Shown here: piece by piece, positions 1-64,000 of the stretch | Layout of the letters: the number at the start of each line of letters is the position of its first letter | Numbering within the stretch: position 1 is the stretch's first letter | Origin: Rubripirellula sp. | GTDB taxonomy: Bacteria; Planctomycetota; Planctomycetia; Pirellulales; Pirellulaceae | Length of the DNA stretch: 64,000 bases | NCBI GenBank assembly: GCA_012270065.1 | Contig: JAAXJB010000039.1 | Coordinates: forward strand, 258,832 to 322,831 | Direction of reading: 5' to 3' | Notes under the pieces: model-generated | Database searches by the model: none | Told to the model about the DNA's origin: nothing | The model's input: the letters and a program-made list of their open reading frames with translations, nothing else | Position numbers and translations under genes: made by a program

Positions 1-19
1 GGGCCATTCGTTAGAGAAG

Positions 20-1792
20 ATGCTCAGGAGCATCACACAGTGGGACGTTGTGAATTGGATTTTTCCCAAGGCGCTCAACGCCATCGAGGCAGTCCACCAG
101 AAAATGTTTATTCACCGCGATATCAAACCGGCAAACATCTGGATTCAAAGCTCTTCAGGCAGGGCAAAAATCCTCGACTTTGGTCTTGCCATCGCTGGCA
201 ACAGTTTTGATCCCTTTGTTTCGCGGGGAACCCTGGTGGGAAGCCCAGGTTTTCTTTCGCCCGAGCAAGCCAGAAACGAAGCGCTCGACGATCGAACCGA
301 TCTCTACAGTCTTGGAGCTGTCCTCTTCATGATGTGCACCGGTGTGCTTCCACTGACCTCAGGCTCTATCTCCGGACAGTTGATAGCCATCATTTGCTAC
401 ACACCTCCCTCACTCATTGACATTGACCCAAGAATTCCTCCGGCCTTCTCGAGGCTGATTGACAGACTGCTACTCAAAGAACCAAAAAACCGTCCAGCTT
501 CGGCCATTGAAATTGCAACAACCCTGAAGCAAATCCAAAAAGAACGCGTTGACAGTCCAGCCATCCAAATTGTGATGAAACCGGATGGCGTGGAAAAAGC
601 TTCAAGGCGAAAAACCGGCGTTCCTGCAGAAAAGAATTCAAACGGAAATCGACTGATACGCCGGACGATTCTAATGCTGCTGTTTCTGGCGATCTCAGGA
701 GGCGCGTTCTACACTTTCATTCAGTTCAACTCCACTGGCAAAACGACTCAACCTGGTAACCAAAATCCCCAACTGAATGCCGTCCGACGTGTCACTGCAA
801 CCTCGCTGCGTGCATTGAATCTGGAAAATGGAGGATCGGGAAGCCGCAAGGTGATGAGTGGACAAGCTGCGAGATTCAAGTTGCGAATTGCAAATGAATC
901 GACTACACCTGCCGACGATCCAAGCGTCATCAACTCTGACGTCAAGATCGTTGCTCAAATCGCAACCCTTCTCAAACGTTCTGATAGCACCCGCGTGGAA
1001 CGCCCCACTTTTCCCAAAAAAATCCTGCTTTCGCAACTTCCCCGACGAAGTAGTTCGCGCGAGTTTGAGATTCAATTCCTAACTACCAATCTGAGATCCG
1101 GTGATTACGAAATTGAATTTCAACTTCAGACACCTGACGGTTCTGTGATTGCTTCCATCACCGACAAACTCGACATTCAGGAGGATCTTGCAAATACGGA
1201 CCTCCTCGGGTTCGAGATCCTCCGAACCTATCAGGGAAAGGGTGCCGACACGTACGTTCAGGACAAACTCAAAAATGACACGGGCGGTGAGAATATCATT
1301 CAGGCAATGCCGGGTCCCGAGCCACAGACGCAACACATCTATCTTCGTTTTGACCTTTCGAAGCTCCTGGAAGATAAGAAAGAGCTTGATCGTGCGCTGT
1401 TGTTGTTGACCGTGGCACCGGGGGGACAGCAGACAAATGCGCGATTCAAGGCGTACGGAATCACCACAAACCTTCCTCCGGAATGGCGGGAAACGGGCCC
1501 CATGCATTTGAACTGGGAAGCATCACCTTGCCGAGAGAACATCCGCGGGCAAAAGTACCTTGGTACTTTTGCCTTTGACAACACGAAGGACCGCCTCAAA
1601 AACAGCCCGGATGCCGTGCGTTTTGCAAGTCGTGAACTTGACGACTTCATTCGGGAAGCAAAGGGTACCACAGTCACGATCGCACTTTTTGCAGAATCAA
1701 AGTCAACGCGACCTTCGCGTTTCAAGTCCAAAGAGGCGCAGCCACGCGAGGCTCCGGCATTAGCGATTCGAAGACTGCGACCCAGCCCCTGA
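20..1792 (+). CDS. Ser/Thr protein kinase (N-terminus cut by window edge), one TM segment, C-terminal CBM96/DNRLRE-like region
   Basis: HRDIKPANIW, DFGLA and SPEQ motifs; TM segment RRTILMLLFLAISGGAFYTFI; C-terminal ADTYVQ...IYLRFDLS...WRETGPMHLNW. The ORF begins just before the catalytic loop, so the true start lies upstream of the window. Confidence 0.85.
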   Translation: MLRSITQWDVVNWIFPKALNAIEAVHQKMFIHRDIKPANIWIQSSSGRAKILDFGLAIAGNSFDPFVSRGTLVGSPGFLSPEQARNEALDDRTDLYSLGAVLFMMCTGVLPLTSGSISGQLIAIICYTPPSLIDIDPRIPPAFSRLIDRLLLKEPKNRPASAIEIATTLKQIQKERVDSPAIQIVMKPDGVEKASRRKTGVPAEKNSNGNRLIRRTILMLLFLAISGGAFYTFIQFNSTGKTTQPGNQNPQLNAVRRVTATSLRALNLENGGSGSRKVMSGQAARFKLRIANESTTPADDPSVINSDVKIVAQIATLLKRSDSTRVERPTFPKKILLSQLPRRSSSREFEIQFLTTNLRSGDYEIEFQLQTPDGSVIASITDKLDIQEDLANTDLLGFEILRTYQGKGADTYVQDKLKNDTGGENIIQAMPGPEPQTQHIYLRFDLSKLLEDKKELDRALLLLTVAPGGQQTNARFKAYGITTNLPPEWRETGPMHLNWEASPCRENIRGQKYLGTFAFDNTKDRLKNSPDAVRFASRELDDFIREAKGTTVTIALFAESKSTRPSRFKSKEAQPREAPALAIRRLRPSP

Positions 1793-2048
1793 GTGGTTGG
1801 TTTCCACGTTCACAGCCATTGAATGCGACACAATGGAATCCGAATTTCGTGGATCGCTGACAAAGTATGTGCACTTCAGCGTCACAGGGCGGCATCCCCC
1901 CCAAGCAGCGTCCGCAGCATCAGACGCCTCATCAGGCTATCCAACCCCACCTCATTGGAACCAAATCATCCATGACTGCGACGTAATGCCCACCTTGAAT
2001 GGTCCAACGAATATTCAAGCATTGCCATAGAGTGGTTAAACTGAAGAG

Positions 2049-2747
2049 ATGTCTGATCCTTCACCGCAAACTGCGTTAAACGACTGCTCCGTCACACTGG
2101 TCCGAAGTTCTCAAGCGTGGTCCCAGGCTGACAGCGCCGCAGGATTCGTCCTGCGTTATCTGGCACCGATGCGTCGTCAGCTTGCCAGCCTGCTGGGATC
2201 AGCCGAACAAGCTGATGAAGGTCTGAAAATGATCATTGCGCATCTTGTCAGCGCCGGGTTCGGTGACGAAAAACATTACAGGCTGCGGGATTTTCTACTA
2301 CGAAGTATTCGATCTGCGACCCGTAAACGCCTGAAGGAAATTCCTGAGAGCAAAAGGCCCGAAATTGACTTTGATCAACTGCAAAGTGATTCAAGAGACT
2401 GGCTTCGATATTGGCGTGAGGGGCTTCTGGAAAGGGCTTGGAGGGCACTGGAACGAATAGAACATGCTGATCCAAAGCGACCTTTGTATTCGGTGCTGCA
2501 GTGTGCGACAGCTAATCCACAGGCAACACCCGGGATGCTGGTAATTCAATTGGCGACTGATATGGGCATCAACGTCGACGAGCAAAGTACCGAAACGCTG
2601 CTTTCCGAGGCACGAAAAGTGTTTGCGCAGCTCGTTGCCGACGAGGTAGCAGATACGCTGGAAAAACCGGACTCGAACGCCGTCACAAAAGAGATCAAAT
2701 CACTGGGTCTCAGCAAGGCATTTGTCGGAATCGCAGCGAAACCGTGA
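2049..2747 (+). CDS. ECF sigma-factor-like protein, planctomycete kinase-associated type
   Basis: Sigma region 2-like N-terminus (VLRYLAPMRRQLASLLGSAEQADEGLKMIIAHL...RLRDFLLRSIRSATRKRLKE); middle part WREGLLERAWRALERIE; located directly downstream of a kinase. Confidence 0.55.
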   Translation: MSDPSPQTALNDCSVTLVRSSQAWSQADSAAGFVLRYLAPMRRQLASLLGSAEQADEGLKMIIAHLVSAGFGDEKHYRLRDFLLRSIRSATRKRLKEIPESKRPEIDFDQLQSDSRDWLRYWREGLLERAWRALERIEHADPKRPLYSVLQCATANPQATPGMLVIQLATDMGINVDEQSTETLLSEARKVFAQLVADEVADTLEKPDSNAVTKEIKSLGLSKAFVGIAAKP

Positions 2748-3085
2748 TAATCGACTGTGCACCTTGTTGACGACCAACTGACAGACAGGACAACACTTAC
2801 GCACTCAAACGAAATGGAAATATCGAGGTGCGGTGGCTACCTCCACACTGGAAGCTGACCGCGTCTGAGACAACAATAGACAGCTGACCTTCTGGTTTTC
2901 CATTCAGGGTATCCGTCATCCTGGCTCGGTACTGAATTTTCTATCGTCCAAAAACATCGCCTACCCGAAACCCTACCTTCCCCATGGCGTTGCAGGGTAC
3001 ATTCACAAATCAAATGCGTTTTTTCAACAGACCCGCCCGAAGTGAATCCCGCCCCATTCACTCCCAAAACGAAAGCAGATTGGAC

Positions 3086-4123
3086 ATGCACAAGTTCGCT
3101 CTCAAGCAAACTTTGTTGATGATCCTCGTAGTAGCGAGTGTTCTTTTCATCCCAGGCTCGGAAAGGTTATCCGCTGCTCAAGACGGTGATGCAGAAACAA
3201 GTGGAACAGCTCTCGATGCCGATGGGCATCTTGTCCAATTTGAACGTGACATCGCTCCGCTGCTCCGCAAACATTGTCTGGAATGTCATGGTCCTGACGA
3301 CGCAAAAAATGATTTCCGTGTTGATGACCGGGAGATCATGCTCGATTACATCGAACCCGGCGATGCGGCCGAAAGCACACTCTATGTCGATTACATGACA
3401 ACCGATGACGAAGATCTGCTCATGCCACCAAAATCACACGGTGGCCCCTGCTCGGTGACCGAACTGGCGTTGATCCAGGTGTGGATAAATGAGGGTGCGG
3501 ATTGGCCAGAAAACGTCTCCGTCTCCGAACAAGCCGAACCAGTCAAGGTCGAGACCCCCGAGAAGCTTTCGCTGCCCGAGCGGGTCTGGTTCGCGCAGGG
3601 CTTCCTTCATCCTGCAACAGTCCACTTTCCCATCGCACTCTTCACTTTGGGCGCTGGCTTTGTCGTACTCGGTTTAAAATGGCCGACATTGGGCAAACAG
3701 ATTCCATTGGCTTGTTTGCTTCTGGGAGCTCTTTCATCCATTGCTGCCACATTGATGGGCTGGGCATTGGCCCCCGAGCAGGGATACGGAAGCAACTGGA
3801 ATATCATGGAATGGGGCAGGGAAGTGGATGCGCACCGCTGGAGTGCTGTTGTTGTGACAATTTTCTCAAGTGTCTGCGCTCTCGTTGCGTTGGCTGCTGT
3901 TCGTTCCGATAACCAGAAATTGACCAAGCTTTGGAAAGCAGGACTGGTTCTTTGTGCGGCCATGGTTGGCGCAGTGGGGCACCAAGGTGGCGAAATGAGC
4001 TACGGAAAGGACTTCTACCCAAGAGCTCTGAGAATTCTCACGGGTACGGATGCTGAACCAGAACCATCGGTTGTAGATGATCAGCCAACAGCCGGTCAGG
4101 AACCCGCAGAATCGAACGAGTGA
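3086..4123 (+). CDS. Secreted/membrane planctomycete-type cytochrome c domain protein with DUF2231-like membrane domain
   Basis: Signal peptide MHKFALKQTLLMILVVASVLF; CLECHGPDDAKNDFRVDDRE heme motif; HPATVHFPIALFTLGAGFVVLG DUF2231-like segment. Start chosen at the internal ATG before the signal peptide. Confidence 0.8.
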   Translation: MHKFALKQTLLMILVVASVLFIPGSERLSAAQDGDAETSGTALDADGHLVQFERDIAPLLRKHCLECHGPDDAKNDFRVDDREIMLDYIEPGDAAESTLYVDYMTTDDEDLLMPPKSHGGPCSVTELALIQVWINEGADWPENVSVSEQAEPVKVETPEKLSLPERVWFAQGFLHPATVHFPIALFTLGAGFVVLGLKWPTLGKQIPLACLLLGALSSIAATLMGWALAPEQGYGSNWNIMEWGREVDAHRWSAVVVTIFSSVCALVALAAVRSDNQKLTKLWKAGLVLCAAMVGAVGHQGGEMSYGKDFYPRALRILTGTDAEPEPSVVDDQPTAGQEPAESNE

Positions 4124-4232
4124 GACTGTTCAAGCAAATCGCTGAATGTCTTGCATGCCATTGGTGAATCGGTTGTCCAAATTGGCGTGGACGGAAACAA
4201 TTCACCATCCCGGACCGTTGTTTTATCAGCAA

Positions 4233-5378
4233 TCACGGCTGGTCGTTCAAAACGGAAAACCGGCGGCCTGCACTACCAATCTCGTCAACTCGCTGCATCG
4301 TCATCCAGGTTCCCGAATCCATTGACGCTCCCTCTTTCAATGCAATTCCATCAGCTTCTGCATGAATCGTGCGTAGAATGGAAACTGGTGTAGATGCAGC
4401 TGGGGCCAAAGGATAGTTCTCGCCGCGAGTGACGAGTAGCCAAGTATTTTCCCGGAATCCATTCAACGTTCTCTGACGGACTTGCTTCGACATGTTCGCT
4501 TGCTGCTCGGCAGTCAGGTTTCCATTCGCTTGGATCTTCCGTGCAAGTTTCTGAGTCTCGCTCAAATCATAAGTAACCCAGCCGTACGGTGGCAGGTATA
4601 CCTCTAGCTTGCAGTGCGACGGAGAGCCCTTTTCGAACATTTGAAGCCCATAGAGAACTCGAGATGGAAATCCAATTTCCCTCGCAAAGGTACCACAGAG
4701 CCCATGGTAATCACTGCAATGTCCACGGCGATGGATCAAACCGTGAGCTGGATCAGCAGTCAATGAAGCATTGGCAGAATCATAGGTCAGGTTCTGGTCA
4801 ACCCACTCAATCGCCTTCATCAGCTGCTTCGATTTCCTGTCGGAGACGGAAAGAATCTGACCCACAACATGCTGGTAATCAGTCGCCCGACTGGACCGAG
4901 CATCCGGTTTTTGAAAAACCTCAAATGTCTCTGGCCATGAACCGGCTTTGACAACTTTGGCGTAATCCACACTCCAATCAACCTGTGCGATTTCAGCCGT
5001 GAATGTATGCTGAATCTCCAAAGCACCATCAGGCGACTCAATTTCAAAATAGGCAAATTCATTGCCGTAAGTTGGCTCCGTTGAGACTTTCGATGAAACT
5101 TTCCGTGGAAAGGTGCGGAAGCGGCTGTTTGTCACAACCTGATTGCCGGTCGTGGGTGGGATCGGTATCCAAACACGTAGTTTTTTTGTCTTAGCAGGAG
5201 CAACGATCGCTACACGAAAATCGACTTCAAATTTCGCACGGGCGGTTCGCGAAGGTGCAGTGCCCGAATCGGGTTTTTCACCGCCACCCGGTTGGTTTCC
5301 CAAAGCCTTCAGTGTGGAAGTGGGGTTCAAAATGCACACGACGAACAGACACAAAAAGACTGAAAACTTTAGAAACAT
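4233..5378 (-). CDS. Transglutaminase-like domain protein, secreted
   Basis: N-terminal signal peptide; HRRGHCSDYHGLCGTFAREIGFPSRVLYGLQ core with Cys, and GWVTYDLSE. Confidence 0.75.
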   Translation of the reverse strand: MFLKFSVFLCLFVVCILNPTSTLKALGNQPGGGEKPDSGTAPSRTARAKFEVDFRVAIVAPAKTKKLRVWIPIPPTTGNQVVTNSRFRTFPRKVSSKVSTEPTYGNEFAYFEIESPDGALEIQHTFTAEIAQVDWSVDYAKVVKAGSWPETFEVFQKPDARSSRATDYQHVVGQILSVSDRKSKQLMKAIEWVDQNLTYDSANASLTADPAHGLIHRRGHCSDYHGLCGTFAREIGFPSRVLYGLQMFEKGSPSHCKLEVYLPPYGWVTYDLSETQKLARKIQANGNLTAEQQANMSKQVRQRTLNGFRENTWLLVTRGENYPLAPAASTPVSILRTIHAEADGIALKEGASMDSGTWMTMQRVDEIGSAGRRFSVLNDQP

Positions 5379-5581
5379 GGAGATAAACTCTTGGAAACAA
5401 ATTCTGCGTGATTGCTGGAGCTTAACGGAAATGCACTTGGTCGAGTATTCTGGACGGAGTCCCGAAAATCAGGGACCAGAGATACACTCGAAATCCAAAT
5501 GCAGAAAACCTCTCTGCATCAATTGATAATAATGAACAAACACGATCTTTTTGAGCCCCTACTGCCTTAGCGGATTGCCCG

Positions 5582-7753
5582 GTGATTTCAAAACAAGCTT
5601 CAAATCAGAAGATCGTTCCCCCTCAAGGGAAAGATCTACCCGACACTCGTTTCATCAATCGGGAACTCAGTTGGCTCGAATTCAATGAACGTGTGCTCGA
5701 CCAGGCGGCTGATACAACATTACCACTGCTTGAGCGAGTCAAATTTCTTGCCATCAGCAGTTCCAACCTGGATGAATTCATGATGGTACGGGTTGGCAGT
5801 TTACAGATGCAGTACCAGCGAAATTCCATGGTGCGTGATGCATCTGGTCTGACCATCGGTGAACAGTTGCTGGCAGTAGCACACCGATGCGAGGTATTCG
5901 CTGATCGGCAGTACCGTATTCTGTCGGAATCTCTGGAACCGACACTTGCAGAGCACAAAATCCGCCGCATTGATTTGAACAATTGCAACGAGCGATGCAT
6001 TGAGGCTGCCGAGAAACGTTTTCGGAATGATGTATTGGCCGTCATTTCTCCTCAAGCCATTTTTGAGGAACGACCGTTTCCGTTGTTGCAGGGACTCGGA
6101 GTTCATCTATGCGTTCGCTTGAAAGCGAGCCAACAGAACATTGCTGATTCGGAATCCAATTCATGGGAGTTTGCCGTCATCCCACTCGGTCGAACGGTCC
6201 CTCGTGTTGTCTTGATGCCCTCCGAACGGGAACACTCGTACCTGTTGTTGGAAGATTTGATCAAACATCACATCGGTGATTTCTTTCCCGGACGGGAGGT
6301 CGTGGAATGTGTTGCTTTTCGAATCACGCGAAACGCAGATATCGAACTGCAGGAAGATGCTGCTTCCGACCTCATGATTGGTATGGAAGAGGTGCTCGAG
6401 AGCAGGCGGCAATCACGGGTTATACGACTTGAATACAGTGATGACGCGAGTGATGCAACACTGGCTTTTCTGTCAGAAAAAATGCAATTGAGGAGTCAGG
6501 ACCTCTACCCGACAGCTGGCCCACTGGACCTCAGTTACCTCTTTACGCTTCATGGTCTTGAGAGTTTCGACGCTCTGAGAGACGAAGCATGGCCACCTCA
6601 ACGTGTCGCAAGTGTCGATCCTTCAGAAACGATGTTTTCATCCATCAGCAGAGACGACATTCTGCTGCTACATCCATACGAAAGCTTCGACCCGGTTGTC
6701 CGCTTAATTGAAGAAGCCGCCATTGACCCGGATGTACTTGCAATCAAACAGGTTTTGTACCGGACGAGCCGAAACAGTCCCATTGTCGCTGCGTTGAAAA
6801 GAGCAGCCAAAAACGGAAAATATGTTTCCGTGATTGTGGAACTGAAAGCGAGATTCGACGAAGCCCGCAATATCGAATGGGCTCGCGAGATGGAGCAGGC
6901 CGGAGTCCAGGTGATCTATGGAATTCGCGGATTCAAAACCCATGCCAAAATCTGTATCATTGTCCGCCGCGAACCACAGGGTATCGTTCGCTACATGCAT
7001 TTTGGAACAGGAAACTATAATGAAGTGACCGCGGGTCTGTATGGCGATGTCTCACTGTTGACCTGCAATGATGAATTGGGTTCTGACGCATCTGCCTTTT
7101 TCAATGCAGTCACTGGAGCCAGTCAACCACAGAAACTTCGGCACCTTGATTGTGCTCCAACGACATTGAGGCAAAGAATCATCAACCTGATCGATTCTGA
7201 AACCCAACGCTGTATCGAGGGCCAGAAAGCCGAGATATACGCAAAACTGAATGCTTTAGTTGACACCGAAGTGATTGACGCTCTTTATCGGGCAAGTCAG
7301 GCAGGTGTAAAAATCAGACTCAACATCCGTGGCGTCTGCTGCTTGCGACCCGGTGTACCGGGCCTCAGTGAAACGATTCGTGTCATTTCCATCGTTGATC
7401 GTTTCCTCGAACACGCACGCATCTTCTATTTTCGTCATGGTGGTGACTCCGAACTGTTCATCAGTAGCGCCGACTGGATGCCACGCAATCTGGATCGTCG
7501 CGTCGAGATCATGGTGCCCGTGGATAACCCTGACTGCAGGCAGAAGCTAATGAATTCGCTCTTCACATACTTCCAAGACACATGCAACTGCTGGGAAATG
7601 CAGGCTGACGGATCCTACACCCGTACGAAAACTGAAAAACAGCCAGTCCGTTCTCAGGAATTGCTTTATTCGCATGCATGCCAGGCCACGGAAGAAGTGC
7701 GCCAAAGGAGTCGGACAAGCTTCGAAACTCACGAGCCGCCAGAACATAAATGA
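5582..7753 (+). CDS. ppk1: Polyphosphate kinase 1
   Basis: FINRELSWLEFNERVLDQA start; YESFDPVVRLIEEAAIDPDVLAIKQVLYRTS; HAKICIIVRRE; full-length 723 aa. Confidence 0.97.
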   Translation: MISKQASNQKIVPPQGKDLPDTRFINRELSWLEFNERVLDQAADTTLPLLERVKFLAISSSNLDEFMMVRVGSLQMQYQRNSMVRDASGLTIGEQLLAVAHRCEVFADRQYRILSESLEPTLAEHKIRRIDLNNCNERCIEAAEKRFRNDVLAVISPQAIFEERPFPLLQGLGVHLCVRLKASQQNIADSESNSWEFAVIPLGRTVPRVVLMPSEREHSYLLLEDLIKHHIGDFFPGREVVECVAFRITRNADIELQEDAASDLMIGMEEVLESRRQSRVIRLEYSDDASDATLAFLSEKMQLRSQDLYPTAGPLDLSYLFTLHGLESFDALRDEAWPPQRVASVDPSETMFSSISRDDILLLHPYESFDPVVRLIEEAAIDPDVLAIKQVLYRTSRNSPIVAALKRAAKNGKYVSVIVELKARFDEARNIEWAREMEQAGVQVIYGIRGFKTHAKICIIVRREPQGIVRYMHFGTGNYNEVTAGLYGDVSLLTCNDELGSDASAFFNAVTGASQPQKLRHLDCAPTTLRQRIINLIDSETQRCIEGQKAEIYAKLNALVDTEVIDALYRASQAGVKIRLNIRGVCCLRPGVPGLSETIRVISIVDRFLEHARIFYFRHGGDSELFISSADWMPRNLDRRVEIMVPVDNPDCRQKLMNSLFTYFQDTCNCWEMQADGSYTRTKTEKQPVRSQELLYSHACQATEEVRQRSRTSFETHEPPEHK

Positions 7754-7774
7754 ACCAGAACATAAATGAACCAG
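7739..7774 (+). repeat. 16-bp direct tandem duplication (ccagaacataaatgaa x2 + ccag) spanning the ppk1 stop codon
   Basis: Read directly: gccgCCAGAACATAAATGAACCAGAACATAAATGAACCAG. Confidence 0.9.
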
Positions 7775-7817
7775 CGGATGGTACTCACCGGCTTTCATCT
7801 GATAGCAGACCCTCGAG

Positions 7818-9284
7818 CTATAAAATTGACTCGGGTCTGTAGCTGACTACCTTGGGATAACGGTCCGTGACTTTCTTGATTCTCTGAAGAACCTGTTCAA
7901 TCTGGTTCTTCGCATTACCAGTGAATTGGGTTGGCTGCCCCATCGCAGTCTTTAACTGTTCCGCATCCATCGGAATCCTGCTATCAGCTGACAAGCGAGC
8001 GAGCAAATCGTTATCATCCCTGCCTGATTCACGCATCGCGAGAGCTGCAGCGACTGCATGCTCCTTGATTGCTTCATGGGCAGTCTCACGCCCCACTCCC
8101 GCCTTGACCGCTGCAACCAATATTTTGGTGGTGGCCAGAAATGGCAAGTACCGCCTCAGTTCACGATCAATCACGGCCGGATAGGCACCGAAGTCACTGA
8201 GCACAGTCAGGAATGTTTCCAATTGACCATCCATCGCCAGAAACGCATCAGGAATCGCAACACGCCGAACAACGCTGCAACTCACATCCCCCTCATTCCA
8301 CTGGTCACCAACGAGACCACCAAGCATACTGAGATAACCCCGTAGAATGACGCTGAATCCATCAATTCGTTCAGCGGATCTTGCATTCATTTTGTGCGGC
8401 ATCGCTGAAGAACCCACTTGCCCCGGTTTGAAGCCCTCGGTCGCGAGTTCCGCACCAGCCATCAATCGTAAAGTTCTGGCGAAGTTGGCAGGTCCGGATG
8501 ATAGCTGGGTAAGTGTCGATACCACCTCAAAATCAAGCGACCTCGGATAAACCTGTCCAACTGAATCAAGGCAATTCTGGAATCCGAGGTTTTCAGCTAT
8601 TCGGTGATCAAGCTGCTCAAGCTTGGATGCCTCACCTTGAAACAAGTCCAGCATATCCTGCTGTGTACCGACCGGGCCTTTGATACCGCGTAAAGGTAAA
8701 CGATCCAACACTTCCTCAAGACGCTGAAACGCCAACAGCATCTCCTCGGCAATGTTGGTGAAACGCTTACCGACGGTGGTGACTTGAGCGGGTACATTGT
8801 GACTGCGTCCAGCGATCGCCAAGTCAGCCGTCTCCAGTGCACGTTCCGCCAACAGGCCCAATGCCGCAACAGTTCGATCTCTTACCAGTACTAACGCCGA
8901 GCGAATCTGCAACTGCTCAACGTTCTCTGTCAGGTCACGAGATGTCATCCCCTTGTGAATATGCTCATGTCCAGCAAGAGCGTTGAATTCCTCAATCCGA
9001 GCCTTCACGTCATGCTTCGTAACCCGCTCGCGAGCGTCAATCGAGGCAAGATCCACTGACTTGGCGACTCGGCGATAATCCTCGATGACCTGATGATCGA
9101 CGGAAACACCCAAATCATTCTGCGCCTCGAGAACCGCGAGCCAGAATTCACGTTCGAGGATGACTTTCCCCGAGGGTGTCCAAATGTCGACCATGCCAGA
9201 ACTGGCATATCGTGATGCGAGTATGTTGGGAAAATCGTGTGACACGACAGACTCCTTGAAATCGCCAAGCATGAGTAAAGGCAC
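7818..9284 (-). CDS. purB: Adenylosuccinate lyase
   Basis: GQVGSSAMPHKMNARSAERIDG signature; 488 aa; GMTSRDLTEN. Confidence 0.95.
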   Translation of the reverse strand: MPLLMLGDFKESVVSHDFPNILASRYASSGMVDIWTPSGKVILEREFWLAVLEAQNDLGVSVDHQVIEDYRRVAKSVDLASIDARERVTKHDVKARIEEFNALAGHEHIHKGMTSRDLTENVEQLQIRSALVLVRDRTVAALGLLAERALETADLAIAGRSHNVPAQVTTVGKRFTNIAEEMLLAFQRLEEVLDRLPLRGIKGPVGTQQDMLDLFQGEASKLEQLDHRIAENLGFQNCLDSVGQVYPRSLDFEVVSTLTQLSSGPANFARTLRLMAGAELATEGFKPGQVGSSAMPHKMNARSAERIDGFSVILRGYLSMLGGLVGDQWNEGDVSCSVVRRVAIPDAFLAMDGQLETFLTVLSDFGAYPAVIDRELRRYLPFLATTKILVAAVKAGVGRETAHEAIKEHAVAAALAMRESGRDDNDLLARLSADSRIPMDAEQLKTAMGQPTQFTGNAKNQIEQVLQRIKKVTDRYPKVVSYRPESIL

Positions 9285-9544
9285 AGGGAAAAGGCAGAAT
9301 GTAAGTTTCTGCCACGAAAGTGAGTAGACGGTGTTGAATCACCTTTTTTGCGGATGGTGAAAACACAAAAAAACCCGTATTTCAGGCATAATCTCCAATT
9401 TTTCCGCATGGAACCAGCAGCTAACCCCTGCAATCTGCCGAAAGAAAGAACGAGGGCGGACTTCTTCTTAAGGACTCTGGGTATGTTCCAATCGGTATTC
9501 CCTGATCCTGAAAGCCACCACCAATACCTTTCAGACTGCTCTGA

Positions 9545-9584
9545 TGGCTGACCAAACGACCCCTCGGTCTAGGGGAGTCAGCCA
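9545..9584. other. Intergenic structured hairpin (tggctga...cccct...agggg...tcagcca)
   Basis: 7-bp outer stem (9545-9551/9578-9584) with an inner 5-bp stem; no adjacent U-tract on either strand. Confidence 0.5.
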
Positions 9585-9744
9585 CCTCGTTGGATTGCCA
9601 ATTAGCAGTCTTTCCGGCTAAAACGGTGATGTAAGAAGCATGTGCCAGCCCTGATTGCGGATTGGATGATGGGCATTTTCTAATTTTGTCGGATTTTGAA
9701 TGTACAACCTCGTTAGTTCATTGCCTCGGATCAAAGCCGTCAGC

Positions 9745-11703
9745 ATGAATATTCAAAGACGGCTTATGTTCAGCTTGTTTTTTCTGGTTGGGCTCTTTGT
9801 CTGCAGCACGCAAAGTCTGGGACAGGACAAGGCGGCCACTGAAAAATACAAATTGGCGATTGAATTACTGCCTGATACTGTCGCTGGCCTCGTGCGAATT
9901 CCCAACCTACCCAGGTTTTGCGAAGCATGGGAAAACACTTCGCTTGGAAAGTTGCTTGAAGATGAAGCGATGCAACCCTTCATCGAAGCACAGCGACAAC
10001 GTGCCAAGAATTATCTTGAAGCGTTTGACAACAAGGTCGGTATTCGTCCAGAGGACCTCTACAACGTAGCCTCAGGCGAACTTGTTATCAGCTGGCTGCC
10101 ATTTCCGAATGATAAGCGACGACCATTCGCGTTATGTGTCATCGCGGACGTGCGAGGGAGAGCAAAGGAGGCTGATGCAGCCATTGAAAAACTTGATAAG
10201 GACCTGCAAGCTGCCAATTGGATTCGAAAGGATACCGAACATCTGGGCCAGACCATCAGGGTTTACAGTACCGAACCCAAACCTGGTCAATTGAAGGTCG
10301 AGCAAATTGTTATTTCTCTCGATGAGACACGACTGATTGCTGCGGATCGTGATCTCGTAGTAACAGATCTTCTTGACACGATTGCGGGTGAGGCGGAGGG
10401 CAAACCTGTTGTTCAACTTCAGGAATTTCAGCACGTTCTGAAAAAGTCGAGCCAAGCCATTCTGGAACCCGTCAAATCGGGTGGCGGTACGATTGCAATC
10501 GAGTGGTTTGCCAGACCATTTCAAATGGCACGAATTCTGCGGGAATCATTCGATGTTGACCGCGGCAATCAGGTCGACATCGTCAAGCTTCTTGAAAATC
10601 AGGGTTTTGATGCGGTAAAAGCTGCAGGTGGTATCCTTGCCCTCGCAGGTGAGAAATATCAATTGCTTCACCGTGGCTCGATTTTGGCACCTGCCGTTAC
10701 CGATCAACCAAGCAAGTACAAACTGGCAGCAAGAATGCTACAGTTTGAGAACGCACCGATGGCTCCAATACCGGCATGGGTGCATTCTGAAGCAGCCAGT
10801 TTCGCTCGACTCAATCCAAAATTTGAAGAGATTTTCTGGGCATCTGAAACTCTGCTCAATGAAGCATTTGGTGACGATATTTTCAAGGACATCATTGAAG
10901 GTATCAGAGATGACGAAGATGGGCCGCAAATAGACATTGCCAAAAACGTTCTGCCCAATCTCGATAATGAACTGATTCTGGTCACCGACAACACTCTGCC
11001 ATCCCAACTCAACTCGGAACGCATGTTGATTGCAATTCGAGTCTCGGATGCTGAGGCCATCGGTAAAGCCATCAGTAAAGCAATGGATGCCGAGCCAGAT
11101 GCCACTATCCTGGACGCTGTTCCCGGAGTAGACATCTGGCGTGTTCAACGCGGCGGTGATGAAGACGCACTCGACGAAGATCTGTTTGGTGACTTGGACA
11201 TCGGGCTAGGTGAAGAAGAAATCGAGGAAACCCCGCCTTTGCTCGATCACTGGGCCATAGCAATGATCGATAGAGGAGTAAATTCGGAAGCTGCCTACCT
11301 CATGTTTTCCAACGACCCTGACATGCTGGTCGCAGCAGCGAAGAGAATCCGATCAAAAACCAAGGCCGGCTTGGCAGATGAACCAGAGATCAAGGACCTG
11401 ATCTCGTCTCTAAGTGATCTCGGTTGCAAATCGCCCAGCATGGACCGTATCGTTCGCACACGATTATCCATGAGAGCAAAGTACAATCTTCTCCGTGAGG
11501 GAAAACTGAAGGACAGTGATTCAGTACTCTCCTCATTCTATCGACGCTTTCTCGAAGACGAGGAAGCAGAGTCAGATGAGGCAATCAATGCAACTGACCT
11601 GCCACCGCTCAGTACAATCGAAAAATATCTGCCCAACGGTGGAGGCTTCATGGAAACCACCAAAGACGGTTGGTCCCTGACAGGATTTCTGCTCAGTCAG
11701 TAG
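9745..11703 (+). CDS. Secreted hypothetical protein (DUF3352-like architecture)
   Basis: Signal peptide MNIQRRLMFSLFFLVGLFVCSTQSLGQ; long ORF with no alternative reading frame of comparable quality. Confidence 0.7.
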   Translation: MNIQRRLMFSLFFLVGLFVCSTQSLGQDKAATEKYKLAIELLPDTVAGLVRIPNLPRFCEAWENTSLGKLLEDEAMQPFIEAQRQRAKNYLEAFDNKVGIRPEDLYNVASGELVISWLPFPNDKRRPFALCVIADVRGRAKEADAAIEKLDKDLQAANWIRKDTEHLGQTIRVYSTEPKPGQLKVEQIVISLDETRLIAADRDLVVTDLLDTIAGEAEGKPVVQLQEFQHVLKKSSQAILEPVKSGGGTIAIEWFARPFQMARILRESFDVDRGNQVDIVKLLENQGFDAVKAAGGILALAGEKYQLLHRGSILAPAVTDQPSKYKLAARMLQFENAPMAPIPAWVHSEAASFARLNPKFEEIFWASETLLNEAFGDDIFKDIIEGIRDDEDGPQIDIAKNVLPNLDNELILVTDNTLPSQLNSERMLIAIRVSDAEAIGKAISKAMDAEPDATILDAVPGVDIWRVQRGGDEDALDEDLFGDLDIGLGEEEIEETPPLLDHWAIAMIDRGVNSEAAYLMFSNDPDMLVAAAKRIRSKTKAGLADEPEIKDLISSLSDLGCKSPSMDRIVRTRLSMRAKYNLLREGKLKDSDSVLSSFYRRFLEDEEAESDEAINATDLPPLSTIEKYLPNGGGFMETTKDGWSLTGFLLSQ

Positions 11704-11811
11704 CACTGGATGCCTCCGCTTGTCTTGCGTTGGTAATCCAGCCTTTAGCCTGTGGGGCGACTTTCAATCCATTTTGAAGTCAACGTTCCGCCACGCAAAC
11801 AATGCTGTGCA

Positions 11812-12813
11812 TCACCCATCGTGTCCCAGTGCAACACGCATAGCGTCTCGAACGATGGGCAAAACACGGTCCTGCACTTCGTCCAGATTGCCCTCAACAA
11901 AAGCTCCCGCAGCAGCCTTATGGCCCCCACCCCCGAAATGCCTTGCAACCTGGTTACAGTCCAATGCCCCTTGGCTGCGAAAACTGAGTTTGAACCCACC
12001 GCGTGTTTGCCCTACAAAAATCACAGCAGCCTGAGCCCCTTTTACTGCCAAGGTAAGGTTGACCACATCCTCAGTGTCATTTGGCAGCGCACCCATTGCT
12101 TCAAAATCTTCTTTTTCAACATAAGTGTGCATCAACGTGCCGCCAATTTCTGCTTTCGTTCGTGAAAGAACCAATCCACGCAAACGTACCCTGCCCAAAG
12201 AGTCACGTTCATAAAGATCACCGTACACCTCACAAGGCACTACGCCTGCATCAATCAGACGCGCTATCGTCCGGTAGGTCTCAGCAGTGACACTGCTGAA
12301 GCGGAACCAGCCTGTATCAGTTGCGATGGCTGTGAAGAGAGGCATGGCCATGGATCGGGTAATTGGAACACCAAGTGCATCGGCAGCTTGCACGACCAGA
12401 TGCCCCGTTGCCTCTGACTGGTAGTCCTTGTACATCGTTGCATTAAGATCATCCTCACCTACGTGATGATCTATCACGATTTTATCTGCGCGTGAGCCAC
12501 GTATGACGTCGCCCATATCACCGAGCTGTGCCCAAGCACTGGTGTCAAGCACCATGATACAGTCGGCGGTAATGTCCTCGGGTTCAACATCGTCTCCCAA
12601 TACCTCGATGTTACCCGCAGGATCCAGAAACTGCAGGGCCTCTGGTGTTCGGTGGGCATTGATGATGCGTACTGTTTTCCCAATGGCACGGAGCACCTCG
12701 GCCATACCGAGTTCACTCCCCAGAGCATCACAATCAGGGCGAATATGGCTTACCAAAACGAAGCTGCTGTAGTGGCTGATTTGATTCTTAAATGCTACCC
12801 AGTTAACGCCCAT
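11812..12813 (-). CDS. nrnA: DHH/DHHA1 phosphoesterase (NrnA-like oligoribonuclease/pAp phosphatase)
   Basis: SHIRPDCDALGSELG, DHH-like IVIDHHVGEDD, C-terminal GGGGHKAAAGA. Confidence 0.88.
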   Translation of the reverse strand: MGVNWVAFKNQISHYSSFVLVSHIRPDCDALGSELGMAEVLRAIGKTVRIINAHRTPEALQFLDPAGNIEVLGDDVEPEDITADCIMVLDTSAWAQLGDMGDVIRGSRADKIVIDHHVGEDDLNATMYKDYQSEATGHLVVQAADALGVPITRSMAMPLFTAIATDTGWFRFSSVTAETYRTIARLIDAGVVPCEVYGDLYERDSLGRVRLRGLVLSRTKAEIGGTLMHTYVEKEDFEAMGALPNDTEDVVNLTLAVKGAQAAVIFVGQTRGGFKLSFRSQGALDCNQVARHFGGGGHKAAAGAFVEGNLDEVQDRVLPIVRDAMRVALGHDG

Positions 12814-12843
12814 TTTGATCCTTACGACTGACGAATCAGAGAA

Positions 12844-13866
12844 TCACGAAAAAACAATTCTTCGAATCTCGGCAATGTCGAGATGAAGCTGCTTCACCAG
12901 TGCATCTGGTGATTCAAACCTGACGACATCCCGAATACGATGCAGGAAATCGACCTGCACGCGTTGGCCATATAAGTCCCCATCATAATCCAGCGCATGA
13001 ACCTCTACCTTGAAATCACCACCATCGAGGTCGAATGTAGGATTGGGCCCAATGTGAATTGCTGCGATATACGTTTCATCTCGAATGTTCAGATTACCCG
13101 CATAAACACCCGGGCTGGGAATGACCACCTCCAAATCAGACAAATTGGCCGTGGGGAAACCGATATCACGACCACGCTGTTCACCGCGACAAACAGTGCC
13201 ACTTACCCTGTGGGGATGACCGAGCAGTTCAGCTGCCTCAGCCACCGCGCCCTCAGCCAACAAACCACGTATTCTTGTGCTGCTGATCATCTGCGAGCCA
13301 AATTCCATTGGCTCAACGATGTTCAGTTGAATGTTTGCTAAACCACATAGTTCAGCGAGCACATCAACATTACCACCACGGTCACGTCCAAAGAAGAAAT
13401 TCGGCCCCTCAACCATCGCCTTTGCATTCAAACGATTCTGAACGAGCGAAGCAAAAAAAGCCTCGGCTGACAAATTCAGAAAATGACGGTTTATCTGACA
13501 CACAACCAAGGCATCGATACCGATCCTGTCCATCAATTCTGCCCGCGTCTGGATATCGGTCAAACGTTTGGGCGCAAATTCCGGACGTAGAATGGAAGCT
13601 GGATGAGGATCAAGAACGATCGCAATGGCAGGACCTCCCAATCGATCCGCAAGGCTCCTCACGTGTTCCAACAGTCTCACATGCCCGCGGTGCACACCAT
13701 CAAAATTCCCGATCGTGATGACTCCACCCGTAATGATGCTCAAATCATCATCAAACCCATCACCATCCTTTTTGCCATCCCTACCTTTTCCCGACGCATC
13801 CATTTGCCCTGGATAATCATGAGGCCAAGCATTTTGAAGTGAAAAAATGGCTGTCACAATGATCAA
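12844..13866 (-). CDS. ribF: Bifunctional riboflavin kinase/FAD synthetase
   Basis: TIGNFDGVHRGHVRLLEHV; SSTRIRGLLAEGAV; GTVCRGEQRGRDIGFPTANL; PSPGVYAG. Confidence 0.95.
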   Translation of the reverse strand: MIIVTAIFSLQNAWPHDYPGQMDASGKGRDGKKDGDGFDDDLSIITGGVITIGNFDGVHRGHVRLLEHVRSLADRLGGPAIAIVLDPHPASILRPEFAPKRLTDIQTRAELMDRIGIDALVVCQINRHFLNLSAEAFFASLVQNRLNAKAMVEGPNFFFGRDRGGNVDVLAELCGLANIQLNIVEPMEFGSQMISSTRIRGLLAEGAVAEAAELLGHPHRVSGTVCRGEQRGRDIGFPTANLSDLEVVIPSPGVYAGNLNIRDETYIAAIHIGPNPTFDLDGGDFKVEVHALDYDGDLYGQRVQVDFLHRIRDVVRFESPDALVKQLHLDIAEIRRIVFS

Positions 13867-13919
13867 AATCAGAGAAGGGTAGGGGACTGGTGTAATGAAT
13901 TATGCGCGACATCGGCACA

Positions 13920-14023
13920 AATTCGTAGGGCGCTCCTTAATTCGTAGGGCGTTCCTTCATTGGGATCACGCCCGTACTCGAGAACGAGGACGCTGGAACG
14001 AGGACGCTGGAACGAGGACGCTC
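13920..14023. repeat. Intergenic compound direct repeat: 19-bp unit x2 then 14-bp unit x3
   Basis: aattcgtagggcgctcctt / aattcgtagggcgttcctt (13920-13957) and gaacgaggacgctg x2 + gaacgaggacgctc (13982-14023), read directly. Confidence 0.9.
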
Positions 14024-14169
14024 TCCCTCGCCCCACTGAGCATATTAGCGAACGGTCATTCCTCAACCACCGCGATGGACGGAAAGTTGAGTCGTTCTGC
14101 GATAAAATAGTCCCTCGTCAATCACCTGAAGCGAGTCAACTCCGATGACTCGGGGGAGCAAACGCAATT

Positions 14170-15045
14170 TCAATTCGTACCTGCTGCAATTGCTTTCGGC
14201 ACACATGAACAGATATCAAGAGCGGTGATACCGGCTTGACCATGCTGCTGGGAAGCTAAATCACCTGCGAGACCATGTACCCAAACCCCGAGACGTGTGG
14301 CATCCCATGCAGGGATTCCCTGCGCCAGAAGAGCTGAAATGACGCCGGTCAGCACATCGCCACTTCCTGCGGTTGCCATACCAGGGTTGCCAGTCGTGTT
14401 TTTCCAGGAGCTCACCCCCGGACCTACGATCTCCGTTGGTCCACCTTTCACTACCACATAAACTCCGAGTTCGTCAGCAAGTCGACTAGCCGCCGAGATC
14501 TGTCGGTTTCGGTCATTGGCGGAAATACCCGTCAAACGAGCAAGTTCACCCGCGTGCGGTGTGAGTATCAAACACGCCGAGGAACCGCGGTCTTTTGCCA
14601 ATTCTTGCCATTGCGTTCCGTCCAAAGATGGCAACGCATTGATCGCATCGGCATCCAGAACGCAAGGTTGCGGGCATTGGAGCAAACGTTCAACCAGCCG
14701 AATGGAGCCTGTCCCCGTCGTCATTCCGGGTCCACAACCAACGGCAGAAGCCGTGGTCAAAATTGAACCCAACGCCGCTGTCGCTTCCAATGCAAATCTG
14801 CCCTCCGGATTATCTGGCAGAGGACGGGTCATGATACATGGATCGAACGATGCCACTGTCTCAAGACACCGGTCGGGAACCACTGCCGTTACGAGGCCAG
14901 ATCCAACCCGCAGAGCCGACATCGCAGAGAGTGCTATCGAACCACTCATCCCTCTGGAACCGCCGATGAGCATGGCGCGCCCAAACTCTCCTTTATGAGC
15001 AGTAGTCGATCGAGGAGGCAGATACAGGGGTGGCTCGGTTTGCAT
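14170..15045 (-). CDS. nnrD: ADP-dependent (S)-NAD(P)H-hydrate dehydratase (stand-alone YjeF C-terminal domain)
   Basis: GRAMLIGGSRGMSGSIALSAMSALRVGSGLV; LTPHAGELARLTG; NPGMATAGSGDVLTGVI. Start set at internal Met (MQTEPPLYL). Confidence 0.93.
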   Translation of the reverse strand: MQTEPPLYLPPRSTTAHKGEFGRAMLIGGSRGMSGSIALSAMSALRVGSGLVTAVVPDRCLETVASFDPCIMTRPLPDNPEGRFALEATAALGSILTTASAVGCGPGMTTGTGSIRLVERLLQCPQPCVLDADAINALPSLDGTQWQELAKDRGSSACLILTPHAGELARLTGISANDRNRQISAASRLADELGVYVVVKGGPTEIVGPGVSSWKNTTGNPGMATAGSGDVLTGVISALLAQGIPAWDATRLGVWVHGLAGDLASQQHGQAGITALDICSCVPKAIAAGTN

Positions 15046-15067
15046 CGCGATTCCTTTCAAACTGAGG

Positions 15068-15910
15068 CTACTTCTTGCCACGATCGCAATTCTGCAAGAT
15101 CTGGTTGACCACGATCCCGGCCATGTAACCACCTTTGAACCCGGCGTCGATATTGACCGCAGCCACATTCGCCGTACAAGTGCTCAACATTCCCATCAAT
15201 GGCGTCAAACCGCCCAAGCTTGCACCGTAACCAACACTCGTTGGCACAGCAAAAATTGGCACCGCCAAATGGCCGGCTACAACAGCAGGCAAGGCCCCCT
15301 CCATCCCTGCCACCACCACAACCGCTGACGCTGCTCTCAACTGGGGAAGCACTGCCGCAAGTCGCTGCGGGCCAGCCACGCCGATGTCGTCAAATCGCTG
15401 GTATGCGATTCCCATCCATGCAAGCGTCTCAATCGCTTCCTCTGCAACAGGAAGATCAGTGCTGCCAGCAGTGATCACAGCAGCATGGATAGTCTGATCG
15501 AGCTCATTTTCCACCAAGGGCTGAGACGTTTCCAGTGATTCCGGCGCCACCGTCAGTGTTCTGGCAATGGGGTTGTGGTGGGTGTGAGTAAAAGACTGGC
15601 GAACCTGAAAAGCCACTCCACTATCAATTCGAGTTATGAAAGCTGACTGCTTCTGGTCTATCTGTGTCTGGATGATGCGCGTTACCAACTCAGCCGACTT
15701 TCCTTCTCCAAAAATGACTTCACCGAATCCACATCGAGATAACCTTCCGAGATCAACCGTGGCCCCTTCAATCTGATGGGTCTGGTTGGCCCTGAAACTG
15801 GAATCGGCTTGTTTCATCGTCTCGACGTGCTGGATGAATTCTTCTCGAGATTCGCTGTCACTCATGGCTTTTTCGACAAGTTCCAGCAGGGCAGGGGAGA
15901 GCTGATTCAT
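15068..15910 (-). CDS. larB: LarB-like nickel pincer cofactor biosynthesis protein (AIR carboxylase-like)
   Basis: VDLGRLSRCGFGEVIFGEGKSAE; AAVITAGSTDLPVAEEA; VVVVAGMEGALPAVVAGHLAVPIFAVPTSVGYGAS. Start set at MNQLSPALLELVEKA. Confidence 0.92.
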   Translation of the reverse strand: MNQLSPALLELVEKAMSDSESREEFIQHVETMKQADSSFRANQTHQIEGATVDLGRLSRCGFGEVIFGEGKSAELVTRIIQTQIDQKQSAFITRIDSGVAFQVRQSFTHTHHNPIARTLTVAPESLETSQPLVENELDQTIHAAVITAGSTDLPVAEEAIETLAWMGIAYQRFDDIGVAGPQRLAAVLPQLRAASAVVVVAGMEGALPAVVAGHLAVPIFAVPTSVGYGASLGGLTPLMGMLSTCTANVAAVNIDAGFKGGYMAGIVVNQILQNCDRGKK

Positions 15911-16468
15911 GGGATGGCTTGTGGTAATGAAGGCAGCAGACTGGGAATCCGGCAGGCAGTTCGTCTTTTTTTCAGTAGCGGGCTCTGACTGTTTGCCCCG
16001 ACCGCCCTGGAGATGGTCCAATGGCTTTACGATGCAGGCAGAGTGGTTCAAGCAGTTTAAGTATATATGCGGTGGGGATGCGATACCCTGCCAAGCATAC
16101 GCGTCGATTTCATGCCTCGTTCCACCCTGCAATCTGAATTCAACAGATGCATCCAAGTGGTCAGCTCACAAGAAACGGGGAATCCGACCGCAGGTCGAAT
16201 CTTTCGAGTCTGAATTCAAAGACAGAACGATTAGTAACGGGCAAATACTGAATTTTCTCGGCGTTACTCCAGGCCACCAGCCGCCAAATTCCGGGGCATT
16301 GAGCACGCGGACCCTCAAGCCAGAGCAAGTCCAATTTGTCCGCATTTGCCAACGTTAAACGATCTGGATGTCTGGTGATACATCTGGTCTTCATGTCAAA
16401 TTCGAGTTTGTTGACATCATGTGACCACCTCTAGCCGTTCCCGGCTCTCCTTCAGTGCGAGGGCCAAT

Positions 16469-16500
16469 ATTCGGTACCCTGGACAGCTTGAAGGGCGAAT
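16469..16500 (+). other. Structured hairpin in the argG 5' region
   Basis: attcg/cgaat outer stem and ccct/aggg inner stem, about 115 nt upstream of argG. Confidence 0.35.
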
Positions 16501-16613
16501 CCCGGTAGGGAAGGGCAGAGTCACGTCCATTGCCGGGTTGCGGTAAACCGGAATCAGATTTCAAATGAATGTCAACTGGATTAGTCCATCATAAGAATGC
16601 AGATGAGATCGTC

Positions 16614-17828
16614 ATGAAAAGTTGTGTACTTGCTTACTCCGGTGGCCTCGACACCTCGGTAATTCTCGGCTGGCTCCAAGACCAGGGCTACGAAGTCCAT
16701 GCTGTTTACGTGGATCTTGGACAACCTTGTGAAAACCGCGAAGAAATCATGCAGAAAGCGCGCGATTGCGGCGCTGTTTCTTCCAGATTGATTGACGCCC
16801 GTGAAGAGATGTGCCGCGATTTTGCTTTTCCGGTCCTGGCATGGCAAGCAAAATACGAGCAGATTTACCTCCTGGGTACATCGATCGCTCGACCTTTGAT
16901 CAGCAAAATCTGTCTACAGGTCGCCAGAGAAGTAGGAGCAACTGCGTACGCGCATGGAGCCACAGGGAAAGGGAATGACCAATGTCGCTTCCAGCTCGCA
17001 GCCGAAGCACTGGATCCGAATGTTCAAATGATTGCTCCTTGGCGAATCAAGGAATTCCGTGATGCATTCCCGGGCCGCACCGAGCTGATTGCCTATTGCG
17101 AAAACAAGAATATTCCGGTCAAAGCCTCAACAGCGAAACCTTATAGCAGTGATGAAAATGTTCTCCACATCAGCTATGAAGCTGGCCAACTTGAAGAACT
17201 GGATGTCAATGGAGTTGAAATGGTGGATTTTGGAATGGGTGTCAGCCCCGCCGAAGCACCAGATGCCGCCGAAAGCGTCACCATCGGGTTCATCTCCGGA
17301 GTTCCTGTTTCACTGAATGGACAACAGGTCACCGCACTGGAAATGGTGGAGCAACTGAACCAAATCGCCGGCCGAAATGGTGTTGGCAGGATCGATATGG
17401 TTGAAAACCGCTTCGTTGGGATGAAAAGCCGTGGCGTTTACGAATCTCCCGGCATGACCGTGCTTTACGATGCCTTGATGTATGTGGAACAGTTGACAAT
17501 GGATCGGGATCTGATGCACCTCAGAGACAGATTGGCACCTGAAGTAGCTGAAATGGTCTATTACGGATTCTGGTACACACCAAAAATGGACGCTTTGCTT
17601 TCGTTCATTCGTGAAGCCCAAAAACCCGTGACAGGCGAAGTCACCCTGAAACTCTACAAGGGCAACATCAGTGTCGATTCCCGAAGTAGTCCCAACAGCC
17701 TTTACGATGCGGAGATAGCCACAATGGAAGGCGGTGGTTCCTACAATCAGGATGACGCCGAAGGCTTCTTGAGAATCCAAGGTCTGCCGAGTCGCGTTCA
17801 GGGAACGGTTCGACCAAGACAGTACTAA
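16614..17828 (+). CDS. argG: Argininosuccinate synthase
   Basis: MKSCVLAYSGGLDTSVILGWLQDQGYEVHAVYVDLGQ; GATGKGNDQCRFQ. Confidence 0.97.
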   Translation: MKSCVLAYSGGLDTSVILGWLQDQGYEVHAVYVDLGQPCENREEIMQKARDCGAVSSRLIDAREEMCRDFAFPVLAWQAKYEQIYLLGTSIARPLISKICLQVAREVGATAYAHGATGKGNDQCRFQLAAEALDPNVQMIAPWRIKEFRDAFPGRTELIAYCENKNIPVKASTAKPYSSDENVLHISYEAGQLEELDVNGVEMVDFGMGVSPAEAPDAAESVTIGFISGVPVSLNGQQVTALEMVEQLNQIAGRNGVGRIDMVENRFVGMKSRGVYESPGMTVLYDALMYVEQLTMDRDLMHLRDRLAPEVAEMVYYGFWYTPKMDALLSFIREAQKPVTGEVTLKLYKGNISVDSRSSPNSLYDAEIATMEGGGSYNQDDAEGFLRIQGLPSRVQGTVRPRQY

Positions 17829-17918
17829 CCGCCGACGTGACCTCCGTTATCAGGAACCATACATTGCGAACCTGAACGAGCAAAACGATTTCTTCAGTCG
17901 TCCAAATTCAACGGATTG

Positions 17919-18806
17919 TCAGTCAAGCACATCGTCGGACAGACGCTCACCGCCATTAGCAGTGAACAAAGCACTGATCACAGCAGGGTCAGTGGATTTG
18001 GAGATGAAGTGTCCCTTACCGTCCACGGTCCCAGCGGCGAACCCGTTTTCGAGAACGCCACCCAGTTCATTGAAACCTTTCACCGAGAGACTCTCGACCT
18101 TGAAATCAATCGGCTCAGTCCAGACACTCCCCCAATTGCCCATGCTTCTCGCCTCGACAAGAAGCAATGTCTGACCCGGGTCATCCGTAACGTCAGTAGG
18201 TGACAGCGGACCGGAAGATGGAAATAGCGTCCCCGGCCCCGTGACTAGAAAATAATCCGAGTGCTGGACAGCGTCCGTGCGGGGAAGTCTCTGATTCTGA
18301 AATACGGCAGGAAATTGATAAGCAACGGCCATGTTGGTTTCAGAATCCCAAGGCTGTTCCAAATCATACTGGTCATACAGCTGATTCTCTTGCAGGTAGG
18401 GCAGTATCAAAACACGCCATGAATGCTTATTACGCCCGACTGTCATCACTGAAGGCGGATAGGTTCCATGGTCACTCGCATACGCATTCAAAGCTGCAAC
18501 TATTTTTCGCAGATTGCTCACCGATTCTGAAACGCCGCGGTTGTTCGACATGCGTTGCATGACACGATCACCTGATCGAATCAAGAGAAACCCGAGAGAA
18601 AAAATAATCAGGATAGCAAGCACGGTCCCGATGACCTTCGACACGCCGTACTTACTGCGCTTTTGACTGGATGCTGCTCTGGATACATCAAATTCCGGAA
18701 TTTTAATCGGCTTGCCACAGGTCACACACGCGCCTTCGTGACCGCTGTAGCAATCCTCTACCTGCGTCGAAGTCTGACAATGAGGACATGTAAATAGAAA
18801 GGGCAT
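17919..18806 (-). CDS. DUF1559-type (prepilin-like) protein with N-terminal zinc ribbon and TM segment
   Basis: CPHCQTSTQVEDCYSGHEGACVTCGKPIKIP; SNLRKIVAALNAYASDHGTYPP...SWRVLILPYLQENQLYDQYDLEQPWDSETN. Confidence 0.75.
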   Translation of the reverse strand: MPFLFTCPHCQTSTQVEDCYSGHEGACVTCGKPIKIPEFDVSRAASSQKRSKYGVSKVIGTVLAILIIFSLGFLLIRSGDRVMQRMSNNRGVSESVSNLRKIVAALNAYASDHGTYPPSVMTVGRNKHSWRVLILPYLQENQLYDQYDLEQPWDSETNMAVAYQFPAVFQNQRLPRTDAVQHSDYFLVTGPGTLFPSSGPLSPTDVTDDPGQTLLLVEARSMGNWGSVWTEPIDFKVESLSVKGFNELGGVLENGFAAGTVDGKGHFISKSTDPAVISALFTANGGERLSDDVLD

Positions 18807-19017
18807 GATCGTTACCGGGAAAATCTCAGAATTATCCGTATGGAATTCGATGCTGATTTAGACAAATCCAGCTGGCTTCAAAAGTAAATCTCTGTTGAAA
18901 TCAATTGGAAACCTAAACCTCGACTTCCAGTTTAGCAAGCAAAACTCCACTTGCGTAAACTCACTGGAAGCTGATTCCCCTTGATTTCATACTCTCACGG
19001 AAAACCTGAGTTCCCAA

Positions 19018-19464
19018 ATGCGAGCCGTTCTTCAAAGAGTCACCTCCGCACAAGTCGTCGTCAACAAGAAAACGGTAGGTCAGATTGATCATGGTTTACT
19101 CATTCTGTTAGGAATCGCCGAGGGAGACACCCGAAATGAGGCAGAATGGCTCGCCAACAAGACTTCTGAACTAAGGATCTTTGAAGACGAAAACGCCAAA
19201 ATGAATCTTTCTCTTCTGGACGGTAACGGCTCAGCCCTTGTGGTCAGTCAATTCACGCTTCTGGCTGACTGCCAGAAAGGACGTCGACCTGCATTCACCA
19301 AAGCAGCAGATCCGGAAATAGCAAAAATGCTCTATGAACATTTCTCTGAACAGCTGCGGTCCAAAGGACTCAGGGTAGAGCAGGGCACCTTCGGTGCTGA
19401 CATGAAAGTCTCGTTAACCAACGATGGACCTGTTACCATCGTGATTGACCGTGGTCCTTCTTAG
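19018..19464 (+). CDS. dtd: D-aminoacyl-tRNA deacylase
   Basis: [62 protein letters not shown]. Confidence 0.96.
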
Positions 19465-19506
19465 GTTGCCAGTAGAAATACTTGCGAGGAACGATACTCG
19501 CAAAAA

Positions 19507-20235
19507 TCAACGCCAAGGCATCCACCTGTCAAAGTCGATTCCTTGCTTTGGCTGAGCGATGTAAGTCCGCTCCTGACGCGTGCGTTGACGAATCCTATCA
19601 ACCACTCCACGGTCTCCCCAGGCAAGCCACAGTAATAAGATGAGCTTGCCGTAAACCGAGATATTCCCAAGCTTGCTTTTACTGAAGAATTTCAATGCAG
19701 TCCCGAAAGATTTCTTCAATCGGAAGCCATGGCTCATATCGATACTCCAAATCTCATCCATGCAAAGATGCACGGTAAAACCAAGCACAACAGCCAGACT
19801 CTTATAGATCCTGACTGCTTCACTCAGTGAAGGCATCAACAAATAGGCTACCAGGCCAACAGACACAGCTGCAGGAATGCTATGCCACATCCCACGATGC
19901 ACTGTGTAACGCTTGAAAAATTCGATCGCCACAAATCGAATTCCCAAATACAGCAACATTGCTGCCAGCGCCATCGCTTCGTGAGAAAAACCAAGATCCT
20001 TGAATCGTTCAATCGTCAAGATGGGAACGATTGCGGCGACAAACATGCTCGTTTCTCGCAGGGGTACTCCTGAATCGCTGTCCAAATCCGGCAGCATCCC
20101 GCTGACAGCACACAATCCAGCAGCCAACATGCCGTTTTCAATTGACATTGATTGCGTAGCGACACCCCAATATCCGTAACCGATGCCAACTACAGTGCTT
20201 CCGGTGATGTGTGACTTGAAATCAGCCAAAGTCAA
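19507..20235 (-). CDS. YdjM-like membrane-bound metal-dependent hydrolase
   Basis: SGMLPDLDSDSGVPLRE; HRGMWHSIPAA; HLCMDEIWS; several TM segments. Confidence 0.75.
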   Translation of the reverse strand: MTLADFKSHITGSTVVGIGYGYWGVATQSMSIENGMLAAGLCAVSGMLPDLDSDSGVPLRETSMFVAAIVPILTIERFKDLGFSHEAMALAAMLLYLGIRFVAIEFFKRYTVHRGMWHSIPAAVSVGLVAYLLMPSLSEAVRIYKSLAVVLGFTVHLCMDEIWSIDMSHGFRLKKSFGTALKFFSKSKLGNISVYGKLILLLWLAWGDRGVVDRIRQRTRQERTYIAQPKQGIDFDRWMPWR

Positions 20236-20420
20236 TCAGGTGCGAAAGGAAAAGAAATGAGGTCAAATCAAAGCTGCTCAGCACGAATACGCAAGATCCT
20301 CTGTTTCATATAAAAAGGGAGTCGGCCACGCCAAGGTGAATTGTCCCCAATCTGACACGATTGATCTTCGATTAGCTTCCGCTGATCGCTATAGTCCATT
20401 AACAACCGGCGCGTTTTGCG

Positions 20421-20448
20421 ATGCTTGCATTGAGGAGAATGCAAGCAT
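20421..20448. promoter_or_regulatory. Perfect 11-bp inverted repeat between divergent genes, upstream of cvpA
   Basis: atgcttgcatt-gaggag-aatgcaagcat, no U-tract; about 47 bp before the cvpA start. Confidence 0.4.
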
Positions 20449-20494
20449 TCAGTGCTCGCATGACCCCACAAATTCCCGCCCGTAACTTGCATGG

Positions 20495-21211
20495 ATGCGA
20501 TTGATGGAGACTTACGACATCATCATGCTGGTCGTTCTTGTCGGAACGACATTGTTTGGTGCGATTAAGGGCTTTGCTTGGCAATTGGCATCAATCGCTT
20601 CCATTGTGATCAGCTACATCGTTGCCTACAAATACCGAGAACCAATCAGCGAATCCATTCAAGCTGACCCGCCATGGGACCGCTTTCTCGCCATGCTGAT
20701 TTTATACATCGGAACTTCACTCCTGATTTGGGTTGCCTTCCGCATGGTACGCGGGAGCATCGATCGAATGAAATTGAAAGAATTCGACCGACAGATAGGC
20801 GCGCTATTCGGTTTGGCCAAGGGTGCCCTGTATTGCACATTGATCACTTTGTTTGCTGTCACACTTTCTGGAGAACGTGTTCGCGAAGCGGTAGTTCAGA
20901 GTAAGAGCGGCAACTACATCGCAAACGTTCTTGATCGCAGCGACTCGGTCATACCTGAGGAACTGCACGAGGTGGTCCAACCATATCTGGACCGTTTCAA
21001 CAACAAATTTGAGGAAACTGACGGAGGGTCCAGAACGGCAACTGAATGGATGGCCGAAGGCGCCCGGAATCTGAAATCGGAAATTTCCGGGAACTCGCTT
21101 TCCGGCAACGTCTTTGAATCGACTCATTCGACATCCAGCTCAAATAGCGGCACCGCCTCTTGGCCACATCAACAAGCGCAACAAGCCAGCGGATCTGGCT
21201 TTCAACGCTGA
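20495..21211 (+). CDS. cvpA: CvpA family membrane protein
   Basis: YDIIMLVVLVGTTLFGAIKGFAWQLASIASIVISYIVAYKYREP and following TM helices. Confidence 0.8.
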   Translation: MRLMETYDIIMLVVLVGTTLFGAIKGFAWQLASIASIVISYIVAYKYREPISESIQADPPWDRFLAMLILYIGTSLLIWVAFRMVRGSIDRMKLKEFDRQIGALFGLAKGALYCTLITLFAVTLSGERVREAVVQSKSGNYIANVLDRSDSVIPEELHEVVQPYLDRFNNKFEETDGGSRTATEWMAEGARNLKSEISGNSLSGNVFESTHSTSSSNSGTASWPHQQAQQASGSGFQR

Positions 21212-21520
21212 GTTACGAAAGCGTTGATAAAGTCACGGGAACACTGCGCAGCCTGTTGCCGCACAACTCAGCACGCGGATTCAGCACACAGCATCAGGGA
21301 ACAAGCGTTTCGGGTGATGAAAAAGGCCCAAACACGGGGATTTAGACGCCCCGAATACAACATAAGGGTCATTATCGGACGTTGCGATTATGGCAAAAAG
21401 ACCGCAAAACGTCACTCCATTCTGAACACACTCTCGCACAAAAGCCGTCTTCACGCTGTTTCTGTTGGCCGAACAGCCCGCGCCGAATCAAGCATACAAA
21501 CGCCAAGTGGTTTTCGCGTC

Positions 21521-21718
21521 ATGCCAAAGCTGATGGCCATTAATGCAGACCCACCGTCTCCGGCCGCAGTCACAGAAAAGAACCGGAGAAACTGGCTCGA
21601 TGAATTCCGCCTGTTTACAGCCTCGCAATACCTGAGGCTGAGATCGAAACATCCTGAATATCGCAGTACTGTTTTAGAATTTCTTGAATCCCGCGATCTG
21701 CCTCAGACACCAGCCTGA
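21521..21718 (+). CDS. Small hypothetical protein, 65 aa
   Basis: MPKLMAINADPPSPAAVTEKNRRNWLDEFRLFTASQYLRLRSKHPEYRSTVLEFLESRDLPQTPA; plausible composition, 3' end overlaps accA. Internal start of the 21224 ORF. Confidence 0.3.
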   Translation: MPKLMAINADPPSPAAVTEKNRRNWLDEFRLFTASQYLRLRSKHPEYRSTVLEFLESRDLPQTPA

Positions 21719-22677
21719 GTTTCTTCCAGAAAGACTCCAATTCGTCGAAACTTCTCATAACGTTCGTCGACCAGCTCATCAGCGGTTTTCGATTCCAGCT
21801 CATTCAAAGTCTTGGAAAGATAAGATTTCAGTCGCGTGGCCATTTGATGATGATCGCGATGTGCGCCTCCCAACGGCTCCTGAAGCACGTCATCCACCAC
21901 TCCGAGCCGGGATAAATCCTCGCTTGTGAATCGCAATGCTGCTGCTGCCTTGGGTGCGTGCTCATGGCTTTTCCAGAGAATCCCAGCGCACCCTTCCGGG
22001 CTGATCACGCTGTAGTACGCATGCTGCAGAACAGCAACACGGTCTCCCACGCCAATTCCCAACGCACCTCCGGACCCTCCCTCACCAATCACGATGCAGA
22101 TCACCGGGGTCTTCAGGCGGCTCATCTTGAACATGCTCTCAGCAATCACCTGAGCTTGCCCCCGTTCCTCGGCTCCGATTCCCGGGTACGCTCCAGGAGT
22201 ATCAATGAAGCAGATGAGCGGCAATTGATACTTCTCGGCGAGTCGCATTTTACTCATCGCCTTTCGGTAGCCCTCGGGGTGTGCGCATCCAAAATGGCAC
22301 GCCGCCCGTTCTTTGTAGGTCCTACCTTTCTGATGTCCCAAAACAAGAACCTTGAACCGGTCAAGCTTTGCAAACCCGGCCAACATGGCCCGGTCATCGC
22401 CAAAATGCTTATCGCCGTGAAGCTCGACAAATTCATCAAAGGCAAGATTCAGGTAGTCACGCGTGTACGGCCGATTTTTATGACGCGCAACTTGGACGGT
22501 CTGCCAAGCGTTGAGAGAACTGTAAGTTTCCCGCAATTTCTCGACCAACTGCAATCTCAGAGTGCGTATTTCATTTTCGATATCTCCACTGCGATCTGTT
22601 TCGCGTTCAAGTAACGCGATCTGATTTTCCAGTTCCGCAATTTCGTTTTCAAATTCCAATCCAGGACCGCCACTCAT
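21703..22677 (-). CDS. accA: Acetyl-CoA carboxylase carboxyltransferase subunit alpha
   Basis: FDEFVELHGDKHFGDDRAMLAGFAKLD; GHQKGRTYKERAACHFGCAHPEGYRKAMSKMRLAEKYQLPLICFIDTPGAYPGIGAEERGQA. Confidence 0.97.
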   Translation of the reverse strand: MSGGPGLEFENEIAELENQIALLERETDRSGDIENEIRTLRLQLVEKLRETYSSLNAWQTVQVARHKNRPYTRDYLNLAFDEFVELHGDKHFGDDRAMLAGFAKLDRFKVLVLGHQKGRTYKERAACHFGCAHPEGYRKAMSKMRLAEKYQLPLICFIDTPGAYPGIGAEERGQAQVIAESMFKMSRLKTPVICIVIGEGGSGGALGIGVGDRVAVLQHAYYSVISPEGCAGILWKSHEHAPKAAAALRFTSEDLSRLGVVDDVLQEPLGGAHRDHHQMATRLKSYLSKTLNELESKTADELVDERYEKFRRIGVFLEETQAGV

Positions 22678-22815
22678 ATCAAATCATCACTCTTAGGCTG
22701 TTGTCTTATTCTTTAAATTCAGTCACCAGAATCACAGGGTCGTGTATCTGGTCACCACCTTATTCTTAAAACTCATCGATCGCCGCGTTTCAACGCATCC
22801 CATGAATGAAACGTC

Positions 22816-23727
22816 CTACCCCTTACGAAGCATATCGTCAGCGCCCTTGATGCCAGGCATCGAATCAAAGACTGTCACCTCTGGTTTCCGTGGCGTCTTT
22901 TTGAAAATCTGAACACCCCGAAAGACCTTGAGGAACTCCCACATCGATGATGGTCTACCATCCTGTTTTTTTGCCATCATACTCTTCACCAGATCAGCAA
23001 ACTCGCGAGTCACATTGTCGTTATGAACAATGGGGCTGGGAATGGAAGCATTCAAGTGCTTTGTGAGAAGGTCATTGGGTGTATCACCTGTGTAGGGTGG
23101 CTTGCCAGTACAAAGCTCATACAAAACGCAACCAAACGCATAGACATCAGTACGCTCATCGCACTTTTTTTTGCGTATCTGCTCAGGGGCCATGTAACTG
23201 CGTGTCCCCTTTGCGACTTTACTCTTGAACAGTTGGCCCAATCCACCTTTCTTTTTTTCCGCGATTGTAAAGTCAATCAACTTCACAACCCCATCTCGAC
23301 TGACCAGAAAGTTATCCGGCTTCACATCAAGATGAATCCAATTCTTTGTGTGCATGTAATACAACCCTTCGGCTGCTTGCTCCACAATGCGATCAAGCAT
23401 GAACGCCAGTGAATCGGGTCCACGACGCAATGCCTGCTTCATGTTCATTTCGCTGAACAACTCCATGACCAGGCAGGGACGTCCTGAATCCTCACGATAC
23501 TCCATGACATTAATGACACGGGGATTTTTGAGATCTTTGGCAACATTGAATTCATGCTTCAATAATGCGATCTCACTCTTGTTGGTCGACAGGGACTGCT
23601 TCAGCATTTTCAGGGCAACACGCCCCTGATCATGTTCCTCGATCGCCTCCCAGACTTCTGCCGTACTGCCAACCCGAATCAGACGAGCAAGTCGATAAGG
23701 TCCAATAAAATCGCGACTCTTGGTCAT
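22816..23727 (-). CDS. Ser/Thr protein kinase with atypical HLD and DFT motifs
   Basis: WIHLDVKPDNFLVSRDGVVKLIDFTIAEKKK; GTRSYMAPEQIRKKKCDERTDVYAFGCVLYELCTGKPPY. Start set at MTKSRDFIGPYRLARL. Confidence 0.85.
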   Translation of the reverse strand: MTKSRDFIGPYRLARLIRVGSTAEVWEAIEEHDQGRVALKMLKQSLSTNKSEIALLKHEFNVAKDLKNPRVINVMEYREDSGRPCLVMELFSEMNMKQALRRGPDSLAFMLDRIVEQAAEGLYYMHTKNWIHLDVKPDNFLVSRDGVVKLIDFTIAEKKKGGLGQLFKSKVAKGTRSYMAPEQIRKKKCDERTDVYAFGCVLYELCTGKPPYTGDTPNDLLTKHLNASIPSPIVHNDNVTREFADLVKSMMAKKQDGRPSSMWEFLKVFRGVQIFKKTPRKPEVTVFDSMPGIKGADDMLRKG

Positions 23728-23993
23728 GTTGTCTTTCGGCTGACAGGGATCAAAACGGGAACAAGCGGGCCGTGCACCACACACAGGTCCAATCTGCCCC
23801 CGCATACCTATGATACTTGAGAAAATCAGAAACCCGAAAGGCCACCACGGTCCAACAATCCCGAAACACAAGCCAGATTTCGACGCTCTCCTGCCCTGCT
23901 CCGTTTGCTCTTGGCAACAAACACCGCGTCAAATCAACCAATCGACGTGTTGAAACGCTAAAAACTGGAGGAATGCCATGATTTTGACCAGAT

Positions 23994-25160
23994 TCAATTT
24001 TTCGCAATCTGCTCCAAATAAACCTCTCGAACTCGGCTGGTCATCGTGTGATGGTCAAATTGCCCAGTGAATCTCCTCTGCCCCTCCGATCCCAAACGTT
24101 GGCGTAAAGCACTATCCGAGGCCAATTTCCCGAGAGCCTGGGAAAGCTTCTCAACATCCTGAGCTGGCACCAGAATCCCGGTCTCGTCAGTGATTGTCAC
24201 TTCTCGCGCCCCATCGACATCATAACTGATGACAGGCAAACCAGCGATCAACGCTTGGGGCAACGCTCTGGCTAACCCCTCCCGATAAGATGCATGAACC
24301 AATGCATCCATTCCGCCAAGCAAGGCAGGCACATCACTTGGTGGTACGAGTCCCGCAAAGACAAAATGCTCTGCAAGGCCGAGTTCCTCAAGTTCCTGCA
24401 TCAGGGACGATCTCAGTATTCCATCCCCCACAAGTAAAAAACGTACGTTGGGATGACTCTTCACCACAGGCACAGCAGCCTTGATCAGATCGTAATGACC
24501 TTTGAGGTGAAACAGACGTGCGATCTTTCCAATCACTACATGTTCATCGTCGAATCCAAATTTTTCACGGATTTCAGCACGATGCTCCTTCGCTCGTGTG
24601 AATGGTTCAACATCCATGCCACTGTAGATCGTTGTGAATTTTTCGGGAGGAGCAACTCCTGCTTCTACCATCAAGTCCGTCATTGCGTCAGCTACCGAAA
24701 TCAGGTGATGACATCTGGCAGAGGCCCACCGCTCACATCTCCTGAAAAACTCTCTCGCCAGTGCTGACTGGTAAGGGTGGAACGGCGCTCCATGGATCGT
24801 ATGAATCACTGCTGGCACATTCATTTTCCATGCAACTTTGCGACCCAGCAGACCACCCTTGGCACTATGCGTATGCACGACATCAGGGTTAAAACCCTTC
24901 AAGGCCATCCCAATTTCACGGTTTGCTAACCAATCCCACTTGGGATGGATATCCCGGCGCAAGCTCGGCAACACCTTTACTGGCAACTCCCCTGCCCTGC
25001 CCTGACTCAAGAGATCACCTTCAGGCCCCAGAGCCGGTCCAGTGATCAACAACACGTCGTCGCCATAGTCCCGCATGAGATCAAGGCAGTTCAGGAGTGT
25101 GTTTTCCTGTGCTCCACCAATGATCATTCGGGTAATAACGTGGGCGATCCGCACTTGCAA
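23994..25160 (-). CDS. Glycosyltransferase (GT4-like)
   Basis: GGAQENTLLNCLDLM; HTHSAKGGLLGRKVAW; IARLFHLKGHYDLIKA; ASYREGLARALPQALIAGLPVISYDVDGAREV. Confidence 0.9.
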   Translation of the reverse strand: MQVRIAHVITRMIIGGAQENTLLNCLDLMRDYGDDVLLITGPALGPEGDLLSQGRAGELPVKVLPSLRRDIHPKWDWLANREIGMALKGFNPDVVHTHSAKGGLLGRKVAWKMNVPAVIHTIHGAPFHPYQSALAREFFRRCERWASARCHHLISVADAMTDLMVEAGVAPPEKFTTIYSGMDVEPFTRAKEHRAEIREKFGFDDEHVVIGKIARLFHLKGHYDLIKAAVPVVKSHPNVRFLLVGDGILRSSLMQELEELGLAEHFVFAGLVPPSDVPALLGGMDALVHASYREGLARALPQALIAGLPVISYDVDGAREVTITDETGILVPAQDVEKLSQALGKLASDSALRQRLGSEGQRRFTGQFDHHTMTSRVREVYLEQIAKN

Positions 25161-25312
25161 AATCCCTGATGGAGAAACTCGGTAGATCCAGTTCTATGAC
25201 GCACCTGCAAAGTATCAACCCCTGCAAGACAGGGATCACTCAGGTAGCTCCACAGCATGGTTGCCGGCGAGCTGAATAGCAATGTGAAAGCGGGGAAATG
25301 AAAGTCGTGGCC

Positions 25313-25346
25313 AAAAAAAAGCGTTCTGCCAACATTGGCAGAACGC
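25313..25346 (-). terminator. Rho-independent terminator downstream of fliA
   Basis: Stem gcgttctgcca/tggcagaacgc (25321-25331/25336-25346), followed on the minus strand by a run of 8 T. Confidence 0.9.
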
Positions 25347-25378
25347 AATGAAAATGGACCATTCAGTCATCTTGTCCG

Positions 25379-26176
25379 TCAAGTACCAAACTCAACTCTG
25401 CGATAACCCAATTGCTGTTGAAGCCGATTGACAATCGAGGTGTGCATCTGGCTGACACGGGATTCGGAAAGATCAAGTGTTGCCCCAATCTCCTTCATGG
25501 TGAGCTCTTCATAATAGTACAGAATGATGATCAACCGCTCGTTCCGATTGAGCCCTTTTGTAACCAGCCTCATCAAATCATTCTTCTGAACACGACGAGT
25601 CGGATCTTCACCTTTCTTGTCTTCAAGAATATCAATCTCGCGGACATCTTTGTAACTGTCTGTTTCGTACCACTTTTTATTGAGAGACACGACACCCACC
25701 GCATTGGCGTCCGACTGCATCTTCTCAACTTCTTTCACAGGCATTTCCATCTGCTCGGAAATCTCGACAACGGTTGGTGCACGTCCAAGTTTCGTTTCGA
25801 GCGTTTTCTTTGCCACAGCAAGCTTACTCGCCTTGCTTCGAACAAGTCGCGGAACCCAGTCCATCGTCCTCAGTTCGTCAAGCATTGCCCCGCGAATACG
25901 GGGTACGCAGTAGGTTTCAAACTTTACACCACGTTCCATGTCGAACGCATCGATGGCATCCATCAGTCCGAAAATCCCAGCGCTGATCAAGTCATCCAGC
26001 TCAACGCCATCGGGAAGGCGCTGCCAGATTCGCTCACCATTGTAGCGAACCAACGGCATGTATCTTTCGACCAGGCGGTTGCGAAGCGGTTCGTAGTTTA
26101 ATGAGTCCTTGTTGAGCTTCTTGAACTTGGTCCAGACTTGCAAGATCTCGTCGTCGGCTGTGGCTGTCGCTGCCAT
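25379..26176 (-). CDS. fliA: RNA polymerase sigma factor FliA/WhiG (sigma-28)
   Basis: LVERYMPLVRYNGERIWQRLPDGVELDDLISAGIFGLMDAIDAFD; MDWVPRLVRSKASKL; YYEELTMKEIGATLDLSESRVSQMH. Confidence 0.95.
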   Translation of the reverse strand: MAATATADDEILQVWTKFKKLNKDSLNYEPLRNRLVERYMPLVRYNGERIWQRLPDGVELDDLISAGIFGLMDAIDAFDMERGVKFETYCVPRIRGAMLDELRTMDWVPRLVRSKASKLAVAKKTLETKLGRAPTVVEISEQMEMPVKEVEKMQSDANAVGVVSLNKKWYETDSYKDVREIDILEDKKGEDPTRRVQKNDLMRLVTKGLNRNERLIIILYYYEELTMKEIGATLDLSESRVSQMHTSIVNRLQQQLGYRRVEFGT

Positions 26177-26222
26177 CCAATCCTCCGTGATAGTTATTAA
26201 TACCGCAGCTTCTTGCCGCGAT

Positions 26223-26251
26223 GAATAATCGAGTCGCTGACCCGATTATTC
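26223..26251. promoter_or_regulatory. 9-bp perfect dyad upstream of fliA
   Basis: gaataatcg-N11-cgattattc, 47-75 bp upstream of the fliA start. Confidence 0.35.
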
Positions 26252-26344
26252 CGTCATGTTTGCATTGAAGTTTCAGCAACATCCTTGTCACTGAGGCTCC
26301 GCCGCGTTCTGCTCTCCACGCTACCTTCAAGACATCTCTGTCAT

Positions 26345-26614
26345 TCAGTTACGCTTCGAACCTTTCTCCATTGGGTTCGTGTGCTCCAGTCCCTCTCGGT
26401 ACCATTCCACACGTTTGCGAAACGCCTGCTCAACTGCATCACGGACAAGGATGTCCGCGATCCACCCAGCCACTGCACCGATGACAGCAAAAACTGCCAG
26501 GGCTGTAATTGCCTCCATAACAACGCGACTCGTGGGTTCACCGAGCACGACGCCGCGAAATGCGACCAATGCCATTGCCAGTGCACCCAGTGAAGCTGCG
26601 AAGCTGCGGAACAA
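26345..26614 (-). CDS. Small membrane protein between flhF and fliA
   Basis: 89 aa: hydrophobic N-terminus, TM segment VMEAITALAVFAVIGAVAGWIADILV, charged C-terminus; same strand as flanking flagellar genes. Confidence 0.5.
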   Translation of the reverse strand: MFRSFAASLGALAMALVAFRGVVLGEPTSRVVMEAITALAVFAVIGAVAGWIADILVRDAVEQAFRKRVEWYREGLEHTNPMEKGSKRN

Positions 26615-26734
26615 TGTTTCAACAGTGGTATGAGTTTCAAGCGAGTATGTTTCCTAAATTAGGCAACCCGTTAATGAAAGATTACGCTCAAGTCGTTTTC
26701 TTTCGGCGCGAGCCGCTTCTGTTCTGGTTTCGGC

Positions 26735-26765
26735 AGACTGACGCACAGTGCGTTAGTCTTTTTTT
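26735..26765 (+). terminator. Plus-strand intrinsic terminator opposing the minus-strand flagellar operon
   Basis: agactgacgcac-a-gtgcgttagtct (one G-U wobble) followed by 7 T on the plus strand; the minus strand has no U-tract after the stem. Confidence 0.65.
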
Positions 26766-26769
26766 GTCG

Positions 26770-27894
26770 TTATGCTGCATTTATCTGGGGAACTGAAACT
26801 TTTTGCGACAACAGTCGCGAGGTCAGCAACTCAGCTTCCGCCGAAGCGATGTCATCTGGCACCTGCTGGCCATTCGTGATGTAACTCAATGGCATTCCCA
26901 GCGTTTGATCGCTGTTGGAAAGCGTCGAGAGCACGCCAGCCGTGCACGGTGTCTCGTCCATCTTGGTGAGTATCGCCGCCGTGGGACGCACCGGAGCAAA
27001 CCCCTGAATCGCCAATTGCGTGGCTGAAGCGGAACTGGTTGCATTGAGCACAAGATGAGTTTCATCTGGCTGGGCACTTCTCAATAGTTCTACTAATTGA
27101 TCAATCCGGGCATCGCTTTTAGGACTTCGGCCTGCCGTATCAATCAGGACAAGATCGACATCACCGAGTAGATCCAAGGCACGATGCATTTCATCAGGCT
27201 TTTCAACGACCTGCATTGGCAAATCCATGATTTCCGCATAAGCCTTGAGTTGCTGCACCGCTGCGATTCGGAACGTATCGATCGTCAACAAACCAACGCG
27301 ACGTTTTGCTTCAATACGGAAACCGGCGGCCAATTTCGCGACTGTCGTGGTTTTACCAACGCCAGTCGGTCCCACTAACGCAACAATACGGCGCTCACCT
27401 GGATGTGTCAAAATCGGGTTACCGACCCGGAGCTCTCGAGCAACGGTACGCTGCAGATGCTCCAGCCAAGGTGTTCCGGCAGCCATTGGCCCGCTGATTG
27501 CCTCACCCATACTTGCCGCGAAACTGACGGTTGTATTCAGCCAACGCACAGCGGTATTCAAGTCAACACCCGCGGAAAGCAGTTCCATCTGAAAGGCTTG
27601 CAACTGCAAGGGCAAATCGGAATCAGCAAGAGAAGAAGCATCTTTCACCGATAGCCCTGAATCCATCTCAAAAACAGAGTCTGTCTCGGACATGGGCCGA
27701 CTTGCGTTCATCACAGTGCCGTCGGTGTCATCCTTCAATCCAGCGGTGACCTCGACATAAGTCCGCCCCAACCAACCCATCCAACCATCACGCACCTGAC
27801 GAGTATGCAACACGGATGCCTCGGAACCCATCTGTTGACGGATCTGCTCCAAGGCCTCCTGCAAGTTTGCGGCTCGAAAAGTACGAATGTGCAT
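26770..27894 (-). CDS. flhF: Flagellar biosynthesis SRP-like GTPase FlhF
   Basis: MHIRTFRAANLQEALEQIRQQMGSEASVLHTRQV; VALVGPTGVGKTTTVAKLAA; VLIDTAGRSPKSD. Confidence 0.95.
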   Translation of the reverse strand: MHIRTFRAANLQEALEQIRQQMGSEASVLHTRQVRDGWMGWLGRTYVEVTAGLKDDTDGTVMNASRPMSETDSVFEMDSGLSVKDASSLADSDLPLQLQAFQMELLSAGVDLNTAVRWLNTTVSFAASMGEAISGPMAAGTPWLEHLQRTVARELRVGNPILTHPGERRIVALVGPTGVGKTTTVAKLAAGFRIEAKRRVGLLTIDTFRIAAVQQLKAYAEIMDLPMQVVEKPDEMHRALDLLGDVDLVLIDTAGRSPKSDARIDQLVELLRSAQPDETHLVLNATSSASATQLAIQGFAPVRPTAAILTKMDETPCTAGVLSTLSNSDQTLGMPLSYITNGQQVPDDIASAEAELLTSRLLSQKVSVPQINAA

Positions 27895-27950
27895 GGAAGT
27901 TATGTTTTCTCTTACTTGATTTGAATCACGGGTATCCCAGAGTGCGCGAC

Positions 27951-30047
27951 TCATTGATCGCTAATCACACCATAGGATTCAATTTTTGTATCCTGAGTAA
28001 TCTCGTTGTAGGACAGTACCTTGAGCCGGGGCATCGAAGCATTGGTGATCTGCCTCAAGCCTGGCCTGATCCGTGGACTGACCAGAACAACTGGTTGATG
28101 ACCAGCTGTAACAAGCTTCTTAACGCCTTCTTGAATTTTCTCGCAAGTGAGGTCTACGGCAGAAGGACTCATTCGGACAAATAAACCTCTTTCCGTATGT
28201 TCAATACCTGCTGCAATGCGGTCCTCCATCGCCGGATCCAACGCAAGTACATGCAAACGCCCTTCCTCGTCGCGATACCGGGAGGAAATCGTACGCGCGA
28301 GACGATGTCGTACGTATTCGCACAGCCAAACTGGATCCTTCGTTCGCCCGGCAAAGTCACCCAGCGTTTCCAAAATGATGCCCAGTTGACGAATCGGAAT
28401 GTCCTCTTTCAATAACAAATGCAGCACCTGCTGAACTTCACTTACCTTCATGACACTTGGAATCAACTCGTCAACAACGGTTGGCGAAGCCTCTTTCAGC
28501 TCATCTATCAGGTGTTTTGTAGCATCCCGCGAAAGCAACTCGTCAGCATGCCGTTTCGATATTTCCTGAAGATGAGTCGCCAAAACAGCCCCAGGTTCAA
28601 CCGTCATGTAGCCATAAATTGCAGCTTGTTCGCGTCTCATAGGGTCGATCCAGACCGCTGGTTCGCCGAAGGTGGGATCACGAGTCGCTTGTCCCTCAAT
28701 CACTCCAGTCGTGTGACCACTGTCGATCGCCAATAACTGATTTGGAAATAAAGTAGCCTTTGCAACCTGACTGCCCTCAATCCGAATTTCATAGTCAAGT
28801 TCCCCCAGTGTCATTTCATCTCGAACCCTGACTTTGGGAAGAATGATCCCGAGATCCGCAGCAACAGCATTTCTGACTCCCGTGATCCGCTGCATCAGAT
28901 CTCCACCACGACTCGGATCCGCCAAACCCAGCAAACCCAAACCGATGGAAATCTCCATCGGGTCAATCGTAAGAAAATCCTCGACACGCTTTGGTGGCGG
29001 GGCTGCAGCCTCTGCCCTCTCAACTTCCGCCTGCTCCGCTTCAGCATCCTGTCGACGAATGGTTTGACGATTCATGACAACGGCCAAACCAATGCACCCC
29101 AGACCGAGTGTAGCCATTGGTATTGCTGGCAAATTGGTCACAATCAAGAGAGCCAAAAACGTACCTGCAACTGCCAAGGCCTTTGGATTTCCCAATAGCT
29201 GTTGCAGAAATTGAACGGGCAAGTTTGCTTTTTGAGCGCTGCGGGTGACCAGCAAGCCAGCTGCCAGTGAAATCAGCAATGCCGGAACCTGGCTGACCAA
29301 TCCATCACCAATCGTCAATTTCGTGAATAGTGCCCCAGCCTCACTGAAGCTCATCCCAAACTGCATGACACCAATGTACAAACCGCCAATCACATTCACG
29401 ATGGTGATCACAATCCCGGCGATGGCATCCCCACGAACAAACTTGCTGGCACCATCCATGGCTCCATAGAAATCTGCCTGGGAGCTGATTTCCTGGCGTC
29501 GCCTTTGTGCTTCTTTCTCGTCGATTAATCCTGCATTGAGGTCGGCATCAATCGCCATTTGCCGCCCTGGCATGCCATCCAGAGCAAACCGTGCAGCCAC
29601 CTCGCTAATTCGCGTTGCACCTTTGGTGATGACAATGAACTGTATCAACACAATGATCACAAAAATGATCAAGCCGACTTCAATCCGATCACCTGTAACG
29701 AATTCACCAAAACTCTTGATCACGCCACCAGCGGCTCCCATTCCCATCGAATCAGCGCCGGTCAAAATCAATCGAGTGGTAGCAACATTCAAAACAAGCC
29801 GAGCCAAAGTTGTTGCTAGCAATAACGATGGGAAGATGCTGAATTCCAGGGGAGTCGCCACATAAACCGTCGTCAGTAGGACGATCACCCCCACGGTGAT
29901 GTTTGCTGCCAGCAGCATGTCCATCAACATGGGTGGCAGAGGAACAAGGATCACCACCAAGCAGCCAATGATGCCGAGTGGCAGCACCAGATCCCGATAG
30001 CGCATCAGCAGTTGCATGTGGAAATTCCTCGCCCTTGTCGTACGCAT
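27951..30047 (-). CDS. flhA: Flagellar export membrane protein FlhA
   Basis: LATTLARLVLNVATTRLIL; SEVAARFALDGMPGRQMAIDADLNAGLI; C-terminal cytoplasmic domain. Start may be at an internal Met (MQLLMRYRD). Confidence 0.97.
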   Translation of the reverse strand: MRTTRARNFHMQLLMRYRDLVLPLGIIGCLVVILVPLPPMLMDMLLAANITVGVIVLLTTVYVATPLEFSIFPSLLLATTLARLVLNVATTRLILTGADSMGMGAAGGVIKSFGEFVTGDRIEVGLIIFVIIVLIQFIVITKGATRISEVAARFALDGMPGRQMAIDADLNAGLIDEKEAQRRRQEISSQADFYGAMDGASKFVRGDAIAGIVITIVNVIGGLYIGVMQFGMSFSEAGALFTKLTIGDGLVSQVPALLISLAAGLLVTRSAQKANLPVQFLQQLLGNPKALAVAGTFLALLIVTNLPAIPMATLGLGCIGLAVVMNRQTIRRQDAEAEQAEVERAEAAAPPPKRVEDFLTIDPMEISIGLGLLGLADPSRGGDLMQRITGVRNAVAADLGIILPKVRVRDEMTLGELDYEIRIEGSQVAKATLFPNQLLAIDSGHTTGVIEGQATRDPTFGEPAVWIDPMRREQAAIYGYMTVEPGAVLATHLQEISKRHADELLSRDATKHLIDELKEASPTVVDELIPSVMKVSEVQQVLHLLLKEDIPIRQLGIILETLGDFAGRTKDPVWLCEYVRHRLARTISSRYRDEEGRLHVLALDPAMEDRIAAGIEHTERGLFVRMSPSAVDLTCEKIQEGVKKLVTAGHQPVVLVSPRIRPGLRQITNASMPRLKVLSYNEITQDTKIESYGVISDQ

Positions 30048-30387
30048 AACCTCTTTATGCGTGGCATTGGGACACTACTGGAATTTGCCGTCAGAGGTCC
30101 AGAGAGGAAGCAAACTTGGGGTGCGAAGTTTCACAGCGAGTTTCACTGTTCTCATGCGCTTGAAATCACTGCCTTTTTTCGATTTCAAACGTTGACCGGC
30201 AATCAACCCGGCAGGCAATAATCGTGCTCCGATTAAGACTTGCACGTCCCCTGTAAGAACGAATCACGTTTGCAGCTCGCACCAACAAGTCTGTCAGCAC
30301 ATCAAAGCAAACGACAGAGAGAGAGAGCATTCCATCGAAAATCCACAAGTTGATCGACAATGCGTCAATCGTTCCGCACTGCTTACG

Positions 30388-31878
30388 TCACTGATCAGGA
30401 GTCGCGGAAAGACACATTTTCAAGGAATTCGCGATCGCTGGATGTTTCAGGTAGTGATCGCCTCGCGCAATTCCATATTGCTGCAGGGCTCTGGCGAGAC
30501 GCTTTGTCACTTCATCGCTGCCAGGCCGGCGGTAAAAGTTCAGCAGTTCGTCCGGATCCTGTTCTGCGTCAAACAACCAGGGCCGATCATTCACGGAAAG
30601 CACAAGTTTATAGCGTTCGTCAATCGCGCAGACCCACTGGGGATTGGTACCTGAATTGCGTAAGAAGGTGACTTGACCGCCCTTCCCTCCTCCACCACTG
30701 GCAAACTGTTCCGTCAAATTCCTTCCCTCGAAATCATGATTCGTTTTGATATCCGCTAACCCGAGGATTGTTGGTGTCACATCCACCGTGCCCATTGGCT
30801 GTTTGTAGGTTTGTCCTGCCGCAACACGTTCGGGAAAACGAATCAGCATTGGGACACGCGCGGAACCCTCATACGGATTCCCCTTGTTCAATCGATCATG
30901 CTCATAGCAAAGATCTCCGTGATCAGATGTCATCATGATGATCGTGGAATCGAGTTTGCCGCTTTTATCCAATGCTGTCAAAATCCGCCCAAGATTATCG
31001 TCAATGCACTTCACCATCCCAAAGTACTGACTCATTTGCGTCCCGCGGAAAACGGGATGCTTCTTCTCATTCCCCAACCATTTGGGCACCGGAAAATCCT
31101 TGCGTCCATAGGTTCGCGGTGGCAGAAACCGAAGGTGGTTGTACATTCGATCATACGGAGCCCTCACTGTATTTGGTCCATGAGGATCGGGATAACTCAC
31201 GACGGTCAGGAACGGCTGTTCTGCCGACTCTCGTATCGTTTCAATCGTCCGATCGGTCAGGAAGTCTGTTGAGAATGACTTTTCATCAGCATCTGCGACC
31301 CCATAATCGGGTTGCCCAGACTTGTTACGAGAATCAACTCTGGCACCGCTGGCGGTTTGGGCAAATTTCTTCCAGTGCCCTCGATTGAACATGTACGTCT
31401 TGTTCTGGAATCCACCATCAATCTCAGGAGCCCACTCCGGTTTTCCCCCACCACCCAGATGCCACTTTCCCACAAAACTTGTTCGATAACCGCGTTTCGC
31501 GAGAATTTTGGCGAGTGTTGGAATATCACTGCGCAGCTTTTCATTGTTCGTTGGCACCCCTGTGTTCTGGGGATACAAACCTGTAATCATTGCTGCACGG
31601 CAGGGAGAACATACAGGCGCGGTCGCATACGCTCTGGTGCACAAAACGCCCTCCCGAGCCAAGCGATCAAGATGTGGTGTTTCAACGATACAACCCGGTC
31701 CCCACATTTCTCCCTGCTCACGCGGCAAAGTGCTTCGATAGCAACCCAGTGTCCGAAAATTATGCTCATCCGTGATAATCAACAGAACATTCGGAGCTTC
31801 GTTGGAACCGAGTGCGGGATTAAGCCCACTGCCTGCCATAGAACACAGAACGCCGACGAGTATAAAAAATAGTTTCAT
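30388..31878 (-). CDS. Type I sulfatase, secreted
   Basis: PNVLLIITDEHNFRTLGCY; APVCSPCRAAMITGLYPQNTGV signature; signal peptide. Confidence 0.92.
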   Translation of the reverse strand: MKLFFILVGVLCSMAGSGLNPALGSNEAPNVLLIITDEHNFRTLGCYRSTLPREQGEMWGPGCIVETPHLDRLAREGVLCTRAYATAPVCSPCRAAMITGLYPQNTGVPTNNEKLRSDIPTLAKILAKRGYRTSFVGKWHLGGGGKPEWAPEIDGGFQNKTYMFNRGHWKKFAQTASGARVDSRNKSGQPDYGVADADEKSFSTDFLTDRTIETIRESAEQPFLTVVSYPDPHGPNTVRAPYDRMYNHLRFLPPRTYGRKDFPVPKWLGNEKKHPVFRGTQMSQYFGMVKCIDDNLGRILTALDKSGKLDSTIIMMTSDHGDLCYEHDRLNKGNPYEGSARVPMLIRFPERVAAGQTYKQPMGTVDVTPTILGLADIKTNHDFEGRNLTEQFASGGGGKGGQVTFLRNSGTNPQWVCAIDERYKLVLSVNDRPWLFDAEQDPDELLNFYRRPGSDEVTKRLARALQQYGIARGDHYLKHPAIANSLKMCLSATPDQ

Positions 31879-31977
31879 GAAGTTCTCGACTCTGAAAATT
31901 TAAATGCCACAACTGCCTGAAGTGAGAATCATGGATACTGAAGGAGATGATCTCTTGCCAAGCAAAACAACCATTAC

Positions 31978-32844
31978 CTAATTCAAGCACCAGGAAATTG
32001 CGTTGACCAGCAATAGCGGAAGAACATCTCCCTTGAAATCTTCGGTGTTACCAAGTGACGTGTAAAAGGATTTTCCTCCATCTGCACGCCTGAAAGTCCA
32101 CGCGACCGGCTCCGATGCGTGCCCTTTTACCCGTCCGCGCATCAATACTTCTGTCTTTGCCAATAACGGTGAGACTCGGTAAAGAGAACTGGATGACAAA
32201 TAACGACGACTGGAGTTGATCCCTTTCATGATGGGATGATTCGAGCCGGTTTCAACGGCACTCAACTCTACTTGAAGATCGTTACCATGATGGTTGGTGT
32301 AATTCCCACCAAAGACCATCTGGTCAAAATCCTGCCAGACCGCCCTGCCCTCCGGCGGCTGTCGATTACGCAGCGAAAAGGCATGACTTGCAGTGCGAAT
32401 CCCGATGACCGGTTTACCAGAAGCAACGAACTTGCGAATCTGATCCAACTGTTCATCAGGTAAAGTCCGCCTTCGTACGCTTACCAACAGCAGATCGGCA
32501 TTCTGAAGGCATTCAAGTCCAACCAGGCTGTTACGATCATCAGGGTCCTCCGCCACGATCGTGGCCCGACAGGTCTTGTCATGCTCCTGCGCAAATTCCT
32601 TCAAAGAGCGCATCGTGGCGTACTCTCGCTCGGCGACGAGCATTACCACATGAGGCCGCTTGGAATCCTCGTCCAAAACACCCTGGTCAGCCATCAGACA
32701 ATTTGGCAACTGCGTCAGGCAAAGGACGCAAATCAACGATCGGAGACAGAACATCAAAATCGCACCATTCACTTGGAGAAACCGGAAACGAAACTCCATG
32801 ATAGCCTGAATGCAGCGGTGGGCGTTGTGCAACATGAAACCCAA
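31978..32844 (-). CDS. ThuA-like domain protein, secreted
   Basis: VMLVAEREYATMRSLKEFAQEH; GKPVIGIRTASHAF; GGNYTNHHGNDLQV; YTSLGNTEDF. Confidence 0.8.
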   Translation of the reverse strand: MGFMLHNAHRCIQAIMEFRFRFLQVNGAILMFCLRSLICVLCLTQLPNCLMADQGVLDEDSKRPHVVMLVAEREYATMRSLKEFAQEHDKTCRATIVAEDPDDRNSLVGLECLQNADLLLVSVRRRTLPDEQLDQIRKFVASGKPVIGIRTASHAFSLRNRQPPEGRAVWQDFDQMVFGGNYTNHHGNDLQVELSAVETGSNHPIMKGINSSRRYLSSSSLYRVSPLLAKTEVLMRGRVKGHASEPVAWTFRRADGGKSFYTSLGNTEDFKGDVLPLLLVNAISWCLN

Positions 32845-32939
32845 TTATCAATTTGAGCATTTCTGCTGGACAGGCTCAGTAACTTTCGAGCTTCCACCTC
32901 TTTCTCGCGAAAACGCTCAACCTGGGTCGCGTACCAGGG

Positions 32940-34118
32940 CTACGCACCCTTTGCAGGTAAATGCCGCAGGGCGAGCACGCCTTCGATCCCACGAATCGAT
33001 TCGAGTGTTGCCTCGCTGATGTCATCATCAAGATCAATGATGGTATAAGCGATGTCACCACGTGACTTGTTCAAGAGGTCAGCAATGTTCAATTCAGACT
33101 CAGCAAGGATGGTGGAAATCTGACCAACCATGTTTGGAACATTGGCGTTGGCAATCGTAATTCGGCTTCCTCCATTTCGCGGCATAAAGGCCTCTGGGAA
33201 ATTGACAGAGTTCCTGACCGTCCCATCTTCCAAGAACTCACGTACGCTGTCTGCCACCATCACGGCACAATTTTCTTCTGCTTCAGCGGTAGATGCCCCC
33301 AGATGAGGGAACGAAATCACTTTCGGATGTTGCAACAAGGCACCGGTTGGAAAGTCAATCACATAAGAATGCAACTGCCCACTATCGAGTGCAGCCAGAA
33401 CCGCTTCATCATCGCAGATCCCGCCACGTGCAAGATTAATAAGCACGCCGCCCTTTGGCATCATCGCAAGCCGTTCGGCACTTGCCAGACCACGCGTCGC
33501 ATCCAGCAGTGGAACATGAACAGAAATTGCATCGCATTGGCTGAAAAGATGGTCGATACTCACAGCCTCTTCAACTCCACTTGAAAGCTGCCAAGCACTC
33601 TGAACGGAAATCAGTGGATCGTAGCCAACCACTTTCATACCGAGCGAGAGCGCTGCATTTGCAACACGAAGACCGATGGCTCCGAGACCAATCACACCGA
33701 GGGTCTTGGAAGGCAGCTCGGAACCAACAAAATTCTTCTTGCCTGATTCCACGGCAGTAGAAATTTCAGCATCAGTTCCCTCGAGACCATCTGCGAATTT
33801 CATTGCTCCAGAAATATTGCGTGAAGCCATCAGTAGCCCCGCAAGAACCAACTCTTTCACGGCGTTCGCATTGGCGCCAGGAGCGTTGAATACGGGCACT
33901 CCCTGCTGTGTCATTTTGTCGACCGGGATGTTGTTTACTCCTGCACCGGCCCGCCCAATCGCAGCGACACTGGCTGGAATATCCATGTCGTGCATCTTGT
34001 ATGATCGCAACAGGACTGCATCCGGATGGCTTACTTCAGATGCAACTTCATAACTCTCACGCGGCAATCGTTGCAGCCCTTTGACGGAAATATTATTCAA
34101 AGTGAGAATTTTATACAT
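32940..34118 (-). CDS. serA: D-3-phosphoglycerate dehydrogenase with ACT domain
   Basis: IGRAGAGVNNIPVDKMTQQGVPVFNAPGANANAVKELVLAG; LGVIGLGAIGLRVANAA; C-terminal ACT-like NVPNMVGQISTILAESELNIADLLNKS. Confidence 0.93.
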   Translation of the reverse strand: MYKILTLNNISVKGLQRLPRESYEVASEVSHPDAVLLRSYKMHDMDIPASVAAIGRAGAGVNNIPVDKMTQQGVPVFNAPGANANAVKELVLAGLLMASRNISGAMKFADGLEGTDAEISTAVESGKKNFVGSELPSKTLGVIGLGAIGLRVANAALSLGMKVVGYDPLISVQSAWQLSSGVEEAVSIDHLFSQCDAISVHVPLLDATRGLASAERLAMMPKGGVLINLARGGICDDEAVLAALDSGQLHSYVIDFPTGALLQHPKVISFPHLGASTAEAEENCAVMVADSVREFLEDGTVRNSVNFPEAFMPRNGGSRITIANANVPNMVGQISTILAESELNIADLLNKSRGDIAYTIIDLDDDISEATLESIRGIEGVLALRHLPAKGA

Positions 34119-34184
34119 GGGACGATTGGCTACTTATGCTTGTTGGTAAGAGTCGGGAACAGAATTAAAAAGAAGGAAACGTGA

Positions 34185-35297
34185 TCAACCGTTCTTCGCA
34201 GCAAAATCCTTCATGAAATTGGCCAGAGTCTCGGCACCTTCTCGAGACATTGCGTTGTAGATACTCGCTCTGATACCACCAACGCTACGATGACCTTTCA
34301 GATTCACCAACAGGTTCTCTGCTGCCTCTTCTAGAAAACGTGTTTGCATTTCATCATCAGGCAGCGTGAATGTAACATTCATCAACGAACGACACTCCGG
34401 AACAGCGTGTCCTTTGTAGAATCCATTACTGGCATCAATCGCATCGTAAACGAGACGTGATTTTTCCTGATTCTGCTTTTCCATGGCATCCAAACCACCG
34501 ATATCATCCGCTAACCAACGGGCAACTTTTCCCAGTACATAAATTGCAAACGTTGGAGGTGTATTCCACATGGAACCACCACCGGCATGATTTCGGTACT
34601 GGAGATATCCGGGCAATGATTCGCTGCCACGCTCAAGCAGATCACGTCGAATGACAACGACCGTCACTCCGGCTGGCCCGGCATTCTTCTGGGCACAAGC
34701 GTAAATCATGCCATATTTATTGATGGGCAAAGGACGACACAAAAAATCACTCGACGCATCACTGATCAGAGGAACTGATTCTGGGCATGTTGGCTCCTCG
34801 GGGAACTGAACCCCCTGAATCGTCTCGTTACTGCAATAGTACAAGTAGGCAGCGTCATCGCTTACCTGATAGTCACTTGCCGATGGAACACAGTTGAAAT
34901 TCGTCTCGCTGGCATCATAAACGACATCGACGTTTCCTTCCTTGCGAGCCTCCGCAATGGCCTTCTTTCCCCAGGAACCAGTCAGGAGATACTGTGCCGT
35001 TGCTTCCGTGCCACGCAGAAGATTCGCCGGAATCATCGAAAACTGCAAAGCGGCTCCGCCCTGCAGGAAAAGCACAGCATATTCGTCAGACACACCCAGA
35101 AGAGATCGAAGAGTTGCCTCGGCCTGCTCAATGATTTCCACGAAGTGCTTACCGCGGTGGCTGAGTTCCATCAAAGAAGCACCAGCTCCGGGTAAGCAGA
35201 GAAACTCCTCCTGAACCTCCTGCAGCACTGACAACGGCAAGGCAGCGGGCCCGGCTGAAAAGTTGAAGGCTCGCTGAGAGGCAGCGTTATCACTCAT
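34185..35297 (-). CDS. serC: Phosphoserine aminotransferase
   Basis: RAFNFSAGPAALPLSVLQEVQEE; MELSHRGKHFVEI; YACAQKNAGPAGVTVVVI. Confidence 0.96.
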   Translation of the reverse strand: MSDNAASQRAFNFSAGPAALPLSVLQEVQEEFLCLPGAGASLMELSHRGKHFVEIIEQAEATLRSLLGVSDEYAVLFLQGGAALQFSMIPANLLRGTEATAQYLLTGSWGKKAIAEARKEGNVDVVYDASETNFNCVPSASDYQVSDDAAYLYYCSNETIQGVQFPEEPTCPESVPLISDASSDFLCRPLPINKYGMIYACAQKNAGPAGVTVVVIRRDLLERGSESLPGYLQYRNHAGGGSMWNTPPTFAIYVLGKVARWLADDIGGLDAMEKQNQEKSRLVYDAIDASNGFYKGHAVPECRSLMNVTFTLPDDEMQTRFLEEAAENLLVNLKGHRSVGGIRASIYNAMSREGAETLANFMKDFAAKNG

Positions 35298-35587
35298 TTT
35301 GGTGCTTCCTATCCTGAAAATACTGCTATCGAGATCTGATCTCGGCTTTGATGTGAACAACCAGCGAGGATTCTATGCTCCGATTGTTCAGTCGGGAAGG
35401 TTGCGACAACCTGATAGGCCCAATCCTTTGTGAAACGCTGGAAAAACGCGTTGATTGCGACCGAAATGGGAAAAAGCAGGTGGGAATTGCCCAAGTCCCG
35501 AACCCCCTCTGCACGCTTCATCAGCGTTCCCCGGAAACTCCTGCAAAATCGCCCATGCTGTTACTGGGGCTTTGTGACTCAGACCGG

Positions 35588-36139
35588 CTAAAAGCCAAAC
35601 TCCTTCAGCCACGCATCCACCTGCTGCTCATTGACAACCGGATCTGTCTTCTCTGCATCATCAACTCCCCTCCCCTGCCCTGCTCGCTTTTGCGACTTGC
35701 AAGCCGACGCAACTCTGCCCTCCAGCAGATCGTCCAACCAGGGTTGTGAATCCGAAAAACTGCAGCCCCGACGCTTGGCCGCTGCCTGCACACGATGATC
35801 TGACGACACAACCATCAGAGAACCGGGAGCCGAATGCGAGGCGATCATTTCTTCAAGTAGATCATCAGCTTCAGGATAATCGACAGCGAATCTCACCATC
35901 ACACCCTCGACCATAAAACTGCTTGGACGTCCCGCAGGCGGAGCTTCCGCATCGAAGACAACGCATGTGCGTTGCTTTTGCAAGTCAGTCAAATGGTCCA
36001 CCAATCTGCGCACGAGGTTCATTCGCTCTCGCTGGAGCCAACGGCCGTCACGGTCCCGACTTGGTGCGGCAACCGGCGCTACAACGTTATAACCGTCAAT
36101 CAGCAATAACAGGGACAACGATTCAACTCCTGAAAACAA
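35588..36139 (-). CDS. YacP-like NYN domain nuclease
   Basis: LLIDGYNVVAPV; RRLVDHLTDLQKQRTCVVFDAEAPP; VVSSDHRVQAAAKRRGC. Confidence 0.82.
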   Translation of the reverse strand: MFSGVESLSLLLLIDGYNVVAPVAAPSRDRDGRWLQRERMNLVRRLVDHLTDLQKQRTCVVFDAEAPPAGRPSSFMVEGVMVRFAVDYPEADDLLEEMIASHSAPGSLMVVSSDHRVQAAAKRRGCSFSDSQPWLDDLLEGRVASACKSQKRAGQGRGVDDAEKTDPVVNEQQVDAWLKEFGF

Positions 36140-36462
36140 AACACACGTTCAACGTAGTTGATCCATGTCCGCCCACCGACAGACCGTCCGACAATCTGGC
36201 ACAAGTAATCACTGGTGCCTTGGAACCGATTAACTCAACTAATGAGGTTAACTTGATGTTAACAGACCCTGGGATTGAAAAAGCTAATTTTTTGCATATC
36301 AGGTAGATAACTGACATCACACCGGATCATTGCCTTTGTCTGACAGAATCATGAATTCCACTTTCGATTTATCCATCGATGAAAATCACAGATCCACTGT
36401 GCTGCCCGCATGCGAGAGATATGGCAATTGAAATCCCACGACAATCCGATGATCGACGAATA

Positions 36463-37359
36463 TCAGTCCAGCTCTTGCAATACTTTGGTCTCAGGACCGG
36501 CATAGAAGCTAACGACGCTGTAACAGAAAAAAGTCACAACTGCAGCGGCAAGAATTGATGCGCCAAGAAATTTCCCACGCTCCCAGATACCATCGCTGTC
36601 AGCACTGGGACGCGACGGCGTGGATCGGCGTGACTTGAAAATTGAACGCGATTTTCGCGAATCCAACTTCCCGGTTTTTTCTGCAAGCGTGGTCGAACTT
36701 CGCTTTATTTCCGACGGCGACGCATGTCGGACTTTCTCCTGCTCATCCTCACTGACCACCGTCTCATGATCAACTTCCTGTAGAGCATCCGAGGCTTGAC
36801 TCTGCGTCTGTGTGTCGTTCTTCCCCACCGCTGAGCGAATGGTCTGATATCGCTTTTCCTGATCTGCGTTATCCTCGGCTTCCAGAAAGTCAACGACATC
36901 AAAGTTCTGCCAAGCTTTCCCACTCAAAATTGCTTGAGCGGCTTCTGAATCATCAGATTCGTCAACCAAACGACTCTCACGAGCAGGGATCGATTCAGAT
37001 TCGATGACCGCGTTTACACACGAAACGGTAAAAACGACCTTGCCGCAACGCAGGTGATCACTTTCACTCAAGTCATACCATCTCCCCGACTCAATTCTTT
37101 CATCATTCAGGAATGTTCCAGCAGTGCTATTGAGGTCAAGCAAACGCAACACTCCTCCATCATTATGCAAAAGGCAGTGTCGTCGACTGACTGAGCGACT
37201 TTTAGGTCGGACCTGACATTCTTTATGTCGACCGATCATGTAGTAACCAGTCTGCAAGGGTGCTTCCAGACCTGCACGGCTACCAACCGCCAAGACAAGT
37301 CGAAACAGTTTTGCATCTGGACTTGTTAGTCGAAGCACTTGATTCCCACACCGATACAA
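36463..37359 (-). CDS. FHA domain protein with C-terminal TM anchor
   Basis: YYMIGRHKECQVRPKSRSVSRRHCLLHNDGGVLRLLDLNSTAGTFLNDERI; C-terminal ASILAAAVVTFFCYSVVSFY. Confidence 0.88.
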   Translation of the reverse strand: MYRCGNQVLRLTSPDAKLFRLVLAVGSRAGLEAPLQTGYYMIGRHKECQVRPKSRSVSRRHCLLHNDGGVLRLLDLNSTAGTFLNDERIESGRWYDLSESDHLRCGKVVFTVSCVNAVIESESIPARESRLVDESDDSEAAQAILSGKAWQNFDVVDFLEAEDNADQEKRYQTIRSAVGKNDTQTQSQASDALQEVDHETVVSEDEQEKVRHASPSEIKRSSTTLAEKTGKLDSRKSRSIFKSRRSTPSRPSADSDGIWERGKFLGASILAAAVVTFFCYSVVSFYAGPETKVLQELD

Positions 37360-37391
37360 AAATCCACGATTATCCTCATTTCCAATGAAAA

Positions 37392-38882
37392 CTAACGATC
37401 CACGACAATGATGCTCTTGCCTTCCTCAGTGGCCTTCAATCGCACCGGCACATTGGTATCCGATCGCATCGCTGTATAGAAAACGGCCACCAGAACTACG
37501 ATTAAAGCGATGACTGCCAACGCCAAACCAACTCCCAACAACACAGCCTGTGTCGAACCAGACTCAAAGGTTCTCTTTTCTTTCTTCGCTGCGGAGTGAT
37601 TGGAATTTACCGAGTGATTTACCGGGAAATGATTCATCCCAGCGTTTTGTTTTGTCATCTCATCCGAGGACTGGCTGATCGGAAGATTGGCAAAATCAAA
37701 AACGTCGTCATCCAATAATCCACTGGCTTCAACACCATCAAACAAAGCCGCATCTTCCAGGGTGTTTCCAGCAACGAAAGATCGGTCAACCGCAGTATCA
37801 CCAGCTGCAACTATTTTTTGTCGCGGAGCGGGTGATGATTCATGGGTAACGAGTAACGCGAGTCTCTGAAATTGCGACAACAATTCACCTGTCGACTTCG
37901 GCCTGTCCTGCGGTCGCTTTGCTGTCATGCGTTCGATCAAATCAGCTAGCACCTGAGGGCAATCGGGTCGCAACTCACGCACATATGGTATCGGGATAGT
38001 TTGATGCTTCGCCAGTTTCTGCGCTGCCGTGCCGTCGAACGGTGTTCGCCCTGTCAACATATAAAATGCCGTGCATCCAAGCGAATAGATATCCGCTGTA
38101 CAGTCGACAGTCTTCTCATCGATTGCCTGCTCCGGTGAAACGAAATCAGCCGTGCCCATCAATTTTTTCCGGATAGTTTCACTTTCACTTCCGAACCCGA
38201 TCCGTGCCAACCCCAAATCACTCAACTTGACTACACCATCAGTGCGAAGGAGCAAATTGGAAGGTTTAATATCCCGGTGTACGATTCCGCGCTCATGTGC
38301 ATGAATCAAACCAAGTGTCGCCTGCAACAGCACATCAACCGTGTCACCCACGCTCATGACACCATCTCGCTGAACCCTCAGATGCATGTCTACACCATCG
38401 ACATACTCCATCACGATGTACAGTTTGTCGCCAACCTCGGCAAAGTCATAAGCTCGAACGATGTTTTGGTGATCCAATTGAGCACACGCCCGCGCTTCCG
38501 ACTTGAACAACTCAATTCTTCTTCGATCTCTACTTGCTTCTGGTGGCAGGATTTTCAGAGCCATCAAGCGTTTCATCACCACGTGCTCGCCAAGATAGAC
38601 GACCCCCATCCCACCTTTTCCCAGGGGTCGCAAAAGGCGGTAAGTACCAAGTTGGAAACCACCGTTTTTACCGGCCAACAGTTTGGTACTCTGCCACTTG
38701 GTGAGCACGCCGGCGCCCACCAGTCCCGTAGCGATTCGCTCAGGGGTGAACTGGTCACTTTCCGTAAGCAGTGAAGCCACAACCTTCTTGATGTCATCGA
38801 GTTCCAACAGACCGGCATCAAGCGTTCGTTTTACGAAAGCCCGCGTTGGTTCATCAAGTATTGGTGTAACTTCGGCTTGCAT
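37392..38882 (-). CDS. Ser/Thr protein kinase with C-terminal TM
   Basis: RLLRPLGKGGMGVVYLGEHVVMKRLMALKIL; GIVHRDIKPSNLLL; LSDLGLARIG; TM QAVLLGVGLALAVIALIVVLVAVFY. Start set at MQAEVTPIL. Confidence 0.95.
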   Translation of the reverse strand: MQAEVTPILDEPTRAFVKRTLDAGLLELDDIKKVVASLLTESDQFTPERIATGLVGAGVLTKWQSTKLLAGKNGGFQLGTYRLLRPLGKGGMGVVYLGEHVVMKRLMALKILPPEASRDRRRIELFKSEARACAQLDHQNIVRAYDFAEVGDKLYIVMEYVDGVDMHLRVQRDGVMSVGDTVDVLLQATLGLIHAHERGIVHRDIKPSNLLLRTDGVVKLSDLGLARIGFGSESETIRKKLMGTADFVSPEQAIDEKTVDCTADIYSLGCTAFYMLTGRTPFDGTAAQKLAKHQTIPIPYVRELRPDCPQVLADLIERMTAKRPQDRPKSTGELLSQFQRLALLVTHESSPAPRQKIVAAGDTAVDRSFVAGNTLEDAALFDGVEASGLLDDDVFDFANLPISQSSDEMTKQNAGMNHFPVNHSVNSNHSAAKKEKRTFESGSTQAVLLGVGLALAVIALIVVLVAVFYTAMRSDTNVPVRLKATEEGKSIIVVDR

Positions 38883-39118
38883 ACTCTCCCCTGGCAAGTG
38901 TGCTCGAGCGTCGCCAACAAAGCATTTGACGGCACTCGTCAACATTCACATTTTAGCAATCGTCAAGCAGAACGCTTAGCCTTGAAGATTCCACTGTCGT
39001 GCGAAAACGCGGAGATTCACGCCATAGTGTTTTAAGTTTCTGTTAACTTGTCGTGAAGCAAGCCGTCGGCCTTCAAACATGGGTCACTTTACCGGCAAAC
39101 AGACAGTCCGCGCCCCGC

Positions 39119-39910
39119 TCACCTATCTTCAAGCAAGACAGAATCGGGGTAGTCCACACGCAACAGAAACAAACCTTGAGGTGGAGCCGTTGGCCCCGCA
39201 ACATCACGATTACGAGCAGCCAGAATCTGATCGATCCAAGCCGCTTCATACTTGCCGCGCCCCACCTCAACCAGAGTACCAACGATATTGCGCACCATGT
39301 TGTAAAGAAATCCGTCGGCTTCCACCTCGATGATCAGCCGATAGGTTTTGTCGTCCACCTCGGTGAGAGTCAAGTCACAAGCTTTGACATTTCGCACGGT
39401 GGTTTTTCTCTCCGCACCAGCTGCCTGAAAACTCTTGAAGTCATGCTTTCCGACGAGCAACTGAGCCGCCAAACGCATCTCTTCAAAATCCAGCCTACCA
39501 TGAAGATGCCAATGGTACCGATAGTCGAACGCATCTCTCACTCCACCGATCTGCAACTGATAGCGATAGCGTTTTCCAACGGCATCACGTATAGCATGAA
39601 ATCCATGTCGCGCCTCCTCAACACGCCGAACAACGATGGACTCGGGTAGATGAGTGTTCAATGCCCTCATCAAATGCTCAGGTGAATCCCGCCAAGGCAA
39701 CTCACAACTGGCAACCTGTGCATGGGCATGAACTCCAGCGTCCGTGCGGCCACTGCCAACGACATTAGTTTCATTACCAGACAATATCTGGAATGCATGC
39801 TGAAGATGCCCCTGAACAGTTGGCTGATTTGGCTGAATCTGCCAACCCGCGAAATGCGTTCCGTCATACGAAATCGTCAATTTGAAAGCGCGAGACGCAT
39901 TGGCATTCAT
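39119..39910 (-). CDS. truA: tRNA pseudouridine(38-40) synthase
   Basis: ISYDGTHFAGWQIQPNQPTVQGHLQHAF; GSGRTDAGVHAHAQVASCE; FLYNMVRNIVGTLVEVGRGK. Confidence 0.97.
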   Translation of the reverse strand: MNANASRAFKLTISYDGTHFAGWQIQPNQPTVQGHLQHAFQILSGNETNVVGSGRTDAGVHAHAQVASCELPWRDSPEHLMRALNTHLPESIVVRRVEEARHGFHAIRDAVGKRYRYQLQIGGVRDAFDYRYHWHLHGRLDFEEMRLAAQLLVGKHDFKSFQAAGAERKTTVRNVKACDLTLTEVDDKTYRLIIEVEADGFLYNMVRNIVGTLVEVGRGKYEAAWIDQILAARNRDVAGPTAPPQGLFLLRVDYPDSVLLEDR

Positions 39911-39916
39911 TCGACG

Positions 39917-40942
39917 TTATTTCTTCTCGGCCGACATTGCAGCCCGCTCCACAAGCAATTCTGCGATCTGAACTGCGTTCGTCGCTGCACCTTTGCGAAG
40001 GTTGTCGCTCACACACCAGAATGCAATTCCGTTGCTGCAGCTCAGATCCTCCCGGATGCGTCCCACAAACACGTCGTCTTTGCCATCACAATCTCGTGGC
40101 ATGGGATAAAGCTGTTGATCAAGATTGTCAACGACCGTGACTCCCGGGGCTCGCTGGAACAGTTCGCAGGCTTCATCAACCGACAATGGTTTCTCGGTTT
40201 CCACGAGAATCGATTCACTATGCCCAATCGTAACTGGAACCCGAACACAGGTTGGACAAACCTGGATATCTTCGTCACCCATGATTTTGCGAGTTTCGTA
40301 CACCATCTTCATTTCTTCGCTGGTGTAACCTTGATATTTCTCTGACCCGATCTGGGGTATCAGATTGAAACCGATCGGATGCTGAAACGTCCTCGGGGGA
40401 TGCAGTTTCCCTGCCAGTTCACTTCGCACACTTTCATACAACTCCTCATTACCAGCGAGCCCTGCTCCGCTAGTCGCCTGATAAGTGCTTACAACCACTC
40501 GCTTGACCTTTGCCGCCGAATGCAATGGAGCAAGCGCAACCACCATCTGCGTCGTGCTGCAGTTGGGACTGGCAATGATGCCTGAATGGTTATCGACGGC
40601 CTCGGGATTCACCTCGGGAACAATCAGTGGAACGCTGGGATCCATTCTCCAGAAACCACTTTCATCCACAACAACGGCACCAGCATCGACTGCCCAAGGG
40701 GCGAATTCTGCCGACACTTCGTCGGGCGTACTGGCAATGACAAGATCAACATCGCTGAAGGCAGATGGCTCAAGCAATTCGACCACAAGAGTTTTTCCGC
40801 CAACAGTTACCTCGCGTCCAACGGACCGTTCAGACGCCAGAAGCTTCAAGTGCTTGTAGGGGAATTTTCTTTGTTCGAGCGTTTCCAGAACAATGCGACC
40901 TACGGCTCCCGTCGCTCCAACCAGTGCTAATGTTTCGTACAC
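39917..40942 (-). CDS. asd: Aspartate-semialdehyde dehydrogenase
   Basis: LALVGATGAVGRIVLETLEQRKFP; IIASPNCSTTQMVVALAPLH; VVSTYQATSGAG. Confidence 0.97.
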   Translation of the reverse strand: MYETLALVGATGAVGRIVLETLEQRKFPYKHLKLLASERSVGREVTVGGKTLVVELLEPSAFSDVDLVIASTPDEVSAEFAPWAVDAGAVVVDESGFWRMDPSVPLIVPEVNPEAVDNHSGIIASPNCSTTQMVVALAPLHSAAKVKRVVVSTYQATSGAGLAGNEELYESVRSELAGKLHPPRTFQHPIGFNLIPQIGSEKYQGYTSEEMKMVYETRKIMGDEDIQVCPTCVRVPVTIGHSESILVETEKPLSVDEACELFQRAPGVTVVDNLDQQLYPMPRDCDGKDDVFVGRIREDLSCSNGIAFWCVSDNLRKGAATNAVQIAELLVERAAMSAEKK

Positions 40943-41052
40943 AGTAATACGTGTTTCAAAGAGGGATGATCAAGATAAAAAACATGGTGCCCTTTCGGAC
41001 CCGGTAAAAAGCGGAAGCACAAATGCGTCCGCTGTTGACTTGGCGTGTCAAA

Positions 41053-42231
41053 TCATTGCGATTTTTTAATGGCCTCCGGCAGACTCTTGTCTACCTGCCC
41101 AACCACACCTCGACCACCCAACAGGCGAGCTTCTACATCATCAACGACCTCTTCTGCATTGGCTTTCCAGAAGTTTTCAATGGCCTTGTCGGACAGCGGC
41201 TGATAGGAACGAAACAAACGAAACCCGATTCCCCGGGCTGGATCATTCGTGAACCACCAAGGGCTTTTGGGGAAATTCGGATCTTCTTCCTTCCACTCTT
41301 CATCATCCGAAGAAAGCCGGGCAGCACTCCTCAACTGTTCCGGATCCATTTCCCACGAACCGCCACGAATGACAACCGGCGAGGATGTTTCGGGCCATAC
41401 CACCAGCTCTGTTGCATTCAATGGCTTTCCCTTGTCAAAGGTTGTGTACCCGTCCTCGGTATACGCATTCACCGTCAATTCAGCCACACTGCCGTGCATG
41501 TCATACAGACCAAACGCATTCGGTTTTTTGGTACCAACGGGTAAGGTGCCATCCTCCGCGTTATCAAAATACCAGGCGTAATCATCAATCTGGTCAGCAT
41601 TTTTTCCCCAACTGTAGGCTGTGTCCGTCCCCGCGCGACACGAGTATTCCCACTCTGCTTCAGTCGGAATCCTGTATTGTTGACCAAGAATTCGACTTAA
41701 CCATTTTGTGTACTGCTGAGCCGAATACTGAGTCATGGAAACAGCAGGCTGATTCGGTTCTTCACCATATTCGTACGTGTAACTTGGGTCGTAGAGTGGT
41801 GTTGGTGCTGTGATTGCATCAACAGCATCAACCTCGACTACTCGAAAACCACGCCCCTCGAATTCTTTGAAGATATCGTAGAGCTTCATGAATTCCTTGT
41901 ACTCAGCCCAACTCACCTCTTTCTCACCCACCCACATAGGATCCACTGTGACGTCTAGCTGAGGACCTTCATCGTCTCCCCGATCCGCTTCATTTTCAGG
42001 ACTCCCAATTTTGAAGGTTCCTCCCGGCACAGGTATCATGCGAAAGGTTACCTCACTGCCTGGAATCGTTACCTCATACGGGACCATGTACCCATTGGCT
42101 ACCTTGACGCTTGGCCCGTCTTCGGGCTTGACCTTTGACATCCCCGGCTCAGCACTCGCCCCTTCCTTCGCCTGAAGGCACGGGCACAGAAAAACGGAGA
42201 GCAGACAAAAAATGTAAGCAGACAAACGCAT
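41053..42231 (-). CDS. Secreted FGE/SUMF1-family protein lacking the canonical catalytic Cys
   Basis: MIPVPGGTFKIGSPENEADRGDDEGP; YRIPTEAEWEYSCRAGTDTAYSWG; VIRGGSWEMDPEQLRSAARLSSDD. Start set at MRLSAYIFCLL. Confidence 0.9.
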   Translation of the reverse strand: MRLSAYIFCLLSVFLCPCLQAKEGASAEPGMSKVKPEDGPSVKVANGYMVPYEVTIPGSEVTFRMIPVPGGTFKIGSPENEADRGDDEGPQLDVTVDPMWVGEKEVSWAEYKEFMKLYDIFKEFEGRGFRVVEVDAVDAITAPTPLYDPSYTYEYGEEPNQPAVSMTQYSAQQYTKWLSRILGQQYRIPTEAEWEYSCRAGTDTAYSWGKNADQIDDYAWYFDNAEDGTLPVGTKKPNAFGLYDMHGSVAELTVNAYTEDGYTTFDKGKPLNATELVVWPETSSPVVIRGGSWEMDPEQLRSAARLSSDDEEWKEEDPNFPKSPWWFTNDPARGIGFRLFRSYQPLSDKAIENFWKANAEEVVDDVEARLLGGRGVVGQVDKSLPEAIKKSQ

Positions 42232-42546
42232 TGCTGGTGATCCAATGGGAAATTGAAACAGGTCACGAAAATCAAACACGGCGAGAGCCGTAAATGCGAT
42301 GCTCCCGTTGAGAACGAAGCAGAACACATCAGCCCGGAAACCGCCGTGACCTCCATCTTACTTGGTATTGCCCCATTTGATGAAGGTCTGAGACAGTCAA
42401 GTCGCAGAATTTCACATGGAAGAGACCGATTCTGACGGGATTGCATTCAACATGCAGAAACCGCCGGCAAGATTTTCTTGGTGCATCAAGTCAGACCCAT
42501 GGCAGCCAACACCCCGATGAATAACATCCGTCAGCCGATCACGGCA

Positions 42547-44163
42547 TCACGGTTGATTTAACATTTCAGGTCTGGCCCCCAAAACGACCTTCACCGTCAA
42601 CGGGACTCCATTTCTGACGACCTTCAAGTTGATGTCAGATCCAGCCAACGAGGCACCGATCAGACGCATCAAGTGTGGCAGATCTCTGACATTCTTATCA
42701 TCAACGGAAAGAATGTGATCTCCCAACTTCAAGCCCGCTACGGCAGCTGGCGAAGACTCGTTCGTCAACCCACTGATAACAGCACCACGCATACGCCGAT
42801 CATCGCCAACAAGCTCATCTTCCTGAGCCTCGCTTAGCCTGACACCCAACCAGCCCCGATCAACTCGACCAATCTCCCTGATCCGCTCATAAACCTGTCT
42901 GGCGACATTGCTGGGCACTGCGAAACTCACTCCCTGATAACTCTCACCAACAATGGCCGTATTGATTCCGACCAAAGCCCCGCGCGCATCGACCAGAGGT
43001 CCACCACTATTGCCCGGATTCACAGCAACGTCACTCTGCATGAAATCCTGATAATGAGTGCTATCTTCCACCAGACGGTGCTTCCCACTGAGAATGCCAA
43101 ATGTGACCGTCTGATCCAAGCCAAAGGGACTACCCACAGCCCAAACCGGGGTACCCACGCGGCAACGATCACTGTCGCCCCAGACAATTGGAATCAAACC
43201 TTCCGCCTCAACTTTCAAGACAGCCAGGTCAGTCTGCTTGTCCGTACCGACAACATCAGCTTTCAATCTCCTGCCATCACCCAAAGTCACATGAATCTCA
43301 GAGCTGTCTACGACAACATGACGATTCGTTAACAAGAAACCATCCTTTGAGACAATCACTCCGCTGCCCTGATCGGTCCTGGGGGTGTAAAGAGGAATGA
43401 CCCGCCCCTGAATGCTCAGATCTGAAACCGACGAGGCCTGCTTTACATCAATGTGAACAACACTTGGACCGACAGCAGAAGTAACCATCTGGTAAGCACG
43501 ACTGAGCGTATCCAGAGAAACATTTCGCAAACCCTCTGAACCGGATTCATACTCCGCACGCAGTTCGCCACGATGCCAGCTGTATCGAATTTCTTCCACA
43601 ACCTGAGGAACGAAATATCGCACGGCCACCAACATCAATGCCAGCGTCGCAAGCAGGAAAAGACTCTGCCGCAATGGATCCTGCTTGTCGGACTGCCTAC
43701 TCGATGCCCCGGCTTGCTCAACGGATCCTGGATCCAAGTCATGCTTGACTGGCAAGTCTGACGAAACACCATCGTCACTGCGGTGCAACTTGGGATGATC
43801 CTTCGTTCTGATCAGTCCACTAATCGCGGATTCGCTTCCCTCGCCGGCAGGAAATTCGTTCGGAGCAAACCTGTCAGAATTATCTTTCGACACCCCAACC
43901 TGATCAGTGAAATGATCAAACGAACTGGCAGCCTGAGAAAAAGGTTTCAGCGGATCTTCCAATTCAACATCGCGGCAGTCCACTGAAGGTATATCGTGAG
44001 AAGCACCTGGGTGTGGCGATGGCTCCAAATGCTCCATTTTGCGATACTCTAGGCCCTCGTTGTCTCTTGACTCATATCCCTCGGCAGCGTCATTGGGATG
44101 AAAGTTATCCACGACATCACCGTGTTCCGCTTCAGATCGGCTATCAGGTGAATCATGATTCAT
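42547..44163 (-). CDS. HtrA/DegP-like trypsin-type protease with PDZ domain and long N-terminal cytoplasmic extension
   Basis: GSGVIVSKDGFLLTNRHVV; DKQTDLAVLKV; DVAVNPGNSGGPLVDARGALVGINTAI; PDZ AAVAGLKLGDHILSVDDKNV. Confidence 0.93.
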   Translation of the reverse strand: MNHDSPDSRSEAEHGDVVDNFHPNDAAEGYESRDNEGLEYRKMEHLEPSPHPGASHDIPSVDCRDVELEDPLKPFSQAASSFDHFTDQVGVSKDNSDRFAPNEFPAGEGSESAISGLIRTKDHPKLHRSDDGVSSDLPVKHDLDPGSVEQAGASSRQSDKQDPLRQSLFLLATLALMLVAVRYFVPQVVEEIRYSWHRGELRAEYESGSEGLRNVSLDTLSRAYQMVTSAVGPSVVHIDVKQASSVSDLSIQGRVIPLYTPRTDQGSGVIVSKDGFLLTNRHVVVDSSEIHVTLGDGRRLKADVVGTDKQTDLAVLKVEAEGLIPIVWGDSDRCRVGTPVWAVGSPFGLDQTVTFGILSGKHRLVEDSTHYQDFMQSDVAVNPGNSGGPLVDARGALVGINTAIVGESYQGVSFAVPSNVARQVYERIREIGRVDRGWLGVRLSEAQEDELVGDDRRMRGAVISGLTNESSPAAVAGLKLGDHILSVDDKNVRDLPHLMRLIGASLAGSDINLKVVRNGVPLTVKVVLGARPEMLNQP

Positions 44164-44506
44164 GAGATCAACCAGGGAATTCGGCAGCTAATGACGGTCA
44201 TGGAACAGAATGCCAAGCCGTCAAACTTTGAAGTCGACAGCCCTCTCACGCTTTATTGTAGCGCGTGGGCGACCAAAAAATGGAATGATTTCGGTCAGAA
44301 TGTCGCTAACATGCAGCATTTTCCCAATGGAAATCATGCCTAACCCGAATGTTTCAGATTGTTCCCCCCTTTGATGAACGCCAGCTGACCAAGAAACTGG
44401 ATTCATCAGACACCCCGCCTGATGCAAGAAACCGATATCCTATGGACAGCATCAAGCTGATATCTGGGTGCGATCTTCCCCCGACCAAGTGGCCAATAAT
44501 TCATCC

Positions 44507-46225
44507 ATGACCGATTCCGCTCGCGACTCCATCTACGAAGCAATTGCTTCAATACGCCTGATTGATCCCCACACTCACATCAATCCTCATGCCCCAGCAT
44601 CCAATACTCTTGCGGATCTACTCGGCTACCATTACTACACTGAACTCGCGCATTCGGCGGGAATGCCGAAAGCCCAAATAGAAGAGGATGGCATCAGCCA
44701 CCGGGAACTTGTTCGACGCTTGGTCTCAAATCTATCACCCATTGAAAACACCGCTCAATATCGCTGGTTGATTGAAATCTGTCGCAAGTTCTTTGGCTTC
44801 ACTGGTGAAAGACTTGATGAATCCAACTGGGAAGAAGTTTACGAAGCATCCGAAGCTCAAATGAAGCTCGCGGAATGGCCGCAAATGGTTCTTGACCAGA
44901 GCAACGTAGAGGCCGTTTTCCTTACGAATGATTTTGACGACCAACTTGATGGCTTTGATTCTGACACCTACATTCCCTGCTTGCGAACCGATGACCTGGT
45001 TTTCCATCTTTCCAAGCCACAAACTCAAGAACGCTTGGCCGCCTGTACGGGGATCGACCTCGACGGTTCGCTGGGCAAGCTTCGCGAATCGCTCCGTCAA
45101 CGATTTGATTATTTCGTTCAGCATGGTGCGCGTGCATGTGCCATTTCACTACCACCTGACTTTTCCCCCACTCGCGTCAGTGATGGCCGTGCAAGCACTG
45201 CCTTGAACGAAGTTCTGCTCAACGGAGCCATGGCGGATCAAGCCCACCAGACAGCATTGTCACGGCGGGTTTTCTGGACGCTGGCCGAACTGTGTGACGA
45301 GTATGGCTTGCCCTTTGACTTGATGATTGGCGTCAACCGCGGGGTCTACGCGGACGGTGTATTTCAGGGACAGGACCTCTACGACAGCAGAGTCTCACTA
45401 ATCCAGTATCGTGAACTCTTCAATGCTTTTCCCCAAGTCAAGTTCCCCATCTCTGTGTTGGCAAGTGTAACCAATCAGGAATTGGTCAGTTACGCCTGGA
45501 TTTTTCCGAACGTCATCACCAACGGTCACTGGTGGTACAGCAATACACCATCGTTCATTTCAAGGGATGCTTCGGCACGACTTGAGGCAGTTCCACAGAC
45601 GAAACAAATCGCTTACTACAGCGATGCTTACAAGCTGGAATTCGTGTGGCCGAAATTTGACATGTATCGCCAGATTCTAGCCGACATCCTTACGAATCAT
45701 TTCGTGAAGGGTAATGGATGGAGCGAGGAACGCGCAATCGAACTCGGACGTCGCGTCCTTCGAAGCAATGTCGATGAAATCTTCCCAAGACCAAACCCAC
45801 CAGCAAGAACTGATCGGGAACCCGTCGAATGCAACATCGGTGATACCAGCAACTCCGAACAGAGCACGGAAAAGATATCGATCACCAGCAATGAAGAGCT
45901 TGACCCACTTCCAAGCCATGACGAAATCCAATCTGCAAACGCCGATGATGTACAACTCGTTGATGACTCCGCTATGCCAGGTCACCCTGACTCGGATGCA
46001 TTGGCATCGGAAATCGATCCACAACCCCTGAATGTGGGTGATATCCTCAGCACAGAAACGGATGCCTCGCAGAACCCGGATATTCGCGAACCTGAAACTG
46101 GAGACTCGTTTGAAGTTGACGAAGCATCTCTTCTACTTCGTCCGGACCCGACTACTGGTGAGTTGAAATTTCCTTCAAGCCAGATTGAGGAAGATGAATC
46201 AACAGACGAGGAATCAACCAACTGA
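44507..46225 (+). CDS. Glucuronate isomerase/UxaC-like amidohydrolase with acidic C-terminal extension
   Basis: IRLIDPHTHINPHAPASNTLADLLGYHYYTELAHSAGMP; NGHWWYSNTPSFISRDASARLEAVPQTKQIAYYSDAYKLEFVWPKFDMYRQILAD; last roughly 140 aa acidic and low complexity. Start set at MTDSARDS. Confidence 0.8.
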   Translation: MTDSARDSIYEAIASIRLIDPHTHINPHAPASNTLADLLGYHYYTELAHSAGMPKAQIEEDGISHRELVRRLVSNLSPIENTAQYRWLIEICRKFFGFTGERLDESNWEEVYEASEAQMKLAEWPQMVLDQSNVEAVFLTNDFDDQLDGFDSDTYIPCLRTDDLVFHLSKPQTQERLAACTGIDLDGSLGKLRESLRQRFDYFVQHGARACAISLPPDFSPTRVSDGRASTALNEVLLNGAMADQAHQTALSRRVFWTLAELCDEYGLPFDLMIGVNRGVYADGVFQGQDLYDSRVSLIQYRELFNAFPQVKFPISVLASVTNQELVSYAWIFPNVITNGHWWYSNTPSFISRDASARLEAVPQTKQIAYYSDAYKLEFVWPKFDMYRQILADILTNHFVKGNGWSEERAIELGRRVLRSNVDEIFPRPNPPARTDREPVECNIGDTSNSEQSTEKISITSNEELDPLPSHDEIQSANADDVQLVDDSAMPGHPDSDALASEIDPQPLNVGDILSTETDASQNPDIREPETGDSFEVDEASLLLRPDPTTGELKFPSSQIEEDESTDEESTN

Positions 46226-46314
46226 TCTCCAGTTCCCAACCTGGTGTTTGACGCCATGAACGTCAATTCCACGGCACAACTGTCAACCTTGCGAATTGAT
46301 CCCCATGACCGATG

Positions 46315-47916
46315 TCATGCATTTGGGTGAGTATCATTCTGCGTCGGCGACTTTTCAGAAATGATCCGGTTGATTGCATTCAACATCGCCAGGATGGTGC
46401 TTTCGACACTATCTGTGCTGACACCAACTCCGCGATACGTCCGACCCTTGTGCTCAACCTCAAGGTTCACTTCCCCGATGGCGTCACGCCCAAGAGTGGC
46501 ACTTCTGACACGGAAATCCTTGCAGACCACTTCGATTCCCGTAATCTTCTCGACAGCCCAGAACGCAGCATCAATGGGACCATCCCCCAACTCAATGCAC
46601 TCCGTTGCTTCAGTATCACCACACCGCAAGGTCAACTCAACGTAGGGATCACGTGACTTTCCACTGGTAACCACATAATCAACCAGCGTCCATTCCTCAT
46701 CCACGCTCCCGCTGATCTGCTGCTGCACGAGGGCAATGATGTCACCATCATAAATTTCTTTCTTTTTGTCAGCCAAAACTTTGAATTGTTCAAACACAAT
46801 CTGCAACTGTTCCCCCGTCAGGGTAAACCCGAGATTTTTCGCCCGATCAGCCAATGCTGCTCTGCCGCTATGCTTGCCGAGAACCAGATCCGTCTTGGAG
46901 AATCCAACTTCCTCCGGGGACATGATTTCATAGGTACTACGTTCTTTGAGCATGCCATCCTGATGAATGCCTGACTCGTGTGCAAAAGCGTTTCGCCCCA
47001 CGATTGCCTTGTTTCTCTGGACTTGAATCCCTGTGGTTTTGCTGACGAGTCGACTTGCTGGAACGAGACGCTTCGAGTCGATCCGTGTCTCGCAAGCATA
47101 AAAGTCACTCCTCGTCTGGATTGCCATCACCACCTCTTCCAGTGCAGCGTTGCCTGCACGCTCGCCAATTCCATTGATTGTGCACTCGATTTGACCAGCG
47201 CCGGCGGCAACAGCAGCAAGACTGTTGGCAACTGCCATGCCAAGATCATCATGACAGTGTGTACTCACGACAGCTTTATCGATGTTGGGTACGCGGTCCT
47301 GTAACATCCGGAAACGGTCATAGATTTCACCGGGCGTCGCATAGCCAACAGTATCCGGAATATTGACGGTCCGCGCTCCTGCATCAATTGCCGCCTCAAC
47401 AACCCGGCACAAGAAATCGTATTCCGTTCGACAAGCATCTTCCGGAGAAAACTCGACGTCATCACAGTAACTCACTGCACGCTTGACACCGGCAACAGCA
47501 CGCTCAACGATTTCATCTGGACTCATTCGCAATTTGAATTGCCGATGAATAGCGCTAGTTGCGAGGAATACATGAATACGAGAGCTGGGAGCATATTTTA
47601 CAGCTTCCCATGCTGCGTCGATATCTTTGTCATTGCACCGCGCCAATCCACAGATGGTCGAACCACGTACTGTCTGCGCGATCTGTTTGACTGCCTCAAA
47701 ATCGCCGGGGGATGCGATCGGAAAGCCTGCCTCGATAATGTCCACTCCCATATCGGCCAATACTTGGGCTACTTCCAACTTCTCAGCCAAATTCATGCTT
47801 GCGCCCGGTGATTGTTCGCCATCACGCAGAGTGGTGTCAAAAATACGAATCATCCGTGACTCGGAATGATCAGTCTCCTCACTCTTGCCTGCACGGGCCG
47901 GATTCGGATGCGACAT
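46315..47916 (-). CDS. leuA: 2-isopropylmalate synthase
   Basis: IRIFDTTLRDGEQSPGASMNLAEKLEVAQVLADMGVDIIEAGFP; HCHDDLGMAVANSLAA; C-terminal regulatory domain. Start at MSHPNP; an alternative start at 47952 is possible. Confidence 0.95.
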   Translation of the reverse strand: MSHPNPARAGKSEETDHSESRMIRIFDTTLRDGEQSPGASMNLAEKLEVAQVLADMGVDIIEAGFPIASPGDFEAVKQIAQTVRGSTICGLARCNDKDIDAAWEAVKYAPSSRIHVFLATSAIHRQFKLRMSPDEIVERAVAGVKRAVSYCDDVEFSPEDACRTEYDFLCRVVEAAIDAGARTVNIPDTVGYATPGEIYDRFRMLQDRVPNIDKAVVSTHCHDDLGMAVANSLAAVAAGAGQIECTINGIGERAGNAALEEVVMAIQTRSDFYACETRIDSKRLVPASRLVSKTTGIQVQRNKAIVGRNAFAHESGIHQDGMLKERSTYEIMSPEEVGFSKTDLVLGKHSGRAALADRAKNLGFTLTGEQLQIVFEQFKVLADKKKEIYDGDIIALVQQQISGSVDEEWTLVDYVVTSGKSRDPYVELTLRCGDTEATECIELGDGPIDAAFWAVEKITGIEVVCKDFRVRSATLGRDAIGEVNLEVEHKGRTYRGVGVSTDSVESTILAMLNAINRIISEKSPTQNDTHPNA

Positions 47917-47989
47917 TTCTGTATTACCTTTGAGCAGTGTTTTCCTGGCCACATTCTACTGGCCGACTTGTAACAACCGATAACATGAA

Positions 47990-48020
47990 CAAAAAAACCC
48001 GAGTCGCCGGGCGACTCGGG
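47990..48020 (-). terminator. Intrinsic terminator between leu leader peptide and leuA (attenuator terminator)
   Basis: Minus strand: aacccgagtcgcc-c-ggcgactcgggtttttttg. Near-perfect stem (48010-48020/47998-48008) followed by a T run. Confidence 0.93.
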
Positions 48021-48068
48021 TTCGTTGTCTTTTCCTGCGAAAGGCCGTCCGGCCTATCCAAACCCTCA

Positions 48069-48125
48069 TCATCCGCCTGTCGGGCGATCAACTAGTAGCA
48101 GCAGGGGGAGGTTTGAGTAACGCAT
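48069..48125 (-). CDS. leuL: Leucine-rich leader peptide MRYSNLPLLLLVDRPTGG* (Leu attenuator)
   Basis: Minus strand: ATG CGT TAC TCA AAC CTC CCC CTG CTG CTA CTA GTT GAT CGC CCG ACA GGC GGA TGA TGA. Five Leu codons within six residues, 50 nt before the terminator hairpin and upstream of leuA. Confidence 0.9.
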   Translation of the reverse strand: MRYSNLPLLLLVDRPTGG

Positions 48126-48131
48126 GCCCCC

Positions 48132-48180
48132 ATGTTAGGCAACAGACAGTACCAGCGTCAACGGTTCATTATTTTTTTTC
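48132..48180 (-). promoter_or_regulatory. Predicted sigma70-type promoter for the leuL-leuA transcript
   Basis: Minus strand: A-rich tract CGAAAAAAAATAATG, then TTGACG (48161-48156), N18, TAACAT (48137-48132). Expected +1 near 48125, the leader ATG. Confidence 0.65.
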
Positions 48181-48314
48181 GGTAACGCAATCAAGACTGC
48201 AAAAATGACCACCCCTATCGCATTTTGCCCATGAAGCCAAAGTAATCAGTGCCAACACAATTGAGTTCATCTCCATATCGGAACAGCAGGTCAGGAAAAT
48301 CACCTTTGGGCAAC

Positions 48315-49394
48315 TCAAGCTGCAGCTTTTGGAATCTCCTTGCCCTGTAGCTGATACACATATCGCAACACTTCCGCCACTGCCTGATAGTGATCGGCAG
48401 GAATGATGTCACCAACGTCCACTGTTTTGTACAGGACCTGGGCCAGTGGTTTGCGTTCAACCACGGGAATACCATTCTCAAGCGCCAGGCGACGAATTTT
48501 CTGCGCCAGAACTCCGGCACCTTTTGCAACCACAATTGGTGCTGGCATGGTCATTGGATCGTACTGGATGGCAATGGCCAGTTCCGTTGGATTACTGACG
48601 ACCACATCTGCCTTGGGAACTTCACTTTCTGCGCGTTGCATCATCAATTGCCGCTGCACCATTCGTCGCCGTGCTGCTACTTGCGGGTCGCCTTCTGTTT
48701 CCTTCAATTCATCACGAACCTCTTGATCAGTCATCATCAAATCCTGCTCATGCTTCCATTTCTGAAATGCAAATTCAAGTATTGCGAGAATAAAAAGAGA
48801 CAAACCTATCCAGACACAGGTTCCAAGCAGACATTCAAACAGACTTGAAGCAATTTGCGGAACACTCAGTTCCGCCAACTGCAACATCGAATCGCTGTAA
48901 TATCGCACCGCGAAAAAAGCAACAACAGTGATGACAGCAACCTTGAACAGACCAAACCCCAACCTCACGAGACCCTGCAGAGATACAATTCTCTTGACAC
49001 CCGAGATCGGGCTGATGTGACTCAATTTGGGAACAATTTTCTTGGTACTGAAGACAACGCCGGTCTGGGTAACGTTCACCAACACACCTGCGAACAACAT
49101 TGCCAGCAGAAGTGGCACGGCAGCAAGGGCCAAGCGACCTGCATAACCCAACAGCCAGTTTGCTGCGTCATTTGTTTCCAGTGACTGCATTCGTGGCACT
49201 GACAGAGCATCCACGATTGCAGCCGCCAACTGTTCAGCCGCCGGCGGGCCGAACATCCACAACGTACCCACAGCTGCCAGCAACATACCCGCCGACGTGA
49301 GGTCCTGACTGCGAACAACCTGGCCCTCCTCGCGGGCCTGTCGCCTGCGACGTTCACTCGCTGAATGCTTTTTATCTCCACTGGAATCAGCCAT
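48315..49394 (-). CDS. flhB: Flagellar export protein FlhB
   Basis: KKHSASERRRRQAREEGQVVRSQDLTSAG; autocleavage motif VVSNPTELAIAIQYD. Confidence 0.95.
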   Translation of the reverse strand: MADSSGDKKHSASERRRRQAREEGQVVRSQDLTSAGMLLAAVGTLWMFGPPAAEQLAAAIVDALSVPRMQSLETNDAANWLLGYAGRLALAAVPLLLAMLFAGVLVNVTQTGVVFSTKKIVPKLSHISPISGVKRIVSLQGLVRLGFGLFKVAVITVVAFFAVRYYSDSMLQLAELSVPQIASSLFECLLGTCVWIGLSLFILAILEFAFQKWKHEQDLMMTDQEVRDELKETEGDPQVAARRRMVQRQLMMQRAESEVPKADVVVSNPTELAIAIQYDPMTMPAPIVVAKGAGVLAQKIRRLALENGIPVVERKPLAQVLYKTVDVGDIIPADHYQAVAEVLRYVYQLQGKEIPKAAA

Positions 49395-49423
49395 GTTTGC
49401 TCACTTCCCGGCTTGATCCACGG

Positions 49424-50206
49424 CTACCAAAGACGACCCAATTTCGCAGCAACTGTCGCCAGTTCATGCTGAAATACCAAACCAACCGAACCAATGGTGA
49501 CGCTTAAAATCACAAGCATCGCCAGGGCATTGATACTCAAACCAATTGCCAGAACATTGATTTGCGGCAACGTCCGACTAATCAACCCAGTGACGAGGTT
49601 GCTCAACAGTAAAGCGGCGATGACTGGCGCAGCAATCCGCACACCTGATGCCATCCCCGCTGACAATTGACCCATGACCAAATCCATCATCGAGTCATGG
49701 AACTCGACATTTCCTGCTGGAACCGACTGGAAGCTTTCAAGTAACACTCCCAGCAGAATCCGATGCCCACCAACCAGTAACATCACGGCGGTGACGAGCA
49801 GCCCTACCAATCGGGCAACTGAGGGCATACTGCTCGAAGTTGTCGGATCAACGGCATCACCCAATTGCATTCCGCCTGTACTGGTGATCATCTCGCCACC
49901 CATCTGCAGACCAGTGACAATCAACTGGACGGTCGAGCCAATCAACAAGCCAATCAGACCCTCTCTTGCGATGGCGATCGCAAGCTCAATCAGGTTATCC
50001 ACATGGGGTAAATCCTGTACTTCAGTATCACTCGCGACGGGAGGAAGAACGAGAACAGTCAATACGATTGCCAAAAACGCCCGAACACGTTTTGGTACAC
50101 CCACACCCACGGAGGGCATGGACATCAATAGCGTGCTCATGCGTGTCATGACCAACACGCCCAGCACCAGATGCTCCATCAGCCAAGCAGTCAAAGACTC
50201 CATCAA
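49424..50206 (-). CDS. fliR: Flagellar export protein FliR
   Basis: LVMTRMSTLLMSMPSVGVGVPKRVRAFLAIVLTVLV; GGEMITSTGGMQLGDAVDP; adjacent to fliQ and flhB. Confidence 0.93.
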   Translation of the reverse strand: MMESLTAWLMEHLVLGVLVMTRMSTLLMSMPSVGVGVPKRVRAFLAIVLTVLVLPPVASDTEVQDLPHVDNLIELAIAIAREGLIGLLIGSTVQLIVTGLQMGGEMITSTGGMQLGDAVDPTTSSSMPSVARLVGLLVTAVMLLVGGHRILLGVLLESFQSVPAGNVEFHDSMMDLVMGQLSAGMASGVRIAAPVIAALLLSNLVTGLISRTLPQINVLAIGLSINALAMLVILSVTIGSVGLVFQHELATVAAKLGRLW

Positions 50207-50466
50207 GGTGATCCTGCATTCTCAAACACAACGCGGGTAAAATCCACCATCCTGGTGAGCAGCCAGGGAAGGCAAATCAAGAGCACAGCTGCCATCGCGA
50301 GTATTTTGGGTACAAACGCAACCGTTTGATCCTGGACCTGTGTCAATGCCTGCATCAAACCTACCAGCAGACCCGCAGCCATTCCGACCAGAAGAACAGG
50401 GGCAGCAATGATCACTGCGGACATGAGCGTTTCACGACACAAATCAACGGCTGTTGCAGCATCCAT
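50203..50466 (-). CDS. fliQ: Flagellar export protein FliQ
   Basis: DLCRETLMSAVIIAAPVLLVGMAAGLLVGLMQALTQVQDQTVAFVPKILAM; 87 aa. Confidence 0.95.
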   Translation of the reverse strand: MDAATAVDLCRETLMSAVIIAAPVLLVGMAAGLLVGLMQALTQVQDQTVAFVPKILAMAAVLLICLPWLLTRMVDFTRVVFENAGSP

Positions 50467-50482
50467 TAATCCTATGACTCCA

Positions 50483-51370
50483 TCACATCATCGTCCCGAA
50501 ACTGTCCATCAACATCTGGACAACTAAACGCCAACCATCAACCAAAACAAAGAGCAGGAGTTTGAATGGCAGCGAAATAACCTGCGGTGGCAACATCAAC
50601 ATTCCCATCGAAATCGTCACACTGGCAACGACCAGGTCCACAATCAGAAATGGCAGATAAATCTGAAAACCCATCAGGAAAGCTGTCTTCAACTCACTCA
50701 GTATGTAAGCCGGTAGCAGAACACGGAGCGGAACATCCTCAAACGAACTTGGTAGCGGTGCATCAGGGTCCATGTATTGATAAAACAGATGCACATCATC
50801 GTGATTTCCTGCCACATCAATCTGGCGGGCCATGAATTCTCGAATTGGAATGGAACCAGCCTCATAAGCTTCCTCCATCGTCATCGACACTTCAGGGTCT
50901 GTGTAGGGTTTGATCGCATCGCTATATACGCGAGACCATACCGGTGACATCACAAACAACGTCATGAACAGAGCAATGCTTGTCATGACCTGACTCGGCG
51001 GCAATGACTGCAAACCGATGGCCTGTCTCAACAAGCCAAGCACAATGATGATTCGCACATAGCACGTTGTCATCAAGAGAACCGCCGGGGCCAAACTCAA
51101 TACCGTCAACAGCAACAGTACCTGAAGGCTGCTACTGAGCCCCTCCGGACTCGTCCATGCCTCTGGTCCACCTCCCAAACCCTCCAAGGGAGTGTTATCC
51201 AAATCAGGAAGCGAACTGCCGCTTCTCGAAAAGATCGTGGGCGCTGAAGGGCTCTCCAGACTCAATGGGATTTCGGAGGTCTGTCCAGCCGGGATCCCCT
51301 GCGCAAAGGCGCACGCAGTACCTGTCAGCAACAGGCAAAGAACCCATCGAATGAAAAACAAACCGTTCAA
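50483..51370 (-). CDS. fliP: Flagellar export protein FliP
   Basis: LSLAPAVLLMTTCYVRIIIVLGLLRQAIGLQSLPPSQVMTSIALFMTLFVM; SELKTAFLMGFQIYLPFLIVDLVVASVTISMGMLMLPPQVISLPFKLLLFVLVDGW. Confidence 0.97.
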   Translation of the reverse strand: MNGLFFIRWVLCLLLTGTACAFAQGIPAGQTSEIPLSLESPSAPTIFSRSGSSLPDLDNTPLEGLGGGPEAWTSPEGLSSSLQVLLLLTVLSLAPAVLLMTTCYVRIIIVLGLLRQAIGLQSLPPSQVMTSIALFMTLFVMSPVWSRVYSDAIKPYTDPEVSMTMEEAYEAGSIPIREFMARQIDVAGNHDDVHLFYQYMDPDAPLPSSFEDVPLRVLLPAYILSELKTAFLMGFQIYLPFLIVDLVVASVTISMGMLMLPPQVISLPFKLLLFVLVDGWRLVVQMLMDSFGTMM

Positions 51371-51497
51371 CCGCGTACGCTCCCTCGAGTCCAGTGGACG
51401 ACTAAGTGGGAGAGTAGGGAATCACGAGATTTGATTGGAAGGCGAATTTCGACACTAAGTGGTAGAAACTTGAGCCAAAATCAAAAAAGGAGTGCTT

Positions 51498-51959
51498 TCA
51501 GCCATAAAACTGGTAAAGCATCAGGTACACCAGCACCCCGGTCACGGAAACATACATCCAAGCGGGAAACGCAAAACGCACCAGCCGCTTGTGTTCATCG
51601 ATACGCCCCCTGATGGCCAGGAAAATCGCCCGCAAAGCCAAAACAGGGACAATAATTGCTAGCATCAGGTGGGTGATCAAAATCCCGTAGTACGTGTAGC
51701 GGGCTGCCAGAGGTGCAACATCCGTGTTCGTTGGGAACTTATTGTTGAACTCGCCAATGGTCATATAAAGCGACAGTTTGTGCAGCAAGTACATCAGCAG
51801 AAACACTGCGCTGACGCCCAAGGCGGATAGCATCATGGTTTTATGACGGCGTGCCTTACCACGCCGAATGCTAACCAGACCCATGAGCAGCAGAATTGTC
51901 GCTAACAGATTCAATGCTGCAGTCAGGTGCGGTAGGTTTGCGGCTAAAAAATCCCACAT
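51498..51959 (-). CDS. DUF420 family membrane protein
   Basis: LPHLTAALNLLATILLLMGLVSIRRGKARRHKTMMLSALGVSAVFLLMYLLHK; YYGILITHLMLAIIVPVLALRA. Confidence 0.88.
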   Translation of the reverse strand: MWDFLAANLPHLTAALNLLATILLLMGLVSIRRGKARRHKTMMLSALGVSAVFLLMYLLHKLSLYMTIGEFNNKFPTNTDVAPLAARYTYYGILITHLMLAIIVPVLALRAIFLAIRGRIDEHKRLVRFAFPAWMYVSVTGVLVYLMLYQFYG

Positions 51960-52663
51960 TATGAGGCCTCTCCTTTTATCATCTCTCGTATTTTTTCCTG
52001 CAATTTTTTGAATTGCGGTTTATCAGGCCAGTTGTAAAAACCCTCGATCTTTCCTTCGGGGTCAACCAGAACGAATCTTTCGGTATGAAATTGTTTGTTC
52101 ACAGGTTGACGGAAAATTTCACCACCAACTCGTCTGATGTAAGTCAAATCCCCTGTCATGAACAGCCATTGCTCGGGATCGGCACCAAATCTTGCTGCAT
52201 ACTCGGTCAAAACTTCTGGCGTATCTGTTTCAGGATCCACCGAGATCGCAACAAACTTCACACCTTGTCCCGCAAACATGTTTTGGAGTTCTTGCAGTTT
52301 CTGATTCTGCTGAATACAGATACTGGGGCAGGTGCTGAAAAAAAAGCTCACAACATAAGGCTGTCCAAGCAGCTGCTCACTTTTAACAAGCTGCCCGCTT
52401 CTTTCGATCAACTCAAACCGACTGAGCCATTCCTCATCTTCTGGTGGATGACTTGGATCAGGGCTCTCAATTTCCGAGGACAACGTGCCATCGTCCTCGA
52501 CACCGGAACCACCATTTCGATAGACAACTTCGTCCGGCCCCGGTCCTTCAATACTCCGCTGATCACGAGCTGACCGCCAAAGCAGCCCCAGCCCAATGCC
52601 AGCCAAAACAATCAAGGAAACATGCCAAACCGTTCGCATCACTTCACCTCTATACAATGACAT
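51959..52663 (-). CDS. SCO1/SenC family copper/redox protein
   Basis: GQPYVVSFFFSTCPSICIQQNQKLQELQ (CxxxC); VKFVAISVDPETDTPEVL; HTERFVLVDPEGKIEGFYN. Confidence 0.93.
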   Translation of the reverse strand: MSLYRGEVMRTVWHVSLIVLAGIGLGLLWRSARDQRSIEGPGPDEVVYRNGGSGVEDDGTLSSEIESPDPSHPPEDEEWLSRFELIERSGQLVKSEQLLGQPYVVSFFFSTCPSICIQQNQKLQELQNMFAGQGVKFVAISVDPETDTPEVLTEYAARFGADPEQWLFMTGDLTYIRRVGGEIFRQPVNKQFHTERFVLVDPEGKIEGFYNWPDKPQFKKLQEKIREMIKGEAS

Positions 52664-53561
52664 CCACTTTGCGACTTCCCCTCATCAATAGCCATGCAAT
52701 GACCAAAGTCAGGCACGCTGCCAATACTGTAACCATCCAGCAGGTCAAAGAGGACGGCGCGAAACCAGCATCGGAGAAGTCAATCTGCGGAAAGACCAAC
52801 CGCCGCATCTCGACCATGGAATAACTCAGGGGATTCGAACGCATGATACCACCAAGAACCCACTGACCGATGCCTGCGTCGTCTCCCAGAGCAGGGATAG
52901 GAAAAAAGGTACCACTCAAGAGCCACATTGGCATCAAGCCCAGCATCATGATCGCATGGAATCCTTGCGTACTTTCCATCGGCCAGGCAACGATCATGCC
53001 GAGTCCACACATCGCCAGTGCAACAACAGCCATGAGCCCCATTAATGGGAAGATGGCCCCACCGGGGTCGGCTGTACCAACAAGCCAAACCAGACCCAAA
53101 AAGAAAGCAGCCTGCACCCATGCAATGGCTGACCCACCGATGATTTTCCCAACCAGCACAGGCCACCTGCCAACTGGCGCAACAAGCACTGCCTGCATGA
53201 ACCCCTCGCGACGGTCTTCGATCACAGAGATGGTGGAAAAAATCGCGGTAAAAAGCAGGATCAAAGCCAGTGTGCCCGGAAGAAAAAACTGCATGAAGTT
53301 CAGTTCTCCGGCACTTTGAAAAGCACCATCAAGGCCTGTTCCAAACAGGATCCAGAATAACAAAGGCTGTACCACGGCAGCCGTGACCCGGTTCCGCTGG
53401 CGAAAAAAACGCACCCACTCCCGCTTGGCCAACATCCATGCCGCTGCCATGCCAATGCGCAAGGGATTGGCCGGAACATCATTGATGTCGCTCTCGATGT
53501 CTGTTTCAGCACCAGTCTTCGCCACACTGCTGTTCATTGGCTCCAAAGTTCTTTCTTCCAT
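52650..53561 (-). CDS. ABC-2 type transporter permease
   Basis: WVRFFRQRNRVTAAVVQPLLFWILFGTGL; FFLPGTLALILLFTAIFSTISVIEDRREGFMQAVLVAPVGRWPVLVGKIIGGSA. Confidence 0.92.
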   Translation of the reverse strand: MEERTLEPMNSSVAKTGAETDIESDINDVPANPLRIGMAAAWMLAKREWVRFFRQRNRVTAAVVQPLLFWILFGTGLDGAFQSAGELNFMQFFLPGTLALILLFTAIFSTISVIEDRREGFMQAVLVAPVGRWPVLVGKIIGGSAIAWVQAAFFLGLVWLVGTADPGGAIFPLMGLMAVVALAMCGLGMIVAWPMESTQGFHAIMMLGLMPMWLLSGTFFPIPALGDDAGIGQWVLGGIMRSNPLSYSMVEMRRLVFPQIDFSDAGFAPSSLTCWMVTVLAACLTLVIAWLLMRGSRKVDVIV

Positions 53562-53616
53562 CGGAAACCTCCTCTATGAGGCGTTCTGGTTTCACCTATC
53601 CGCTGCACCACACGTC

Positions 53617-54570
53617 TCATGGCGTAAATGCCTGTCCCGTTTTTGCGATGAAAACATCCTCCAAACTTGGGCGTCCCAGGCTGACAGACTGAGCATCCTC
53701 ACCAAGTGCGTCAACTAGTTCCGGAATTAATGTCGCTGGTGAATCCACCCTCAATCGGACTTGCTGATGGACTCGTTGCGGCTGTAACTGAAATTGGTCT
53801 CGAAGCACAGTTTCGACCCTTGAAGCATCCTTTGCTTCGATGGTGATTAATCCATCGCCCAACTCTGCACGCAGTTCACCCGGAGTTCCCTCCGCAATCA
53901 ACTTTCCCTGAGACATAATTGCGATTTCATCTGCCTTGTCGGCCTCTTCCAGCAGATGCGTTGTCAATAAGACAGCAGTGCCCTGCTCAGCCAGTTCGCG
54001 TATGAAGTCCCAGAGTTTCAGGCGTGCCTTGGGATCCAACCCGGTACTTGGTTCATCGAGTAAAAGCAGGCGTGGCCGGTGCAGCATCCCCTTGGCCAAT
54101 TCCACACGCCGCTTCAAACCGCCGGAAAGCATTTGGCACGGTTGGTGCCTGCGTTCCACCAGGTCCAGTTGTTGCAACACTGCGTCCCGTCTATCGCGAA
54201 GTGCGGCACCATGAATGCCGTACAGCGCCCCTTGGCAGGCAATGTTTTCATCAATTGTCAATTTCAGGTCCAAACTTGGAGCCTGAAACACGATGCCAAT
54301 CTGCCGGCGCACCTCAAGCGGCTGGTGCTGACAATCAAAGCCGCCAATCCGGACTTGCCCCTGTTGAATCGGCAACAGTGTGCACAATATTCGAAAGAGC
54401 GTAGTCTTTCCGCTCCCGTTGGGCCCCAACAGCGCGAAAACATGTCCGGAATTGAGCGTCAAATCAATTCCGCCGAGTGCAGCATGCTCACCATAATGAT
54501 GGTGCAGATCCTGCACGGTGCAAACCGCCGACGAACTGGTTTGCCCACGATCACTCACAGGCTCACTCAC
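53617..54570 (-). CDS. ABC transporter ATP-binding protein
   Basis: FALLGPNGSGKTTLFRIL; CQMLSGGLKRRVELAKGMLHRPRLLLLDEPSTGLDPKARLKLWDFI. Confidence 0.96.
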   Translation of the reverse strand: MSEPVSDRGQTSSSAVCTVQDLHHHYGEHAALGGIDLTLNSGHVFALLGPNGSGKTTLFRILCTLLPIQQGQVRIGGFDCQHQPLEVRRQIGIVFQAPSLDLKLTIDENIACQGALYGIHGAALRDRRDAVLQQLDLVERRHQPCQMLSGGLKRRVELAKGMLHRPRLLLLDEPSTGLDPKARLKLWDFIRELAEQGTAVLLTTHLLEEADKADEIAIMSQGKLIAEGTPGELRAELGDGLITIEAKDASRVETVLRDQFQLQPQRVHQQVRLRVDSPATLIPELVDALGEDAQSVSLGRPSLEDVFIAKTGQAFTP

Positions 54571-55649
54571 CAGAACAGTCGCAATGTGACAACAGCCAAG
54601 ACTGCAGGCAGTACCAACAACGAGGATCGCAGCAGTGTCCTCGCCGAGGTGTCGTCAGGACATCGGGCAAAGCGTATTGATGCCAAAAGCATCGGCCAAG
54701 CCGCCGCAAGCACAGCGATGGAACCCACAATCGCGCCGATCGTGCCAGCGGGCAACCAGCAGAGGGTGATGCCTGCCGCAATCAGAAAACCAGACCCAAT
54801 GATGCTCTGCCAACCTGCGCTACGTCCCGTTGGTTCTTCGGTCGTAGTCATTTTGAAACCGGCTTCTTTGTATTGACGCCGATACATCCAGGCGATCGAC
54901 ATGAAATGCGGGTACTGCCACGCGACGAGAACTCCAACCAGCAGCCAGCCAGTCCATTCGTTGACCTGCCCCCCATTCGTTGCCGTGTAGCCAATCAATA
55001 CTGGCAACGCTCCCGCAACTGCTCCTAGAGTCGTGTTCCAAGAAGTGCGAACCTTCATGGGTGTATACACGAGTACGTACAAGAGCCATGTGACTACGCC
55101 GATAGCGGCAGGAACAGCTCCGAAGTTGGTGGCGAGTACCGTTGCCCCGACTACGCCAAGCAATGCGGCGAACACAGCAGCGGATATGGGAGACAAGCGA
55201 CCCGATGCTATTGGCCGACTCGCTGTCCGTGTCATTCGCCGATCTATGACTCGTTCCCAAATCTGATTACCTGCTCCGGCACTCCCGGCGATCGCGGCAG
55301 TCCCAATCAACAACCACATCAGGCTGACGGCAGAAACGAGTCCAGAGGCTCCGATCATTGCCGTTGCACAGGTTGTCACCAAGATCATGACGACAATACG
55401 CGGCTTGGTGAGTTGCAAGTAATCCGCAAATGTACCAATCCAGGCCGACCGGGTCTCAGACGTTCGCATCTGCTTCGTTGTCGAAACCACACTGCCCTGC
55501 CCTGCTCCATCATCGGAGCCAAACTCGGCTTGAGATTGCCCCGCCATGGCATCGACCGAAACACCGCTGGATTGCGATAGACCGGTAGTTCGACGTGCTG
55601 TGGGGCACCCCGCGCTTTGCGTCTCGGCTGAAAGTAGGTCGGTTGCCAT
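54567..55649 (-). CDS. ctaB: Protoheme IX farnesyltransferase
   Basis: LTKPRIVVMILVTTCATAMIGA; GSAGAGNQIWERVIDRRMTRTASRPIASGRLSP; VAWQYPHFMSIAWMYRRQYKEAGFKM. Confidence 0.95.
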   Translation of the reverse strand: MATDLLSAETQSAGCPTARRTTGLSQSSGVSVDAMAGQSQAEFGSDDGAGQGSVVSTTKQMRTSETRSAWIGTFADYLQLTKPRIVVMILVTTCATAMIGASGLVSAVSLMWLLIGTAAIAGSAGAGNQIWERVIDRRMTRTASRPIASGRLSPISAAVFAALLGVVGATVLATNFGAVPAAIGVVTWLLYVLVYTPMKVRTSWNTTLGAVAGALPVLIGYTATNGGQVNEWTGWLLVGVLVAWQYPHFMSIAWMYRRQYKEAGFKMTTTEEPTGRSAGWQSIIGSGFLIAAGITLCWLPAGTIGAIVGSIAVLAAAWPMLLASIRFARCPDDTSARTLLRSSLLVLPAVLAVVTLRLFW

Positions 55650-55666
55650 AGGTTATCTGAGACCGC

Positions 55667-56734
55667 TCAAACGGTGGCAGGTTCAAGTACCTGCTGCTCT
55701 GTGTTGTTTCTATATTCGTATTCAGTCGGCTCGGCGACGTCACGATCGACATTTGACTTGAGGCAATGTTGTGACCTCAGCACGCGAACCAGTAACATCG
55801 AGGACACCGCCAAAATCAACGATCCCGTCGCCACATGCGAAGTCACGATGATCGAGTCGGAAAAACCCTTGGCTCGGACCAGAAACCCTGTTGATCCGGG
55901 GAACCAATCCAAGATTGTCGGCCATCCGTAATTCACAACCCATGTCCCCACGCCCAGCGCGATCTGGATTCCCACTAATCCTATCAGCAATCCGGCTGGC
56001 CGCGAGAGCGTCAAATCGCCGCAGCGACGGATCCTCAACCAGGCCAGCATCGTGATAAACCAGAGAAAAAAGGCAACAATCACGTGCGTCGCCACGATCA
56101 TCGCAAATCCGCCGGGTGCGGCATTTGGCTGCACATGCCTCAACTGCGCCCCCAAAACCAACTGTGTGTAGGAGAGCACCGGGATTGCAACCACCAAAGC
56201 AACACACCCGGGACTCAACGGTCTTTCGCCCAGCCGAGCCCAATACCCGTTCCAACGTCGGCCCGTCACCACTGCGGCTGCGACACAAAGAGCGAAAAAC
56301 GCAGGTCCAAAGCAGCCGTGAACCATGGCCAAAGTCCGGTCACTCCAGACGACCCGCATCCCGCCAAGCAGCCCCTGACTAATCACAGCCAAAAGCAGGC
56401 CCCACGTCAGAACAACCACCCAGCGACGTCGTTCCCTGAAATAGGCAGACGCAACAAGACAAATTGCAACCAAACCAACTACCGCGCCCAAGAGTCGGTG
56501 CCCGTGTTCAATGAAAAGATCAAACGGTCCCAATAGCCAAGTCTTGTAGGGATACAGGAACAGGTTGTAGCCGTAAGTCCCCGGCCAATCTGGAACAGCC
56601 ATGCCAGCATCATAAGTCGTCACCAAGCCACCGACCCATATCAGTGGCCAAACAAGGCAAACGAGCAACACGCACAAGCGATGGATCAACGATCCCTGCT
56701 CGTGAAAGTCAGCGAGATTCGATTCCGCTCCCAT
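55667..56734 (-). CDS. ctaA: Heme A synthase (CtaA/COX15 family)
   Basis: GGLVTTYDAGMAVPDWPGTYGYNLFLYP; FIEHGHRLLGAVVGL; TLAMVHGCFGPAFFALCVA; SHVATGSLILA. Start set at MGAESNLADFHEQ. Confidence 0.93.
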   Translation of the reverse strand: MGAESNLADFHEQGSLIHRLCVLLVCLVWPLIWVGGLVTTYDAGMAVPDWPGTYGYNLFLYPYKTWLLGPFDLFIEHGHRLLGAVVGLVAICLVASAYFRERRRWVVVLTWGLLLAVISQGLLGGMRVVWSDRTLAMVHGCFGPAFFALCVAAAVVTGRRWNGYWARLGERPLSPGCVALVVAIPVLSYTQLVLGAQLRHVQPNAAPGGFAMIVATHVIVAFFLWFITMLAWLRIRRCGDLTLSRPAGLLIGLVGIQIALGVGTWVVNYGWPTILDWFPGSTGFLVRAKGFSDSIIVTSHVATGSLILAVSSMLLVRVLRSQHCLKSNVDRDVAEPTEYEYRNNTEQQVLEPATV

Positions 56735-56741
56735 TATCCGT

Positions 56742-56942
56742 TCACTGACCCCGACTGTTGTTCCAGTAAAACAGTTTTTCAGCCACCACTCCGCCCAACA
56801 CACAACCACCGCCCCAAAACAAGGCGGAAGCGACCATCCCTTGGAAGCCAATCATCACCATGGCGACGTATCCAGCCGCTAATCCGAGGATCGCTCCGCT
56901 CGATCGGTAGAGCTGCTTTGTTTTCGAAGGTTGGTCTAGCAT
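56742..56942 (-). CDS. Small membrane protein upstream of ctaA
   Basis: 66 aa with hydrophobic GAILGLAAGYVAMVMIGFQGMVASALFWGGGCVLGGVVAEKLFYW; fits tightly between the cytochrome c gene and ctaA. Confidence 0.55.
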   Translation of the reverse strand: MLDQPSKTKQLYRSSGAILGLAAGYVAMVMIGFQGMVASALFWGGGCVLGGVVAEKLFYWNNSRGQ

Positions 56943-56981
56943 CTGAATTCTCTGTCCATCAAGCGTTTCACCCCCATAATA

Positions 56982-58232
56982 TTAGCGTGACGTCGAGAGG
57001 TGCTGTACATATCGAACGAGATCCCATATTTCCTCGACCGTCAAACCTTTTCCGTTGGGTTCACTCACAACCTCAACCGCCGGCATTGGTGTTCCGGCTA
57101 TCCCCTGCGTGATCCTGCGGAAGAGCGACGCAGCATCACCACCTCCGTGAAAAACTCCGCCCTGCAGTTTTCGGGGCATGATGCGTCTTGGCTTCAAAGC
57201 CCCGGCCTCACGAAATGGTTTCAAGGCCTCATCATCATCTGGTGTCAAACCGATACGCGTGGTGTATTCTTTCGTCCAGTCATCATAATCCAGCGTTGGA
57301 AGACTGCCGTCACCCGAGGGACCGTGGCAACCGGCACAGTTTGCCACCTTCCCGTGAAAAACTTCTTTGCCTCTTGCGATCGATGCTGCCAACGCCTTGC
57401 CTGTCAAGTCACTGAACGATGGCACCGGCACTTCATGATCCTGAGTCTCCGCCCAATCCGCATGGACACGCTCCAGAACCTCGTGCACGACTTCTCCACC
57501 TTCCCCCTCATTACGACTGTCAAGCTCCCACCCATCTTCTGGAGACGTCTCTCCGTAATCCAATTCATCGATCGCAGCTGCGATCACTCTGCGCTCAACT
57601 TCGCCTCGGGTCGACAGGAAGATGACGTAATCTACCAAGGCATCGACGTCCTCCGGATCCACCAAAGCAAATGAGGGCATTGCTGTTCCCGGAATTCCGT
57701 TCACGAGAATCTGGCGTATGTCATGACGGGTTGGCTTCTTTCCCCGCTCGGTGGATTTCCACTTGAAAACGCCGTGTCGGAAATCCCGTGGGTAGGGATT
57801 CTGAAAAACACTCGCAGCTCCCAGACCGCTCCCCTCCAGTGCATGACAAACAACACAGTGCTCGCGGAACAAACCCAGATGTGTGCCGTCTTTCTCACTA
57901 CTCACGGGACCACTCGATCGCACCAGATTCTGCAAGTCGGCCAGATTGTTATCCGGCAGAGGCCATGATGGATCATCAGGGGTTCCATACAGTTCCTGAA
58001 CCACTCGCCTGGCATCCTCAGTGGCACGCTCTGCTGAAGCTCCCCGCGTCTTCTCTAACGATAGAGAAAACACCCGATTGGGTAGAAAGGTTTCAATTCG
58101 AGCATCACACCCGAGAATGAAACAAACAGCAATCAGGACTGCATTACGCACAAGATGACCAGACGAAAGACGTTCAGATGAGTCAGCACAACACTGTACG
58201 CTAATTGAACCGTGAGTGATCGATTCCTGCAA
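56982..58232 (-). CDS. Di-heme cytochrome c, lipoprotein-like
   Basis: EHCVVCHALEGSGLG and GKVANCAGCHGPSGDGSLPT; lipobox-like VCFILGCDAR near the N-terminus. Confidence 0.88.
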   Translation of the reverse strand: MQESITHGSISVQCCADSSERLSSGHLVRNAVLIAVCFILGCDARIETFLPNRVFSLSLEKTRGASAERATEDARRVVQELYGTPDDPSWPLPDNNLADLQNLVRSSGPVSSEKDGTHLGLFREHCVVCHALEGSGLGAASVFQNPYPRDFRHGVFKWKSTERGKKPTRHDIRQILVNGIPGTAMPSFALVDPEDVDALVDYVIFLSTRGEVERRVIAAAIDELDYGETSPEDGWELDSRNEGEGGEVVHEVLERVHADWAETQDHEVPVPSFSDLTGKALAASIARGKEVFHGKVANCAGCHGPSGDGSLPTLDYDDWTKEYTTRIGLTPDDDEALKPFREAGALKPRRIMPRKLQGGVFHGGGDAASLFRRITQGIAGTPMPAVEVVSEPNGKGLTVEEIWDLVRYVQHLSTSR

Positions 58233-58546
58233 ACGCTACCCATTGTCGCACCCATGGAAAAAGCAGGAGCAGTTTCTGCCGAGGAATTCTACTCACTCCG
58301 ATCGAATCGTCATTTCCCAACGAATTCCAGCAAAAAGAAAGGAATCCTCGTCCCACACTTCCGGGGCCTCCCGTCGGCGGGTGACACAAGATGGGCCGCA
58401 TCCATTGCGAACAAATCAAGGGTTATTCCATTTGTGCCGATTCTCGGAAGCCGGCTGGCCAGACTCCAAAGCTGGTCATCACGGTCGCCCACGCTTGAGT
58501 ACGCGTCCAAGTAAGTACGTATCTGCTTCGGAAGCTGTCGCCAATT

Positions 58547-58579
58547 GCAAAACCGCCAAGCCGCAGCGGCTTGGCGGTT
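58547..58579 (-). terminator. Intrinsic terminator downstream of the cupredoxin-like gene
   Basis: Perfect 13-bp stem aaccgccaagccg/cggcttggcggtt (58551-58563/58567-58579) with a TTTT run on the minus strand. Confidence 0.85.
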
Positions 58580-58651
58580 CATCGTTGCAAGGAGCTTATC
58601 CATGGTTGGCAAAACGACACCGGAGAGCCGGCAACCAAGTGATGGACGGCA

Positions 58652-58689
58652 TCAGAATCAGTCAGCACTCAGAATCAGTCAGCACTCAG
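58652..58689. repeat. 17-bp direct tandem duplication (tcagaatcagtcagcac x2) spanning the stop codon of the 58675 gene
   Basis: Read directly from 58652-58685, plus a partial third copy tcag. Confidence 0.9.
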
Positions 58690-59445
58690 CGCATCGGCTG
58701 GAATCACAACTGTTCCAAGATCATTCATCCCCGGTTTGATATCAACTTCAAACCGACTACGACTCCACTCTTCCGACTTGCCGTTGATTTCAACTTCCTT
58801 GATGCCACCAGCTTCGTGGTAAACACGGAAGACGAGTTCCTCACCTGCAGGCAAACCTTTGATGGTCAAATCGCCATTCTCATCACTTACAGCGGCAAAC
58901 GGATGATCAAGAACAACGACATAAGACTTCATCCATGGGTGGATATTGCAGTCCACTGGGATCGGAGCAGGCTCACTTTCTTCAAGCGCAACCGACTTTT
59001 CCTGACCTGCTGGAATCGTAAAGTTCTGCTGTTTGTTATTGAAGAACCCAAGATTGGCGTTGTGCCCAACTGCATCTGGATTGGTGACCTTCAACGTATC
59101 CCCGGTCTGGGCAATGACGATATGTGGTTCAAAACGACATAGGTCGTTTGCAAGTGTCAATGTCTTTTTGGCCGGCGGTACCGGATCCAACTTGGACCCT
59201 CCCCTACCGGTGTAAACATAAACGACAACATTTTTCACGCCTTTGTTCTTTGGATTCACCAACAACCGCTCGTTCATGAGCTTGGATTTGCCACAGAACT
59301 GAACATCTTTGTTGACATCGATCGCAGATGGATCCGGTGCATCTCCGGCGTACTCGAAATGAATCTTGAGATCACCTGTCTCTGCTCTTGCCGGCATGGA
59401 AACAATCAGCAGCAGCGCGACAGCGGGGAACAACATTATCTTCAA
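58675..59445 (-). CDS. Secreted cupredoxin-like protein (methylamine utilization-like)
   Basis: Signal peptide; CRFEPHIVIAQTGDTLKVTNPDAVGHNANLGFFNN; PVDCNIHPWMKSYVVVLDHPFAAVSDENGDLTIKGLPAGE. Confidence 0.85.
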   Translation of the reverse strand: MKIMLFPAVALLLIVSMPARAETGDLKIHFEYAGDAPDPSAIDVNKDVQFCGKSKLMNERLLVNPKNKGVKNVVVYVYTGRGGSKLDPVPPAKKTLTLANDLCRFEPHIVIAQTGDTLKVTNPDAVGHNANLGFFNNKQQNFTIPAGQEKSVALEESEPAPIPVDCNIHPWMKSYVVVLDHPFAAVSDENGDLTIKGLPAGEELVFRVYHEAGGIKEVEINGKSEEWSRSRFEVDIKPGMNDLGTVVIPADALSAD

Positions 59446-59906
59446 CGGTGTCTCTCCTTTGGAGGGATCGAAAGGGGTTTTGCATATGGTCTACCAACAG
59501 CCAACCATCAATCCCCCAGTGTAACCAACGAAAACGCCGGCGCATTGCACAAATTGTCTGTGACAGGAATGTGTGTCACCGGGTCCATACTCGCCAGAGA
59601 GGAAAAGTGGCGACCGAAGAGGTATGAAAAACCCTCGATCGCCACCCATTCAATAAGCCTTTCGCGAAGAAAGCGCCGTCCAAATGGGTGGGTAATCGGG
59701 ATGGACGGCAGAACTACATTCCTCGGCGGGACCGGTACAATATTATGCATTAGCGGAAGATTGTCTACCGCTATCAGCTGATAACACACCAAAAGAGACC
59801 TCTACTACCCGGGAATGTCTGCCGGCTGTCTAAGCAACGCGTCAGGCTTTAAATTGCTGGGCGTGAGAGAGTTGCATGCATATTAGCCCGATCAAATTAG
59901 GTAGTT

Positions 59907-61205
59907 GTGATGAAGGTTTTGGTGGTTGGAAACGGTGGACGCGAGCATGCTCTGGCCTGGAAACTTGGTCAGAGTAAGAAAGTCGAGAAGGTCTTCGTTG
60001 CTCCGGGAAATGCGGGAACTGCTCGAGATGCTGAAAACGTTGACGTGGCAGCGACGGACATTCCGGGTCTGGTCCAATTCGCCAAAAGCCAGGCAATTGA
60101 TCTGACTGTCATTGGTCCGGAAGCCCCACTCGTTGCGGGGCTGGCTGATGCTATGGAGCAGGAAGGTTTGAAGGTGTTCGGACCTTCAAGAGCTGCAGCG
60201 GAACTGGAGGGAAGCAAAGTGTTTTGCAAGAACCTGCTGCACACAGCCAATATTCCAACAGCCAGCTATCAGACATTCAAAACAGGTGGAGATGCCGAAA
60301 GGTATATCAAAGATCGTTATCCCGAACCCGACGAACCAGTGCCAGTGGTGGTCAAAGCCGATGGCTTGGCTGCCGGCAAAGGTGTAATCGTCTGCGACAC
60401 GCGTCACGATGCTCTCGAAGCGATCGACCGGATTGCCTCACAACGTGAATTTGGGGAAGCCGGTAATGAGTTGATCATTGAAGAAAAGCTAACCGGACCA
60501 GAGGCCAGTGTTCTTGCAATCACGGATGGTGAGACGATCATCACGCTGCCTGCAGCCCAAGATCATAAGCCAGCCCATGATGGTGACACCGGGCCAAACA
60601 CAGGCGGGATGGGCGCGTATAGCCCGACACCTGTGGTGGACGAGGCGATGATGGCAAGAATTGAAGCTGATGTGTTGGTTCCCGTGGTTCATGCCATGAA
60701 GCGTGCGCGCCGTCCCTTCAAAGGAATTCTGTATGCAGGCTTGATGCTCACTCCAGCAGGCCCCAAAGTTCTTGAATTCAATGTCCGATTCGGCGACCCC
60801 GAATGCCAGCCACTGTTGATGAGATTGCAATCTGACCTTTTCGACGTTCTGGAAGCTGCAGCCGATGGTCGTTTAAGTGAACTTGAACCGTTGCAATGGG
60901 ACGAACGTCCCGGCACTTGCGTAGTCATGGCAAGCGAGGGTTATCCCGGCAGCTACGACAAGGGCCACGAAATCAGCGGGATCGACAACGCAGATGCCCT
61001 GGAAGACGTCAAGGTATTTCACGCTGGAACGACAATCGCCGATGGGCAAGTATTGACCAACGGCGGTCGTGTGCTGGGTGTGACTGCTTTGGGAAGTACA
61101 ATCAGCCAAGCCAAACTCAACGCTTATTCGGGAGTCAAGGAAATCCGTTGGCGGGGAGCGTGGTGCCGCAAGGATATCAGCGACAAAGCGCTCTCCACAA
61201 TCTAG
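59907..61205 (+). CDS. purD: Phosphoribosylamine-glycine ligase
   Basis: MKVLVVGNGGREHALAWKLGQSKKVEKVFVAPGNAGTA; DHKPAHDGDTGPNTGGMGAYSPTP; FNVRFGDPECQPLLMRL. Confidence 0.97.
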   Translation: MMKVLVVGNGGREHALAWKLGQSKKVEKVFVAPGNAGTARDAENVDVAATDIPGLVQFAKSQAIDLTVIGPEAPLVAGLADAMEQEGLKVFGPSRAAAELEGSKVFCKNLLHTANIPTASYQTFKTGGDAERYIKDRYPEPDEPVPVVVKADGLAAGKGVIVCDTRHDALEAIDRIASQREFGEAGNELIIEEKLTGPEASVLAITDGETIITLPAAQDHKPAHDGDTGPNTGGMGAYSPTPVVDEAMMARIEADVLVPVVHAMKRARRPFKGILYAGLMLTPAGPKVLEFNVRFGDPECQPLLMRLQSDLFDVLEAAADGRLSELEPLQWDERPGTCVVMASEGYPGSYDKGHEISGIDNADALEDVKVFHAGTTIADGQVLTNGGRVLGVTALGSTISQAKLNAYSGVKEIRWRGAWCRKDISDKALSTI

Positions 61206-61324
61206 ACTCATGCAGAAAAAACGCACGTGACGACTCAGGCATTCCATGTCCGTTCGCTAGCCTGATCACGGGTCATTCATTGCAAATGTCACACTTGCAC
61301 TGAATCACCGTTATCGTGAATGAG

Positions 61325-62209
61325 CTAGACACGTTTCAGAGAGAGAACACGACGATGACCGTCCAAATCCTTGATGAAACGCAGGTCGCCGAATGCTGGA
61401 TTGGCTAACGCTATTTCCTCGCATGCTGCCGCAATCATCGGGCTGAGTTCAACGATCAAGCGACCACCAACATGAAGCCGGTCAGGAACCTGCTGCAGCA
61501 GACGTGCAATCACCTCGGTACCTTCCGGTCCCGAAACCAACGCCAGACGCGGCTCAAAATCCCTGACAGTGGGTGCCAATTCGCTGTACTCTGCCTCACT
61601 GACATAGGGTGGATTACTACAGACAATGTCAAAACGATCAGGTTGCTCTACATTCGAAAACAGATCACTGTGTAGAAATTGAATCCGGTCAACCACCTGA
61701 TGTTTCTGCGCATTCCACCGGGCGATTTCCAAGGCGTCCTCACTGACATCAACAGCTGTCATCTCTGCTGACTCACAATTTTGGACAACGCTGATCGCGA
61801 TGGCTCCGGAGCCGGTACCTACATCAATGACTTGCAATGGCCGATCGAGTGAAAACTGCCTCGCACAATCGAGAGCTTCCACAACAAGATGTTCCGTTTC
61901 CGGCCGCGGAATCAAAGTCGCATCATTAACCCGAAATCTGGTTGAATAGAACTCGCGGTAACCAACCAATTGCGCCACTGGCATTCCCTCTCCGCGGCGT
62001 CTCACCATTTCCCGAAAAGCAACCCTTTGTTCTTCATCAGGTTCCTCGGCAAAGGCGGTATAAAGTTCAATTCTTTCGCATTGACGCGCATGAGACAACA
62101 GAACTTCAGCATCGAGACGCGGTGAAGAACTTCCTTTGCGTTTAAAAAATTCAGTTGTCCAATCCAGCAAACGCAGCACGGTCCATGGCTCGGCTTGGCT
62201 TTCGGACAT
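61325..62209 (-). CDS. prmC: Peptide chain release factor N5-glutamine methyltransferase
   Basis: LIPRPETEHLVVEALD; VIDVGTGSGAIAISV; FDIVCSNPPYVSEAEY. Confidence 0.96.
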   Translation of the reverse strand: MSESQAEPWTVLRLLDWTTEFFKRKGSSSPRLDAEVLLSHARQCERIELYTAFAEEPDEEQRVAFREMVRRRGEGMPVAQLVGYREFYSTRFRVNDATLIPRPETEHLVVEALDCARQFSLDRPLQVIDVGTGSGAIAISVVQNCESAEMTAVDVSEDALEIARWNAQKHQVVDRIQFLHSDLFSNVEQPDRFDIVCSNPPYVSEAEYSELAPTVRDFEPRLALVSGPEGTEVIARLLQQVPDRLHVGGRLIVELSPMIAAACEEIALANPAFGDLRFIKDLDGHRRVLSLKRV

Positions 62210-62275
62210 TTCAATTCCCTTGTTCCGGCGTGCAGCTGTTCAGACTGCAGCGGGATTCGCTGCTTGCCTTTCTGA

Positions 62276-63358
62276 TCAGTCAATCATATCACCGCGAAGT
62301 TGATCACGGTCATACTCAATCAAAGCATCCGTTACCGGTGTAAGATCACCGGCAATGACCTGATCCAATTTGTAAAGAGTCAGATTGATTCGATGGTCTG
62401 TCAAGCGATTCTGCGGAAAGTTATAGGTGCGGATGCGCTGACTACGATCGCCTGAACCAATCAGTCCCTTGCGTTGCTCAGCCTGCTTGGCTGCCTCTTC
62501 TTCTCGTTTCTTTTCGTAAATCCGTGCTTTCAAAACACGCAGGGCTTTGGCGAGATTCTTATGCTGACTCTTTTCGTCCTGGCACTGAACGACGATCCCC
62601 GTTTCATGATGCGTCAGGCGGATAGCCGACTCCGTCTTATTGACGTGCTGTCCTCCCGGCCCTGAAGCACCGAACTTGTCAACGCGATAGTCATCCGACT
62701 TCAGTTCGACTTCAACATCCTCTGGTTCCGGCATCACAGCGACGGTGGCGGCTGAAGTGTGAACACGCCCCTGAGTCTCCGTTTCCGGGACACGTTGCAC
62801 ACGATGTCCTCCGGACTCGTACTGCAAATCACGATATACCCCTTCTCCTTCCAGAGTCAGCGTGACCTCCTTGAAACCACCCATTTCGGTCGCGCTTGCA
62901 TCCATGACTTCTGTTTTCCATCCACGATGCTCTGCGTAACGACGATACATTTCATAGAGATCACGGGCGAACAACGCAGCTTCATCTCCTCCGGTTCCTG
63001 CACGCACTTCCATCACACATCGTGTCCGATGACTGTCATCACCACCAACCGTCAGTGAAAGCAGATCTTCCCAGATTTCCTCCCGTTGGCCGCGCAAAGT
63101 CTCTATTTCAGCCTCGGCCATCTCCCGCTCATCAGCATCATCAGCAGCCTCAGCCATCTCCTTGCAATCATGAATCTCATCGGTCAGACGTTTGAATTCA
63201 CGATATTTGTTGGCAAGCTTGGCCAAACCTCCATGCTCCCGGGCAGTTGCACTCATCCGTGCTCCGTTTCCAAGAACTTCCGGATCCGACATGTCACGCT
63301 CCAATTGCTCAAAGCGAGACAGTTTGTCTTCCAACGTGTCGCGTATGGATCCACTCAT
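62276..63358 (-). CDS. prfA: Peptide chain release factor 1
   Basis: [69 protein letters not shown]. Start set at MSGSIRD. Confidence 0.96.
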
Positions 63359-63487
63359 GGTGTTTTTTCGTACGATAGAGAGCACATGTGATCACAGTGG
63401 CCTCTGCGGAAAGGCCTCCCGTGCCACCAATCCACCAGCCGAATCGCAAATCGATGATGGATATTGATCAAACGCTTCAAATGTTTC

Positions 63488-63534
63488 CAAAAAAACAGCC
63501 GCTGCGGACGCTGTTGCGATACCCGAGCGGCTGT
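63488..63534 (-). terminator. Intrinsic terminator downstream of rpmE
   Basis: Stem agcggctgt/acagccgct (63526-63534/63495-63503), followed on the minus strand by a T run. Confidence 0.75.
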
Positions 63535-63562
63535 GATCGTGCTTCGTGACAACCGCAGTTCG

Positions 63563-63796
63563 TCACTTTTTGCCCTTGGCAGCAAGACTGCCATAGGTGC
63601 CAGCAGCAAATTTCTTCTGGAATTTGTCGATACGTCCAGCCGTATCAACGTACTTCAGCTTTCCGGTGTAAAAAGGATGACACTCATTGCAAATGTCGAT
63701 CTTCAATTCGGACCGTACACTACGGGTCTTGAATGTGGTCCCACAACCGCAGGTAACCGTCGTCTCTTGATAATTGGGGTGAATGCCGTCTTTCAT
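63563..63796 (-). CDS. rpmE: 50S ribosomal protein L31
   Basis: [27 protein letters not shown]...[33 protein letters not shown]; zinc-binding Cys motif. Start set internally. Confidence 0.95.
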
Positions 63797-64000
63797 GGCT
63801 TCTTTCAGATAGTTCGAGTTGGCTGGCTCTGGCTTAAGTACAGTGCCATTGAGCCCCGCATCGTACGGTAGATACCCCATTTTGTTCAAGGCCTACGAGC
63901 CGGAAAGCGTGATTCACATCCGTGAAATCAGCCTCTAAATCAGCTCACCGTGGGCTGTCGCCCCGTTTTCCAAGGGCTCTGCTATTTGGAAACTTGTTCG

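Follow-up and report, generated by a model that had tools for sequence, protein, structure and literature searches.

The window analysed here, a 64,000-nucleotide stretch of a Rubripirellula sp. contig, carries on its minus strand, from 48161 to 46315 and in this order, a promoter, a leader ORF, a GC-rich hairpin and leuA, the gene for 2-isopropylmalate synthase. The listed leuA ORF (47952-46315) opens at a GTG upstream of ATG 47916; the latter is the most likely start, as judged from the sequence conserved in relatives, and places the gene at 47916-46315. The LeuA proteins of the nearest named relatives, Rubripirellula MAGs, are 86-87% identical to it, and that of a MAG labelled only Planctomycetaceae is 93% identical. 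In the window, leuA is followed by a convergent gene and not by leuBCD. Immediately 5' of the leuA leader, on the same strand, ORFs at 48315-51370 resemble FliP, FliQ, FliR and FlhB and appear to encode flagellar export functions.

The leader ORF, leuL (48125-48069, minus strand), encodes the 18-codon peptide MRYSNLPLLLLVDRPTGG and reads ATG CGT TAC TCA AAC CTC CCC CTG CTG CTA CTA GTT GAT CGC CCG ACA GGC GGA TGA. Leucine is specified by codons 6 (CTC), 8-9 (CTG CTG) and 10-11 (CTA CTA), which places five Leu within codons 6-11. Downstream lies an intrinsic terminator (3:4; 48023-47991) with a 13-bp stem, a 3-nt loop and a U7 tract, whose hairpin at 48023-47995 has the composition GAACCCGAGTCGC-CCG-GCGACTCGGGTTT+T4. 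The 5' arm of this terminator, region 3 (CGAACCCGAGTCGC, 48024-48011), is common to the terminator and to a putative antiterminator, the 5' strand of which, region 2 (GGCGGATGATGAGGGTTTG, 48077-48059), contains the stop codon of the leader (48071-48069). Region 1 (CAAACCTC, 48115-48108) can in turn pair with region 2 (at 48067-48059). A small apical hairpin, AGGCC-GGAC-GGCCT (48055-48042), is located between regions 2 and 3 and would sit within the antiterminator loop. Numbered from the leader ATG, the Leu codons fall at nt 16-33; region 2 spans nt 49-67, with the stop codon at nt 55-57, and the terminator arm starts from nt 103. The original prediction for this DNA, made from sequence, had described the Leu-run ORF at 48125-48069, followed by a strong intrinsic terminator and then leuA, and this description is correct to the base. 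It had also assigned region 1 to 48115-48108, region 2 to 48067-48059, an additional pairing GGCG to 48077-48074 and region 3 to 48024-48018, with positions and pairings that we found to be right.

We examined the conservation of this arrangement by locating LeuA orthologues in 180 of 200 genomes of the window's family and reading the upstream DNA of 110 of them, with a leader defined as a short ORF containing at least 5 Leu in 9 residues upstream of leuA. Such a leader was present in 89/110 family genomes, compared with 8 of 550 dinucleotide-shuffled upstream sequences and 2 of 38 control upstream regions from the same genus (ilvB, trpE and leuC). Leader and terminator occurred together in 74 of the 110 genomes and were both missing from 14 (Fisher p=1.6e-5 for co-occurrence). 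Outside the Leu run the leader peptides vary freely, apart from residues specified by region 2 that are kept within subgroups, and it is therefore the Leu run that is conserved. Beyond the window's family, several families of the same order share the arrangement, as do most of the remaining families sampled from class Planctomycetia, with carriers in the other orders sampled. Named carriers include Stieleria tagensis, Roseiconus nitratireducens and Thalassoglobus neptunius; the arrangement is also present in a Gemmataceae MAG (L213), where the U tract of the hairpin is poor. Only sporadic cases occur beyond this class. Leu-rich short ORFs precede leuA in L236 (Phycisphaerales) and L254 (Verrucomicrobia), and are possible attenuators elsewhere in the PVC group. 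A lack of conservation of the Leu run and hairpins among relatives, named beforehand as the outcome that would speak against an attenuator, did not occur, as the 89/110 family genomes and the carriers in other orders demonstrate. As judged by this comparison, the leuA attenuator is a genuine and old element. The terminator stem was among those proposed for a covariation check, and column counts in the 20 nearest relatives support it, with two compensated pairs and 96.5% of cells paired. Within the window's clade the small apical hairpin also keeps its pairing while its letters differ (GGCC/GGCC, GACC/GGTC, GCCAC/GTGGC and ACCAC/GTGGT), and in most genera outside this clade it is absent.

A sigma70-type promoter was recognised at 48161-48132 on the minus strand, with a -35 element TTGACG (48161-48156), an 18-nt spacer and a -10 element TAACAT (48137-48132). 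Its position predicts a transcript start on 48125, which is the A of the leader's ATG, or on an adjacent nucleotide. Information content computed over all leaders pooled gave no promoter signal, because only the leaders of the window's clade would be leaderless, and the signal was resolved once leaders were split by clade. The seven nearest genera supplied 46 leaders; relative to the ATG, TA...T begins at position -12/-13 in 40 of them and TTGAC at -36/-37 in 39, and other offsets of the two elements are almost empty. This fixed promoter offset was not seen in more distant genera. The leader in the window's clade is thus probably leaderless, which would be a refinement to the original prediction, where such a start was absent. 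Leaderless attenuators are known from Sinorhizobium trpL (PMC10117765) and from several actinobacterial leaders.

The location of this promoter also bears on whether the hairpin might simply be the terminator of the upstream flagellar operon and the leader a Leu-rich frame arising by chance. No terminator of the flagellar genes' own was found on the same strand between the end of the flhB-like ORF (48315) and the leuA leader; transcripts reading through from those genes may therefore be stopped at the hairpin as well. That it serves this purpose alone is extremely unlikely, as the hairpin is separated from the upstream gene by a promoter that keeps a fixed distance to the leader ATG, and leader and hairpin are conserved together with leuA across class Planctomycetia.

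Next, we compared the Leu codons of leaders with those of leuA in the L003-L032 genomes that supplied both sequences. CUA accounts for 30% of leader Leu codons versus 3% of those in leuA, a tenfold enrichment, and UUG, which leuA uses most often for Leu (43%), makes up only 4.5% in leaders. In the Salmonella leu leader, replacing three CUA by CUG is cited as having lowered the sensitivity of the attenuator (Carter et al., as cited in PMC1183508), and the planctomycete leaders provide an independent case of this rare-codon rule for leu leaders. As CUA could base-pair with the UAG that region 2 contains, some of its excess may serve this pairing rather than rare-codon control.

The mutually exclusive 2:3 antiterminator, a central claim of the original prediction, was addressed by duplex calculations. 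Pairing of region 2 with the 5' arm of the terminator is predicted at -17.7 kcal/mol in the window, where GGCGGATGATGAGGGTTTG lies opposite CGAACCCGAGTCGCC. Column counts in the 20 nearest relatives found the 2:3 pairs too uniform to display covariation, and for this reason swap tests between genera were used. Other genera possess region 2/partner combinations of different sequence, such as GGCCGTAGGGG/ACCCCGAGGCC, GAGCGTTAGGGGTT/AACCCCGGCGCTC and GGTCTTAGG/CCTGAGGCT. In a comparison of 37 genera, region 2 was predicted to pair more strongly with the region 3 of its own genome than with that of another genus (Wilcoxon p=8.5e-6), and it also outperformed its shuffled versions (p=1e-8); when 26 genomes from other families were put through the swap test, the outcome was p~1e-5. 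A less stringent form of the duplex test that used long regions had given noisy results. The antiterminator therefore covaries across genera and families. In most genomes compared, the stop codon of the leader lies inside or beside region 2, where a terminating ribosome would be able to block the antiterminator, as the mechanism requires. Two genomes of genus g19 differ at this point: the stop TAG of L090 is CAG in L082, whose ORF continues to the next TAG, and the pairing of region 2 is kept.

The 1:2 helix fared less uniformly. In the window, the duplex is predicted at -9.1 kcal/mol, and its complementarity is kept with different letters in several close relatives, including L006 (CAAATTCTC) and L008 (CACACAGCCC/GGGTGTG). 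Family-wide, the advantage over swapped partners was modest (p=0.019), region 1 performed no better than its shuffled versions (p=0.22), and its position relative to the ATG slides between genomes. Hence this part of the original prediction is plausible for the window's clade and weak across the family. These data touch on a two-state variant that dispenses with a real 1:2 helix, in which stalling would still free region 2, but an untranslated leader would form 2:3 and read through, a ribosome at the stop codon being the sole state to promote termination. The family-wide weakness of 1:2, largely explained by the C/U-rich composition of the Leu codons opposite a region 2 rich in G (the shuffle p=0.22), speaks for such a variant, and the maintenance of 1:2 with other letters in L006 and L008 (the swap p=0.019) speaks against it. 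So does the predicted (MFE) fold of the untranslated leader RNA, which contains the terminator hairpin and not the 2:3 helix. We consider the two-state variant possible but doubtful.

The sequence and its comparison among genomes establish the leader and its biased codon use, the terminator, and 2:3 as an alternative helix. We infer from them that the leader is translated, that ribosomes stall on it and that leucine is what it responds to. In the proposed scheme, transcription would begin at the leader ATG, with the ribosome loading directly on the 5' end, as the promoter position suggests. When leucine is sufficient, the ribosome would get to the UGA and cover region 2, leaving 3:4 to pair and RNA polymerase to terminate near 47991. 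When leucine is low, it would stall within the Leu run (codons 6-11), before reaching region 2; the geometry suggests that a ribosome at codon 8-11 would partly cover region 1 and leave most of region 2 free. Pairing of 2:3 would then keep the terminator from forming, and leuA would be transcribed. An untranslated leader may be biased towards termination by the 1:2 helix. The E. coli-type leu attenuation of the original prediction is thus supported as a prediction, with all parts present and conserved and 2:3 covarying. We are highly confident that the leuA leader is a ribosome-mediated transcription attenuator responding to charged leucyl-tRNA, and very probably the leader ORF and its switchable hairpin turn leucine synthesis on only under leucine scarcity.

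In addition to cis attenuation, the terminated RNA of ~135 nt or its peptide might act in trans, in the manner of rnTrpL/peTrpL. A leaderless leader followed by an intrinsic terminator would yield a small mRNA of the rnTrpL type (PMC10117765), but conservation of the leader peptide does not extend beyond the Leu run, and we regard a trans function as unlikely.

Some genomes lack the attenuator. Both leader and terminator are missing before leuA in L056-L058, L063, L065, L068-L070 and L072 of genus g11, in L067 and L071 of g59 and in a few other genomes, indicating that this control is dispensable. Among the g11 and g59 loci scanned with Rfam, no known riboswitch or T-box was revealed as a replacement. 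In L024, of the same genus as the window, what is left of a promoter precedes a palindromic repeat, CCGGAACAAGCG...CGCTTGTTCCGG, at the site expected for the leader, and the terminator has decayed, with stem pairs and part of the U tract lost. This genome, a single case, may represent a natural attenuator knockout, and the decay is as expected if the terminator persists solely on account of the leader. A different type of leader occurs in genus g46 (L020-L023, L026-L031, L035 and L036), where the Leu residues are followed by a conserved C-terminus, either ...SRFVVGT or ...SGFVVDA. In many of these leaders, GATTCGT of the conserved C-terminal stretch is complementary to ACGAATT just 5' of the terminator, and conservation of the peptide may thus be RNA-driven. 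No conserved leader or terminator was found upstream of ilvB, trpE and leuC in the window's genus. A short Leu-rich ORF, MQTNVFCLLLLPILSRFNC, does directly precede ilvB in the genome of the window itself (L270); it has no terminator, is not common to relatives and is probably due to chance. A plasmid search found nothing.

The mechanism is already known, and its presence in Planctomycetota appears to be new. It would extend attenuation to another phylum, date it to at least the ancestor of Planctomycetia and add about 90 small ORFs that standard annotation probably misses. As attenuation requires that a leader be translated while polymerase is still on it, such an element lends itself to a simple genetic test for the coupling of transcription and translation. 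A leucine attenuator dating back to the class ancestor, with Gemmataceae- and Isosphaera-related genomes included, would constitute genetic evidence that nascent transcripts are translated beside RNA polymerase, a conclusion toward which we lean with some reserve. If true, it contradicts the view that some planctomycetes separate transcription and translation. Physical separation of the two in Gemmata was claimed by Gottshall et al. 2014, as cited in PMC6212462, and the compartment model of planctomycetes is disputed (PMC6554331).

Our literature search found no report of leader-peptide attenuation in Planctomycetota, in a search that covered subscription journals thinly and so does not prove absence. 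A survey published in 2010 (PMC2965389) stated that, until the Firmicutes case it presented, leader-peptide systems had been demonstrated in Proteobacteria and Actinobacteria alone. The branched-chain amino acid attenuator of Staphylococcus aureus likewise has a leucine-rich attenuator peptide (PMC5794164), but it works together with CodY and belongs to Firmicutes. The leuA leaders of Actinobacteria (the LEU element; Streptomyces lividans leuL1) share a leaderless Leu-run leader before leuA (PMC8079986, PMC1262725). In the LEU element, the Leu run forms part of an RNA structure and codon changes deviated from the prediction of classical attenuation, and the existence of such leaders allows for a non-classical leader of this kind in the window as well. 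Actinobacterial leuA leaders, however, are without an obvious terminator of the typical intrinsic kind, and a pseudoknot with the leuA ribosome-binding site has been proposed there; by contrast, the window has a conserved 13-bp stem with a U7 tract and an antiterminator that covaries. This strong terminator sets the window's leader apart from the LEU element, and we judge a non-classical leader to be very unlikely here. Ribosome-mediated attenuation from a leaderless leader ORF, with a small terminated RNA, is likewise a property of Sinorhizobium meliloti trpL (rnTrpL), which differs in sensing tryptophan and in its alphaproteobacterial host. Comparison with Rfam at E<=10 gave no credible match in the window to any family, be it a T-box, a riboswitch or a leader, and on 20 related loci, mostly without a detected leader, it returned nothing apart from one tRNA. 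Thus, the E. coli/Salmonella leu attenuator (leuL; Rfam Leu_leader) is not matched at the level of Rfam, and the element of the window further differs from it in that its leader is probably leaderless, its stop codon lies inside the antiterminator strand and its leuA is followed by a convergent gene instead of leuBCD. What the two have in common is a leader of Leu codons, an antiterminator and terminator before leuA, and the use of the rare CUA codon.
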